A DNA stretch of 64,000 nt from Pyrocephalus nanus (taxonomy: Eukaryota > Chordata > Aves > Passeriformes > Tyrannidae), in the NCBI GenBank assembly GCA_038380795.1, contig CM076277.1, forward strand, positions 2,757,501 through 2,821,500. The letters are read 5' to 3'. The stretch's first letter is position 1. Each line of letters opens with the position of its first letter. Below the pieces are notes generated by a model. That model had not been told where the DNA came from. It saw nothing but the letters and a program-made list of their open reading frames with translations, and did not search any database. Shown in pieces: positions 1 to 64,000 of this stretch. The translations under genes were made by a program, and so were the position numbers.

Positions 1-50
1 TTTACACAATAAAGCAAGACAAGAGAGGGGTACCTTCCTCTCCCTAGCCT

Positions 51-75
51 TGCCTTGCCTTGCCTTGCTTTGCCT
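51..75. repeat. (TGCCT)5 pentanucleotide microsatellite
   Basis: Five consecutive TGCCT units, the fourth reading TGCTT. It lies just upstream of the first CR1 fragment and has no visible function. Confidence 0.85.
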
Positions 76-111
76 ACCCCTCCCTTTTTTGCAAAGGTTA
101 CCTCTAAACCT

Positions 112-274
112 TGTCTCTAAGCACCAAATCCACAGGTTTTTTAAGTCCCTCCAGGGATCCCACCACTGCCCTGGGCAGCCTCTGCCACTGCTCCACAACC
201 CTGTTTGTGGAGGAATTTTCCCTAACATCCAGCCTGAATCTCTCCTGCCACAGCTGGAGGCCATTCCCTCTCAG
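112..274 (-). mobile_element. CR1 LINE fragment, 3' UTR portion
   Basis: On the minus strand this is the part of a CR1 3' region running from the 'tcaagctgtgccagggaggattcagg' type block toward the tail. Read on the plus strand it contains the typical words CCACAGG, CCCTCCAGGGAT, CTGGGCAGCC and CTAACATCCAGCCTGAA. The 3' octamer tail is missing, so it is truncated at both ends. Edges are approximate (within about 15 bp). CR1 is the main non-LTR retrotransposon of birds; copies are usually 5'-truncated and dead. Confidence 0.85.
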
Positions 275-323
275 CAGAGAGTTGGGATGGATTTTCCTGG
301 GAATGGACCTGATTCTTCGGAAA

Positions 324-719
324 TCAGAGAACTGGGGAGTAGTTTAGGTTGGAAAAGACCTTTGAGATCACAGAGTCCAACTGTTAACCCAGCACTGCCA
401 AGGCCACCACTAACCCATGGCCCCAAGTGCCACGTCCACAGGTCTTTTAAATCCCTCCAGGGATGGGGAGTCCACAGCAGTCCTGGGCAGCTGTGCCAGG
501 GCCTGACCACCCTTTCCAGGAAGAAATTCCTCCTGGTGTCCAACCTGACCCTCCCCTGGCACAGCTTGAGGTGATTCCCTCTCCTCCTGTCCTCTGTTCC
601 ATGGAGCAGATCCCAACCCCCCCTGCTCCCCCCTCCTGTCAGGGATTGCAGAGCCAGAAGGTCTCCCCTGAGCCTCCTTTTTTCCAGGCTGAGCCCCCCC
701 AGCTCCCTCAGCTCCCTCC
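324..719 (-). mobile_element. CR1 LINE fragment, about 400 bp of 3' end
   Basis: On the plus strand it begins at a degraded tail (TTTAGGTTGGAAAAGACC) and runs through CCAAGTGCCACGTCCACAGG, CCCTGGCACAGCTTGAGG and CTCCTGTCAGGGATTGCAGAG, and ends at CAGCTCCCTCAGCTCCCTCC, which is the end of the ORF2 coding region in antisense. It is the same subfamily type as the copy at 48614-48859 and lies in the same orientation as its neighbour at 112-274. The two could be separate insertions or one element broken by a deletion. Confidence 0.92.
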
Positions 720-2934
720 CAAGACAAACCCCATGGGACTGAAATCCCCCCCAGTTCCTCAGCAGGAGGGAGTGGCACAGGGTCCCCGTGCAGTGGACAG
801 ACACATTCCCAGCCTGCTGCGTGGCCAGAGAAAGGGGCAGCTTTACATCCTTTGCTTGTCAGCATTAATCAAGCATTAAAGCAAAGGACAAGCAGATTTT
901 GCTGATTTAATGGATAATTCCAGCTTGTTTGGTCCATCTAATTCAAACTATTAGAACTGAATCTGAAGTGACTACTGGCTGTCCCTGCTTATCTTTGTCA
1001 ATAGATTTAGACACACAGGTCAGTGTAGGTAATCAGTTTTCAAGGGACTCTTGAAAATAGCAGGAGTTTCTATATACTTTTTTTTTTTTTCATTTGTAAA
1101 TGCTTTCTTTCCCTCATTATTGCTATTAATTTTGGGGATTTTCTTTGATTTATTTTTTTCTCTGCAAAATTAAGTATTTTCTTTCCTATGACAAAAATTA
1201 TTTTTTCCATCTCCTGGTTGAACCTCTAATGACAAATATATGAATTATGGCTTGTTAAGGACTCTTCTTACTGAAATAGTTTATAAAGGAGGGGAATGAG
1301 GAGGAGAATGTTGAGGGTAGGGTGGGGAATGTTGAGGAGGGGAACGTTGACTAGGCTTGAGACAGCCCTATGAGTGATCCTTAATAACGTGGTCATTGCT
1401 TGAGGAGAAGAAAATGACTCCAACACAATCCAAGGAATAGTCCTTTACACCAGAAAAGCTACACACTCCTTTTTTCCCTGCACACTGTTTTTTTCCTGTG
1501 TGCACTAACATAAAATTACAAGTGAAGCTCCTGAGAATTTATAGACAGAGACAAGCTGCTTAGTTTGTCAAAGAAAAGATGTTTAAACCTCATCAATCTT
1601 CCGCAAAGCAGAAGGGAAATATGATTGTCTGACAAATTAATGACCTTTGACAGTTCTGCACAGAGGTGGAACAGATCCCAGACACAGCACAGGCAGCAAA
1701 GGCAGTGGTGCATGTTCAGGTTTTATAGTGAACTCTTTATATGGTGAGTTAAAAACCTCCCAACACCCCCTGGCTCTGTTGTGCAGCAAATTTAGGATCA
1801 TCTGCTCAGAGACATCCCAGCTTTCCGTGTAGAAAACCCCAAAACAGAAACTCGTGCTCCTAAATATCTCCTTCCCACCACTTGAGCAGGACAAGAAGTC
1901 AAGTGAAGGGCCAGCAGGGGTTTTTATCCCTCCTGGGAAACATTATCCTTTATATTCTCTTCTGGGAACACGGGGGTGTTTTATGGACAGCATTTTGTTC
2001 TTTCAGGGAGCTCATGGGATAATGACATCCAGGCTCTGGACTGAAGACCAAGTGTCTTGGGAATGGTTTTAAACTTGCAGGTGAATGTTATGTGAGAAGT
2101 AAATGGAACCACAAATGGGAACAACTGCTGCAGTGATGGAGCTGGGGCAGTTGGAATTACAGCTGTGCTGCTTCCAGTCCTCAGCCTGTCTGAGCTCAGG
2201 AGCTACATTTCTCCTGAAGGAAAATCATGTGTGTGTTCCACTGGCTGTAAATGTAAGGATGATTTAAGAGCTCCACAGACTTATGAGACATCTGATCCAG
2301 GCTGGTGAGTTAGGGCTTGTCTGTCTTCATCAGTAGGATTGATCCTGAAGTCACTTCAAAGCCTAGCCCTGCAAAATTCTGGAGGCTGCTGCCTCCAGGC
2401 ATTCCAGCCTTCCCAGTACTGGGACCAGCTCTACCCCAGTCCGGTGCCATCTCCACAGTACTGCCATGGGATGTGCAGTTTGCAAGCACAGAAAGTTGTC
2501 CAGCAGTGATCCTGCAGCTCCCACCTTGTACAGGTGAGTGGACACGAGCCTTTGTTTGGGATGGTTTCAAAGCAAGGCTTCCCAAAGGGATCTGGGATAC
2601 ATTTTAATGTGCACTTTAGAAAGAAGGAGCTCGGTGGGAATACCTTTTGTGCAAGGAACTATACCAGCAAGCAGAAAATACTGAGAGAAACACAGCCACC
2701 CCAAAATTCTGATGTTCTCATTTGCCTGTGTCTTAATGAACTTCATTGTTTGGCACCTCTTGATGAAACTGGGGAAGAATCGATCATCACTTTTAAGGAT
2801 TCACTGAGTAAGGTACTGGAAAACTTGAAAGACAGGAGGTATCTTTAAATGCCAACCTTTGAAATGTTAAATAAGAAGACTGAGAGTCAGGAGCTTCCTT
2901 TTCAAACATATATACCATCAGTTTTCAGAAAACA
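720..2934. other. Unique sequence, no gene recognised
   Basis: About 2.2 kb with no recognisable exon or transposable element. It is AT-rich around 880-1260, with a 13-base poly-T at 1078-1090. The short open frames here (for example 1854-2072 and 2534-2848) show no domain. Confidence 0.6.
1289..1352. repeat. Degenerate G-rich minisatellite
   Basis: Three imperfect copies of a unit resembling GGGGAATGTTGAGGA are separated by purine-rich spacers. The third copy reads GGGGAACGTTGAC. The copies are diverged, so this is probably an old, inactive array. Confidence 0.5.
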
Positions 2935-3605
2935 CTGAACTGGATAATCAGATAGTCTATCTGTGGGCTCACAGAGGAGTATAAAGGGATGAGAAACAGT
3001 CTGTATGGATTTGTCAAGAACAAATATGTCAAACCAATCTAATTTTCCTTTATGACAGTGCAAAAAGCCTTCTGGATAGAAAAGAAACAGACCATGTCAT
3101 AGATCTTGATTTCAGTAAAGCTTTTGACACTGTCTCCTCTGACACTTCCATGAGCTAGAAAAATATCATCCAAGCGAGTATATTATTGGGTAGTTGCAAA
3201 ACTGGTTAGGAAATTATAGATGGAGAAATCATTGACAGATTAGTGTCAAAATAGGACTCTTACTGTATGGACTCAGCTTTCAGCACTTTCATTAATGGTC
3301 CTGATGATGGAACAGAGAAAACACTTCTCAAGCTGGCTGACACCTCCACATGGAAGGGACTGCCAGTATGCTGGGTAACCAGACTTGCAAATGAACTGCA
3401 TTGATTCATAGCTGAGATGGAGATGATTTGGAAAACCAAGAGATGCTACTTGGTGCAAATAAGTACGTCTGGAAAGGAACAGTCAGCAGTGTGAATTCCA
3501 AATAGGGAACAATTGGCTGGTCAGCACATCTGAATGGAAGTCTCTGAGATTACTGGGGATCAGGTGCTCAGCAGGTGTCAACAATATCACTGTCGGGGGA
3601 AGGCA
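2935..3605 (+). mobile_element. Ancient CR1/L3-like LINE remnant, ORF2 reverse transcriptase part
   Basis: A strongly decayed LINE in sense orientation. At 3105-3137 a frame reads LDFSKAFDTVS, the motif A block of CR1/L3 reverse transcriptases that carries a catalytic aspartate. Upstream, 'ggatttgtcaagaacaaat' at about 3008 fits the HGF-KNKSC block. Downstream, about 3283-3345, the words for 'IFINDLDDG' and a broken YADD-type box (L-A-D-T) follow in the expected order. The 3' part (3470-3600) matches the region after the RT thumb. Several stops and frameshifts make it nonfunctional. It is much more diverged than the other CR1 copies, so it predates them. Confidence 0.8.
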
Positions 3606-4179
3606 AAGCCCCACCCCACAGACCTCACTGTGACCTGGGAGCTATGCCAGAAATCTCCTCCTTGTAGTTTATCTTTGAGGCTTTGGATACATGAGGTACC
3701 TCAGCCACTCATCCTGTCCCTGCACAAAACACAGTGTTCCTTAAAATCAGTTTTCCTCAATTTATCAGTGGCAAATTTAGCTTTGAACATATTGGGCTCG
3801 GCAAGGCATGACTGGAATTCTGGTGTGACTGGATCAAACTGTTCAAGAGATTGTTATTTTTTTATATTAGTTATATATATTAGTTATTTTTTGCCACCCA
3901 CTTGCCTTCTGAACCCGAGTGCTCGTGAGACTGCAAGGCTGGAATCAACCCGGGGAACAAAGCAGGCTCCTATTGACATCTCGTCAGCAAAAGCTTTGCT
4001 TTGCTGGTTGTTGCTTAAACAAACAAAACCAGTCATACAAGGCCAAGGTCCAGTTTTGCTTTCCTTTCCAACAATAGCTTCCTCTTTTCCCCACTGGTGC
4101 AGCGGGATGACAGTCCTTGCTGCTTGCTGCAGGCAAGTCCTGCTTTCCCAGAGCCAGAGGGAGCCCCACAGGGAGCCTT
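3606..4179. other. Unique sequence
   Basis: No repeat or exon is recognised apart from a short AT repeat at about 3852-3890 (TATATTAGTTA-like, twice). The 281-codon open frame that crosses this stretch (3534-4379) starts inside the LINE remnant and ends in a poly-T, so I treat it as chance. Confidence 0.55.
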
Positions 4180-4740
4180 TCCATTCAAAACGTTGGGACA
4201 AACCCCTTTTCAGCTCCCCGGGGCCTCGGCACACACGGGCACAGAAAAGCCACGGACTCCGGAGCGCTCCGAGCCCTCCCCATCCCTGCCGCTCCCTTTT
4301 TCTTTTTTTTTTTTTTTTTTTTTTATATCGAGAAAATCTGATTAAAGCTGCGCAGGAGAGAAGCAGATGGCAGTTTTGACGTTAGGTGAAGACAGCTTAA
4401 TCTCCATCTGCGCTGACATTTTCACATGTCTCCCTGCAAGCGCCGTCCCCCCGATGATCAGCGCTGCAGAGCTGGGGGGTCGGGGCTGCCCTTGGCAGGG
4501 GGGATCGGTTCGGAGGGATGCTGCTCCATCACCGGGGGCTGCCAGACGCTGGAAATGTGCTGTGGATCCCGCTGAAGAGACTGATCATTATCCGGTGTAT
4601 CTGTGATTGGGGCTGTCGACCCAATTAGCAGCCGGCACACCTCGGCATCGCCGAGCTCGGGCTTTGCAAAGCGTCTGCTCTGCCCGGCTCGCCGCTCCAG
4701 AGAGGCAATTAGGGAAGATTCAGGGCGAGGTGAGTGGAAA
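4180..4740. promoter_or_regulatory. CpG-rich block ending in a splice-donor-like site
   Basis: By eye I count about 35 CpG dinucleotides in about 540 bp, an observed/expected ratio near 0.75, while the surrounding DNA is CpG-poor. The block contains E-box-like words (CAGATGG, CATCTG, CACATGT at 4364-4430), an inverted CCAAT (GATTGG, about 4606) and homeodomain cores (CAATTAG). It ends with GCGAG|GTGAGT, exon side ending at 4729 and the GT at 4730, a near-ideal vertebrate 5' splice site for the plus strand. This could be a promoter with a noncoding first exon, or a CpG-rich enhancer. No TATA box and no convincing coding frame are seen. A 22-base poly-T at 4303-4324 interrupts it. Confidence 0.4.
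4303..4324. repeat. Poly-T tract, 22 bases
   Basis: An uninterrupted T run after CCCTTTTTC. It sits inside the CpG-rich block and could be the tail of an old minus-strand retroposed sequence, but no source is recognised beside it. Confidence 0.85.
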
Positions 4741-7199
4741 ACAAAAGCACAAAGGTTTGAAGGCAAGCTAATTACAAAGGGGTGAATCGTTAGTAGGGAG
4801 CATCTTCCAATTAAGTCACCGATGTGACTCAGAAAGCTGTTCGGTTTGTAAATCTACGGCATTTTGGTGCTGAAGGCTGGAGTTGCATGTGCTAGGACAC
4901 TTCCACAGTCGGGTTTTCCAGGCAGGAATGGATTTGCCACCTTTGCCTGGCAAAGATGCAGGCTGAGCACTCAGGTTTGCCTGAGGGCAAATGTGGGGAG
5001 TGTGGTGGTCTGGTTTGTTCCACCAGCATGTGGTCCATGGGACTGGCAGCTCGGTGGCATCACAAGCTACTTGTTCACCTGCTGGAGTGGAAAGTGGTTC
5101 ATGCAACCCTCTCCACCACCTCACACTGCTGAAACACAGAGCTCAACACAGCTCTGCAAAAATGGTAAATCCCTTAAATTCGTATGCAGGAAAAGCACTG
5201 CCAAAACAGATGGTCCTGCAGCAGGGCACTGACCAGGGCACTTTGGACACCTGCTTTGGCTGGGTTTCTGTGCCAGGAGCTGAGGCACAGCCCCCATTCC
5301 CATGTGCCAGCCTCAAATGGGGTCGACAGCACCCAGCAGAAGAAGTGAGGCGGCCGCTTGAGGAGGCAGGAGCATCCCAAAACAAGGTTGTTGATAGAGT
5401 GTAAGAACAACACTCAGGACACGGCAGTACAGATGGGGATTCATTCCTCTGCCCCAACATGAGAAACTGGAAAACTGTTTTCATTACATTTAGCAACCCA
5501 ATAACACAAAGCAGTGGGAAATGTACAGGTTAATTGAAGAAAAGTTCTGATACAAAGGAAAGAAGGTGGGATAACAAAGGAAAGCAGGCAGGATAATGTT
5601 ATGGCCCAGCTGCAGTTTTAAAGCTCCCGTTAAGATCAAGAGCACAGCATATTTTTTGCAATGAAGGAATCAAAGCACGGGGTCTGTGAGACACAGAAGA
5701 AGGGTAGGAGAGGGTGTCCAGTGGAGAGATGAGAGCTGATGTGTCAGCATGACTTGCTTGGGAAGGCCTTTCTTGCTGAATGCCGTCCAAGGATCCATCC
5801 CAGGGCTGCAAGATGGAAAGAGAAGTCAGAGCTTCACAATCCTGAACTGCTTGAGAGCCCCAGGGGATCAGCCCAAGGTTTGGCTGCACATTCAGGACAG
5901 ACTGGAGAGAAGGCTCCAGGTCAGGGTCCCTGGGTGCCAGCAGGCAGCAGGGCAGGCTCCCAGGGGGCACAACCAGGCATGGCAGCAGATCCCCCAGCAC
6001 TGCAGCCACAGCTTTTGGGTTACACCCAGTTTTTAGTTCTGAGTGACACCGAGTTTTCTCAGCTCCTGCTGACCTTGGTAGGGATCCAGCACTCTCTGCA
6101 CTTGTCAGGAGGTGACTAAACACAACGAGGGGATGTTTACTCCAGTCCCACCTACACACATCTACAAGCACTTAGCTCCCTATCCCACTCTGTGGAAATT
6201 CCACAGGGAAATCAGGCAGCAGGCACTACCCAGAGCACGTGGTGGCTCCTGTGTCCATGTGTTGGGGACCACAACACATGAGTGGAGGGCCCCAGAGAAC
6301 TGCAAAGCAGACCCAGGCCAGGAAGCCACTCGTGGCAGCATCTCCTGGTAGCAAATACCTTGTGTGAGGCTTTTGGAGGTCTGTAAAATAAGACAATCTG
6401 CACAGGCAGGTTTAGGATGCTTCCTATGGCTGTGTGACACCCAGATGAGCTACTGCACAGGGACCTTTCCTGGGCAAGCACAGCGATTTATGGTGCAATT
6501 GTGCTGTTTAGTATTTTCCAGTTAGGGGGGTTGTGGCTTTAAGGCACTGCGTGAATTACTCGTTTCTCAACTTCACGGAGCATCCTTGAAATGCTACTTG
6601 TGCCATCTTGTGTTTTCCCTGCTCTAAATCAGTTTAAGTGCTTTGTTCTCTCTGCCACCCATTTTTATGATGTCTGCCCTACTTGAAGGCACACACACAG
6701 CCCCATATACACTGTGTTTCTAGGCAGGTGAACAATCCTCCGTGCCTTAGGAGGGCCAGCTCAGTCTAACACAGACGTTTGGGCTTCTCACTCTGTGTGA
6801 CTTGTTTATAATCAGCCAAGAGAAGACGAAGCCTTGGTGACCACATCTGTCATGTTCTTCTGGTTACATCACACAAGCACGAGGTTATTGTGCAGGACCC
6901 TCAGCCTCAGAGGTGCTGACTGCCCTGAGGAAAGGGGTCTTTGCCTGGGAGGTTTAAAGCCAGCTGAAAAGTTACAGTGAGGTGCTGCCTCTATAAAATG
7001 TGAGCATTTTATAAATGTTCTGCGTGAGGGATGCTGGTAACCCCAATTCTGGGAACAATTCATTGCTCAGGAAACCTGGGACTGTCTCCCTTTGTTAAAA
7101 TCCTTATTGGGGGTGAAGTTTAGAAAGCCCAAGGCTAGAAACAGAAATAAAGCAATAATCCATTCATGGCTTTGGTTCAAAGTTGCCCCGTAAATAACT
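4741..7199. other. Unique sequence, no gene recognised
   Basis: About 2.5 kb without transposable-element or exon signals that I can support. Open frames of 100-190 codons (for example minus strand 5599-6171) have no domain and low-complexity composition. Confidence 0.55.
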
Positions 7200-7630
7200 T
7201 CTTCAAGCAACTCCTTTTAGATTTACCCGCGCAAGTCACATTATCAGTGAGCACCTCCTGTTTTCCTTAAACCACGGTATTTGACATTTTCAAGGAGCCA
7301 GGATGATCCACGCCCATCCTATAGGGTGGCAGAGCTGCCTTTGCTCTTTGCAGCCTGGCTGGTGCTCAGCTCCACCTGGAACGCCGCTGGCTCCCGGCTG
7401 GGTGAGCGACACTTCATGATCTGCGGAACAATGCGAGGCAGCTAAAAATAGCCGTGCTCTGCAGGAGTCCCCAGGTGCCAATCCACTTGTGATAAGCATC
7501 ACAGGCCTTGGGAAGCTCTGACAGATAACTGATGGCTGGCTGAACGCTTGCAAATAGCGCCTAAGCCGATCACAAGGAATCAAACCCGCCGAGTTGTTCT
7601 CCAGCATTTACTCAGCTTTATCTGTGTTTT
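7200..7630. promoter_or_regulatory. Candidate cis-regulatory module: MEF2, GATA and E-box sites
   Basis: Within about 180 bp there are a perfect MEF2 consensus CTAAAAATAG (7442-7451), an E-box CAGGTG (7472-7477) and three GATA-type sites: TGATAAG (7490-7496), AGATAA (7523-7528) and TTATCT (7618-7623). The 5' half has scattered CpGs (ACCCGCGCAAG near 7228; GCGGAACAATGCGAGG near 7420) that are unusual for this window. The combination resembles muscle, heart or blood enhancers, but function is inferred from motif words only. A CR1 copy begins 20 bp downstream. Confidence 0.35.
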
Positions 7631-7649
7631 TATTTCTGTTGGTATAACC

Positions 7650-7776
7650 TCACAGTCACAGACCGGTTCGGGCTGGAAGGGACCTTAAAAAGCTCATCTT
7701 GTTCCACCTCCTGCCGTGGGCAGGGATACCTTTCACTAGACCAGCTTGTTCCAAGCCCTGTCTAACCCAGCCTGGC
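7650..7776 (-). mobile_element. CR1 LINE 3' tail fragment
   Basis: Plus-strand reading starts CACAGTCACAGACCGGTTCG, a diverged tail, and passes GGGCAGGGATACCTTTCACTAG to CTAACCCAGCCTGGC. Only about 125 bp of the 3' end remain. Confidence 0.9.
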
Positions 7777-8546
7777 TCCTGAGAAGGTGGAGGAGATACT
7801 AAATGCTAACGTTTAAGTGAAATTTTGTTAATGAAATGAGGTTCTGTTAAGCAGAAAATCCAGACTGGGAGGCTGAGTAGCTTTGCAATTGGACTACTGG
7901 TGGTAGCAGTTTATTGCATTTTATTTACAATGTTCGAGCTACAAATTGGACCAAGGTTAAACAAGATGAGCAGCCCTTTCTTCACAGTTTTCTGGTCTCA
8001 CAACGGGCTGTGACAGCAGTTTGCTTTAAGTAGGGGCCTCTCTCATTTCAGCATGTCACATTCCCTGTTATCTTGCTTGAAATAAATAAGGTAAGATCAA
8101 AACCAGAAAATGAAGATGCAGCAATGAGATATGGATGTTTACACCTCAGGCTCAGTGGCCTGAATTTAGCATGGGTTCGTAGCAAGTTGCCAACTTCCTC
8201 ACTGCTCCTCTGATTCCTGATTATTATTTTTTTCCATAATGCTCTGGCACCCCTTGCTCCCAGGCATCGCTTTGAACTCCAGCTACTGCTTTGTACGTGA
8301 GACTCCAGACTGGAAAAAGAAGCTTGAAAACAATGACCCGAGGCACCCCAAAGCTGCAGAATGCAGAAAACAGGGAGAGGAAACCGAGCACTGGGAGACA
8401 GGATTGCTGGTGCTGCGCTTTTAACTCTCACCATTTTCCACCCCGTCTCATTGTCTGAGGCACCCAGGGCCACCTCTGACACAGGAGCCACCCTGGCAGC
8501 CAGTGACAGACCCCTCTTTGGATGATGCAGCTGGTCCCAGTCACTG
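7777..8546. other. Unique sequence
   Basis: No repeat or gene is recognised. A 203-codon minus-strand open frame (8048-8659) runs into the next CR1 and is judged to be chance. Confidence 0.55.
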
Positions 8547-8828
8547 AGAATCACAGAATCATTTCGGCTGGAGAAGACCTCCAAGATCATCAAGTCCAAC
8601 TTTTGACTGAACATCCCCATGGACACTGAACCATATTGCCAAGTGCCACATCTGCTCATTTTTGTAACCCTCTAGGGCTGGTGACTCCACCACTGCTTTG
8701 GACAGTTTCTTAACCACTCTGTCAGTGAATAAATAACACCTGTACCTCCTCTGGCACAGCTTGAGGCCATTTCTTTTGTCCTGTCCATTGTTACCTGGGA
8801 GCCCAACTTCATCTGGCTCCAGATCCTA
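8547..8828 (-). mobile_element. CR1 LINE fragment, 3' end
   Basis: On the plus strand it starts GAATCACAGAATCATTTCGGC and continues through CAAGATCATCAAGTCCAAC and GGCACAGCTTGAGGCCATTTC, and stops near GGCTCCAGATCC, where the next CR1 tail begins directly. Copy 1 of 3 in a same-orientation cluster. Confidence 0.92.
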
Positions 8829-9725
8829 TCACAGAATCAACCAGGTTGGAAAAGATCTCCAAGATCATGAAATCCAACCCTTGATCCAAGCCTGCCATGG
8901 TTCCCAGCACATGGCACTGATGCCACATCCAGTCTCACCTTAAACACCTCCAAGCATGATGAATCCACCCCCTCCCTGGGCAAACCATTCCAATGATTGA
9001 TCTCTCTCTGTAAAGGATTTCTTCTTACTGTCCATCCTAAACCTCCCCTGGCACAGCTTAGCCCGAGCCCTCTTGTCCTACTGCTGGTTCCTGGGAGAAG
9101 AGACCAAACCCCCCCTGGCTCCCCCCTCCTGTCAGGGAGTTGCAGAGAGTGCTGAGGTCTCCCCTGAGCCTCCTCCTCTCCAGGCTCAACAACCCCAGCT
9201 CCCTCAGCCTCTCCTCACAGCACTTGTGCTCCAGTCCCTTCCCCAGCCTCGTTGCTCTTCTCTGCCCCTGCTCCAGCCCCTCCATGTCCTTCCTGAGCTG
9301 AGGGGCCAGAGCTGGACACAGCACTCCAGGGTGGCCTCACAGGGACAGAATCCCTGCCCTGCTCCTGCTGCCACTGATCCTGAGCCAGGCCAGGATCCAC
9401 TGGCCCTCTTGGCCCCCTGGGCACACTCTGGCTCCTGTTCAGCTCCTGTCCCTCCACACTCCCAGCTCCCTTCCTGCCTGGCTGCTCTCCAGCCACTCTG
9501 TCCCAGCCCTGGGGCTGCCGGGGGTTGTTGTGGCCAAAGGGCAGGACCCGGCACTTGGCCTGGTTGAACCTCATCCCCTTGGAATCAGCCCATGGATCCA
9601 GCTTGTCCAGGTCCCTCTGCAGAGCCCTCCTGCCTTCCAGCTGATCAACACCCCCCAGCTTGGTGTCAGCTGCAAATTTACTAAGGGTGGACTCAATCCC
9701 CTCAATGAAGATGTTAAACAGGACT
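8829..9725 (-). mobile_element. CR1 LINE, about 900 bp with 3' UTR and ORF2 C-terminus
   Basis: This is the longest young CR1 in the window. On the plus strand it begins TATCACAGAATCAACCAGG (the tail) and passes through the 3' UTR and the antisense of the ORF2 C-terminus, ending at the words for the region just after the RT YADD box (TGCAAATTTACTAAGGGTGG). On the minus strand, 9515-9574 reads [20 protein letters not shown], the well-known CR1 block after the RT core. It is 5'-truncated and frameshifted, so dead. It abuts CR1 copies on both sides. Confidence 0.95.
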
Positions 9726-9870
9726 GTCAGGGAGTTGTAGAACTCTGTAAAAGGTTTCCCCTTCTCCAGGAGCCTCCTTTCCTCCAGGCTGAACTCCCCC
9801 CCCCTCCAGCTCTCTCAGCCACTCCTTGTTCTCCAGACCCTTCCCCAGCTCCGTTGCCTTTCCCTGGACA
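9726..9870 (-). mobile_element. CR1 LINE fragment, internal piece
   Basis: Starts on the plus strand at GTCAGGGAGTTGTAGAACTC and continues to CTCCAGGCTGAACTCC and CCAGCTCCGTTGCC. This repeats the segment already present in the 8829-9725 copy (at about 9133), so it is a separate, more diverged copy. Its own 3' tail is missing. Confidence 0.85.
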
Positions 9871-11621
9871 GCAAAGCCAACAGGGAGAGCTTTCCATGTC
9901 CCATCGTCCCCACCTCCCTTGGCAAACCTGCCCTGCTAAGTAACAAAGAAACCTGCACCAGGCCCCTCAGTGCCAGCGTTCCTTTTTCAAAGAGAAATAA
10001 AAAAATGGGAAAACACATTCTGAAGTAGCTGTTTGCAGTCCCTTTGGCAGGTGCTTTGAAGGCAGAATGCAGAAGGTTAATGAGCTCTGGCACTGGTGCA
10101 GCCCTGCTCCGAGGGATCCTGCCTCGTGCAGGGATAATGAGAAGTGCCCGGGGTCATCTGGAAAGGCAAAGCTGTCCGTGTGATCCTGCACCTGGATGCC
10201 AGCAAAGATTGCTCTGTGGGCAGTGCTGAGCATCACTGCAGTGAGGGGAGGAGGGAGCAGCCTGGGAACTCTGCTGTCTGATGTTTCTCGTGCCTTAAAA
10301 CTCTTTTTGTTCCATAAATTAGGCTTTCACTGAGGAAATGAAAGGGGATGCGTTATAATTCTGAAGTCTCTGCCACTCAGAAGTGATTGCCAGGAAGCCA
10401 AAGTGTCTTTGAGAGGGGCTGAGAGACCAAGGCTGGGGGAGAGGACACCTGGAGGAGGCAGTGAGTGTGTCACTGTCACTGAGACCATCAGGTCCCATGT
10501 GTGGAGGTGCTGGCACTGGCTCCTGGAGTGATGGGGACATTTGGAGTCCAGTACAGGCTCAGGGATGTGTCACAAACTGCCCAAGCCCTCTCACAGCTGC
10601 TCTGAGTTCAGGGCAAGTTTTGGGCTGCAGGGGAGTCCCAGAAGGCTCTGTGTAATGAGTGTCTCTCCCTGGGTCTGTGCCCTGGAGATGAGGTGAGTCA
10701 GGATGCCATGGATGATGCCATGGATGATGCCATGGATGGTGCCAAGGATGGCTGTAGGAAGACAGGTGTGTCCCCATTTCTCTAATCCTGTGATTTTCGT
10801 GAATATCACTTATTTTAAATTTTCAAGTATAATGCAAAGGGAATTCTTGAGGAAGGTTCTGTTTGGTGCATCCCAGTCAGAGGTAATAGTGGTGAACAGA
10901 CAAGGACTGCTTCATAGGGAAAAAAACAAGAGTGAAAGCAGCCTAGGCCTGAGCTGGAAATAGTCTGGGCTGGTTGCAGCCTGCAGCCAGGACCCAGGGC
11001 AGAGCAAAGCTCTGCCTCATCACAGCCTGGTGCTTGTGCATGAGGCATTCTCATGTCCACTGGCTATTCCCAAACATGATGTGCTGAGGGAAAGAGGGAA
11101 AGACAAGCAGGGTGAGCCTGGGGAGCGCTCTGCCCACATCAGCCCTTCCCTGCTCTCCTGTCAGGAGTTATTTACCTGGGTGGACTGCACAGCCCTGAGT
11201 ATTTTGGCAGCTGAGCCCAGACAAATGCTGTGGGCTGGGAGCACCAAGAGCAGCAGTGGCAGCCACACAGATGACAGCTGTGTCATTTTGAGGCAGCCCA
11301 GGGGAGGTGGGAGAGCACAAACCCACCCCAGGTGTCTGTACAGCTGCAGGGCTGCAGGCAGGGAGGCTCAAACACAGGAGCAGAGCCCATCCTTTTCTGC
11401 AGGTGGAAGGGTGTTGTCTCAAGCTGTGGCTCCATTGCTGGTGCAAAGATCCAGCTGAAGTGGATAAATATGACTTTTGCTCTCTTCTCTCCACACTTTC
11501 CCTCAGATCCTCTGCCCATCCGTCCAGCACACAGATGAGGGCAGCCCTGACTTCAGGAAACCCAAACCCCAGTGCTGCTGTGGGTTACACAGGGATGGAT
11601 CCCAGTTCCCTGGACTGCAGA
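9871..11621. other. Unique sequence with one small minisatellite
   Basis: Apart from the 12-bp array at 10705-10752 I recognise nothing. Open frames up to 142 codons lack domains. Confidence 0.55.
10705..10752. repeat. 12-bp minisatellite, 4 copies
   Basis: Four tandem units of GCCATGGATGAT; the third ends GGT and the fourth reads GCCAAGGATGGC. The unit length is a multiple of three, so it stays open in several frames and produces spurious repeats of Pro-Trp-Met-Met. Confidence 0.9.
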
Positions 11622-11703
11622 ACACAGAGTGGTTTGGGCTGGAAGGGATTTCAGAGCTCATCTCATCCCAGCCCTCTGCCATGAGCAGGGACACGTTTCT
11701 CAG
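11622..11703 (-). mobile_element. CR1 LINE 3' tail fragment, short
   Basis: ACACAGAGTGGTTTGGGCTGG followed by GAAGGGATTTCAGAGCTCATC and ATGAGCAGGGACACG. About 80 bp of the terminal 3' UTR. Confidence 0.85.
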
Positions 11704-12922
11704 AAGCACATCCACCCTGCTCAGATACTCTCTCAGAGGTCAGTCTGGGAAGCAGAAGACACACAGGGCAGGATATTCCTCAGCACATCTTCCCCCAGCC
11801 TCGAGGCTTTCACCTCAGGGACCATCCAGAAGGATGGATTTCATTTTCATAAATTCATTTCAACTGGTTTTGACAGTGATGCTTTTCCAGCTGCTTCCAG
11901 AGCCCCCAAAATGCACTCAGTGTGATGTGGTGCCAGTGTGTGGAAAGAAAACCCATTTCCAGCTGCCTGCTGAGCCCCCAGGGCTGATCTGTGGCCTTGG
12001 CTGGGATGTTGCCCAAGGAGGAAGTTTGTGCAAGCACCAGAAGAAATAAAAATTCCTTCTTCATTACCTTTATTGAAATACATTTATGCTAAAGCTGTGC
12101 TGTGTGGACCTGCTTTGAACACTGCAAGGGAGAGACAAATCTAAGCATCAAACCTCACCCCTGCAAAGGATAATTGAAATCAATGGCGTTGTTGTCTCGC
12201 TCTGACACTGCTGCAGGTGCAAAGAGATGCTGCTGAGCATCCTGCTAAGAACTTTGGAGCATTCTGGCAGAAGGGATGGCTCACAGATATTCTGCCCCAG
12301 GGGCTTCCAGGATCGAGAAGCAAGTCAAGAAAAAGTCAGTGGGGCTTATTTTTTTTTTTTAATTAAAAAAAAAATATTAAGAATCACCCCCTATTCATAA
12401 GTCTCAACACCTTCTTAATATACTCTGCAGTCACAAGGGAGTGAATTTTCATTCAGCTGCTCCTCTGTACCCTTTTATTTTTTATGAGCTTTCACTCCTT
12501 TTCTTCCAACTTCCTGTGATTTTCAGACCTTGTTGAACATCGAAGATGCCTCCCTATTATTCCAGCATCTCTACTCTGCTGTCACTCAGACTTCAAATCC
12601 AGTGTCTACACCTCCCTAGTTCTGTGCTCCCTCTGTGCAGAGAAAGCTGAAAAGCAGCAGCCTGCTTTTTAAAGACTCACATTCTTTTTGGTGATTCTCT
12701 CCCCTAGAAAATCTGCTTCTCTCCTGAAAACCCTGCAGTGGATATTTACCTTCCAGCTCTCCTGGTGCCTCCCCTGTCAGGGAAGATCATGTTCCTGACT
12801 TCAGGCTGCACCAAATCTGATGTTCTTATTCCTTCAGGGGGACACAGGGAAGGCAGGTTGTTCCAGAGAGGTGTTTGGGAAGAAAATGTTTTCAGCAGTT
12901 TCTGGGAAGGAAACCAAAAAGT
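11704..12922. other. Unique sequence, partly AT-rich
   Basis: Holds an adjoining T12 and A10 stretch at 12349-12374 that could form a small hairpin. The part at 12120-12330 (CAAAGGATAATTGAAATCAATGG-type words, cut here for length) looks like conserved noncoding DNA. No gene is recognised. Confidence 0.5.
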
Positions 12923-13242
12923 GAGAAGAGAAAAAAGAGAAGAAAAAAGAGAAGAAAAAAGAGGAGAGGAGAGGAGAGGAGAGGAGAGGAGAGGAGAGGA
13001 GAGGAGAGGAGAGGAGAGGAGAGGAGAGGAGAGGAGAGGAGAGGAGAGGAGAGGAGAGGAGAGGAGAGGAGAGGAGAGGAGAGGAGAGGAGAGGAGAGGA
13101 GAGGAGAGGAGAGGAGAGGAGAGGAGAGGAGAGGAGAGGAGAGGAGAGGAGAGGAGAGGAGAGGAGAGGAGAGAAGAGAAGAGAAGAGAAGAGAAGAGAA
13201 GAGAGAAGAGGGGAGGGGAGGGGAGGGGAGGGGAGAGAAAGG
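12923..13242. repeat. 320-bp uninterrupted polypurine tract, mainly (GAGGA)42
   Basis: Every plus-strand base from 12923 to 13242 is A or G. It starts as GAGAAGAAAAAA-type units, then has 42 perfect GAGGA pentamers (12961-13170), six GAGAA (13171-13200) and a GGGGA block (13210-13234). Long homopurine mirror-repeat DNA can form intramolecular triplexes (established for R.Y tracts). The lack of T on one strand, and of A on most of the other, removes stop codons, so long open frames appear on both strands here and must not be read as genes. Confidence 0.98.
13210..13234 (+). other. G-quadruplex motif: five GGGG runs with 1-base loops
   Basis: GGGG runs at 13210, 13215, 13220, 13225 and 13230, each separated by a single A. 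Four-guanine tracts with one-nucleotide loops are the type known to give very stable parallel quadruplexes. It sits at the 3' edge of the polypurine tract. Confidence 0.85.
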
Positions 13243-13794
13243 TACAAGCTTGCCAAGGTAGACTTGCCCTGCTTGGCAATATTAGCTGCCTCCTGGTATA
13301 CTTAGAGGGTAAAAACCTGGTATTTAGTCTTCATAAATTAAATCAAACCAGATGAACCACCTCTAGCTTGAGTGCAAGGATAACTCAGTCAATAAATAGT
13401 TTGATAGTTACGCTTCAAAGGCTTTGAGATGAAAAGGTTTATTCCAGCTGTTATCAGAAATGATCCTCTGGTTGCTTCAGTGCCTCTCTATTATTTATAC
13501 ATTTAATGGTTTTAGTAATTGTATGCAGGGGCTTCCCAAAGGGGTTGTGTGTAAGCACCATGATGACAGTCAGGAAAATGTTTTCCTTTATATCATAAGA
13601 TAATTACAGTTAAGGAATTCCAGTGTAATGAGTTCAACACAGCACATGTTCATTGGATGGAACACTTGGAATCATGCGGTGTTGTAACCAGGTCCTGCAG
13701 GGATGGGCACGTGGACTCTGTACCATTTCATGTTTGTACTGATCATCCAGGAGAAAACATAAAATGGGCACCAATCTCAGCTCTCTGTGAGCAG
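13243..13794. other. Unique sequence
   Basis: AT-rich, with nothing recognisable as a repeat or exon. Confidence 0.55.
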
Positions 13795-14059
13795 GGACAG
13801 CCCCCAGGGAATGGCTGGAGCTGTGCCAGGGCAGGCTCAGGTTGGATCTCAGGGAAAGGTTCTTCCCCCAGAGGGTGGTTGGCACTGAACAGGCTCCCCA
13901 GGGCAGTGGGCACGGCCCCAAGGCTGCCAGAGCTCCAGGAGGGTTTGGACAACGCTCTGAGGGACAGGGTGGGATTGTTGGGGTGTCTGTGCAGGGCCAG
14001 GATTTGGGCTGGATGATCCTGTGGGTCCCTTCCAGCTCAGGACATTCTGCAATTCTATG
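13795..14059 (+). mobile_element. CR1 LINE 3' UTR with intact terminal octamer
   Basis: Sense copy from GGGAATGGCTGGAGCTGTGCC through GGTTGGCACTGAACAGGC and CTCCAGGAGGGTTTGGACAAC to the terminal ATTCTATG (14052-14059). It belongs to a five-member set in this window with nearly the same sequence (others at 24443, 43067, 56631 and 61504). Confidence 0.95.
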
Positions 14060-16751
14060 AAAGCTTCAGGTGGCAGAAAGACCTGGGGAGATGATGGAGA
14101 GATTTCTTACTGGTACTGGAAAGCAGCCTGGTTTATTTGGGAAACTGGGCATAAATAAACAGTGTGCAGTGTGATCAGGAGGGGTGGGAAGTCATTCCCC
14201 CTGGAGCAAAGACACAGCTGGGGTGGGAAGCAGCAAGACATGAGGGAAATCAGCACTGGGTGTGAAGGTCCACAGCAATGTGCCAGCAGAGGGGCAGTGT
14301 CCAATAACAGCCACAACTGAGGAAGGATTCTCCTAAATTTGAGGAGACATTTAAGAGATGCACCAGAGGAGAGATTAGATAATGAGATAAAGGCAGGGAG
14401 GTGAATAACTCCCAAAGTTCAATCAGATAAACTTAGCCAAGGTTAAGGATGAGTGATCCGAAAATAAGCCAAAGACATTTAATACAGTGAGATCTAAAAC
14501 TAAAAGTACAGGATAAACTTATTCAGACTATAAATGAGCTGTATCTGTTCTTCTAACAAAGAATATCCTTGTTAAAATGATGAATGAAGGATTCTCCATC
14601 CATGAGCAGTAATAGCTGGACGTGTTTGTTATGGATACAGCCCAGTTGCAGTGGGAGCACAGGGATGTCTGGGGTGTGGAGGTGAGACTGGATGACCTCC
14701 ATGTCCCTTTGGGACATTAAATGTCACCAGGGTAGGGCTGATCACATGCTGGTTTATCTCATTTAAGCTAGGAGGGACCCAATTCTCTCTTACAGGGCCA
14801 TCTGACGTGGATAAAACCACACAGATTGTGTTCATAAAACAAAAAACCATTAAAATGATTAAATCTGTGGCTGGCTCCTGGTCGGTTCTGCAGGGAAGGC
14901 AGGTTTTTGGAGCAGCTGAAATGCTGAATTGCTGCCACAAGCACTCAAAGGCAGCATCTTGTGAACATCTGTAGGGGCCAAATATGTTTGTGGGAACCAC
15001 TGGAAGACACAGCAGGAATGAGAGGATGTGGTGAAGCCCTTGACAAGGGGAGATGTGCAGGTGAGATTTCTCTTTAACACTGAGCACAGCCAGTGCTGGG
15101 TTTCATTTAAGCAGCAGAGAAACATGGATGGACATTAGGGAAGAAGGATGAAATTCTGTATTTCTATCAGCAGCTTCTTTCCTCTGAGCCTCTGGGGGAG
15201 GTTGTCCATGTTCAGTGCCCCTGGAACCCCCAGCTCCTGCATTCACCTCCTTTCCTCCAGCGTGAAAGCAAGCAGCCTGATAGTAAAAATATGAATAAAA
15301 CCAAAATGATAATGAATTGTTTCTTATTCCACTTGTTTTCGGTGCCTTTGAGCTCTGCAGTGACAGGGGAGCTGCAGGAGGACTCTGCTGTTCGTGCTCC
15401 AGCCTGGGCACAGCTGGGATCTTTCACTCAGTCCTTCCCTCCCTGCCTCCCACCAGGCCCAGCTTTGGTCTCACCCATCTGCAAACACACACAGCTCGTG
15501 TTGCTGTCAGTCTGCACAAGGTGTGCATTCACACGGCCATTGCTCCAAGTGAGGGAGCCAGTCTGTGTGATATTTAACCTACTTTGCTCTGAGGATGAAT
15601 AGGAGGAATTGGGATCACCCACAAAGCGGCCCCGTTTCACTCCCTTTTAAAAGCCAATCCCTTCTGTCCTGTCAGTGCCAATTACATCCTCCTCAGGTTC
15701 ACTGACACACAGGGACTTTCTCTCAGTGGCTCTTTTTTTATTTCTCATCTTTCTCTGGGAACTGTCACTTAATTTTATGTGTTTCACAAGTGATTATGTG
15801 GCTGAAGTTGGGAGTCTTTCATTACACCCCTTGGGGTATCTTTGCAAAAACACCTCACAACAATCTCAGGTGTGCAGTCCAACGCCACACAAGTACTTTT
15901 TTTTCTCGTGGTGACTAATTAAACCCCTCATCACAGGGACAAAGCAGCCCAGGGAGTGATGAGCAGGGAAGACATCAGTGCCTCTCCAACCTCTGGCAGC
16001 TCCTCCTTTCCCACTGCCAGATGTGAGGCAGGTCTGGAGAAGAAAGCTCACTTTATGCTTCCCTGGTTTCTTTGAGTCTCTCCCTGTTATCCACAAGGCA
16101 TCATTAGGCAGACACACACAGTCCCTGTTCCATTCAGTGTGTTACTGATGCAGTGTCTGCTGTTTGCTGCTCTGTGTGTTCTGCCTTAACCAAACCTCCT
16201 TTATCCTCTCTGGTGACTGGAACAAAAATAAAGGTTTGCTGGAGCGAGGACAGAGGTTTACAAGCCTGTCAGCAGCTCTGCTGAGTAATCTCACAGCTCC
16301 CCCCTGCACTGCACTCACAGATGGATGGATGCTGCAGCTGTGCCCGAGCTTCCCAGCTGCTGTTTCCTGGGAACAAGGTGCAAAGGGCTGGTCCCTGTCC
16401 CTGCCACCCTGGTGGCAGGAATTTGACATATTCAAATGTCATTTTGGTATTATATGTAATGTTTGGAAAGCTTCTTTTGTGGTCACAGCGAGCCGAGGGA
16501 AATAAAAGCACTACATGGCTCATTTTTTTATCTCACAAATTGGAATTATGTGGATAAATAGTTCCAACAATAGATTTTTTTTTTCATATAAATGCTTAGA
16601 AAATCAAACCATATCAGCAGTAATGAGGCTAAATAATAAAAGGCAATTTTCTTTGAAAATGAGACCTCTTCCTAGTTTAGAAAAAAAATGAGTGAAGAAT
16701 TCCAACACCCAGGAACGGGATCCTGCATTGCTGCAGATTCCCATCTTTCTC
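14060..16751. other. Unique sequence, no gene recognised
   Basis: About 2.7 kb. Open frames such as minus 14629-15087 (152 codons) have no domain. The block around 14680-14725 has a faint CR1-like look (ACTGGATGACC...) but is too short to call. AT-rich around 16560-16660. Confidence 0.5.
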
Positions 16752-16932
16752 CAACTCCCTGACAGGAGGATGGAGCCAAGAGGGGGTCAGGCTCTCCTCC
16801 CAGGGAACAAGGGACAGGATGAGAGGAAATGGCCTCAAGTTGTGCCAGGGGATGTTTAGGTTGGATATCAGGGAAAATTTCTTCCCTGAAAGGATGGTGA
16901 GGCACCAGAAGGGGCTGCCCAGGGCAGTATCT
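16752..16932 (+). mobile_element. CR1 LINE fragment, 3' UTR middle part
   Basis: Sense orientation: CTCCCAGGGAACAAGGGACAG, GGCCTCAAGTTGTGCCAGG, TTGGATATCAGGGAAAATTTC and GGCTGCCCAGGGCAGT. The terminal tail is missing. It converges on the next CR1, about 50 bp away, which lies in the opposite orientation. Confidence 0.9.
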
Positions 16933-16985
16933 GAAGGGAGCCCTCAGCCCCAGCCAGGAACTGACCCAGTTCTGTAAGTTCAGAA

Positions 16986-17244
16986 AACATGGAATGGTGT
17001 GGATTAGAAGGGATTTTAAAGCCCATCTCATTCCACCCCCCTGCCACGGGCAGGGACACCTCCCATCAGCCCAGGTTGCTCCTTTTATCCAACCTGGCCT
17101 TGGACACTTCCAGGGATGGGGCAGCCACAGCTTCTCTGGGTAACCTGTGCCAGGGCCTGCCCACCCTCACAGGGGAGAATCTCTTCCTAACATCTAAATC
17201 TCTCCACTTTTAGTCTAAAGTCGTTGCCCCTTGTCCCATCACTG
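16986..17244 (-). mobile_element. CR1 LINE 3' end fragment
   Basis: Plus-strand reading: GGAATGGTGTGGATTAGAAGG, CCACGGGCAGGGACACCTCC, CCTTGGACACTTCCAGGGAT, GCCAGGGCCTGCCCACC and CCCCTTGTCCCATCACTG. About 260 bp. Confidence 0.93.
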
Positions 17245-20200
17245 TTTAGAATGTGTACTGGAGTAGAATAATATCAAAATCACCACGTTTGGGTCAGTGT
17301 GGTGTTGAATGAGCGGGTCACACGTCCTGGCACGGGTGTCTTGTGGACCTGTACAGCCCCCAGAACTGGGGCTGAGGACCCCCTTGACACCCTGAGGATC
17401 CACATCACCAACCTCATCACCTGGACACAGGTTCTGATGAGCCCAGGAAAGCCATGGGCTCTCCCTGCCTCTGTGTATCCCTGTGGGTGCAATGTGGGAA
17501 TTGCCTGCCTGGGGTGTGGTTTTGGGAGGTCTGGGTTTCCCAGGGCTCTCTGCAGTACCTTAACAACACATGAAGCTCTCCAGATTCCAAGCACTGAGAT
17601 TACTTATTCCTATTCAGCCCTGCAGGACCTGGTTGCTTTTGTGCAGGATGTGGGCTGGGTACAGATTTAGGGATGCTCCATTTTCCTGCCCTGAGCCACC
17701 CAAAAGCTTGTGGATCTGCTGCTTGTTGCAGGGAAGGAGATGTCTCTGAATAATTTGTGCCTGCTGCTATGGCACTAATTTTATCTGGCCACATATAATA
17801 GGGACTTTAATGTGATACATGCTATTAATCCTGGTATTGAATTATAAATTTGCTCTGACAGGTTAAAGTGCTGTGGTGCCTGCTTCACCCTGGTCTGTAC
17901 ATGGAGCTGCTCTGTCATTCCTGCTGTGTCCTGGAGCCTGCTGGTGTAACCAAGGGAAAAAGGTTAATTGGGAGCTGCTCTGAGCATCAATCCACTTAAG
18001 GACCTTGGTGCTGGGGTGTTTGCTCAGCTGAAGCTCTCAAAACCTCTGCCCAAAAAACTTGTATTAGAATCTGCTCTTCCTCGAGGTGTGCTGTGCTTAC
18101 AGCTCAGGACATGCTGCAGGGGCACCACCTCAGGTGCTTCCAGAGCCTCTGTCTCCATGGAAAGACAGACTAATGGTGCATAAAGACACCAAAAAAAACC
18201 CCAAAATTTTCATGGATATCCTGGATCTGCAGTGATTCTTGTTTGCACTGAGTCCTGGGCAGAGATCCACAGTGGTGCTGACCTGTCTGGTACCCATAGA
18301 AGCACCAAATTGTTTGGATTGGAAGGGGCTCTAAGATCATCTTATTCCAACCCCTGCTATCCTGCTATCCCCATTCCATGCTGTGCTTTACACATCACCA
18401 GCCAGAGGGCCACAGACATCCCTCCTGGTTTGTGCAACGTGCTCCTCAGACAGCAGTTTGTGCCCCAAAGCCCAAGGAGGAAGGAGCCAGTGACAACCAC
18501 ATTATCCAGACTGTGTGAATGCTCCCAGGCTTTTATTATTATCTCCTGGCTGGTTATTATTCTGCTCCCTTGGAGATTTCTCCTATTCCACCGCTGTCAG
18601 CAGCCTGTTTGTTCAGGCTGCTGCATTAATACCTGTGCTTGTGCCTCCTCACCCCTTATTAACCACAGAAGCTGGGAAAGAGAAGGTGGATTTGGTGGTT
18701 TCATGTCACATTAGGGAATTATGCAGCTTGTCCACATCCCAGTGCCCCGGGGGAGATGAGGCTTTGTTGCCTGACCCAAGTCTAAGGGATGTGTGGCTGT
18801 AGCAGAGGTGTGACCTGCCAAGCCCTTTGCTGGCTCGGTACCGATGCCATGGGCTGTTTTCTCTGTGGCTGAACATATATAAACAAGAAAAAAAATATGT
18901 AAACAAGAAAAAACCAAAATAGCCCTGAGGAGACGAGATGGGAAGAACAGGGGAGGTTGCTCTGTACACCAAGGACCTGCACAGTGTACAGGGAAGGCTC
19001 ACAGTCAGTAATTAATGCTCCTGTTTGGTGCTCCTCTTTTTCTAAGGCTCTCAAACTACTTAATTGTTGAGGTCTAGCCACTGATACAGTTCACAATTCA
19101 TTTCCTCCATTACCTGGCACTGCACAGGGAGATCAGGCACGTCCAGGAAAGCTGATGTGGACACTACAAATCCACAGTTTTTTCTCACTGAGCCTCTGCT
19201 TCTCTGCTTGGAAGTGAAATTAAGGATACTCATGATTTTTCAGTCAGTGAGGGTGTTTAGGGAGACCTGCAGCAATAATGCTTCACTGATTTGTTTCTGT
19301 CCTCAGACCAGCATGTTTTATATCCTCAGACTGGTAACAGCAGTGCTGCTGCTGCTGTGGCATGCACAGCTCAGGTGCTTGTGGTGGGGGATGACTTAAT
19401 TGCTTCTTAATTGTTAGAAGTTGGTTCTGCTCTGAAACAAGAAGAGTTTCAGCTCCAGGCTCTGAGGAAGATATCCAAAGCCCTTCAGCCTTTATCCAGC
19501 CTTTTCTATAACCTGGGAGCTGCACCCCTTGTTTTACAAGCCATCAGCCTGAGACTGCTGTATTGTTTTAATACAGGCAAAAAAACCCCAAAAAACAGAA
19601 AACCAAACCCAGAGCAAAATTTTGAAGTCTTCAGGGATCTGGGAGTCTGGCCAAGCAAAAGCCACTTAGCTGCCTGTGAGGAGCACTGGTTAATATCTGT
19701 GGGATGTTTGTATCCCTGTCAGCACCACAAGCCCTTGTTTGTACAGCAGCTTCGTGTCTCCTCCTGCTGCTGATGGACAAGATCCCTCTTTTCCAGGGGC
19801 TGGGCTGTGCCATGGAAAGAGAGATCTGCATTCCTGCCCAGCCTCACTGTGGGATACAGTGACAGCCATAAAGTTCCTGGATAGAGTTGTTACATGATTA
19901 ATAACAACAGGAGCAGCTTAATAGATAAAGCCATCCTGGGATCTGCTCTGGGACTTCCTGCTGGAGAGCCTGAATGAGCTGAGCAGAGATGTTATTGCTA
20001 ATTAGTGTTTAAAGGATGTTACAGCTAATTATTGCAGGACCACAGCCCGAGAAGGAGGTGGCTGTAAATGGTTTGTGTCACCCAGAGCCTCTCCCAGGGT
20101 TTCATCCCCCCCTGGGAGGCAGCACCAAGCACAGCCAGGGCAGTTCTCCCTGGAAAAAGTGGTGTCAGTCCCTTATTCCTCCTCATCCCAAAGGGTTCAG

Positions 20201-21285
20201 ATGTAGCACAGTGTGTGGGGTGCTCTGGGGTGATTTTGCTCTGTTGATAAAAGATAAGCTGTTCTTTCATGGGCAGGGTGCATGAAAATAAAATATATCC
20301 TTTGCTACCTCCCTGAGCCCATGTTTAACATCCATCCTTACCTGCCTTCAGAGGAAGAGCAGCAAAGCACACCAAGGATGGATCTTCAGCACACCCTGAC
20401 CTGTTTGTTGAGCCATCCTCGGGCTGGTACATCAGGCTGAACTGACAGGAATGATCCTGTCTCTCTAAAGGGGTGAATCAAAACAACCCAGTAACGTCCT
20501 GGAGCTCTTCCTGAGGGAATCAGGGGATAGGACTCTCTTGTTCCATGGTTCATACTCAAACCCTTTTGCCTCACTCAATTCCAACTTGAGACAGGAGGGC
20601 TGAGCCCATCAGTGCTGGGAGGGGGTGGGCACCTGGCTCTGCCAAACCAGCACCTCTCATGGAGTTGGGAGAAGGTGATGAATGCACTTCCCCAGCTTTA
20701 AATGCCACACCTCTGCCAGCTGAAAGACCATGCCCTATGACTGCCACCTTCCTGCAGGCACCAAAATTCAAATCACTGGCTCTGGGCTCCACAAAGTACT
20801 CAGAGCCTCATTGCAAGGGCAGCACACAGCCCGAACAGGGCATGGGGCATCTTTCTGTGGGGCTTTTTCTTGCATTTCACAAAGTGGTGTCCACGTCTGT
20901 TCATGTCCCTGGCTCCCCAGCTGTGGTCTGCAGGTCACTGGTGGCCCAGGAGGCTCTTGGAAGTGACCTGCACACGTTCATCACATCTGTGTGGTGCTCT
21001 CTGTGACAAGCCAGGTGGCCCAAGGACTTTGTGGGCCAGGGAAATGCTGGCAGCACCCCGGGGTCCAAATAATTTGGAGTGTGTGAATTTTGAAGGGTTA
21101 GAAGCAGCCTCTGCTGGGCAGGATTTGTCTCACACCAATTTATTAAGGGGTACCTGTGGTAGGACAAGAGGAACTGGGTTGGTGTCCCAGCCAGTGAAGA
21201 CAGAGGCCAAGCAGCCACCCAGGATGAAGTTCAATTAGTTCCAGGCTGGAGCTGGAACCAACAGCTGAATCAGAGGGTTGGCAGA
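17245..21285. other. Unique sequence, about 4 kb, with one tiny CR1 piece
   Basis: Apart from the CR1 scrap at 18306-18361 I see no repeat. An AT-rich homeobox-word stretch at about 17790-17860 could be conserved. A direct repeat of AAACAAGAAAAAA at about 18881-18912 includes a FOX-like TGTAAACAAG. No exon is recognised. Confidence 0.5.
18306..18361 (-). mobile_element. CR1 LINE tail scrap
   Basis: AAATTGTTTGGATTGGAAGG followed by CTAAGATCATCTTATTCCAAC matches the last 55 bp of CR1 in antisense. Confidence 0.75.
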
Positions 21286-21405
21286 GGGGATCCCTATTGC
21301 CACATTTTACTGAGGAATTTGGACCAGGAGACACTGTAGGTCTTGGCCAAGGACACGAGCACTGAGCAGCTTGTGACTGAACCCCCCTCCTGCTTCACAG
21401 ATCTG
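21286..21405 (+). mobile_element. MIR/CORE-SINE-like relic (probable)
   Basis: The order of words CATTTTACTGAGGAA, CTTGGCCAAGGACACGAGCA and GTGACTGAACCCCCCTCCTG fits the MIR-type pattern 'cattttacagangag... cttgcccaaggtcac... ggattngaacccagg', in sense. It is very diverged, which is expected for amniote-age CORE-SINEs. It could be coincidence; a RepeatMasker hit to MIR1_Amn or similar would decide. Confidence 0.4.
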
Positions 21406-22054
21406 CCTGGACCACAGAGCAGGTGTCACCATCCCCTGTCCCCTTCCTCAGCCTCCCCCTCCTCACCCTGCTGTGTGAAGGGACAGCTGTCTCCCCTCAG
21501 CAGACAGCACTTCTGAAGCCCTCCCCTCATTTCCAAGCTGCATCAACTCCCTCTCCCCTGCAATGGAACCACTTATTTGGCTCTTGTTTATTGGGTTATT
21601 TATAGCAATTCTGCCAAGTGGTTTGGAATGAGGAGAAGGGCACAGTGCTAAATACAATGGCAGCACCTCGTGAGGTCTGACATTTAAAAACAGGGGATCT
21701 CATTACTGAATCCAAGGGAGACAGCAAATGTCAGGAAAAGCCAGTGGCTGTTGGCTTGGTACTGTGACTCCCAAAGTGCTGGATGTGCTCTGTGGCAGGC
21801 AGAGGAGTTGTTTGCAGCTTGTGGATTTCCCCAGGAGGACACCTCCAACACCTCTTGAGTGAATACAGTGTCTTGTGTTCCAGCTTCTTTTCCCACGCTG
21901 TCTGAAAACCACAGCAGTGTGTGTCCTTGGCATGGGAAGATGCTCCATCCCGTGTTTGGGGGTGTGTTCCCCTGACAGTGAATCTCTGCCTACTTTGTAG
22001 ACCCCAGAACCAACGATTCCCATCCTCATTCCCACACCCAGACCCTTCTGCTGA
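21406..22054. other. Unique sequence
   Basis: Nothing recognised. Confidence 0.5.
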
Positions 22055-22127
22055 AGTTGGGAGGGTCAAATGATTTGACCTCGGTGCTTTTTGTGGGTCC
22101 CTTCCAACTCAGAATGTTCTGTGAATA
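22055..22127 (+). mobile_element. CR1 LINE terminal fragment
   Basis: Sense tail: GGGTCCCTTCCAACTCAGAA then TGTTCTGTGAATA. Only the last 70 bp. Confidence 0.85.
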
Positions 22128-22329
22128 CATTCCTAGACCTGACCACAAGTTTTCCAGCCAGACCAGGTCTAAAGAGCAGTTTCATAGCCTGACTTCTTCT
22201 CCCAGAGGAATTCCAGTGCAGAGCATGTCCGAGCTGTCTGAAATAGTGCAGCTTCCTAAAAGCCCAAGTTAATATTCCTGCACTGTGCAGAATTTCAAAC
22301 ACATCCACCTCGCATCAGCAGCGTCAAAC

Positions 22330-22560
22330 TGCCTTGACAGTTAATGAAAGAGGCACAGACTGGAAACCAGCAAGTTGTAACTGAATAAATATGATAAACA
22401 ACCTGTTTCCAGATGGTTTTTTATGTGAAACTATTTATGCAGTGTTGATAGATGGCAAATTTTATGCCAATAAATCCTCGTATTTTAAAACATTTGCCTT
22501 CTTAATTGCCCAGTTTACATGTGAAATATGTTTATGTGCATTGCTAAGTTGAAAAGTGGC
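22330..22560. promoter_or_regulatory. Candidate conserved noncoding element, Hox/Cdx-like words
   Basis: AT-rich and CpG-poor, with several TTTATG/TTTTATG words (22420-22470), GCCAATAAATCC, and TTAATTG near 22502, without any repeat. Caudal/posterior-Hox factors bind such words (established), but the call is based on look only. Confidence 0.25.
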
Positions 22561-22896
22561 ATGAGGACGTCTCTGGACTGAGTAAGTAACGTTCCTGGAG
22601 TGGCCCATCTGTCTGGGATCAGGAGAACACTGTCACAGGAATGTCACCTCTGAAATCTTGTACGGAACAGGAGTCAGAGTCTGATCACATCTGGAGTGTT
22701 GCTGTTAAGCTCTTGTCACTGGTTAGATGGTGTTTGGAGGGACCTTGAAGCTCCACAGGCTGGTGGGACCTTGGATGGTGCCAGGGAGGTGCAGCCGGGG
22801 ATGGAGCCGGGGATGGAGCACGGGAGGGGTTTGGGGGGTGTGATGATGCTGCTGCACCACCACTCACAGAGCCTCTGCTTCACATCCCCCCTAAAA
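22560..22896. other. Unique sequence with a small GC minisatellite
   Basis: Two to three copies of GCCGGGGATGGA at about 22793-22822; otherwise nothing recognised. Confidence 0.5.
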
Positions 22897-23142
22897 AATC
22901 ATAGAATCCTACAATGGTTTGGGTGGGAAGGGACCTTAAACACCACCCAATCCCACCCCTCTGCCATGGGCAGGGACACCTTCCACCAGCCCAGGTCACT
23001 CCAAGCCCCGTCCAACCTGGCCTTGGACACTTCCAGGGATCCAGGGGCAGCCACAGCTTCTCTGGGCAACCTGTGCCAGGGCCTGCCCACCCTCACAGGG
23101 AGGAATTTCTTTATGATATATAATCTAAGCCTGCTGCCTTTC
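22897..23142 (-). mobile_element. CR1 LINE 3' end with tail
   Basis: AATCATAGAATCCTACAATGG (tail), then GGGACCTTAAACACCACCC, CCATGGGCAGGGACACCTTC and TCTGGGCAACCTGTGCCAGG. About 245 bp. The 291-codon frame 22696-23571 runs through this copy and is not a gene. Confidence 0.95.
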
Positions 23143-24442
23143 AAAATGGGACAGCCTGGGATAAGCCCACTCATGGCTCAGAGATACCCTGACCCTGCAG
23201 GCTCTGACATCAGCAAAAGCAGCCAGTGGCATCCCAGCATTAGTGAGTCTCTGCCAGCCTCCCAGGATCTCTTTCCCATGGAGGGATTCCAGTTTATCAG
23301 AGAGAGTCCTCCTGAGCCACCAGTTTTGTTCCTGGCTGTCTCTGCCACCTGCACCCAGCACAGGATCGGGCCCCCACCCAGCCTGCCTGTCCCTCTGTCC
23401 AGTTGTGCAGTCAGCCCTCACTTCTTGGCCAGAGGTTGTCATCTGAGCCATTTGCACTGTCCCACAGATTGGAACTCATCCTGCCTCTCTGTGCTTCACC
23501 AAGCTTTCTCCAGGGCCAGCCAAGCCCCCCTCCCCATCCCTCCCACCCACTGGAAACACAAATTGCATTGACATCTAAAACAGGAGACACTGAACATCCC
23601 CCAGATCTGGTGCTGAGCCTTGATCCCGAACCACCACCACACCTGGTGGCTACAGGGGACCTTCCACGTGGTGCTGGATTCATCCCAAGGAGCTCAGCAG
23701 TGGCAAAAGCAGGAGAGAAAGAGCCCTGTTAGCCTCTAATGCAATTAGTTCATGGTGTATCTGCATTCTTGTTGCTGGCTATTTGCTCTAATAGAGTCAA
23801 TCATGTAAAACATTACCATAAATTGACACCAAGTAGAGTTATTCCTTTGGAAATATTTACTCATTTAGCATTGTTGGTCTCAGCTCTGTGGTATATGGGG
23901 TGTTTTATTTAGCCTCTAACTCATTTATTGGGTATTTATAGAAGAAGGCTTCCCTGAGCAGTAAAACCAGAGGGCTTTGTGCACAACATCTCTGTCCTCC
24001 TGACAGGTTTATTTTGGTGTATTTCTCTGAGGGAGAGCTTTGCCTCGCTCTGTTTTCACCTCAGCATTGCCATTAAAGTCATTAACCAAAGTCTGCCTGT
24101 CACTGGGAATGTTCAGTCAGCAGGGGCCTGGCTGGTCCTGGCAAGGGCAGGACTGGGAAGGAGGTCAGGGCAGACTCCAGGGTTGTCCCTCTCTCCCACA
24201 TCCCAGCACTAGATCTGTATCCAACTTAGGAGCAGTGGGTCAGGGTGTGCAGGGACAGAGCTGCTGAACCCCCATCTGGGAGCAGAGTGCAAACCCCTGC
24301 AGAGCCCCCTGTTACTGTTCCCTCATCTGCAGTGTCAGACAGGAGCCTCCACCACCCCCTTTGCATCTAAAACCTGAGAGGGCTCCAACAGCATCACCCC
24401 CAGCCCTCAGCCAGAGGGGCACAGCCTGGGGTGGTAAGCAGG
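23143..24442. other. Unique sequence
   Basis: Includes an AT-rich, CpG-free stretch at 23735-23945 (GCTCTAATAGAGTCAATCATG and TCATTTAGCATTG) that looks like a conserved noncoding element. No gene recognised. Confidence 0.5.
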
Positions 24443-24697
24443 GAATCATGGAATCCCAGAATATCCTGAGCTGGAAGACACCCACAAGGACCATCCAGTC
24501 CAACTCTGGCCCTGCACAGACACCCCAACAATCCCACCCTGTCCCTCAGAGCGTTGCCCAAACCCTCCTGGAGCTCTGGCAGCCTTGGGGCTGTGCCCAC
24601 TGCCCTGGGGAGCCTGTTCAGTGCCAACCACCCTCTGGGGGAAGAGCCTTTCCCTGAGATCCAACCTAAACCTCCCCTGACAAATCTTCATGCTATT
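24443..24697 (-). mobile_element. CR1 LINE 3' end, same subfamily as 13795-14059
   Basis: GAATCATGGAATCCCAGAATA tail, CCCTGCACAGACACCCCAAC, GCCTGTTCAGTGCCAACCACC and GGGGGAAGAGCCTTTCCC. Antisense, 5'-truncated near the TTCATGCTATT junction. Confidence 0.95.
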
Positions 24698-26297
24698 AAG
24701 AGGCTTTGTGTCAGCCTCTCAGATTTCTAGGAGAGCTGCAAGGAGTTTTTTAACTTAAAGAATAAAGGATGCACCCAGCCAGGCTCTCGTTAGTCTGAGT
24801 GCCCTTATCCTGGCAAGAGAGATTGAGTTTGAAAACTCATGTGGAAAGTGTGTGATACTGAACTAATTTACAGTGGTTTCCAAATGCCTGTGCTTTAAAA
24901 ACAGCCTTTTCACCAATAAAGGTCTTCTCATAAGTCTGGATGCAGTGAGGGTCACGTTCTGAGAGGGTGCCCTGTCAGTGGCACCGGAACCTGCCATGAA
25001 TTTTTCACAGAGCTACAGGTTCAGATCAAACAAACAATCTTCAAGGAAGATTGGGTTCGATGAGGCTTGAAAAACCCAGGAAAAATAATTTTGGAGAGAA
25101 CTTCGGGCATGGTCAAAATATTCCACTTTGATTTGCAGGATTTTTATTAATTCTGAGTCGAGAAAGGCTTTATTTACGAAACATGATTAATCTTGGGGTA
25201 ACCAGGAGGCAAGGGAAGAAGAAAAGTCAAATGTCACGTTGATGTGGAGTTTGGGAATAAGGGGCATATGACAGCCCCACATGACTGTACTTTGCTGTGC
25301 AAAAATAACATGGTCTGCAAAAAATAGCATTCTTGGCCAAAAAATGGGGAGTAAAAAGAAATCTTGACTTTTCATCCTAATTTGGCATGGGGATACTTTT
25401 CTTTTTCTTTTTTGAAATATGAAGAGTTTTTTACCAGGAGAGGAAACCCTTTCCCATTTCTGCTCCAGTTATCAACGTGATGGGCAATTCTAGGTAAGAT
25501 TTTGATGGGAGGAGAGGGAGGAGAGAAGTTCAGGACCTCTGCATTAAAGAACTCAAAAGATCAGGATTATTGGGACAGCCAAATTTTCCTGGGCCAAAAC
25601 GGTGCATGAAGGCTCATGAGGAAGCCCACAGAGAAGAGAACGAGATGATCACACAGCACCCACGTCCATCAGAGGCTGGGAAATTGGATTAAACTGGGAT
25701 TGCTACAGCAAAGGAAATGCAGTTTCACTTCCTTTCACCTCCCCAAGCAGGGAACTTCTCCTTTAGCACCCAAGCACCTCATCTACTTCCCCCACCCCCA
25801 TTTCCAGAGGGTGCCAAGAGGCCTGGCCAAAGGAGAAGGGGTGTGGGAAGGTGACAGCCCAGCCACCACCTCAGGCTTCAGCCTGGCAACAGCTCAGCTC
25901 ACCCATCTCCTTTCCTCATTCCACATCTCAGTGACATTTGAGAGTCCCCTCAGATTTTAAAACACATGGATTTTGACATTTTATTACTCGCCTGTCTCTG
26001 GTTTATGGTTATTAGGATGGGTGAAAAATTAAGATTCCTGGAGGCTCCAGAGAAAACTTCTATTTATCCAAAGGGCATGAAAAAAATGGCTGCATCCCCT
26101 GTAGGTGACAGAATGAGATTTAGGATCATTTCAGTTGCTTTGAAGAATGAGAATTCCAGTGTCAGCAGCTCAACCCCAAATCCTTTCTTGCCCACCCAGT
26201 AACTCTCATTTCATCCCCCTCTGCCTCCAGAGTCCAGGACACCCACCTGGGCTGGGAGCACAAAATGTTGTCTGAATTTCTGCAAGAGAGACACTGA
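24698..26297. other. Unique sequence
   Basis: About 1.6 kb; AT-rich at 25080-25450. No repeat or exon recognised. Confidence 0.5.
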
Positions 26298-26645
26298 GGG
26301 TCCAGGGAAGGGAACAGAGCTGGGGAAGGGGCTGGAGCAGCAGGAGCAGCTGAGGGAGCTGGGGGGGCTCAGCCTGGAGAAAAGGAGGCTCAGGGGGGAC
26401 CTTCTGGCTCTGACAGGATGGGGGAGCTGGGGGAGTTGGGCTCTGCTCCCAGGGAACAAGGGACAGGAGGAGAGGGAACGGCCTCAAGCTGTGCCAGGGC
26501 AGGTTTAGGTTGGATTTTAGGGGAAAATTGTTCATGGAAAGGGTGGTCAAGCATTGGAAGGGGCTGCTTAGGGAAGTGCTGGAGTCACCATCCCTGAAGG
26601 GATTTAAAAGACGTGGGTTTGGCACTCAGGGACAGGGTTTAGGAG
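26298..26645 (+). mobile_element. CR1 LINE, ORF2 end plus part of 3' UTR
   Basis: Sense: GAGCTGGGGAAGGGGCTGG, CAGCCTGGAGAAAAGGAGGCT (the 'FSLEKRRL' end of ORF2), GGCCTCAAGCTGTGCCAGGG, and 'CACCATCCCTGAAGG'. The tail is absent; the copy stops in GGCACTCAGGGACAGGG. Confidence 0.94.
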
Positions 26646-27296
26646 GAGCCAGAGGTTGCAGAGACAATGGGAAAGGAGCAGATCCCCTTGGGATTACCCT
26701 GGATGTCCAGTGATGTGTGCAGGGTCAGCTGTTCCAGCAGTGCCACTGTCACCACAGGTGTGGGTCAAACACAGCTCCAAATTTGGGGATTAACTTCCTT
26801 CTTCTGTTGAGAAAGTCCCTGCTTTCTGGGAAGCATCTGAAGAAACAGATCCCTGGCAATGGCAATGTTTCAGGCCAGCTATTTGCTTGTGGGAGTCCAT
26901 ATGGTTGCCTTTTGGGGTGGGCTCTCTACCAAGATAGTGCTTCCTACAGGATGCTCTGGAATTGCTGCAGCAGAAGAAATGGAGGGGAGGAAAAGAAGAG
27001 TTTCTGTTTGGAACTTATACCAGCAAAGAAAAGACTTTTCTATGGTAAGATATGCCCCACAAGGGCCCCAAAATGAAGCTATGTAAGACTAAAGTTGTGT
27101 CCTGCCCTCAGGGGCCATCACTGCTTGAGCAGAGTCATCCCATCAATGGGAGGCTTTCCTGGCTGCTCCAGGTGCCACTCAGCATCCTTGGCTGCAGGGA
27201 CAATTCCTTCTCCTTGGCACATTGTCTGGCTGAGGGCAGCAACCCCTCATGACTGGTGGCTCTGCAGAGGCCTCCCTGGAGGACCATGAGAAGTCA
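26646..27296. other. Unique sequence
   Basis: Nothing recognised. Confidence 0.5.
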
Positions 27297-27530
27297 TAAA
27301 TCACAGAAACCCAGAATGGTTTGGGTTGGAAGGGACCTTAGAGACCATCAGTTCCACCCCTGCCATGGCCAGGGACACCTTCCACTGGCCCAGGGTGCTC
27401 CAAGCCCCATCCAACCTGGCCCTTGGACACTTCCAGGGATCCAGGGGCAGTCACAGCTTCTCTAGGCACCCTGTGCCAGGGCCTGCCCACCCTTTCAGTG
27501 AAGAACTTTTCCCTGATATCCAGTCTAAAC
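27297..27530 (-). mobile_element. CR1 LINE 3' end fragment
   Basis: AATCACAGAAACCCAGAATGG tail, GGGACCTTAGAGACCATCAG, CACTGGCCCAGGGTGCTCC and CCCTGATATCCAGTCTAAAC. Its 5' break lies exactly where the LTR-like block begins. Confidence 0.94.
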
Positions 27531-28200
27531 CAGTGATGACAAACCAAAGGACACAGGAGGCACCCACTGGGATTGCTGGCAGGATCTGCACCTTGATGTG
27601 GATGGGCATTTTGAATTTAAGGAATTACAGAGATGAGATTGAACTGCTTTTGTCCCACAGCCTTTTAATGATTGGCAAAATGAGAACATTTATATAAAAT
27701 GAATAATTTATTATTACAAGTGATCAGACAAAAGATCTTAATCAGAATTATTTACCACATGATATAAAAGCTAAAACTACCAGCAGTAAGATAAGATAGG
27801 ACAGTGCATTATATTGAAGCAATTACTGAAGCAATTATATTAAAGCTGGCAAATAGAAATAATTATTAAGTAAGGATTTGATGTAACTCACCCAGACCAG
27901 TGTTTCTGGGGAGATCCTTTCTCTCAACCTCGAGGAGTGTCCCTGGGGGATCCCCACCCAAGGGAGGAATCTCCACTCACACACCCCAGGAAGGGCTCTG
28001 GTGGAAGAACCTGCCTGTGTGACAGGGGACTGGATTTTATGGTATAAACTGATGGACTGCCAGTCACAAACTTCCCGGCCAGCCACCAGCTGATCTGTCA
28101 CATCCTGTTTCAAAAGAAGGGTGTGTATTCAAGGTCTGGTGAACCAAACTGGTTTCAGCACAATCAACACCAAGACAGCCCCCAGGCATCCTGAGACCCT
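27531..28200 (-). mobile_element. LTR-like block (possible solo ERV LTR)
   Basis: The block is bipartite: a GC-balanced half (about 27880-28140) and an AT-rich half (about 27640-27870). Read on the minus strand, a TATA-like ACCATAAAATCC is followed by a mixed-composition leader, then an AT-rich part with AATAATAAATT, a polyadenylation-like region. This order is what a retroviral LTR shows. No terminal TG...CA pair or target duplication could be fixed, and no internal retroviral gene is present. It could also be ordinary unique DNA. A 92-codon minus-strand frame inside (27835-28113) shows no domain. Confidence 0.35.
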
Positions 28201-29646
28201 CCACCGATGGCTTTCAAACTTTTCCTATGCATTTCTTATAAGATAAAGAAATAAGACTTTTCTTTGGAAATAGCCATGAAGACCAAAAGCAAACAAAGGG
28301 GCAAAGCCTAAGCAAACAAAACACTTCTTTCTTCAAAAATAAAAACAAAACTGCCTGAGCGGGCAAAGTGTTTCATTTTGGCTTGAACACATTTCTGTTA
28401 TGTCTTTCCTTCCAGAGTAAGAAAAGCAATACACAAACAAACAACAACAAAAGCAAAGTGAGCTTCCCCAGCAAGAGCCTGCTGCCATAACTCATATATT
28501 TATTTATTTCTTCACTGTTTCCAGTTCAAAACACAAGGAAAAACAACCAAAGGCTGTTTTCCAGGTGTTATCTGCCTGGCTCGGGTGTGGAGCCAAAGTG
28601 CAGGATCCTTTATGGGTGGGGGGGTGTTCAGAGGGGCTGGCATTGGCAGCAGGGCACGGAGAGGCCAAAGGCAGCTCCTTTGTGTTGCTCCTCTCCACAT
28701 TTCCTGGCGCTGTGTGATTGCAGGTGTGTGAAATTCCAGCTGGGGCAGCAGAAGGCCTAGCCTCTGGAATCAGCTTTACTGCTGCTCGTGTTCACTCCTT
28801 GCCTGAATTCCAGCCCCCGAGTCTTCCTGAGTAGGAATCACCTGGAGAAAACATCCCCATTTGAGCTGTTTCTCCCCCTCAGAGCAGGATGTGGAGTCAC
28901 TGGTGCCTGTTTGAACGACACCCAACACAATTCCTGCCTCTCCTCCGAGCCCTTTGTGGAGCTCACATGTCCAGCCTCCAGGTCCTTCCTGCCAGAGTCC
29001 CATCAGCTACAGCATTTTTACCATTCAGGGGTTTGCTGAGCACTCCTTTGCCAGCCTTTTTAGCTCACTGACAAGGTGTCCAATTAGTCTGAACAGCTCT
29101 GAGCTTTAGGAGGGTTCATTGTTTCCCATTGCTCAGCAGCCCTAAATTCCCCGAGAGGATTTTTAATGATTGCAGCCGGGGCTCATCCTCCTTCCCCTTC
29201 CCAGTGCCTCCCATCGCCCCTCATCCATGTTTCCTTGCATCCAGCACTGATGTACCCCCAGCATTGCTCACCCCTTTTAACTCTCACAGTGGAACTCTCA
29301 CAGCCAGTTGTGGGGATGAATCACAAAAATTGTTTCCTCTCCCCTTTATCCTTTTGTTTGTGTGTTCTCAAGGACCACTTGTGGATTCTGGCAGGAACAC
29401 GACTGGCTCCTGTTCCCAGCTCCTGTAATTATGGGAACTGCTGTTGTTGGGCAGAGAAACGGGCATGGAAAATTAGAAACACGTGGAATTTGGCTTGTAA
29501 TATTTTACTAGGAGGCTGAAACCAAGTATTTTTAAGGCATGGAAAAATGGCTGTGTGAGGAGGAATAGCTACAAAGTGTCTCCTACTGGGCACTGTTTAA
29601 GTAGATCCTGTATCTAAACCCCAAGATGCAGGGGCTGAGTTTCCCT
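28201..29646. other. Unique sequence
   Basis: A-rich at 28220-28500 with ACAAACAAACAACAACAAAAG-like simple sequence near 28435. No gene recognised. Confidence 0.5.
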
Positions 29647-29824
29647 GTCCCAGGAAGGGACTAATAACAAGAGCACATGGCCTCAAGTTGAACCAGGGGG
29701 GGTTCAGGCTGGATATCAGGGAAGATTTTCTTCACTGAAAGGATGGTCAGGCACTGGCACAGGCTGCCCAGGCAGTGGTGGAATCACCAACCCTGCAAGG
29801 GTTCAAAAAATTAGTGCACATGGC
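29647..29824 (+). mobile_element. CR1 LINE fragment, 3' UTR middle
   Basis: Sense: GGCCTCAAGTTGAACCAGGG, GGCTGGATATCAGGGAAG, CTGCCCAGGCAGTGGTGG and a broken end at GTTCAAAAAATTAGTGCAC. The terminal octamer is lost. Confidence 0.92.
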
Positions 29825-31582
29825 TTCCCATATTAATTCTTCCAGCAAAATGAGGGGTCTTACCCACTCTCCCATCTGCACTTGGGACTATGGGAAAATA
29901 CCAGAGTTTTTCTTTGATTAATAAACTATAGTGGGAATGGAGACCCTTCCAGTGCCACTTCCGGCCATCCAACCTCTCCCTCAGGGTTAGAGAAAGACCC
30001 TCTCAGTTTAATCCAATCTATTTCTTGGAGCCCATTTACTCCTGTAACACCTTTTCCTCCAGTGAAGCCAATTCTTAAATTTAAAAACCGTCTATAAATT
30101 AAACAAAACAACTCTGTAGTCACAACAGGCTTTGCCGTGAAAGCCTGCTAATGAAACCTGCTGCTGTTTCCAAAGCATTTCATCTGGGAAATTCCCAGAC
30201 TACATTTTTCAATTTATTCTTTTTTTAATCTTCCCTGCCTTTTCCTGGCTGAAATTGCCGCTGCTGTTTCAAGGCATTCTTGAATATTTGCTGTTATTTG
30301 CTCCTTCTCCTCCAAAGTGATTTTTTTAAGCCAGTGCATGGTATGGAACAGCACAATAAAACCATATGGCAGCAGCCCCTCGTTAGGGATTTGGATGGAG
30401 ATGAGGAGCTGGAGGGGGGCAGAGAGAGACCTGAGGTGTATCTTGGCACTGCAGAGGTGACTGTGCAGAAACTGCATTTGTCACTCTGAAAAACTGCGTG
30501 AAAAGTGGCCACGTTCTGTCCACTATTCCCCAGAATAGGGAAACCCTGATGAGATCCAGAAAAATCATTACAGACCTTGAAATGGGAAAAGATTGGAAAC
30601 CAGTGGACATCAGCCCTGCTGGTGGGAGATTCCATCCTGGGAAAAGGGAACAAACTGCTGGAGGAGGCACAGGGGGAGCTGTGCAAAAGTGCCTTGTGGA
30701 GGTGGGATTTGGGCACAACCAATTTTCTCCCAAAAGAGCCTGTCCTCTCCTGCCCCTCAATGCTCTGAGGCAACGCTCCCTCTCCTGCTTCTTCCCCCTC
30801 CCTCCTTTCCTTCCTCCATTCTTCTGCTTCTCCTTTTTCCTCTCGTTTTCTCCCCGTTCCTGCTGCTTGGGGTTTTATCTCTGACATTTAAAAATGGAGC
30901 CTGGCTGTAAAACTCACCGTATGGATTATCCATTTTTCAAAGGAGTGCTCTCGACGTCGCGTGGGGAGAGAACTGGGGAGGAATATCTACAACTGCAGTT
31001 GAGCAAACAGCAGAAAACCCTTCCTTCAGAATGCTCCTCGCAGTTCAGCAAGGAAAAACAAAGCCCAGACACCGGATCATAAACCTCCAGCTTAATTATA
31101 GACACGTGGAGGCTTGGAATTCCAGCTGATAGTGCTGCACAGCTCCTGCCTGTGTGTGTCTGGCCAGCTCAGGCAAGGAGCTGATGGAGTGCTGAGCTCA
31201 GTAATTCTTCAAGAATACTCCATTTAGGAAAAGAAGCAGCAAGAACTATTAGCAATTTCGGTGTGTCAAGGAACTGGGCATTTCATCTGGGGGAGGGAGG
31301 TGGGGAATCAGTCAAAGTGTTTTCATCAATGAGGGAAGAAAAATGGGCTGAGGAGAAGAAAAATGGTAGGCACTTGGAGGCAGAGGGGGAAAAAAAAAGA
31401 TGGAATTGAAATCTTCCTTCTCATGAGAGGGGCGGGGAGGAGGTGCAGGAGAATGGGTGGCAGCACTTTGGTGGAGATTGTGTGAGCTGACTCACTTTTT
31501 GGATATAACTGGTAAATGCGCTTTCAAATAAATTGTGTAAGGTAAATTTGTCTTATAAATTGTACTAGGTAAATTGTACAAG
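29825..31582. other. Unique sequence with a pyrimidine-rich stretch
   Basis: 30776-30856 is CT-rich (CCCTCCCTCCTTTCC-like). At 30945-30965 there is a local CpG cluster (CTCGACGTCGCGTGG), followed by a homeodomain-like TTAATTATAG (31093). A 65-codon minus-strand frame at 29926-30123 is not recognised. Confidence 0.45.
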
Positions 31583-31785
31583 GTAAGGAAGAATCCCTCC
31601 ACTGAAAGGGTAGTCAGGCACTGGGACAGGCTGCCCAGGGAGGTGGTGGAGTCCCCATCCCTGGAGGTGTCCAAGAAATGGCTCAAAGTGGCACTCAGTT
31701 CTAGCAGAGAAGGTGGTGTTTGATAAGGGTTGGATTTGATGATCTTGGAGATCTTTTCCAACCTTAATGATTCCCTGATTCTATG
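31583..31785 (+). mobile_element. CR1 LINE 3' end with intact tail
   Basis: Sense: GGCTGCCCAGGGAGGTGGTGG, CCATCCCTGGAGGTGTCC, GGATTTGATGATCTTGGAGA, and the tail ends GATTCTATG at 31785. The best-preserved tail of its subfamily here. Confidence 0.95.
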
Positions 31786-34700
31786 AAAGGTTTCGTTCAA
31801 CCTCTGTTAAATCTCATTTCTCTTTTGGGAAATGTCCTTTAGAAAAGCCCTCCTGCTGCCCCCTGCCCTGGGTTTTTGGAGGGGTGGCACTGCCAGGGTC
31901 CAGATGACCCCTCAGAGGTGGGAACAGGGGCTGAGCTCAGACATCCCCACCCTCCCTCCTGGCCAGGGGCTGCCAGTGGCAAGTGTGAGAGTTGTACCCT
32001 CCTGCCTCCACCTTGGGGGGTGGAATTTTGGCATCTCAGTGAACACCCACCTTCCCTGGTGCAGTTTAGGATGCAGGAGAGCACGTGGGGGAGGCAGGGA
32101 CAAACATGGGCTGTCCCTGCTGGCCCCAGGAGGGGCTGGGGACCCCCAAAGAGGGGTTGGCAGGCAGGAACAGAGGGAGGGGACACACACAGAGTCATTC
32201 ATTTCCCTCTGGGCAACCTCAGGTCAAGCCAAGAGGGTGTGTAGGACATGCCTGTGCTGAGAAGGGATTACTGACCACCTGCCCCTTTCATCCCAGCAGT
32301 TCTGCAGTGTCTCACCTCCTTCCCCTGCTTTTAGGAGCTGCTGTTCCTCCCACAAACCTCTCCACCATCTGAGTGGGAAGCTGTCACACAGCAGGAGACT
32401 TTTTTTTTTTTTAACCTAATTATAAAACTGATATAAAAGCACAGCCCCTGGTCAAATGTGAAGCCTAACGAGGTACCACGAGACCAATGATGATGGCCCT
32501 GCTCTAAAGCATTTCTGTTTGTGGCCAGGTTAGACCCGAGACAAGAGAAGGGGGAAGAAAAGAGACAATGAGTGATTCCATCGGTGCCCTGACATCTCCA
32601 CAGGGCAGCTTCAGCATTCCAGGGATCCACATGGCTCCCACCACGGAGAGGGGAGTTTGGGAGCATCCCAGCAGTGCTCTGTCCCAGCCAAGCTGAGGCT
32701 GGAGGCCCTCAAAGCTCGAAGAGGAAAACCAGGCTCTCCCTTGCAGCCCTTCTCTTTGGGATGATCCAGCTGTGGGGCCATCCTGCTCCATCCCTTGCAG
32801 CTGTGTTATCCCCTGAAGGGATTTCCCACATAGCCCAGGCTGCTGGATTGGGTTTTGGGAAAGATTTCCAGCAAGTTCTGTGACTCAAGGCCAGTCTCCT
32901 TGCAGGAACCCTGGGGACCTCCTTTATCTCATCTCTGGGCTCAGTTTGGGCCGTGCCCTGTGCCCAGGTACCAGCTGGTGCCTGCCAGAGCTGCAGGACA
33001 CAAGGGCTGCCATGGGCAGAGGGCTGGGAAAGCACAAGGAAAAGTGTCAGGGAATCCTCTGGGTCCTGGAGCAGCTGAACCTCCCGCTGAGAGTTCATGC
33101 CCTGGACTCCAGTCCTCTTCCTCTGCAACTTGGCCTCAGTTTTCACACAGCAGAGACCCGAATTCTGTCCCCTGGCCTCTCCCACCTCTCAATTTGTGGA
33201 GAATTTCATCTTAAATCTTAAGCCTGTAATCTCTCTCCCCATTACCCCTTTGATGCTGGTGGCTCACTGCTCCTTTCCCTGATACAGGAGCACATTTAGC
33301 AGCTCAGGAGGAGTTAATGGGCAGGTTTCTCCATCATTCTCAGAGCCATTAGTGCTCACATCTTCCTTCTCAGTAGGGCACATTTGTATGTTTAATTTAA
33401 GAAGGTTATCTGTCAAAAGTGATATCTCAAGGTAGCACTGAGCTGGATAAATATGTCAGAAACAATAGCTCCTGCTGTGAGGAACAAATGCTCAGAAAAT
33501 TCATCATTTGGAGTATCTCAAGACTGAGAAAATCAGGCCAGCCTGGCATCTCAGAGCTGCTCACAGCACCCCTTCCATCCCCTCTTGCACTGAGAGCAGT
33601 GAGGGGCACAGACCAGCCTGGGGCTCCCTCAGCTCCAAGAGGGAACAGTCCCTTGGGCAGGACAGCAGGGAATGATCCCATTCAGCATAATAATTCAGCT
33701 CTTGACACAGGTGGGAAATGATCAGGAGAAATGGGACTTACAGCCAGAGAAAGGAGTGAGTGTTGGCTTTAGAACCTGGGGTTTGAGTCCTTGCAGCACT
33801 GGTTTCACATCAGAGGAGCCCAGAGGTGTGTAAATACCTTTTTTAGGTTCAGAGGCAGGTGGAGGTGCCTTGTTATCAAGTGCACTAAAGATGGAGGTGC
33901 TCTGGTCCAGATTTGTGCCCAGACCAGACTATTGTCCCTAGAGGCCAAACAGTAAATCAGATCATCTCCTCCCAAAGAGAAAAACCAGGAATTCATGGAG
34001 TCACAGAAGGGAAAGGGGGCTCCAGGGGACCCAGCACAGCTTGGTGAGGAGCAGAAGGTCCCATCCATGCTCAGCCCCCCAGCAAGTGCCCCTGGCAGGA
34101 CTGGTTTGCAGTGGTGCCAGCCTGTGCTTCCCAGTAACCACCCCCAGCAGCTGGCTCATCGTGGGCACATCTGATCCAACCATCTGCTCTGCTCTGTCTC
34201 AGCCCCTGAAGCTCTTTGGGCCCCACCTGCACCCACAAGGTGGGTGCAGACCCTGGAGCTCCTCTGGATCCTCAGGTGTTACAGCAGCAGGAGAAACAAG
34301 AAGCCCTGGATTGCAAGGAGCTCAACTCAGCTCTTCTGAAATAGGAAAAACATCGAGGATTGCACACAAGTCCCTGCTAAACATGTGAAACAAAATTCAT
34401 TTCTAAAGCTGGCAGGAGAAGGGGACACATCCTGCCCTTCAATCCCACTCTAAAACCAGTGGAATTAAATATCTCTGGAACAAGGGAAACTGGTAGAGAT
34501 GCAGGCTCTTGCAGCCCTTCCCGGTTTCCAGGGCAGAGAAATGAATCCCACCCTGGGAAAAGCAGGAGCAGCCCCAGGCCCAGCACAAACAAAGCCAGTT
34601 TGGCTTCTGAAGATGAATCCCTTAATCCCAGAGGTCGGCAGGCTAATGGCAAGGAATATCAAAGTCAAAGGAGGCAATTGCTTCAATCAGGTGAGTGATT

Positions 34701-35984
34701 AAAACCAAGCTTTGAAGGGCCCAAAGGTCCCCTCTGCTGCTGTCAAAAAGGGAGAGAGAAAAAGCCAGCCCTGGGTAAGGCTGAGCTCCTCAGAGCCTTC
34801 CCAGCTGCTGGAGAGCTCTGCAGGTCTCTTCCTGCCTCTGACACAAAAAAGGGACATGGCCATGACCATCCTCTCCTAGGGATGCTCCTGGGAGAAGCAA
34901 ACTCGGGGGTTTGGGAGGGGGGAAATGCTCTGTTTTCCTGTTTTCCCTCCCCTGAGAGCAGGGAGTTCAAAGCCCACGCTCAGCTGGTGGCAAGAGCTGG
35001 ATTTGGATGATCCAGTGCAGGATAAAAGATGCTGGAGGTGCATGATGAAAGGCACTGCAGGCTTCTCCCAGCAGATCAGGCTCTCTGAGAGCCACAGTTT
35101 TGTGCTTTATCCCTGCTCAGCCCCTTGTCTGCATCGCTCTCACATGGTGTGGGCACTGTGTGTCCTCCTGGTGCCAGCATGATGTCTGATTTTATCTTCT
35201 AAGGCTTCACAAAGGTGCTCAGATGCTGATAACAGACTTGCAGCAAGCTGGTGCTGCAGGATGATGCTCAGGGTTGGCTTTAATAGATGTGCAGGAGGCT
35301 CATCCCACCACATCTGCTGCTGGGGCTCAGGAGGGGAACAGCCTGGGCCAAGCAGGACCAGAAGTGGAGAAGATGAAAAAGTCCTTTAGTTGTGCCAGAA
35401 TCTCTTCTTGACTCCAGTGGGAGCTGTGATGACTACTTAGGATTAGTTTCCCATGATGAGGCAGGGCTTGCATCTTTATTTTTTACTAATGTGAAAGAGG
35501 AATGAAGTGAAAAAATCTTTGTTTTTCTGCCCCTCCACATCCATGTTCTCTCACAGAGCCTCTGCTCAGTCTGATTGTGAAAGGTTTTGTTGGTTCCAGT
35601 GCAGTGCAGCTCTGGAAAGGGTTCATTTACTGCTGCAGGTCACTGGCAGCTAATGGAAAAGTCACAGATATTACTCCTGCAGAGACTCCTTGTAAATTTA
35701 TGTGTCTTGTTATAAAATTCACATCTGCCAGGAAAGCAGTGTCAGCATACAAACAGATTTAAAGTTATGAAATAATCAGGGCTTCTAACAACAGTTTGTG
35801 GAGTAGGAGATGGATTGGGGTCTGTCAAAACCTGTCAGATGCAGAGGGACTCAAATAATGATGAACTTCCACGGCTCCAGATCTGGGGAATTCTGCACAC
35901 AGAAATAAAGACCATCAGCACTTCATTGACAGGACCATGGGCAGGGATGAGCACTCCTGGTTTGGGAGTGCTTATGGATTTGCA
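31786..35984. other. Unique sequence, about 4.2 kb
   Basis: No transposable element recognised. T13 at 32400-32412. Several open frames above 100 codons (31832-32260, minus 32709-33185, 34041-34388) have no domain and biased GC composition only. Confidence 0.45.
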
Positions 35985-36081
35985 TGAGCAACCTGGGCTG
36001 GTGGAAGGTGCCCCTGCCCATGGCAGGGTGTGGAATGAGATGGGATTTAAGGCTCCTTCCAACCCAAACTATTCTGTGTTT
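35985..36081 (+). mobile_element. CR1 LINE terminal fragment
   Basis: Sense: GAGCAACCTGGGCTGGTGG, CCCCTGCCCATGGCAGGG and CCTTCCAACCCAAACTATTC. It lies right against the older CR1 that follows, so the young tail landed next to or inside the old element. Confidence 0.92.
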
Positions 36082-36089
36082 CCTGGATT

Positions 36090-36765
36090 TATAATTCCAT
36101 GTACTTCTGTTGCTTTAACTGCTTTTGGTGGTGACACCAAGACTTGCAGACAAACCTGAGAGGCTGGGATGAGCAGGCAACCAAATGCTGGATTAAGCTT
36201 AATACGGATAAATTCACATGCTGCATGTGCATGAGGGTAACTGTGATGCTAATGAGCAATTCTGTATTTCTAATATTGGGCTCTACCCATGCAGGGTGGG
36301 GATCTCGAGCCTGTCACAGGCAGCTCTGTGAAAAACTCAGGAATGGTTAAAAAAGCGAAGGGAACAGCAGGAATTATTAGAGAACAAAATAGAGAACATC
36401 TATTTTGGTGCTTTATGCCACTGCATAAATTCATGGCTTGCCTGCATCTTGAAAGCTGGGCACAGTCTGGTCCCTTCTGCTTTGAAAAGAGAAAAGTGGA
36501 AATGAAAGAAGTCCAGGGGAAAGCAGCAAAAGCCATCAAAGGTATGAAACAGCTTCCAAATGAGAAACAGCCAAACAGATTAGGACCTTTCAGGGCTGGA
36601 AAGAGAAAATGGCAATAGGGAGGCAGAGAAGATGGAACGAGACACAAATACAGGAGGTAGAAAATGACTCTTTGTGGTCTATTCTCATGCACAAATTCGG
36701 GACCATGAAGTGAAAGAGGTAATTGGAAGGTTCAAAGCAGGGGCCGTGGGGTCCTTGTCACACAC
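36090..36765 (+). mobile_element. Ancient CR1/L3-like LINE remnant with open ORF2 C-terminus
   Basis: Near 36120-36145 a frame reads AFGGDTK, a degraded FADDTK (RT catalytic box). From 36289 to 36618 there is a 109-codon frame with the expected order of ORF2 C-terminal blocks: VKKAKGTAGIIR (36343 on), LHKFMACLHLES, and VQGKAAKAIKGMKQLPNEK. These correspond to the 'VKKAN-LG-IR', 'LY-S-VRPHLEY' and 'VQRRATK-I-G-E-LPYE' blocks of CR1/L3 elements. After it comes a 3' UTR-like part ending near 36747. The copy is strongly diverged, so old, yet this frame has no stop or shift. The YADD box is broken, so it is not an active enzyme. Confidence 0.8.
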
Positions 36766-38664
36766 CCCAGAGCTGTGGAGCTTCTCCCTGCAGGAACCTG
36801 CAGATAGGGAATTTTCCATGGGCTCAAAAAGCAGCTGGGCAAGTTCACAGAAGAACAATCCATTGAAGGCCTTTAATTTTCAGCAAAAGCCTGAGCCCTG
36901 TGGCCCAGGGAGAGCACGAGCTGCGTGTTCCTGGCCCTTGGGACAGGGATCAAAGCAGGTCTCACTCCGTGGGCTCCCTCTCCCTTGCTGTCAGAGGCAG
37001 AGATTGAGCCCAGTGGGTTTTTGCTCCTGCCTAACACAGCTGACCTTCACTGAGTGGCGGCCAAGGAACACACTCTGTGATGTTTAAAAGCACTTTAATA
37101 CAAATTTATCTCCTTTTGCTCAGGTTTTATGCCTGCAAACATCCCCATCCTGTGCTCTCAGCAGTGAGTTTGGGCACAGGCCTGGATGGATGGTGGGGAT
37201 GGAGAGAGCCCTGGGCACGGGGCAGCACCTCCCCTGCTGCTTCCCAAACACACCTCCAGTCACCACAGGAAGCATCTCACACATCCTTGGACCTCCTGAG
37301 TGCCACCAAGAGCTCAGTGCAGCGGAACCAGCACCAGAGTGTGGCAGAGTTTTATTGGGTTCATCATTTCTGTCTGAAGAAATCCAGCCTCAGGGCAATG
37401 TTTTGGGTCCCCACGGGGAGTGAGGGGAGAGGAGGAGAAGGGGAGAGATGGGAAAAGACAGTTCATTTAAATATATGTTTTAATCAAATCCTGTGAAATT
37501 ACTCCAAGTGATATTTTAACAAGATACAATTGCAAGAGCTGAGCGATGTTTCTGTCATTACACTGCTGTGTTTTTCTTTTTATTTAACAACCAAAACACA
37601 GGGCTCAATTTACAGGGCTTTAGCCATGGTAGATGAATTTTTATGGGATAAATTCACACTCCAGTTTTGCTATCAGGTTGCACTACGAGGAGCTGGGCCT
37701 TTTTATTATTATTAGACCAGGCTGTCAAAGCCAGTTATACTGCTCTCTTAAAACAAGATGCAAAATCACTTGCTTCTGTGCAGCATCAATAAAAATGGGG
37801 CTTTTCTTACTGCAAAAATTCCTTTTTTTTTTTTTTTTTTAATTCGTGGAGAGAGAGTGGGATCACAGCCTTTTCGTCCTCATCTTTCACCCAAACAAAG
37901 TCACTCCTGCAGAGGTTCTTTCTCAGGCAGAGGAAACATGTGCTGGCTTTGCAGAGAACTAGAAGAACCACAGAAATGTTGGCTGCTGGAGGTCTCTGGC
38001 CTGAGGTCCTCTTCAAATTAGGGCTAGAACCAAAGTTAGACCAGCTTAACCATGGCTTGACACAGCTGAGCCCTGAAAACCTCCACGGATGGTGATCCCA
38101 TGGCCTCTCTGGGGTTTGTTCTGGTGCTGACAGTAAAGAAATTTGGGGGAAAAGTGTGGAAGAGAAAGAGGATAAAAACATCAGCATCTTCTAATTAATA
38201 TTTCTGCTCTTCCTGACGGTTTTCCTGGTGCAAACATCACAGCAAGCAGGGCATGGTTGGTGGCTCCAAGTGTGAGCAGAAGCAGTGGGTGGAGAGCTCT
38301 CTGTGGAGTTGTCTGAGGCAGCAGATCCTCCAAGAGCTCTGAACCACCAGTCAGACTTAGATTACTGAGTGGACATCATTAACCCCCCCCCCCCAGAAAA
38401 CCTGCCTCAGAAGACACCCCACATCCCACCTGGTCCTGGCAGGGCAGGACAGAGCCAAGCTCAGAAAGGAAGGATCATGTTCAGTGCAAAGGTTTCCACC
38501 TCCCTGCTCCCATGGACAGCAGTATTTGCCTTCTGCCTCCACCCCAGAAGCAAGGAAACTCTCTTCAAATCAGTGTTAAAAGCCAGTTTCCAGTGTTTGC
38601 TCTCTCTCTAGAGAAAACAGCACCAAAGCTGATCCGTGTTCCCTTACACAAGATTTGCTGGGAC
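36766..38664. other. Unique sequence
   Basis: Contains T18 at 37823-37840 and C12 at 38383-38394. No gene recognised. Confidence 0.5.
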
Positions 38665-38955
38665 CTGAGAATCCCAGAATGGTTTGGGTTGGAAAGGACC
38701 TTAAAGCTCATTTCATTCCACTCCTTCCTCTAGCCCAGGTTGCTCCAAGCCCCGTCCAACCTGGCCTTGGACACTTCCAGGGATGGGGCAGCCACAGCTT
38801 CCCTGGGCAACCTTTTCCAGGGCCTCCCCACCCTCAAAGGGAAGAGTTTCCTCCTAATATTCCACCTAAACCCACCCTTCTTCAGCCCAAGGCTGTTCCC
38901 CCTTGCCCTATCACTACACGCCCTTGCAAAAAGTCCCCCTCCAACCACCCTGTCA
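38665..38955 (-). mobile_element. CR1 LINE 3' end fragment, about 290 bp
   Basis: CCTGAGAATCCCAGAATGG tail, TTGGAAAGGACCTTAAAGCTC, TTGGACACTTCCAGGGATGG and CCCTATCACTACACGCCC. It reaches further 5' than most copies of its subfamily in this window. Confidence 0.95.
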
Positions 38956-39903
38956 GAGTTCTTATCATTAATCAAATTAGCTGTAAGAATCTAAGTAAAA
39001 ATGTGCATAGTAATTTATGCAGATTGCTGTGCAAGCTTTTAAAATGCTGGGCTGAGGGAAAACCAAACCAACAGCCACATACACAAAATAAAACCTGCAG
39101 CTTTCTTTGCTCTAATTAAATCCATCCTGCCCTGCCTGCAGGTGCACAGACCCTCTTGCTCATCTCTTTCTGTGATCATGCTCTGTGCAAAATGACAAAT
39201 TAATAACTTGCATAACAACAGTTCAACAGAAACACCCTGATTACAAATCTTGATAGAGAGGGGTATTGTTGCAGGAGTGGTTTCTGTTTAAAATGCAGTA
39301 AATCAGATGTCTCTGAAGGGAGGAAAGTGCAGTTCAAAAACTTATTTAAATGAAGAAATGGTAAATAGGAGAGGCAGTGCCCATTTCTCTTATTATATGG
39401 GTATGATCCTGCTACAGAAAAACCTCAGCAGAGGAGCTGCTTCAATTTACTCTTATCAGAGGGGATTAGAGCTGAAGATCCCCGATAACCACAAGAGCTT
39501 TCCTGTGTTATTAACCGGGCTTGGCGATATTTTTTCCTCCTTTAGAACCCAAATGAAAAACCTCTTCATTTGCAATGCACATTGGATATTTCCTGCTTTA
39601 ATGCAGCATTTCTCCACTGCAGTATCAGCAGGAGCTTCTGCTTGGATTGTGCTGCTCAGGAGCCAAGTCCCACCGGGCTTTGGATGTGCCCAAAGCCCTG
39701 CAGCTCCTGTGAGGAGCCAGCAATGAGGGGAGTGAGGAGCTCCTCCCCTGGCTCGGGGCTGAGCCACACCCTGACACCCTGGGATGTGACCTTGGCGCTC
39801 CCAAATTCATACCAGGGGCTTCCCAACGAGGGTAAGGGGTTTGTCTGCTCTGTGATGGGGTCAGTGGTGTGAAGCCATTTCCCTGGTCAGCAATAGTGTA
39901 ACC
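38956..39903. other. Unique sequence
   Basis: AT-rich to 39300, then mixed. A 139-codon frame at 39307-39726 has no recognised domain. Confidence 0.5.
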
Positions 39904-39987
39904 ATAGGATCACAGAATCACCCAGTGGTTGGGCTTGGAAGGGACCTTCCTGACATCATCCCAACCCCCCTGCCACGGGCAGGGGTA
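39904..39987 (-). mobile_element. CR1 LINE tail fragment
   Basis: TAGGATCACAGAATCACCC, GGGCTTGGAAGGGACCTTCC, CCACGGGCAGGGGTAG. It stops exactly where a 28-bp tandem duplication begins. Confidence 0.9.
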
Positions 39988-39990
39988 GCT

Positions 39991-40046
39991 GTCTTTACAA
40001 GATAACAGGTTCCTGGTTGTCTTTATAAGATAACAGCTTCCTAGGT
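39991..40046. repeat. 28-bp tandem duplication
   Basis: Two adjacent copies (39991-40018 and 40019-40046) of GTCTTTAYAAGATAACAGSTTCC plus a few bases, differing at four or five positions. Each copy has an AGATAA GATA-like word. Confidence 0.85.
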
Positions 40047-41212
40047 AGTGAAAAACACTCCAGCAGGCATCACTGCACCAGGAGCAGGGAGCTCCCATGC
40101 CAGGAGGTGTCCCGATCCTGCAGGATGAGCTCGTGGGGCTGAGTGAGCAACCCTGGGGTCCAACCCTGCCCACCACTGCTTCCAGCAGCCCCAGGAGCCT
40201 TCCTGCTGATGCAGCCCCTTCCCCCAGCCCACAGGTCACCTCTGGGATTATCTTGGTGGTGTCTCACCCTTGTGTTTAGTGGCAGCTCTTGGGAGGCTGT
40301 AGATCCACATCCTGGCTTTCCCAGGGAAGCAGCACAAACCTGTTCACTCGTCCATGTTTACTGGTTTTCTTTCTCCCATTCCTTCTGTTTAAGGTGGCTA
40401 CAAGGACATCTGAATCCTGCAGGAACGGTGGGAACACTCGTTACCAGCCTTCCAAACTCCAGGGGTAGTAGGATTCACAAATTAGAGCTAAAATATTCCT
40501 TTTCCTCTGCCTTACACAGCCTGGATTGCCTCTTAGCACAAACCTTCCCACGAAGGGAACAGCACAAGACCTTGTTGACCCTTTGCTAAACCCTCACACG
40601 TGTCTCAGACAGAGCTGTCACTGCTCCCCTGCCAAAGGAAAAGCAGTGGAAATCTGGAGTGTGACAGAGATCACAGCAGCATTCACTTAATGTAAGCAAC
40701 AAGAAAGCACCACTCCAGCCTTCCCCACTGCTCCACAGAACTGTGATAGTTTTCCACAGGTCTGGAATGATTTGTTTGGTGGTTTTTACCAAGTGGAAAG
40801 AAACGGGTCCCTCGAAAACTGAAGGTTTTCAATGGGTCTCCACTGCTAAACCATGACTCAGATCCTGTCCCACTCCCTTGGGAATCTCCCACTATGAAGG
40901 AGTGTACTTGGTGAGTGTCTGCCCCAAAAACCATGAGCTCCTGGCAAACCTCAGCTCTGCTTTCAGTGTTGCACAAGCTGAGAGCAGACACCTTCTGGTG
41001 TCTGGCACAGGTGGTTCCTTTGCTTATATTCTGGTTTTTTATGCACTTTTCTGGTTCCTAACGTAAAGCAGAAAGCCTTTCCCTTCATCAGGTCTCTTTG
41101 CCATCCAGATGTAAAAGTTGAAACCTCTGAAGATGGTTCCCTGGCTAAGAGCAGAGCAAAGGAAGGGGCTGACAGAGGCAGCAGAATGTAAGGTTTGCAA
41201 AAGTAAAAACAG
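40047..41212. other. Unique sequence
   Basis: Nothing recognised; chance frames only. Confidence 0.5.
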
Positions 41213-41335
41213 AGAATCACAGACTGGTTTGGGTTGGGAGGGACCCTCAAGATCATCTCATTCCATGGGCAGGGACACCTTCCACTGGCCCAGGCTGCTC
41301 CAAGCCCCATCCAACCTGGCCTTGGACACTTCCAG
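41213..41335 (-). mobile_element. CR1 LINE tail fragment
   Basis: AGAATCACAGACTGGTTTGG, GGGACCCTCAAGATCATC, then a small deletion before CCATGGGCAGGGACACC and CCTTGGACACTTCCAG. Confidence 0.93.
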
Positions 41336-43066
41336 AAGGGGAAGATCAGCAGCTGTTTTGCACAGGAAAGGTGGGATTAATAACTAATCAGGGTCAGGGA
41401 AAAACTGCAGGCCACTGGCCAGAGAAAGCTCCAGAGCCACTCAGGACAGACAGGAGCAGACAGGGAGCCTCAAGGATCCCTCCTTGCCTAACCCAGCCCA
41501 GCAGCAGCCCTGGCACAGCCAGTGCTGTGGCTGCCACAGGCAGCTGGATCACCTCTCCTGAGGTCCATGTGCTGGGAAGCCCAAAATCAGACTCAGAGAG
41601 GGGGGAAGATGGGACAGGCACAGGTTGGGCAGGGTCCTCCTGGACACTCCAAATTAACAGGAACAGGTCCACCTTGGAAGGGGAAAAGGCTGGATCAGAG
41701 TCTCATCCAAGGCTCTGCTAAACAGCTCCTTCCCAAGAGGCTTCCCCACTGAACATCTTTTGTCCTCAGAACAAACACAGGTTTATAATTAAGTGCTAAT
41801 CAATTGTGCAGGGAACAGGAGATGTGTGTGTTCTAAACCAGCTCCTGAGCCACAGCCACCCAAGGAGGCCACAGGGCTGCTGGAGGAGGGTTTGCTTTGG
41901 AGCCAACTTAATTTAGGAGCTGTTTAACAAAACACTGGCATAAACAGGAGGCAACACTGGACACAGACAATTAGCAGGAGCTCATTCCAGCAAAATGCAA
42001 AACACAGATTATTTCTTTTTCCTTTTATGTCTCCATCTCTATTCCCACAGCAGCTCTATTAAAAAAAAAAGATGATTTACTGCAGCAAACAATTGCAGTT
42101 TGCTGGAAGTCTCCCTCTCTGCTCCCCACCCCAGTGATTGATGCCTGGGATTTAGGGCTGGGCCTGGCTCTGCCCTGAACACATCACTGAGCTCTTTTTG
42201 GGGACCTGCCTCTACACAGGCCATGTGTAGACTGGGGCAGGATGGTGCTCTGCCATTTCCACTTGTTTGCAGATGATTTTTCTCAGTGTGGCAAAGAGAA
42301 GGAATCTGTCGGTAGGAATGAATGGAGGGGCTGATGAGACAGTGGTGCAGCCCACATCCCTCCCCCTGGTGGATTTTCTCACCCCAAACCACGAGTCCTG
42401 GCAATGTATTCATAAAAGGATTCATCAAAGCCTCTGCTCCTGGACTTATGGGGCTGGGAACTGCATGAGCTTCGTTCTTCTCCTGTAACTGAGGTTGTCA
42501 TCTTGGGGGTTATCAGGGAAAGCCAACATTCCACAGGGAATTCAGCACTCAGGAAGGTGGATGACAATGGAAAGAGACCCAGCAGCCAGACCCCAGGTCT
42601 CTCAGAGCCCATCCAGGGCGCAGCCACCCACAGTCGTGGAGACACAAACTGCAAGATTCCTGTCTGTCCTCCCTCACTGCAAGGTTATCCCTGGAATGCT
42701 TCTGTCAGGTGCAGGAACAAGCCCAGAGAGGTGAAGAAGTAAATTGTGCAGATGACTGAGGTGTTTAAGCTGTAACATTAAGAATTTATATCTCTCAGAT
42801 TAATGTTCACTCACTGCCCAGTTCTGGAGATGTCCAGCCCCTTGGGTATCTCAGCTCTCTTTTGAAAGGTCAGCTTTATCCACAGGCCAGGCTGGAACAG
42901 GGGATGTTCAGAGAGCCTAATTAGAGCCTGCTGGAGCTACAGGAGTGGTGAGAGAGAAATCTCTTGATAACACAGTCCTCTTGCCCCTGGGACTTCTACC
43001 AGCCCAGCCTCTTCCAGCCTCTCCCATCCAAGAGGGGAGTGCATGAGCTCCCTGTATCTGGGGAGG
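41336..43066. other. Unique sequence
   Basis: A10 at 42061-42070. No repeat or gene recognised. Confidence 0.5.
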
Positions 43067-43284
43067 GATCATGGAATTATAAAATCACAGAATAACCTGA
43101 GTTGGAAGAGAACCACAAAAATAATCAAATCCAACCCCAGCCCTGCACAGACACCCCAAAAATCCCCCCCCTGTCCCTGACCAAACACTCCTGGAGCTCT
43201 GGCAGCCTTGGGGCCGTGCCCACTGCCCTGGGGAGCCTGTTCAGTGCCAACCACCCTCTGGGGGAAGAACCTTTTCCTAAAATT
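43067..43284 (-). mobile_element. CR1 LINE 3' end, same subfamily as 13795-14059
   Basis: ATCACAGAATAACCTGAGTTGG tail (cut), CCCTGCACAGACACCCC, GGCAGCCTTGGGGCCGTGCC and CCAACCACCCTCTGGGGG. Slightly more diverged than its sisters. Confidence 0.94.
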
Positions 43285-45017
43285 CTTTGGCTCCCCTTTG
43301 CTCCAGGGACTCCTACACTCCACCAGCTTTGTGGGAGGAACTTCTCAGACCTCCTCAGGACCACGTATCTCTCTTTAAGCCACCAGCAGACCCATATTGA
43401 GGCTGCATGGCTGGAAGTGTTTAAAAAGTGTTGTCTACACATCCCTGGCAAGGGGCTGGATCCTGTCCCCTCAGGAGAGCCAGAGCAGCCTCATCCCTTT
43501 GAGACAGAGCACATCTCTTCACTCCACAAAATAAATTCAGCTCTACCTTGAATGAATTTTTAAATTTCCACTCAGCAGCAGAACACCCAAACCTGCCCCC
43601 AGACCTAATGCCAAAAGCCTGGATGGAGGATGGAAGGTGTTGCTCTTGCTGTGCTGTGATTTCTGATGAAAAATCCTTCTCTTGGAAAGGTACCCACGGT
43701 ATTTACCTGCTCCCAGCTGTGACCCACCCAGCACTGCCCTGCATAAACCAACACCATCAGCAGGGCAACGTCTCTGAGCTGATTTTCCGTGTCATAAATA
43801 GATGAGAATAAAGACAAGCAAACAAGCAGCAAGCCCTGCCAAGAAACCAGTGGGAACGTTCCCCAGCTCCTTTCCTTCTGCTTGTCCTTCCTGTATCCCT
43901 GAGGGATTCATCCAAGCCCTGAGCAGCACCCGTTGCTCCTGGCCCTTAGCCCGAGGCAGACAGGCATGGAGCAGCACTCACAGAGGGGAAGAGCCATGAG
44001 GAAGCCACCAGGCAGCAAATTTTGGGCAGGCAGACGGGGTTTGTGTTGTCTGCTGCCCAGAGCCCACGTCAGCACCGAGCCCCAGGGCCTGAGGCTTCCG
44101 TGAGCTTTGCGTAAGGATTCCTACTTAACTCCTCACCCCCCTCCTGGATTTAATAACGTGTTTTTGCAGCTGCCAGAAGGCATAAAACTTGTGTTCCTGC
44201 CTTTTTTTCCCCCCCCCCCTTTGTTTTAGAAATCCACCTCAAATCTAATACAGGGGGGGAAATAATATTACAGAGCCACAATCCCATAAATTGAGCGAGG
44301 ACAGAAACTCTTTCATCCGAACCCTTCCGAGCACGAGCTCTTTCATTTACCCCAGACTTTCAACAGATAGGTTGGAACAAACTCATAAGAGGTAAATCAC
44401 ATCAGGCACCACAGCAAGCCCTGGAGAACGAGGACAGTGAGCTATTATGTTATGTTTTGTTTGTCTTTGTGCTGCCATCCTGCTGATTTGTGTTCCCAGA
44501 GACTCAGCCCACTTGATCAGGAGCTGAATCTTCCATATTCCCTGTGGGTCCCTTCCAGCTCAGGGTATCCTGTGTCCTCATGGCAAGTCCCAAGGGACTC
44601 ATCAGCTTCTGGAAGGTGTTGGTTGCTCACATGGCCCCTCTGACCTTCTCCATCCTGCCTCTGTGTCCTCCAGCTTTCTCTTCCCTCCCTTCTTTTCTTT
44701 GGATAGTGCTGAAAGTCACAAATCCTCAAGGACTGGGAGGAGGAAAAGCTGCACCAAAGTGCAGGACACCCCAAGTCCCTCAAAGGCAGCTGCAGTCCAG
44801 GGACCACCATGGCTCAAGAAAAACATGCATGGAGCAGAAATGAGGATATTAATTTATACTTCATGGATCTGTAGGTATTTGCTCACTGAGACACAATCAG
44901 ACTCCTTTATTTACGCTCCAGGCCTGAGTTTTGTGTTTGTAGCCCCTGAAAAGGAAATGCCAGCTTTTGAAGTGATATTGGAGAACCTCAAGCCAGGTGA
45001 TCCATTTTTGAGAGCCA
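43285..45017. other. Unique sequence with a CR1 scrap
   Basis: A C11 run at 44209-44219. At 44537-44575, TGTGGGTCCCTTCCAGCTCAG is a 40-bp sense scrap of a CR1 tail. A few CpGs cluster at 44040-44120. TGTTTTTGCAGCTGCC near 44158 resembles a splice acceptor but has no supported exon. Confidence 0.45.
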
Positions 45018-45255
45018 GGCATGGACACACTGGAGCAAGACCAGCAAAGGGCCACGGGGGTGACCAAAGGTTTGGAGAGGTTGTGGCATGGGATGTTCAG
45101 CCTGGAGAAGGTTCAGGGGGATCTCATCCATGTGCATAAATACCTGAAGGGGGGAGTACAGAAGACAGAGCCAGGTCCTTCTCAGTGGTGCCTGGACAAG
45201 GACAAGCTGAAAACATCAGAAGAACACAGGAAAACAATGTTTCTCCTCAATGACA
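45018..45255 (+). mobile_element. CR1 LINE fragment, ORF2 C-terminus to early 3' UTR
   Basis: Sense: GGCATGGACACACTGGAGC, CAGCAAAGGGCCACGGGGG, TTCAGCCTGGAGAAGG, GGGGATCTCATCCATGTGC and TCAGTGGTGCCTGGACAAGG. It lacks the 3' tail. This is an older subfamily than the tail-bearing copies. Confidence 0.9.
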
Positions 45256-47039
45256 GACAAGCACACTGCCCAGAGACAACATCCCACCTCAGACTTCCCT
45301 CCCAGCTGCTCACAAACATCTCACAGAGCAGGAAGGAGCATCAACAATCACCCAAGAAGTACTTTTTGAATAACAAACATGAGGCATAAACTGCTGACAA
45401 GGAAATTAATGAGCAGGAGAAGCAGCCAAATTCATTAAATAAATTTTAAATTTCATTTCACTCCTCCTTTAGCTCTGTTCATGGTTATAAAACAACATAT
45501 AAGCAGCCACAGATAAGGCTGAATTACAAATATTTGTCAAAAATAAGTGAAAGAATGGAAACATCCCACAAGCAGTCAACCAGTGGAAGTCATCTGTAAT
45601 TATAGTGTTGTATTGTATAATTACAATGATAAACTTAGTGCAACAGTAAAATAGCAAACACTCACAATTAGCTACTTATAAACAAGCCAAGGATCAATAA
45701 CCATTCATTGAGCTCCATGGCCAAAAAAATTCCAATTTTTATGACTGCACTTATTTCCTATTAATTTCATAAACTACTTCAAACATCTTGTTCATCTCTA
45801 TCCTTCCTGAATGTGTTTGAGGCAAGGCACAGTTTGGTCTCAGTTTGCCCAAGGAAAAGGGATGGAGAGCAAGAAAATTAATCCTCACCTATCTTTTGTC
45901 CTCACCCCCCACCCCATTTCCTTCTCACCAAGATCTCTGTTTTGCTCTCACATGTCCTGCCATGAATCCAATGTCACATCAGAGCTGCTCATTAGGGATT
46001 ATGAAGGATTTTCCCTCTCCCTAGGATGGAGGGTCAGTGCCTCATCTGAAGTGTCCAAACTCCACACGCTCTCAGGGCTGCACAGATGGGAGCTGAGCGC
46101 GTCCCAGAGCTGAGGGACATGAGGACAAGGTTTGGTGTGATCACGTCCACCTTGTCACCCAGGCAATCCATCACTAGAGAGCACAGGATGGGATTTTTCT
46201 GGCTGCCAGGACGTGCAGGGGCTGCTCTGTGTGGGCAAAGAACCAACCTTGGGTGGATGGGGCCATGGAATCCTCAGCCCCACCTCTGCAATCCCTCCTG
46301 GACAGGCAGCAGAGGCCTGGGCTTGCTGACTTATTCCTCCAACACCACTCCAAACATCCACCTGGGGTTAAGAGGAGCATAAGCCCAGGCAGCTGGATCC
46401 TCAGGGAACCAGATGGGCCCTGGGGTGGCAGGCAATGCTCTGAATTTGTTAAAGAACAGTCCAGATAGAACTGAGTTTCTGGTTCAGAACTAATTTTCAC
46501 ATAGCCCAGTCCTTGGTCTGACAGCAACCAGAGCCAGACACCTAGGAGTTTGTACAAGGACAGTAAATTCAGGTATTTCCTGATGTATTTTCAACCCTCC
46601 AGAGATCTGCAGTGTTGAGACAGAGGTGGTGGGTTTTATATTTAACAGCCCCTCGTGGATTGTTCTCACCACGGATTTGCCTAATTTTTGAATCAAGGTA
46701 AATTTTCTACATCTGCTGCTTCTGCAGGGAGAGTTTCCCAGCTGAAGTGCCCCTGGAGGCAGAGGAGCCTTCCCTGTGTCCTGCTGGTTTCATCAAGAGC
46801 TAGGAAGAGACCCTGGAAGACACAATCAAATTAGTTCCCTATTCACCATCTACTCATCAATCAGGATTTTACTGCCCTTTGTAGATTTTCGAGGCATGAA
46901 TTTTCTCTTAAAAAAAAATTAAAAAAAAAAATAGAAAATCGTTCCTGGCAGACCACATTTCACCACGTGCCTCCTCATTACAGCCTTTGGAATGGCTTCC
47001 ACCGAGTTCCCTGCTGCAGATGGCAGAGTATCACATGTG
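45256..47039. other. Unique sequence, AT-rich in the first half
   Basis: Includes a 10-bp perfect inverted repeat (TGTAATTATA 45595-45604 and TATAATTACA 45616-45625, 11-base loop). Two A runs at 46910-46931. No gene recognised. Confidence 0.5.
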
Positions 47040-47360
47040 ACTCCCTGCACCTTTCCAACTCTTTTGATAAAATAGCTTCATATCTGTCCCTTTTCAGGGA
47101 CTGGTATTGGGACAGTCTGGAGCAAGAGATTCCACCCTATAGTGCACAGGTCTGGTGCTTCACTCCCGATCTTGGGAGCCTGTGGATGATACCATCTGGC
47201 CCTGGCAATCTGCTGCTGTAAATCTTTGTATTTTTTTTCCTGTAACCTCACCCAGGAACACTTCAAACCATGCCAGATCTCCTGTGTGGGGAGGCTCTGA
47301 CCTCCTGGGTGCAGATGCAAAACAAGCCCCGTGTTTTCCTTGCTGTGGTTTTTCCTTCTC
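47040..47360 (-). mobile_element. Ancient CR1/L3-like LINE remnant, start of RT domain
   Basis: On the minus strand one frame reads RLPGPDGI (near 47195-47218), the 'SPGPDGI' block that opens the RT of CR1/L3 elements. Before it lies TTTTGCATCTGCACCCAGGAG (the FAS-F block, cut) in the expected place, and after it a 'VP..W....V.P' like stretch ending near 47095. It is highly decayed with frameshifts. The edges are uncertain. Confidence 0.5.
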
Positions 47361-48613
47361 TGAGCCTCCTATGGGTTCTCAGACAATTTTCCAGTTCCTG
47401 AGGGTTGGACAAATCCTTTCTTTTGGTGTTAAGGGTTTTGTAATCTGTTCTTGCAACTCTTTAGCCTTTTTGAGGGACTGTCTTCTGTGTTTTTCTGTGT
47501 AACCAGTCGATGTTTTCATTCTCTTTTCAATTTCTTATCTGGATATTACTTCTACTTTTCTGAAGTTGTTTCCATATTACCATAGTCTCCTGACTTGATG
47601 TTTACCCATGTTTTTAGTTCTTTAGTTCTTTCTGAAGAGCTTTAAAAAGGTGAAGGTTGAGTGGGAGCAGAAAGGCTGTGACTGGTGGGGGGGATTTTCT
47701 CTTCCAGGAGAGCTTGTCAAGGAAAGGGCAGGATCTGCCCTTTGCTCCACCCCATCCCATCCCACTGTGTTTGACTGTGTTTTGGACATCCTGGGTTGCT
47801 GACCATGCAGTCAGCACACCTCTGCAATCAGGAGAGGCAAGACACTGTAAATACATCTCACTTCCTAGAGAGAACAACTGCTCAGTTTTTGTTGTTGTTG
47901 TTGTTGTTGTTTTTCCAGGAGCTCAGCATTCCACAGCCCCATGGAAAGTGATTTTATTCTCCAGAGATTTGCTGTGGAAAAAAAGAAAACCAAACCCCAC
48001 GTACTCTGTTCATTGCACAGATTAAATATTTGAGGACTAATTTTTTGTGACACGTACAACCAGTTATGACTTCTGCCTATATTCCTAAAGTCATGAAGGC
48101 AAATGTCACAGCAGAGATCACCATCATGTATTTTAATGTACTCTGAGGCTAATGCCTCTGCTGAAGAGTGAACATGGCCAGAATGTCTCATTTCTGAGGG
48201 TGCTTTATGTCAAGTGCTGTTTCAGTTGATCCCTCTGCAGCAAGGTTGGATGCCCTGTTGTTCCTTGGCAAGTGAACATTCCCTGGGTCTTCCAGTCCCA
48301 GCCCTGGCAGCAGCAGGGTTGTGTTTGCAGGGAATCTGAAGTGGCACCTCAGCCACTCATCCACCTCCTTTTTATAATTTTTATAATAAATGTTGTTCCA
48401 GAACATCACACGTGATGTGCTTCAAACCAAAGTTATTGGGTTGGGTTATGGAACCTGGAAAACTGGCAGCAAAAAACCAGCCACTTCACTCCCAGAAGGG
48501 GGTTGCAGTGGTGTAATCAGCATGTCTACCCCAAAACTGAGACAGTCCTGTGCCAGTCACTGCTGGCCTTACTTACTGCCCTGTCCCAGGAGCGCTGCCC
48601 TGCTTATCAGAAA
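47361..48613. other. Unique sequence with a small microsatellite
   Basis: (GTT)6 or more at 47889-47911. No gene recognised. Confidence 0.5.
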
Positions 48614-48859
48614 GATCACAGAATGATTTAGGTTGGAAAAGACCTCCAAGATAACTGAGTCCAACCATTCCCCCAGCACTGCCAAGGTCACCACTAAACC
48701 CATGTCCCCAAGTGCCACATCCACAGGATTTTTGAACACCACTCCTCTGGGCAGCATCTTCCAGTGCCTGGCCACTGTTTCCATGAAGAAATTTTTCCTA
48801 ATATCCAATCTAAACTTCCCCTGGTGCAACTTGGGCCGATTTTCTCATGGTCTGCTCTG
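48614..48859 (-). mobile_element. CR1 LINE 3' end with tail
   Basis: GATCACAGAATGATTTAGG tail, GGAAAAGACCTCCAAGATAAC, CCAAGTGCCACATCCACAGG and CTAATATCCAATCTAAAC. About 245 bp. Confidence 0.95.
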
Positions 48860-49244
48860 ATCCTGGATCTGAGTGGCCACTTGCATTTGCAGTGATGGTT
48901 TCTGACTGGCATCTCTGTTCCTGTTCTTTCTGGCTTCCCTGCTGGGAAACAAAACCATTTACAGCACAGGCTGGATGAAATCACCCTCAGAAGTCATTCA
49001 CCTTTTTACATCCTGCTATAAAACAAGCTGTGGGAGAAGAGCAGTAAATCCTGGTGGTGATCACCTCCCTCAGACAGGACCTGTGGGGTTTGAAAGAGAA
49101 GCACCTGCCCTGGGATTGCTGCAGAGCAGGGTCTGCTGGAGGACAGGGGATGGGAAGGGGACAGGGTCTCAATCCTCCTCTACTGCTCAAAACCCCCTGA
49201 CCTCCTCCCACGGGGTCTGTGACTCTTTACATGGACAGATGGTG
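48860..49244. other. Unique sequence
   Basis: Nothing recognised between two CR1 copies of opposite orientation. Confidence 0.5.
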
Positions 49245-49497
49245 GTAGGTCAAGGGGTAACAGTTTAAACTGTAGGAGGAGAGATTTAGAAATTCCCCCC
49301 TGTGAGGGTGGGCAGGCCCTGGCACAGGTTGCCCAGAGAAGCTGTGGCTGCTCCTGGATCCCTGGAAGTGTCCAAGGCCAGGTTGGACGGGACTTGGAGC
49401 AACCTGAGCTAGTGGAAGGTGTCCCTGCCCATGGCAGGGGGTGGAACTGGAAGAGCTTTAAGATCCCTTCCAACCCAAAGCACTCTGTAATTCTGTG
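49245..49497 (+). mobile_element. CR1 LINE 3' end with tail
   Basis: Sense: AGTTTAAACTGTAGGAGG, GTGGGCAGGCCCTGGCAC, GTGTCCCTGCCCATGGCAGG, and tail ATTCTGTG at 49490-49497. Confidence 0.95.
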
Positions 49498-52400
49498 AAA
49501 TTACCCACAGCCTGGGCCATGTTCTCCTTTCACCAGGCAGGGCAGAGCATCCTGAGGCTGCAAAATGCATCAGTGGCAGGGTGCCCTGGCTGTGGGCAGC
49601 AACCCACTCTCCCACCTTTCATCCTGCTCCCATTCCTTCCCATCCCAACATGCACCAGGTGCCAACAGGAACGAGGGCAGAATGAGGGAAGGTCTGATTG
49701 TATCACCCCTTGGCAAAACATGGCTTTTATCCTCTAGAAAGGGTGGACACAGCCCTGGCTGATGGAGTGGGAAGGGAGCTGGGGTCTGGTTCATCCCTTC
49801 CAGGCTCCCCATGTGGGATGAAGGAAGGCAGCAGGACCAGGCTGGCAATGAATCCAATGAATCCACTTCTGTGTTACTGAGACGTCCTGGGAGAAATTCC
49901 TGGGTTGGTGAGGGACCCAAGTGAGGAACGTGTGTCACTCAAGATGTAGTGAAAGTGCTTTAGTTAAAAAAAAAAAAATAAAAAAATGAACTCAGCTTTA
50001 AAAAGAAGCATGAGATGGATTCATTCCAGGATTACTCAAATACCTTGCTTTGGGGGAATATACTTCACTTCTCTTTTAACTTTAATATCACATTAGAGAC
50101 TGTTTTCTGGGATGGTGGATACTGTATTCTGAATACTTTATCTCTACACTCTGAGAGCTACTGAAGTGTTTGGATAATAGAAATGAATAATGTATCATGC
50201 ATTCATTACCCACCAGACTGATTTGTTTACTAATAATTTGGTTTAAAGTACATTATTGTTTTACTACTCACACACTGGTTTACTTCCAAACATCGACTGA
50301 ACAGATATCATTACATTAGAATAATTTTTAACTCTAAAAATATATTGTTTACAATTTGCTCCTTAGAAGGCTCCTGCTCTCAGCTGCATACATTTGTCTC
50401 TAAGATTAGGTGTCCAAAGTGTTCTTTAAACTATCTCTGGGATACTTTAAGGCTTCCTTTTGTACCCAGGGTTCATCCCAGCGCTCTTGCTGCTCAGCTC
50501 TTCAGCAAAGGAGCTCAGTCAAGTCAAGAAGAGGCCATCATTAGCAGAGCCTCTGCAAGATCCTTTCCCAGAAGCCCAGCCTGAGGCTCCATGGTGAGCT
50601 TTTTCCCTGGAGTGACTCTTAATCCTGTGAAGAGCAGCGTGTGCATCATCCGATATTCCTGCACGGCTTTGAGGTGCAAAGCCAGTTACAGGTGGATCCT
50701 TTAGCCCATTTTGCACAACATTTTTGTGTTTATGAAATTTAGAAGCAGAAGAACTCAATCTTTGAAGCCTTTCCAGCTCGACTGCAGTGGAAAGAAGTCC
50801 TCGGGCTGCAGCTGAAGGAAGGTAATTAGGTTTGGGCCATGTTGTTAATAATCATTACATATTTTTGCAGTGATTTTCACTGAAACTCAGCTGACCTTGC
50901 AGTGATTCTGTGAAGGAAAATATCAATTAGACACGGGTTTCATTCCCTGCTAAATGAATCCCTGATTCCTGCACATAATTCCACATTTTAGCTCGCAGGA
51001 CCTATGAGGGAAGATGAACCAACTGGGTCTTTTCAGCATAAGCCAGGGGAGACAAAAGAAAAGAAGGATGCAGAAATATTCTTTAGAGATGGAAAAAGCT
51101 GCTGCAAAGAGAGAGACATTGTTTTCCATGGATGTGAAAGGTGGGAAATTATGAAACATTCACTCATTTGGAACTTCTTAATTTTTGTAGGCAGTAGAGG
51201 ACTGGAGTAGATTGTCTGGTGCAAACACAGTGTCCCTTTCATGAGAAGCACCAAAAAACAGGTGGAGCAGCATCTGTAGGGGTGGGAAAGGGGCTGACCC
51301 TCCTGGGTTGATGAAAACCTGGCTCTGGACCTTTCCACAGGTTTTTTTCCAATCTTTCCTGGCTGAGGAGTGCAGTTCCCAAGCTCTGGGGTGCAATGTG
51401 TGTGTCAATGCATTCGGAAACCTGGCTTTAAAAAGAGACAAATATATTCTGAATTATTCATATTTTCAGTACTTACATTTGAGATAATTAAAATTATGCT
51501 GGAAGAGGGCTCTGAATGGATTTACTGCTGGGGATGTTCAGCCTCCATCTGCTCTTACCTGAGAGTGGCTTGGAGGAAGAGGAAGGGTCACCTTGTGCTG
51601 TCTGGACCACCTTTATTCAAGGTGGATCAAAGGATGTTTGTTCTGGAAGTAGGAAATGACCTCCCACCGGTCTTACATCAGGTAATTTGTGCCAGAGAAG
51701 AGACTGAGGTTTCACAAACCTTTTTGCAAATCCTCCAAAGCAAAAACTTTCCTCCCTCCTCAGACTTAGAGGAGTTAACAATGTCAGAGCAGAGGAAAGT
51801 ATCCCAACACTGCTCTCGGGGATAAGAGCTGGGAAGAGATTGCACAGCTTACAGGATGAGAAAGAAATTAAAGCTCAGCATACAAAAACCCAATATCCCC
51901 GCTGCAGGCTCAGCCACTTGCTGAAACCAATCTAATTTGTTGGACTCTTTATTCCCAAAGCCTCCTGAGACCTTGGAGTAAAAGAAAGAAGCTGCCCAGA
52001 GAGAAAAGAAAGTTTCCAGCCGGGAGGAGCAGAAGCGATGTCACGTTTGTTTAAAAAGAGAGGGGACAGTGACATGGAAAGCAATCCTGGTGCCTTCAAG
52101 AGGTGCCAGGCACATCCTGGATAAATAACAGTGTTGACAGAACTTGAATTTGACTGAAACAGCTCTGATAACCCTGATGGATGAGCCCTGAGTGATGGCA
52201 GTGGTTTGAAAGCCTTGGAGCTGTCGTTGATGCAAAGGTAAAGCAAGGCTTAGAACAGCCATTCCCAACCTTGCAGTCAACACAGATCCCATCTGGAGAG
52301 CTCCTCCTGGTTTGCTCCAGGCAGCTGTGGAGGAGAAACCTTCAGCCAGGCTAAAAGTGAGAGCGAAAGGCTGTGATGCTCCCAGAGCCATCGAGGGCAG

Positions 52401-52994
52401 GGGTGGGCAGATGTGTCGGTCAGGAGGGATGAGATGGGCAAGAGGGAGCAGCCTGAAGGAGGTGGAGGAAGGCACCCAGTCACCAGCTATCCAGAAGTTT
52501 GCTTCTGGGCCAGCTTGTGTGGAAAAGCACGGGGATAAAGGTGCTCTAGGCTATGAAAATTATTTCTTTAACACTTTGAGAAAACAGACTTTCCATATGT
52601 CCCAGAGAGAGAGGGCTGGTCAGTCATGGGCAGGTGGCACCTTTGCATGAACACTTCTGCTCCTGGAGCTGCCACGAACATTCCCTGTTCAAAATGGGTG
52701 ATTTTACATGACAGAGAGCTGCAGCTTCCACAGAATGGTCAGAGCCTCAACATGATAATTCAAGGATTTGGTCACTGTCCCTTGCTCAGACTGGATGGCT
52801 GGACCTGAATCCCAGGGTCCAGCACCTGACTCCCAGCACCACTTGTGCTTGAGATCTGGAGTCTCCTGCTCCAGCCCATCAGAGCAACCTGCTCCAAGCT
52901 CTGCCCAGTTGAGTTTTGGGTGTTTCACAGCTTCTCCTGCCCCTCTGGTTCAGTGTTTCATCACCCTCAGGGGGATTTTTCCCCCTTTCTCTCT
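49498..52994. other. Unique sequence, about 3.5 kb
   Basis: A-rich run at 49964-49986. AT-rich 50040-50350. No gene or transposable element recognised; a 151-codon frame at 51370-51825 has no domain. Confidence 0.5.
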
Positions 52995-53481
52995 AGTGAG
53001 GATTTCCCTTGTCTCCTCATCATCCTCCTGTCAGGCCATAGCAGGTTCTTAGGAGATGTCAGCTCCACCTTCTCTCCTTCTGGCTGAACACACCCAGCTC
53101 ACTCAGACTCTCCTTGCATGTCCTGTTCTCCACTCCTGATCATTTGGGTTTGGACCCGCTGGACTTGCCCTGGGAGCCAAAGCATCCCAGCACTGCAGAT
53201 GGGGTCTCTGTGCAGGAAAAGGGCAAAGATCCCCTCCCTTCCCACACTGCCTGCACTCTTGGTAAAGTAGCTTTTGTAGGGGCTTGGTGTTCCTTCACGC
53301 TTGAGGAGCCCCAGGACCTATTTCTGCAAAGCTCTCCTTGGATCCAGCAGTGCTGGGACCTGGTGTCCCTCCTGGGACAGGATTTTGCTTTTATGTTTAT
53401 TGAACTTTGTAAGGCTCCCATCAGCCCATTCCTGCAGCCTGTCTAAGTCCCTGTGGTCAGCAGCCCTGTCCTCCAGCCCCC
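52995..53481 (-). mobile_element. CR1 LINE internal fragment (ORF2 C-terminal part), older
   Basis: Plus-strand reading from TTCTGGCTGAACACACCCAG through CACTGCAGATGGGGTCTCTG, to TTGAACTTTGTAAGGCTCCC, CTGCAGCCTGTCTAAGTCCC and CCCTGTCCTCCAGCCC. These are the antisense of the CR1 ORF2 region after the RT core, in the right order but with gaps. The left edge is uncertain (it might extend to about 52870). Confidence 0.8.
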
Positions 53482-54545
53482 AAAAAACTGTGGGGAAGCT
53501 GCTCCAAAGTCTGTGCTGTCAAGGAAAGCGGTTTTATTCTGAAATATTCTGAAATAGCTATAAGAACATTGGTATGTTCCCATGCAATTTAAAACATAAA
53601 TTAATAAGATTATTTTTAATTGAAATGGAGTCTACCTTCTGTGCTCCAAACTCTGCACAAACTAAAATTTCTGATGCCTGACCTGCTCATGTATCTAAAT
53701 CTCTCTTTCTTCCTTCACATTAGAGCTGGTGGCATTAATACATTATTCAGTGATTTAGTCCTTCCGTCCACGATCCAAACCCATTTTCTGCAAATGTATT
53801 CATTGCTTCCCTGTGTTTGTTGACTTGTTATGTGAAGGACATTCAACCTGTACAGAGTATTTGGGAACACTTTGCTTTGTTTGCCAGAGAGAGGGTGCAG
53901 AATTGCAGCTGCTTTATTGAGACACTCTGAGCTCAGTCCCACCCTGACCCTCAGTCCCACTCCAGCCCTCGGAGCTCCTGAGCTTGGCCTGAGCCCCTGC
54001 TGTCCATGGAGTGTTGGCAGGACTAGGCTGGCATCCTTTGGGTCCTCTGGCACCTCAGATTTGCCTCCCTGGGGCAGCAGGGCAGCCCCCCATCCCACAG
54101 GCTCCCAAAGAACATCTGGATCCCACCTCTGGCAACGGGGAGCCCCCAGGAGCCAGGGATCTGCACACCTACAGCCCAGTCCACCTCACACAACCCCAAA
54201 TCAATATTCCTCATTAGAGAGCTACTGAAGTGGAAGTAATTTGGCCATGAGTTGTTGCTGGAGGTCTGATCTCCTTCCTGCCTCAGGCTGCAAAGGCTCT
54301 TAGGGTGAAAGATTTACAGTGTTTTGGAGAGACAGGGTTATCCTTCACGAGGCGGGAACAGTGACAAGCTGGGTTGTTTCATCTTCATTCCACTCCTGAA
54401 ATCCCTCTTGATTCATTACACTTTGTCCTTCTCGTCGGTGTAATGAAATAAAAATGTTTATGTTGATATACAAAGATAGCAACATTGATTTTCCTTTCTG
54501 CAGTAGATTTGATTACTATCAAGCTTCCAAAGCCTTCCTGAGGCC

Positions 54546-54572
54546 TTTTTTTTTATTTTATTTTATTTTATT
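54546..54572. repeat. (TTTTA)n microsatellite
   Basis: T-run followed by four TTTTA units. Confidence 0.9.
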
Positions 54573-54679
54573 GCAACACCTTTTCAAACTCACAGCTTTT
54601 TCCTAATTGTATTTTCTGCTGACAGAAGCATGTGGAAGGATTTGAGGAGGATGCAGGTGAGGTCTCAGAGGGGCCCTTT

Positions 54680-54850
54680 CAATGCATTAAGATGTTGAGA
54701 CGCTCTGATTTTACCAAGACGCTGCTCCGCAAATTACATATTTGCAAAAACTCCAGATGAAATTATAAATATGAGGCTGCAAGAAAAGTTATTTCACATT
54801 TATTATTGCTTCCCCTGGATTCTCATTTCATCTCGGATCCCTGGGGTTTT
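54680..54850. promoter_or_regulatory. Candidate conserved noncoding element with octamer-like word
   Basis: GCAAATTACATATTTGCAAA (octamer-like ATTTGCAA and homeodomain core) lies next to ATGAAATTATAAATATGAGG, without repeats. POU factors bind ATTTGCAT-type words (established). The call is by look only. Confidence 0.25.
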
Positions 54851-55419
54851 AGAGGTTTGCCAGTATTTTTGACACTATTTGTATTCCTGTCTCAGCCTGT
54901 GATACCTTCGCTGTGCTTATGGGAAGGGAGGGGCAGATGTGGGTAAAAGGCACAGGTGCCTTAAATCTGATCCAAAACACAGCCAGCTTTCTGTTCAGAC
55001 AACATGTTCGTCTCTCTGTGTTAAACCTGCACTAGTCTTGAACGGGAAGCAGAAATTCCAGGGTGGAAATCTCTGAGAGAACTGAAGCTTTTGGTATCTA
55101 CAGCTAAAACTTACACCTCGCTCTAACTGAGGTTGCTTCTACATGCCCTGTAGAAGAGGGAAAGCAGAAGCTCAGGCTGTGCTATGGCAATATTTCAAAT
55201 CCTTGGGATGCAAAAAGCACCAGAAAACAGTGCTTTGTGCTATTCCAGGGCAAGATGCTGAAATCCCCCAGGGATGACTGGGACAATCTGAGGCACAGCT
55301 GGTCTGATCCAGCTGCTAAAGCTGGTCCTGGAGCAAACCCTTCCTTGTTAAGCTGCTTAGAGTTATTGATTACTGAGGCAGAATGTTAATTATTATGGAA
55401 TCCATGAAAAGGCTTGTTG

Positions 55420-55560
55420 TTTTCTTTTTTCCTTAGCGACCAGTGTTCTCCAATTAATCTTGGCTTCGTTATGAATGCGGGAAAGGCTCTTCGGAACTAG
55501 CGGAGAAATTGATTTTTCGGGTTTCGATGTGTTTATGTTCAGCACAACTTCATTTCCTTG
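55420..55560. promoter_or_regulatory. Candidate conserved element with local CpGs and TAATCT
   Basis: TTTTTTCCTTAG resembles a splice acceptor and is followed by CCAATTAATCTTGGCTTCG (OTX/PITX-like TAATC core) and six CpGs in 100 bp, in an otherwise CpG-poor stretch. It could be an exon edge or an enhancer; no coding frame supports an exon. Confidence 0.25.
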
Positions 55561-56630
55561 TTTGCTTAAAAAAAAAAAAAACAACAAAAGGGATATACAT
55601 GAAGTTGGAGCAGGCTTTTCCCTCGAGGTGTTCATTTAGTGGTGTAAAGATCAGCTTCCAAACACTGCCTGGAACTACATGTTTGAATAAGACTCGACTC
55701 AAAATGTTTACGGAGAGCGAATTGAATTCAGCTGCTTCCTCATTGAGCTCTCTGGAAAGATCCTGGATGAGCCTTCCCAATCCTTTATTGGTACAGATAT
55801 TACATGTGCACAGACCTGGAACTGACAGCCAGACATCTCTCTTGGGAATACTGTAATTCTTACATGGCCCCACAGTAGGAATCCCAGGTTTCTGTAACCA
55901 AGTTTCTCCTAAAATCCTTTTATTTTCCAACAATCCCTCACTGGAAATGCAATCTCAGCAAGCCAGCAGAAGTTTCAGAGCGTTTCCATTCAAAGGAAAC
56001 ATGATAGTTTTCCTTTTGCACATCCCTATTTATCCATCTGTGAAAGGGCAAACCTTTGGGCAATTCCTGACTCAAAATTTTAAAGATTTCAAAACTGTCA
56101 AAAATATTATTATACCATATTCAGATAAGGTAAAAATGCTCCAATGGCTAAATGAAGGAATCTGATCCTAATACAGTGGAAACACAATCCCAGATTTTCT
56201 TCAGATAGGAGATCAGTTTGCTTTTAACATTGTCAGCTTGGGGATTTTACTTTATCTTTTACGATCTTTGAATTAAGTCCATGCCATTAATTCATCTTTT
56301 TTATTTTGGTAATTCCCTATATCAGTCACCTGCCTGGTTGGTTTCCCAGCTGGGGAGGTGGCAGCTGACCAATCCCCTATTTCTCCAAAGCAGCCTTCTG
56401 GCTGGGATGCAGCACTAGGGACCATCTCATGGGGTGTCAGGCTGGAGACATTCAATCCTGATGTAATAAATGAAGGAATATGGGTGGAATATGGGATGTA
56501 GTAAACCAGATCTCCTGCCCAGAGCCCCAGACCAGATTGTTGAGGGGTTCCCTCAGTCCCCGTGACCCAGCAGAGCTGGTCTGTGACGACAGAGTGGTTG
56601 TGGAACATGGACTTGAACATCACCAAGGCT

Positions 56631-57160
56631 GAAGGAGGGGATTGTCCTGCTCTGCTCTGGGCTGGTGCAGCCCCACCTCGAGTCCTGGGGACAGTTTTGG
56701 GCACCACAACAGGAAAAAGATCTAAAGCTGTTGGAGAGTGTCCAAAGAAGGGACATGAGGATGGTGAAGGGTCTGTGGCTGAGGGCACTTGGTGTGTTCA
56801 GCTGCAGAAGAGGACACTGAGGGGAGACCTCACTGCACTTCCAACTTCTTCAGGAGGGGCAGAGGAGGGGCAGGACTGAGCTCTGCTCTGGGGGGACCAA
56901 GGACAGCACTCAGGGAATGGCTGGAGCTGTGTCAGTGCAGGCTCAGGTTGGATCTCAGGAAAAGGTTCTTTCCCCACAGGGTGGTTGGCACTGAACAGGC
57001 TCCCCAGGGCAGTGGGCACAGCCCCAAGGCTGCCAGAGCTCCAGGAGGGTTTGGACAACGCTCTGAGGGACAGGGTGGGATTGTTGGAGTGTCTGTGCAG
57101 GGCCAGGAGTTGGACTGGATGATCCTGTGGGTCCCTTCCATCTCAGGATATTCTCTATGG
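56631..57160 (+). mobile_element. CR1 LINE, about 530 bp, ORF2 C-terminus plus 3' UTR and tail
   Basis: Sense: GGGATTGTCCTGCTCTGCTC, GGACAGTTTTGGGCACCACAAC, then the 3' UTR of the 13795-14059 subfamily (GGTTGGCACTGAACAGGC, GGATGATCCTGTGGGTCCC) ending at TATTCTCTATGG. The frame is broken. It is the longest member of that subfamily here. Confidence 0.95.
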
Positions 57161-57659
57161 CCTCAGAGGCCCTGGTTTGGAAGGCCAGTTCCTTCCTTGC
57201 TCCTCCTTTGGGTTACAAATACACTGAGTGTGGTTCCTCATCCCACACACCCACTCAGCTGTGTCCTGAATCCCAGTTACTCAGCTATGAGAGGCACAAG
57301 GAAGTGATGATGTGGCCCAAAATCTGCCCACATGGGAAGATTTGGTCCCATTCCAATGGGACCTAAGCAACACTCCGAGCTGGAGCTTGAAGGACATCAA
57401 GCACCAAGTCCCCCCAAGGTCTCTTGGGGCACAAACTCTGAGCAGGTCCCAGCCACTTACCCACATGCTGAAATTTTAATACTTCTGGGATTTTAGTGAG
57501 ATAAATCTTGATGTCTCTTGGATATTTCCACCCCCCAGATCCATCGTGGCAGGTGACAATTCATTATTTCAACCCTGGAATGACAAATACCTGCACACCT
57601 TTACCCCCCTAACCCTGAGCTACACATCTTCTCTTTGTATTTCTTCTTGTCTCCTTCAG
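57161..57659. other. Unique sequence
   Basis: Nothing recognised. Confidence 0.5.
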
Positions 57660-57989
57660 GATGAGTCTGAATCCTGACAAAATTCAGCATTAAACACTTT
57701 GTTAGTTGGATTAGCCCGGGGGATGCTGGTAATTGCAGTATTGTTAGGGCTGCTTTTCATTCCCAATCACTCTGTCAGAGATGCTTTCACACACAGAATC
57801 CTGTAATTTTCCTGGGAGTGGGCTGGGCATAAACTCCTTGCTAAGCTGAGAGATGTCTTTTTCTATAAAGTCAATTACTGTAGAAAATCCACTAATACAA
57901 AGGGCATAATGCAATTATTTGGAATTGATTTCTTATAAGCTTATGAATAGACATTTGGGCAAGTTCAAGTTTGCTGAGGGAGTTTATAA
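57660..57989. promoter_or_regulatory. Candidate conserved noncoding element, homeodomain words
   Basis: GTTGGATTAGCCCGGGGGATG (OTX/PITX-like GGATTA; cut), GGTAATTGCAG, CAATTACTG, GCAATTATTTGG and GAATTGATTTC occur in about 300 bp free of repeats. It lies directly before the CORE-SINE-like relic. By look only. Confidence 0.3.
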
Positions 57990-58140
57990 TAATAGCTGTC
58001 ACATTTACATGAGCTTTTCATCCCAGGAGATTTCAAAGCACTCTACAAATCCTGAACTCGCATCTCTAAAGAGGAAACATGGCCCAACGCCCACTTGCCT
58101 TTTGCTCAGGAAATCTGCATTTAATTCCCCCTTTCACCAC
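57990..58140 (+). mobile_element. CORE-SINE/MIR-like relic (probable)
   Basis: TTACATGAGCTTTTCATCCC then GAGATTTCAAAGCACTCTAC, then AGAGGAAACATGGCCCAACG, CCCACTTGCCTTTTGCTC and GGAAATCTGCATTTAATTCC. This order fits the amniote-wide pattern 'ttttcatcc.. gatctcaaagcgctttacaaa .. gaggaaactgaggca .. cttgcccaaggtca .. aattgaaccc'. It is highly diverged, as expected of an ancient SINE. I am fairly sure of the family type but not of the subfamily. Confidence 0.5.
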
Positions 58141-58290
58141 AGCCTTCCAGCACAATCCCTCACAAGTCTTTTCCAATGCTGCTACAAAACAAGGAAAAAA
58201 ACTGTGTGCTCCTTCTGCAGGGTGGAGAGGGGGGAGAGACACCACGGTGGCTGCAGGGTGGGAAGGGTCAAATCCAGGAGCTGAGGCAGT

Positions 58291-58397
58291 GATGGGGCTT
58301 GGAGCAAGCTGGGTTAGTGGAAGGTGTCCCTGCCCACAGCACCTGGATGGAACAACACAATCTTTAGGTCCCTTCCAACCCAAACTGTTCTGTGAAT
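58291..58397 (+). mobile_element. CR1 LINE terminal fragment
   Basis: Sense: GGAGCAAGCTGGGTTAGTGG, AAGGTGTCCCTGCCCACAGC and TAGGTCCCTTCCAACCCAAA, then TGTTCTGTGAATG. Confidence 0.93.
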
Positions 58398-61300
58398 GTG
58401 GAAGATGTTCATTTAGACCACGATGAGCTCTTAGGATGAGAATCAACTCTCCTGACTGGCTCTTCTAGAAGTCAGATGCTGACTCAGCTGGTCACCTGGG
58501 CTGAAGCCCTTTGATAAAATTATTGGGATGCCAGAGGAAAGGATCAGTTCCACCTGCCTGCCTGAAATGGGAGAGATGTCCCACTGGATTTTAAAGGAAC
58601 CTAAGAGGGAAGAATGTGGATTTTGGCCTTGCAGCTATTCACAATATAAAGCTTCTCCCCATGGAAGTCCCAGCAGTGGATTCTGAGCTGTTGGCACTTT
58701 GATTTTCAGCAGCAAAGCCAAGTGATGATGATAATAATAACCACAGGGATGAGCCCTGAGTATTTCCAGGAGGATGGAGGCACCTGCCAGAGAGCCAGGG
58801 AGGAAGGAAGCAAAGGGATGACAGCCAAATACCAACCATGTGGCACAGATGGCCAAAAATATGGCTCATTCCTAATGGCTTCTGGTGCATTTAGGAGAAA
58901 CTCTGTGCGTATGGAACTCCAGAGCTGTCCAAAGGCAGAACCTGCACAGGAAAATAGGAATGATGACAGCAAGAGGCTTGGATGAGGCTGTCAGGGTTAT
59001 TGTTGGCCCCTCCTGGCCACTGCAGCCTGTGGCTAGGAGAGATTTCATTAAAAATCTAAATAAAGGCTCCCAAATAAAACTAAGGCTTCTATTCCCTGTA
59101 CAATAACTACATTCTGCATGTCTGTAAGGAGCAAGGAATCGTGTTTTTATTTATTTTTCCCTTTCCCTTGAGCTTCATGTAAGATTGCAAACCAGGCAAA
59201 GCAGCATCAGCATGGACAAGACTGTGCTGAAATAAATCCATTTTTCTTCTGGCACCCCCCATATTTGTTTGGCATCCTGGTCTATTCTTTTTGATTTTTT
59301 TTTTCAGAGTTTCAGTGGACATAAAACTCAATTCAACCCTTCTTAATTTATATTCGCCTCAGTTTGTGCCATTTGAAGAATAGTTTTCACATTCTAAGTA
59401 GACCAGATAATAATTAATAGAGTAGATAATTGCACCATCAAGCCAGTCATTTTGCAAGGGTGAGGATGTGCCACTTTAATATTTTAAAACTTCCCAGATT
59501 GTTTCAGACATATGGGGATTATATAATATTTACTGTGCCAGGCTGATGAAGGGCCAGGCTTAACTGCAAGTTATTGTAATCATGCCACTGTTTTTATGAG
59601 GACCTGAGAAAATAGGCATTATAAAGAAATATTGACAGATTAAATAGATTCTATGATGGGAACTGGGAAATTGCTCCATTAAAGCGTGTGTGTGTGTTAC
59701 AACATTAGGCAATTATTAAATTAACAGATGGCAGAGGCTTCTCAGAGCTCTGGAAATGGATCCCAGCAGCATCCAAGTGATAAAGGGAAAGTCATATGCT
59801 AATGTAGGCTGGAATCTGAATCCCCCTCTCAATCACTGGCACGTGGGGATTCAGGGGATTAAAGTGATTCATTGATCTCCCAGCAGCAATAACAGCGATG
59901 AATCACCCAGTGATGCAAATCTGTGTGTTCCCCCACTCCCCCCAGGTAAGAGTAAATTGGTCCCCAAAAGGTGATTCCCCAACTAGCAGAGGAAAAATAG
60001 TGAGGGAAGAGAGGGGAGCCAGAGAAAGTTGACTCACCAAACAGGATGTCAGGTCTTGGAGTCTGGGAGTGCTCACCTGGGACACAGCAAAGCACAGCTC
60101 CCCCCTCTCCTGTCCTGGAGGGATCCCAATCACACTCTGCACCTCCCCAATTCCAAAGCACTGGTCTGGAAGAAGCATTTTGCATCTCTTGTTCCTTACT
60201 CTGTTCCCCTTGCTTGAGGGATTAAATCCCACTGGAGCAAAGACTGTAATGCTGGGGAACCATCACACCCCGAAATCTGCTGAGCAGCACATCCCTGCTG
60301 GCAGCAGGCGGGTGGAAACCTCCTGGGAAGGGGTGGTTGGAAGAGTCCTGTGGCAACTGAGACACATCCCTGTCCCTGCTCTGGACAGGGATGAGATTGA
60401 GCAGGATTTTGACCCCGGGGCTGAGCCCTGTGCCCTCCAGGACAGGAGCTCTGAGCTCCTTGCCCTTGGCATTTTTCTCATCAGTGAGGATTTTTTAAGC
60501 CCTCGTTAATTCCGAGAGCAAAAGTCTGAGAAAGGCTCATTAGCCTGGAGGTAGGAACAGGGCTTGGGAAGTACCTTTGCTTCAGGGAACACTTAATTGT
60601 TTATACAAAGCTTCACAGTGCTGAAAAGGCCAAATTTACCGTGGAGGCATCCAGGCTGTCTCCTTGGACTGCCAGTGGGCAGAGCACTTTCCTGGGCAGA
60701 TGATTGATCCCTTAAATCCCCTGAAGCAGAAAGAAAATTCAGATGACACCAACTTCCCTGAGCAGTTTGTAACCCCAGGCCTACATTTCCAGCATGGAAA
60801 GTTTTGCATTAAATGGAAAACTGTGCATGGAGCCACAGGAAATATTTAAGAGTTGGACTTCTGAAGGTGGAGATTTAGTGTTGTTCCAGCTCTCCAAAGT
60901 TCTTTGAGAAAGTTTGGATTTGGCTGTCACATGGAATAATAAATCAATCATTCCCACCATTTTAGCAATTGCCCCCTTTTTAGATTTAATTCATCAGAAT
61001 TGGAACCCTGGAGTTCAATTCAAACACAAGGTAGCTGCTTCATTGTTCTGGACCTCTTAGTGTCCAGTAATTTCCAACACCATAAAATACAAGTAAAATT
61101 CCCTTTTTTGCAATTCTTTTTGCCCCTGCTGGCAAGGTCTGCTCTGCACACAGAGCTCCCGTGGGTGGCAACAGGGAACACGTCACTGACCTGCAGTAAT
61201 TGTTTGTTTTTAGGAATTAAATAGGCAATGAGTGGTTGGTGGGTTTTGTGCAGGTCATCAAACGTCTCAAAAGCAGCCTGGAGAGAAAGGTTAACTTTCA

Positions 61301-61489
61301 GAAATGTTTCACACAGGTAATAATAAGAATTCAGATGTATTTGAGCTGCAAAAGGGGACACATCTTTGTGGGCTCAGGAATCTGCTGCCTGAGAGCAAGA
61401 ACAGCTGAACTGGAGGATATCACAGACTATCAAAGAAAATCCTTTAACAGCATCACTGAGCACGCACAGGGAAATAAATGTTAGAATTA
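58398..61489. other. Unique sequence, about 3.1 kb
   Basis: Short GAT/AAT triplets at 58722-58740 and (GT)6 near 59685. No gene recognised. The part at 59340-59760 is listed separately. Confidence 0.5.
59340..59760. promoter_or_regulatory. Candidate conserved noncoding element, AT-rich
   Basis: Repeat-free AT-rich DNA with GATAATAATTAATAGAG, AGATAATTGC, GGCAATTATTAAATTAAC and TTTTTATGAGG words, and almost no CpG. Such composition is common in conserved enhancers of gene deserts, but this is not proof. Confidence 0.25.
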
Positions 61490-61503
61490 AAATCATAAAA
61501 TGC

Positions 61504-61740
61504 AATCATAGAATGTCCTGAGTTTGAAGGGACACACAAGGAACATCCAGTCACAGCACAGACACCCCAACAACCCCACCCTGTCCCTCAGAGCATCATC
61601 CAAACCCTCCTGCAGCTCTGGCAGCCTTGGGGCCGTGCCCACTGCCCTGGGGAGCCTGTTCAGTGCCAACCACCCTCTGGGGGAAGAACCTTTCCCTGAG
61701 ATCCACCCTGAGCCTGCCCTGACACAGCTCCAGGCCATTA
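61504..61740 (-). mobile_element. CR1 LINE 3' end, same subfamily as 13795-14059
   Basis: AATCATAGAATGTCCTGAG tail, CACAGACACCCCAACAACCC, GCCGTGCCCACTGCCCTGGG and GATCCACCCTGAGCCTGCCC, stopping at CAGCTCCAGGCCATT. Confidence 0.95.
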
Positions 61741-62341
61741 ATATCTTATCCCTGTGTATTAAATTAGATCTCCTGATTTAAAGATGAGCCATAGCTTGGT
61801 TTGAAACTCTTTCACTCTCCCAGGCAGTGACAGGGGATGTATTATCTGTGGAGAATGATATGGAAAACAAAGACACTTGGGATATTTAGGAGCCAAAGTC
61901 CTGTTTCAGTGGTGACATGGAAACTCAGGCACACCAAGGGCCAGGTTCCCAAAGGCATTTGGGGGTCCAGAGATGCAGAGGGACTCGGGTTGGTCAGAAG
62001 CCACTGGGGAAAAGGATGCTTTTAAATCCAGTTGCAATAGGTGTGGAAAAGCAGAGGTCCAGGTCAGAGATGTCAGCCTGTGATCTGAGAGCTGTGGGGA
62101 GGAGAGGGCATGTGAGGAGCTGTGAGCCAGTTTAAAGGAGTCCAAAGTGACTTAGGAAATGACTTTCACCCAGCAGCACAGTCCACGGCACTGGCTTTCA
62201 AAGTGTTTGCATCTCTACCCAGAGCTAAAGTAGAATCCACAGGCTGAAGATGTTTGAAAACTTCTGGTCCAGCCCATTTGGAAGCCTCAGATTGCAGCAA
62301 GAAGGGCAAAACAACTGTAATGATCCTCCTCTCCCAAAGAA
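61741..62341. other. Unique sequence, possible faint ancient repeat
   Basis: At 61938-62020, GGGCCAGGTTCCCAAAGGC and a following GATGCAGAGGGACTC resemble an amniote interspersed repeat of the 'gggccagattctcaaaggtatttaggca' type. Too diverged to call. Confidence 0.4.
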
Positions 62342-62905
62342 ATCAGTTATGCTTCCAGAGAAAGCAACAAAATTGAATTGGGCATTATGAAAAATTCTCT
62401 GTGTAGCTGCAACTACAACCTAGATAATTCACTTAGGCTAAATATATGACTGTAATTGAAAAATCCAAATAAGGTATGCATATGCATTGATCCATATGAT
62501 TTAAATCAAGCCATAAAACATCAACATTATCCAGCAAAAGCTGCTGGAGAAACGGCAGCCAAGCAGAATATGAAATTCCAGGGAGACCATTGCACTGGCT
62601 GGGAGGAGGACTTAATTGATTTTGACAAAGAAACCTATTTGCTGTTTAATTGATTCCTACTCTAAATTCACAGCACTTTCAGACCTAGCAGAGAGGAGCA
62701 GCAGAATAGTGATTACCCAGAGCAAATTACAGCTGGCCAGGTCCAGAATCCTTCAGGTCCTGGTAATTCTCTATTTACCAAATTACTGCTGTGGATTTTC
62801 AGAGAAACACTGAAGTGCGCTCGTACAAGCACACAAATCACTCAGAGCTACGGGATGATTGAAAGAGCTATTCAGGCCCCCAGAAGGACCTCAGGGAAGC
62901 AGTAA
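62342..62905 (+). mobile_element. Ty3/Gypsy-like retrotransposon pol relic: reverse transcriptase and integrase pieces
   Basis: Three protein-level blocks read on the plus strand. (1) RT: ELGIM (62375-62389), then two stops (TGA 62447, TAA 62453), then CICIDPYDLNQAIKHQHYP (62477-62533), which matches the 'R-C-DP-DLN-AI--EHYP' finger block of Ty3/Gypsy RTs. (2) Integrase core: DLIDFDKETYLL (62609-62644), which holds the first catalytic Asp position; a +1 shift at 62645-62648; then IDSYSKF (62649-62669), SSRIVITQSK (62697-62726) and ARSRILQVLV (62736-62765), matching '-DL----YLLVVDYYSKF-S--VI--K--FARHGIP-V'. The second catalytic Asp motif (SDNG) is lost. (3) QSYGMIERAIQ (62843-62875), matching 'QSNG--ERA-Q' with the catalytic Glu at 62861. 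The order RT then integrase is normal, but the RT palm (with the YxDD box) and RNase H that should lie between are absent. It is dead: stops, shifts and missing catalytic parts. No LTRs were found. Confidence 0.8.
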
Positions 62906-63339
62906 ACATCCTCACTTTATTCCAAAAGTGTCCACGCTCTTCTGCACCTCGTTTAGGTTGGGGGGGCTGGGTTTGCTGGGAAGGAGGAGTCACAAATTGT
63001 GCCAGGGTTGTTAAAGCCCCACATCTGGGTACAGTTGTGTAACCCCAAATTACACTGGAGACCACAGGGCTGCCCTCCTCACATCCCTGGGGCCTTCCCA
63101 GGGACTTCCCAGGCATCACTGAGCCTTCAACTTCACTTCAGAGAGGGGGTGAGAATGATTTTCTCCCCATCTTAAAACAGAGATTCAACCCTTGCAAGTC
63201 AGGTACTCCCTCACACAGGTGTCCTTTTAGACAGTGATGGTGTGGAGGTGCAAACATCATCAGTGGAAATGGGAAAAAGGCCTCAGAAATTGCCAAGGAT
63301 CTCAGAAATGGGAAGAGATCAGAAATGGATAAAAGATCT
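62906..63339. other. Unique sequence
   Basis: Nothing recognised after the Gypsy relic; no LTR or gag/env-type remnant is seen. Confidence 0.5.
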
Positions 63340-63666
63340 CAGAATTCTGCTCTCTACAACTTCCTGAAAAGAAGGTTGTGCTGAGTGGGGGGTCATCCTC
63401 TTCCCCAGGCAGCAAAAGGACTGGGGAAAATGGCCTCAAGCTGCACCAGAGGAGGCTCAGGTTGGATATTAGGAAAAGTTTATTCCCTGGAAGAGTGGTT
63501 AAGCATTGGAACAGGCTGCCCAGGGCAATGGTGGAGTCACCAGCCCTGAAAGGTTCAAAAAGGGAGTGGATTTCACAACATGGTTTAGTGGCCATGGTGG
63601 TGTTCTTAGTCAAAGCTTGGGCTCGATGATCTTGGAGGCCTTTTCCAACCTTAAAGATTCTGGGGT
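63340..63666 (+). mobile_element. CR1 LINE 3' end
   Basis: Sense: GGCCTCAAGCTGCACCAGAG, GGTTGGATATTAGGAAAAG, CATTGGAACAGGCTGCCCAG, GGGCTCGATGATCTTGGAGG and CTTTTCCAACCTTAAAGATTC. The octamer tail is degraded to GATTCTGGG. Confidence 0.94.
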
Positions 63667-64000
63667 TGCCAGGATCACCAGGAATGCACAGTCAGGCTCC
63701 TGTGCTGGGGCTCTGCTCCCTCCAGGAGCAACGAGGATGCTCCATCCCTCCTCCTGACCCCAGCCCTGGAAGCACAAAGGAGCACCCACAAGGCATCCCC
63801 TCTCCTGTTTCCCTGGTGTCTCCCTAACAGTGACCGATGGATGGACTCACAGAGAAGATTTTTCAAATTGAAAAATCCCCTCTCGTTCCAGAAATCATCC
63901 TCCCCTGAGCTCAGCCATTTGTCACACGGGGCGAGGCAGAGCTGGCACACTCCTCTTCCCCAGGGTCCATGGAAAGCTGGGATAGAAACATGGCAATTAC
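63667..64000. other. Unique sequence to window end
   Basis: Nothing recognised. Confidence 0.5.

What the first reader, a model, noticed from the sequence alone, without database searches (positions are those of the whole stretch)
62342..62905. Ty3/Gypsy pol fossil in an avian genome
A plus-strand segment still reads reverse-transcriptase and integrase motifs of the Ty3/Gypsy type (CICIDPYDLNQAI; YLL then IDSYSKF; QSYGMIERAIQ with the catalytic Glu). Gypsy elements are not known as active families in birds, so this is an old lineage remnant that has stayed readable at the protein level although its DNA is full of lesions. It may predate birds, or have been kept longer than neutral decay would predict. 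It is the one thing here that CR1 does not explain.
Basis: partly seen in the sequence, partly recalled or inferred. Interest (0 to 1): 0.85.

Follow-up and report, generated by a model that had tools for sequence, protein, structure and literature searches.

The report
Decayed Ty3/Gypsy-type fossil in bird DNA
A roughly 550-base stretch of a bird-like genome carries the worn-out remains of a Ty3/Gypsy-type jumping gene, a kind said to be missing from birds; its damage looks like ordinary decay, so it is a modest genetic fossil and not a preserved gene.

Summary
In detail: the three motifs lie where stated, on the + strand, reverse transcriptase (RT) before integrase (IN), each once in the window. 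In 1000 dinucleotide shuffles the strict RT pattern appears 0 times, the IN Glu pattern 2, the IDSYSKF type 43; patterns are recalled and post hoc. The IN part keeps near-normal D-D-E spacing (51 and 33 codons), first Asp and Glu present, middle Asp now Gly. I put that down to pieces of 13-38 residues in changing frames, but had no Gypsy profile to show it.

Best reading: an internally deleted, neutrally decaying Ty3/Gypsy pol remnant, one copy found by DNA search, between two CR1-type repeats in a 1.07 Gb genome of bird size. RT core, RNase H, IN ends and LTRs were not found. Lesions fit about 0.1-0.2 substitutions per site, so retention beyond neutral decay is unsupported; insertion before birds is neither shown nor excluded. 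Orthologues and clade could not be tested. New member of a known kind; modest interest.

The parts
62325..62438 (+). Tentative: upstream part of the RT (fingers) in another frame, with two in-frame stops; spacing resembles the stretch before RT block 1
   Evidence: reading by eye against recalled Ty3/Gypsy spacing; positions of pieces; no statistical support
62456..62569 (+). RT block 1 remnant in one open frame (motif 62483-62515, CIDPYDLNQAI, followed by HYP)
   Evidence: 0 of 1000 shuffled windows hold the strict pattern; the published universal Ty3-gypsy primer site RMCVDYR (PMC9521199, passage) is at this block (placement recalled)
62570..62605 (+). Junction where the rest of RT, RNase H and the IN zinc-binding region are missing (inferred internal deletion)
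   Evidence: no F/YxDD, LPFG or H2C2 pattern on either strand in 60000-66000; positions
62606..62644 (+). IN core start: first catalytic Asp (62609-62611) and Y-L-L strand
   Evidence: role of the Asp inferred from spacing to the Glu and recalled family layout
62649..62744 (+). IN core middle (IDSYSKF ... ARS) after a frameshift
   Evidence: 7 of 14 residues shared with the L001 rve transposase, BLASTP E 0.025 for that single pair
62762..62788 (+). Position of the second catalytic Asp, now Gly (GNSLFTKLL), after a second frameshift
   Evidence: 51 codons after first Asp and 33 before Glu; alignment by eye to recalled motif
62831..62875 (+). IN core end with catalytic Glu at 62861-62863 (QSYGMIERAIQ)
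   Evidence: 2 of 1000 shuffled windows hold the strict pattern
61500..61741 (-). Left flanking interspersed repeat, CR1-type (name and orientation recalled); 80-89% identical to its 4 best other copies in the window, so fairly young
63345..63684 (+). Right flanking interspersed repeat, CR1-type (name and orientation recalled); about 61-79% identical to the 18 other matches listed, so older

Best explanation
A dead remnant of a Ty3/Gypsy-type LTR retrotransposon pol gene, found once in this genome. An element once inserted by reverse transcription and integrase-mediated joining (inferred from family knowledge). The copy then lost most of its length: a deletion brought RT block 1 next to the integrase core, and gag, protease, most of RT, RNase H, the integrase ends and both LTRs are gone (not found in the scanned stretch; order and cause of the losses are inferred). 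What is left is decaying by point mutation and small indels without detectable constraint, between two CR1-type repeats. It most likely does nothing now.
For: Three pol motifs, one strand, canonical RT-IN order, 0/2/43 strict matches in 1000 shuffled windows. D-to-E layout of 51 and 33 codons net, against 59 and 36 in the rve transposase of L001 and about 53 and 36 recalled for Ty3/Gypsy. The IN core of L001 aligns collinearly to 62636-62884, the best place on either strand at frameshift penalty 8 (not significant, see against). AT-rich block (40.7% GC against 48.4% for the window). No second copy by DNA search or with the RT piece as protein. Lesions, by eye 4 stops and about 4 frameshifts over about 170 codons, fit neutral simulation at K 0.1-0.2. 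Host genome 1.07 Gb.
Against: No Pfam RVT_1/rve hit to any piece, no relevant PDB hit, no protein-database hit, only an irrelevant weak NCBIfam line. Frameshift-tolerant score against L001: 46 at penalty 8 (next best place 45), 41 at penalty 10 (best elsewhere 43; tied with three other places), 34 at penalty 14 (best elsewhere 43); 120 shuffled windows at penalty 10 gave best scores of mean 43.5, sd 4.5, max 60, so that test shows nothing by itself. BLASTP of the Glu-bearing piece with L001 finds no match at the Glu. Motif patterns are recalled and post hoc. No LTR, protease, YxDD or zinc-binding motif.
Confidence: 0.87

Rival explanations
1. Chance: the peptides are random look-alikes in noncoding DNA picked out by a motif-hunting reader.
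For: Profile and database searches are negative; frame-tolerant alignment not significant; patterns are post hoc.
Against: 0, 2 and 43 strict matches in 1000 shuffled windows, yet all three lie within 393 nt, one strand, right order, with D-E spacing near normal.
Confidence: 0.05
2. A remnant of an endogenous retrovirus pol gene, not of a Gypsy element.
For: The PF17921 search lists 41 matches in the same genome (150 of 306 candidates scored), 13 of them of equal score in 1174-aa open frames, which I take to be ERVs without having checked each; ERVs also have RT then IN.
Against: C-I-D-P-x-D-L-N is the Ty3/Gypsy form of RT block 1; retroviruses have another (recalled). DNA search finds no second copy, whereas that ERV-like group is multi-copy.
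Confidence: 0.05
3. A pseudogene piece of a domesticated Gypsy-integrase gene (GIN1, GIN2) or of a Ginger-type DNA transposon.
For: The genome holds candidate genes of that kind (L004 on C20, L005 on C5; names recalled, H2C2 hits); GIN1 and GIN2 are reported in birds (PMC3424704, passages).
Against: Those genes carry no RT block (recalled); here RT block 1 lies directly upstream. BLASTP of the piece 62616-62810 with the L005 exon gives no alignment at E up to 100. The Glu-bearing piece and L004 were not compared.
Confidence: 0.02
4. The segment is a Gypsy remnant kept by selection, as an enhancer or exapted sequence.
For: Three open stretches of 65, 65 and 79 codons overlap the motifs; the firm RT and IN pieces hold no in-frame stop.
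Against: Lesion load fits neutral decay; CpG observed/expected 0.17, close to the window's 0.12; no Pfam domain in 58000-64000 and no RNA family in the window.
Confidence: 0.04

Closest known systems
Ty3/Gypsy LTR retrotransposons (Metaviridae)
   Same: RT block 1 form, RT-before-IN order, D-E spacing, QS-G--ER--Q block around the Glu
   Different: only a few hundred bases left; no LTR, protease, YxDD or zinc-binding motif found; middle Asp lost; clade not assigned
MamGyp and related Gypsy fossils of mammals (Repbase)
   Same: old Gypsy remnants in an amniote group (PMC5753468, passages)
   Different: those are repeat families; here one copy by DNA search; host is bird-like
Crocodilian Gypsy elements
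   Same: same superfamily in the sister group of birds; reported as about 3% of crocodilian genomes (PMC7397244, passage)
   Different: no sequence could be compared here
GIN1/GIN2 domesticated integrase genes
   Same: Gypsy-like integrase, reported in birds (PMC3424704, passages)
   Different: host genes without RT (recalled), conserved

Membership tests
Ty3/Gypsy retrotransposon | RT block 1 (C-x-D-x-x-x-L-N) | tested here: met
   62483-62515; 0 of 1000 shuffles; pattern recalled
Ty3/Gypsy retrotransposon | RT catalytic Y/FxDD | tested here: inconclusive
   absent in 60000-66000, both strands; the segment that would carry it appears deleted
Ty3/Gypsy retrotransposon | IN catalytic D-D35-E triad | tested here: inconclusive
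   first Asp and Glu present, second position is Gly; offsets 51 and 33 codons
Ty3/Gypsy retrotransposon | RT upstream of IN (unlike Ty1/copia and Gmr1) | tested here: met
   motif order on + strand; the other order is recalled, with one reference title seen
Ty3/Gypsy retrotransposon | Significant RVT_1 / rve profile match | tested here: not met
   pieces short and frame-broken, so low power. For this reason I say Gypsy-type remnant, not a proven member
Ty3/Gypsy retrotransposon | Flanking LTRs | tested here: inconclusive
   the only direct repeat at E up to 1 between 4.8 kb upstream and 4.6 kb downstream lies in the left CR1-type repeat, 64% over 115 nt; the ends of the copy are not known
Ty3/Gypsy retrotransposon | Best match to Gypsy in a translated repeat library | not testable with these tools
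   no eukaryotic repeat library; protein database returned nothing
GIN1/GIN2 gene | Integrase without RT, match to the gene | tested here: not met
   RT block directly upstream; one of two IN pieces compared with the L005 exon, no alignment; L004 not compared

The most novel reading that the evidence does not exclude
The lesion load, read at a recalled bird rate near 2e-9 per site per year, points to an insertion roughly 50-100 million years ago, that is inside the bird lineage. If so, a Ty3/Gypsy element of a non-chromoviral animal type (type by recall) was still moving in, or was carried into, birds after they split from crocodiles, contrary to the view that birds lack Gypsy. The single copy found would suit a brief or horizontally acquired invasion.
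Probability: 0.15. Interest if true: 0.6.

Novelty: new member of a known kind. Interest (0 to 1): 0.35.

Why it matters
A review describes birds as lacking Gypsy elements (PMC7397244). A readable remnant would show that such elements left traces in the bird lineage, as MamGyp did in mammals. Its presence or absence at the same site in other birds and in crocodiles would date when Gypsy died out on the way to birds. On its own, one decayed copy changes little.

Tried and rejected
Profile and database routes that gave nothing useful: Pfam, NCBIfam, PDB, protein database with three queries, viral contigs by protein (19 matched 8 stretches, none confirmed) and by degenerate motif, plasmids, phages, Rfam, tRNA scan. 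A genome-contig motif scan found one stretch, a bacterial rve-type transposase (L001, PF00665 E 3.8e-18), which I used as a real reference for spacing and for a frame-tolerant alignment; the alignment was not significant. GIN1/GIN2 and ERV origins were considered and set aside. Paper searches for conserved motif strings found none or only the primer RMCVDYR. I do not claim that no bird Gypsy fossil of this kind is in print; the searches were made, and the gyrfalcon paper lists 15,529 'LTR-RT-Gypsy' entries in its repeat table (PMC9997569, passage), which I could not check for misclassified ERVs.

Full report
What was checked. The window lies at G000:C19:2757501-2821500 (+) of a 1,072,440,100-base genome in 153 contigs. 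Genome size, CpG depletion (0.12 observed/expected) and many CR1-type repeats (name recalled; copies shown) fit a bird; crocodile and turtle genomes are about twice as large (recalled). The species is not known to me.

Observation. Six-frame scanning finds the RT pattern once (62483), the IDSYSKF pattern once (62649) and the Glu pattern once (62843), all on the + strand. In 1000 dinucleotide shuffles of the full window the strict patterns appear 0, 43 and 2 times (loose RT 9, loose Glu 149). If independent, all three in one window would be expected well below 1e-6, before asking for order, strand and closeness. The patterns were recalled and written after I had seen the sequence, so this number is generous.

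Spacing. From the Asp at 62609 to the Gly at 62762 is 51 codons net, and from there to the Glu at 62861 is 33 codons (positions); the L001 bacterial rve transposase has 59 and 36, and Ty3/Gypsy about 53 and 36 (recalled). The retained D and E and the near-normal distances are hard to get from unrelated DNA. The middle Asp position reads Gly; that placement is by eye.

Results against. Pfam listed no RVT_1 or rve in four separate pieces, in two single-frame read-throughs or in the six frames of the last 6 kb. PDB gave two irrelevant syntenin lines or nothing. Three protein-database searches had 23, 2 and 58 candidates, none scoring. A frame-tolerant alignment with the L001 integrase core ranked the segment first at frameshift penalty 8 (46, next 45), tied second on the + strand with three other places at 10 (41, best 43), and lower at 14 (34, best 43); the best scores of 120 shuffled windows at penalty 10 average 43.5. 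BLASTP with L001 matched 14 residues around LIDSYS (E 0.025 for one pair) and nothing at the Glu. The case therefore rests on motifs, order and spacing, not on a profile score. No Gypsy protein could be obtained as a query: DNA motif scans of viral contigs found none and that of genome contigs only L001.

Anatomy. The firm parts are RT block 1 (62456-62569) and the integrase core (62606-62875, in pieces with two frameshifts). Upstream, 62325-62438 may be the stretch before RT block 1, by eye only. Patterns for YxDD, LPFG, protease, CCHC, H2C2 and GPY/F are absent on both strands in 60000-66000, so RT core, RNase H and integrase ends seem to be gone. No LTR pair is seen in a 10 kb stretch around it. 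The segment is AT-rich (40.7% GC) between two CR1-type repeats at 61500-61741 and 63345-63684. A DNA search with 701 bases against the whole genome finds only itself, and the RT piece as protein likewise; the tool scores only the best candidates and skips very common words, so decayed copies could be missed, and the family and pattern searches meant to find them did not complete, apart from PF17921.

Age and constraint. By eye the reading path has 4 stops, all in the tentative upstream part and its link to RT, and about 4 frameshifts, not counting the deletion junction, over about 170 codons. Neutral simulation (random sense codons; 120 runs per point; assumed kappa 4, CpG transitions 8-fold, indels 8% of substitutions and 80% of them frameshifting) gives means of 2.5 stops and 3.4 frameshifts at K 0.1, 4.1 and 6.5 at K 0.2; five or fewer of each occurred in 8% of runs at K 0.3 and in none of 120 at K 0.4. 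So K near 0.1-0.2 suffices, about 50-100 million years at 2e-9 (recalled rate). Recognition favours lesion-poor pieces, and the rate on the bird stem may have been lower, so an older date is not excluded. There is no sign that the segment lasted longer than neutral DNA would.

Literature (passages seen, no whole paper read). A review states that Gypsy is absent in avian and mammalian genomes and puts it at 3% in crocodiles (PMC7397244). Yet mammals do hold Gypsy fossils such as MamGyp (PMC5753468), so 'absent' is loosely meant and a bird trace would be less of a surprise. The chicken LTR study used GyDB references and profiles; the passages seen give no bird Gypsy result (PMC5006616). A gyrfalcon repeat table lists LTR-RT-Gypsy at 0.73% (PMC9997569), a label that may include ERVs.

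Verdict. A Gypsy-type pol fossil, most likely real and dead, one copy found, ordinary in its decay. Modest interest, mainly as a dating marker if orthologues can be found.

Noticed in passing
L003 (G000:C6:68446766-68446933 match), 1223-aa open frame: Strongest Integrase_H2C2 match in the genome lies in a long open pol frame of an ERV-like locus, with a further open frame downstream; resembles the bird gene/ERV OVEX1 (name recalled).
   Followed up: partly
G000:C32:1144446-1285155: Eleven H2C2 matches of equal score in 1174-aa open frames, ERV-like by my reading, 7-17 kb apart on one strand of contig C32, and two more on C35; sequences not compared.
   Followed up: no
L005 (C5) and L004 (C20): Host-gene-like Gypsy-integrase exons, probably GIN1 and GIN2 (names recalled), found by the H2C2 profile.
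   Followed up: partly
window 12960-13237: AGAGG tandem array, about 56 copies, 97% matches.
   Followed up: no
window 10702-10750: 12-base tandem array GATGCCATGGAT, about 4 copies, 94% matches.
   Followed up: no
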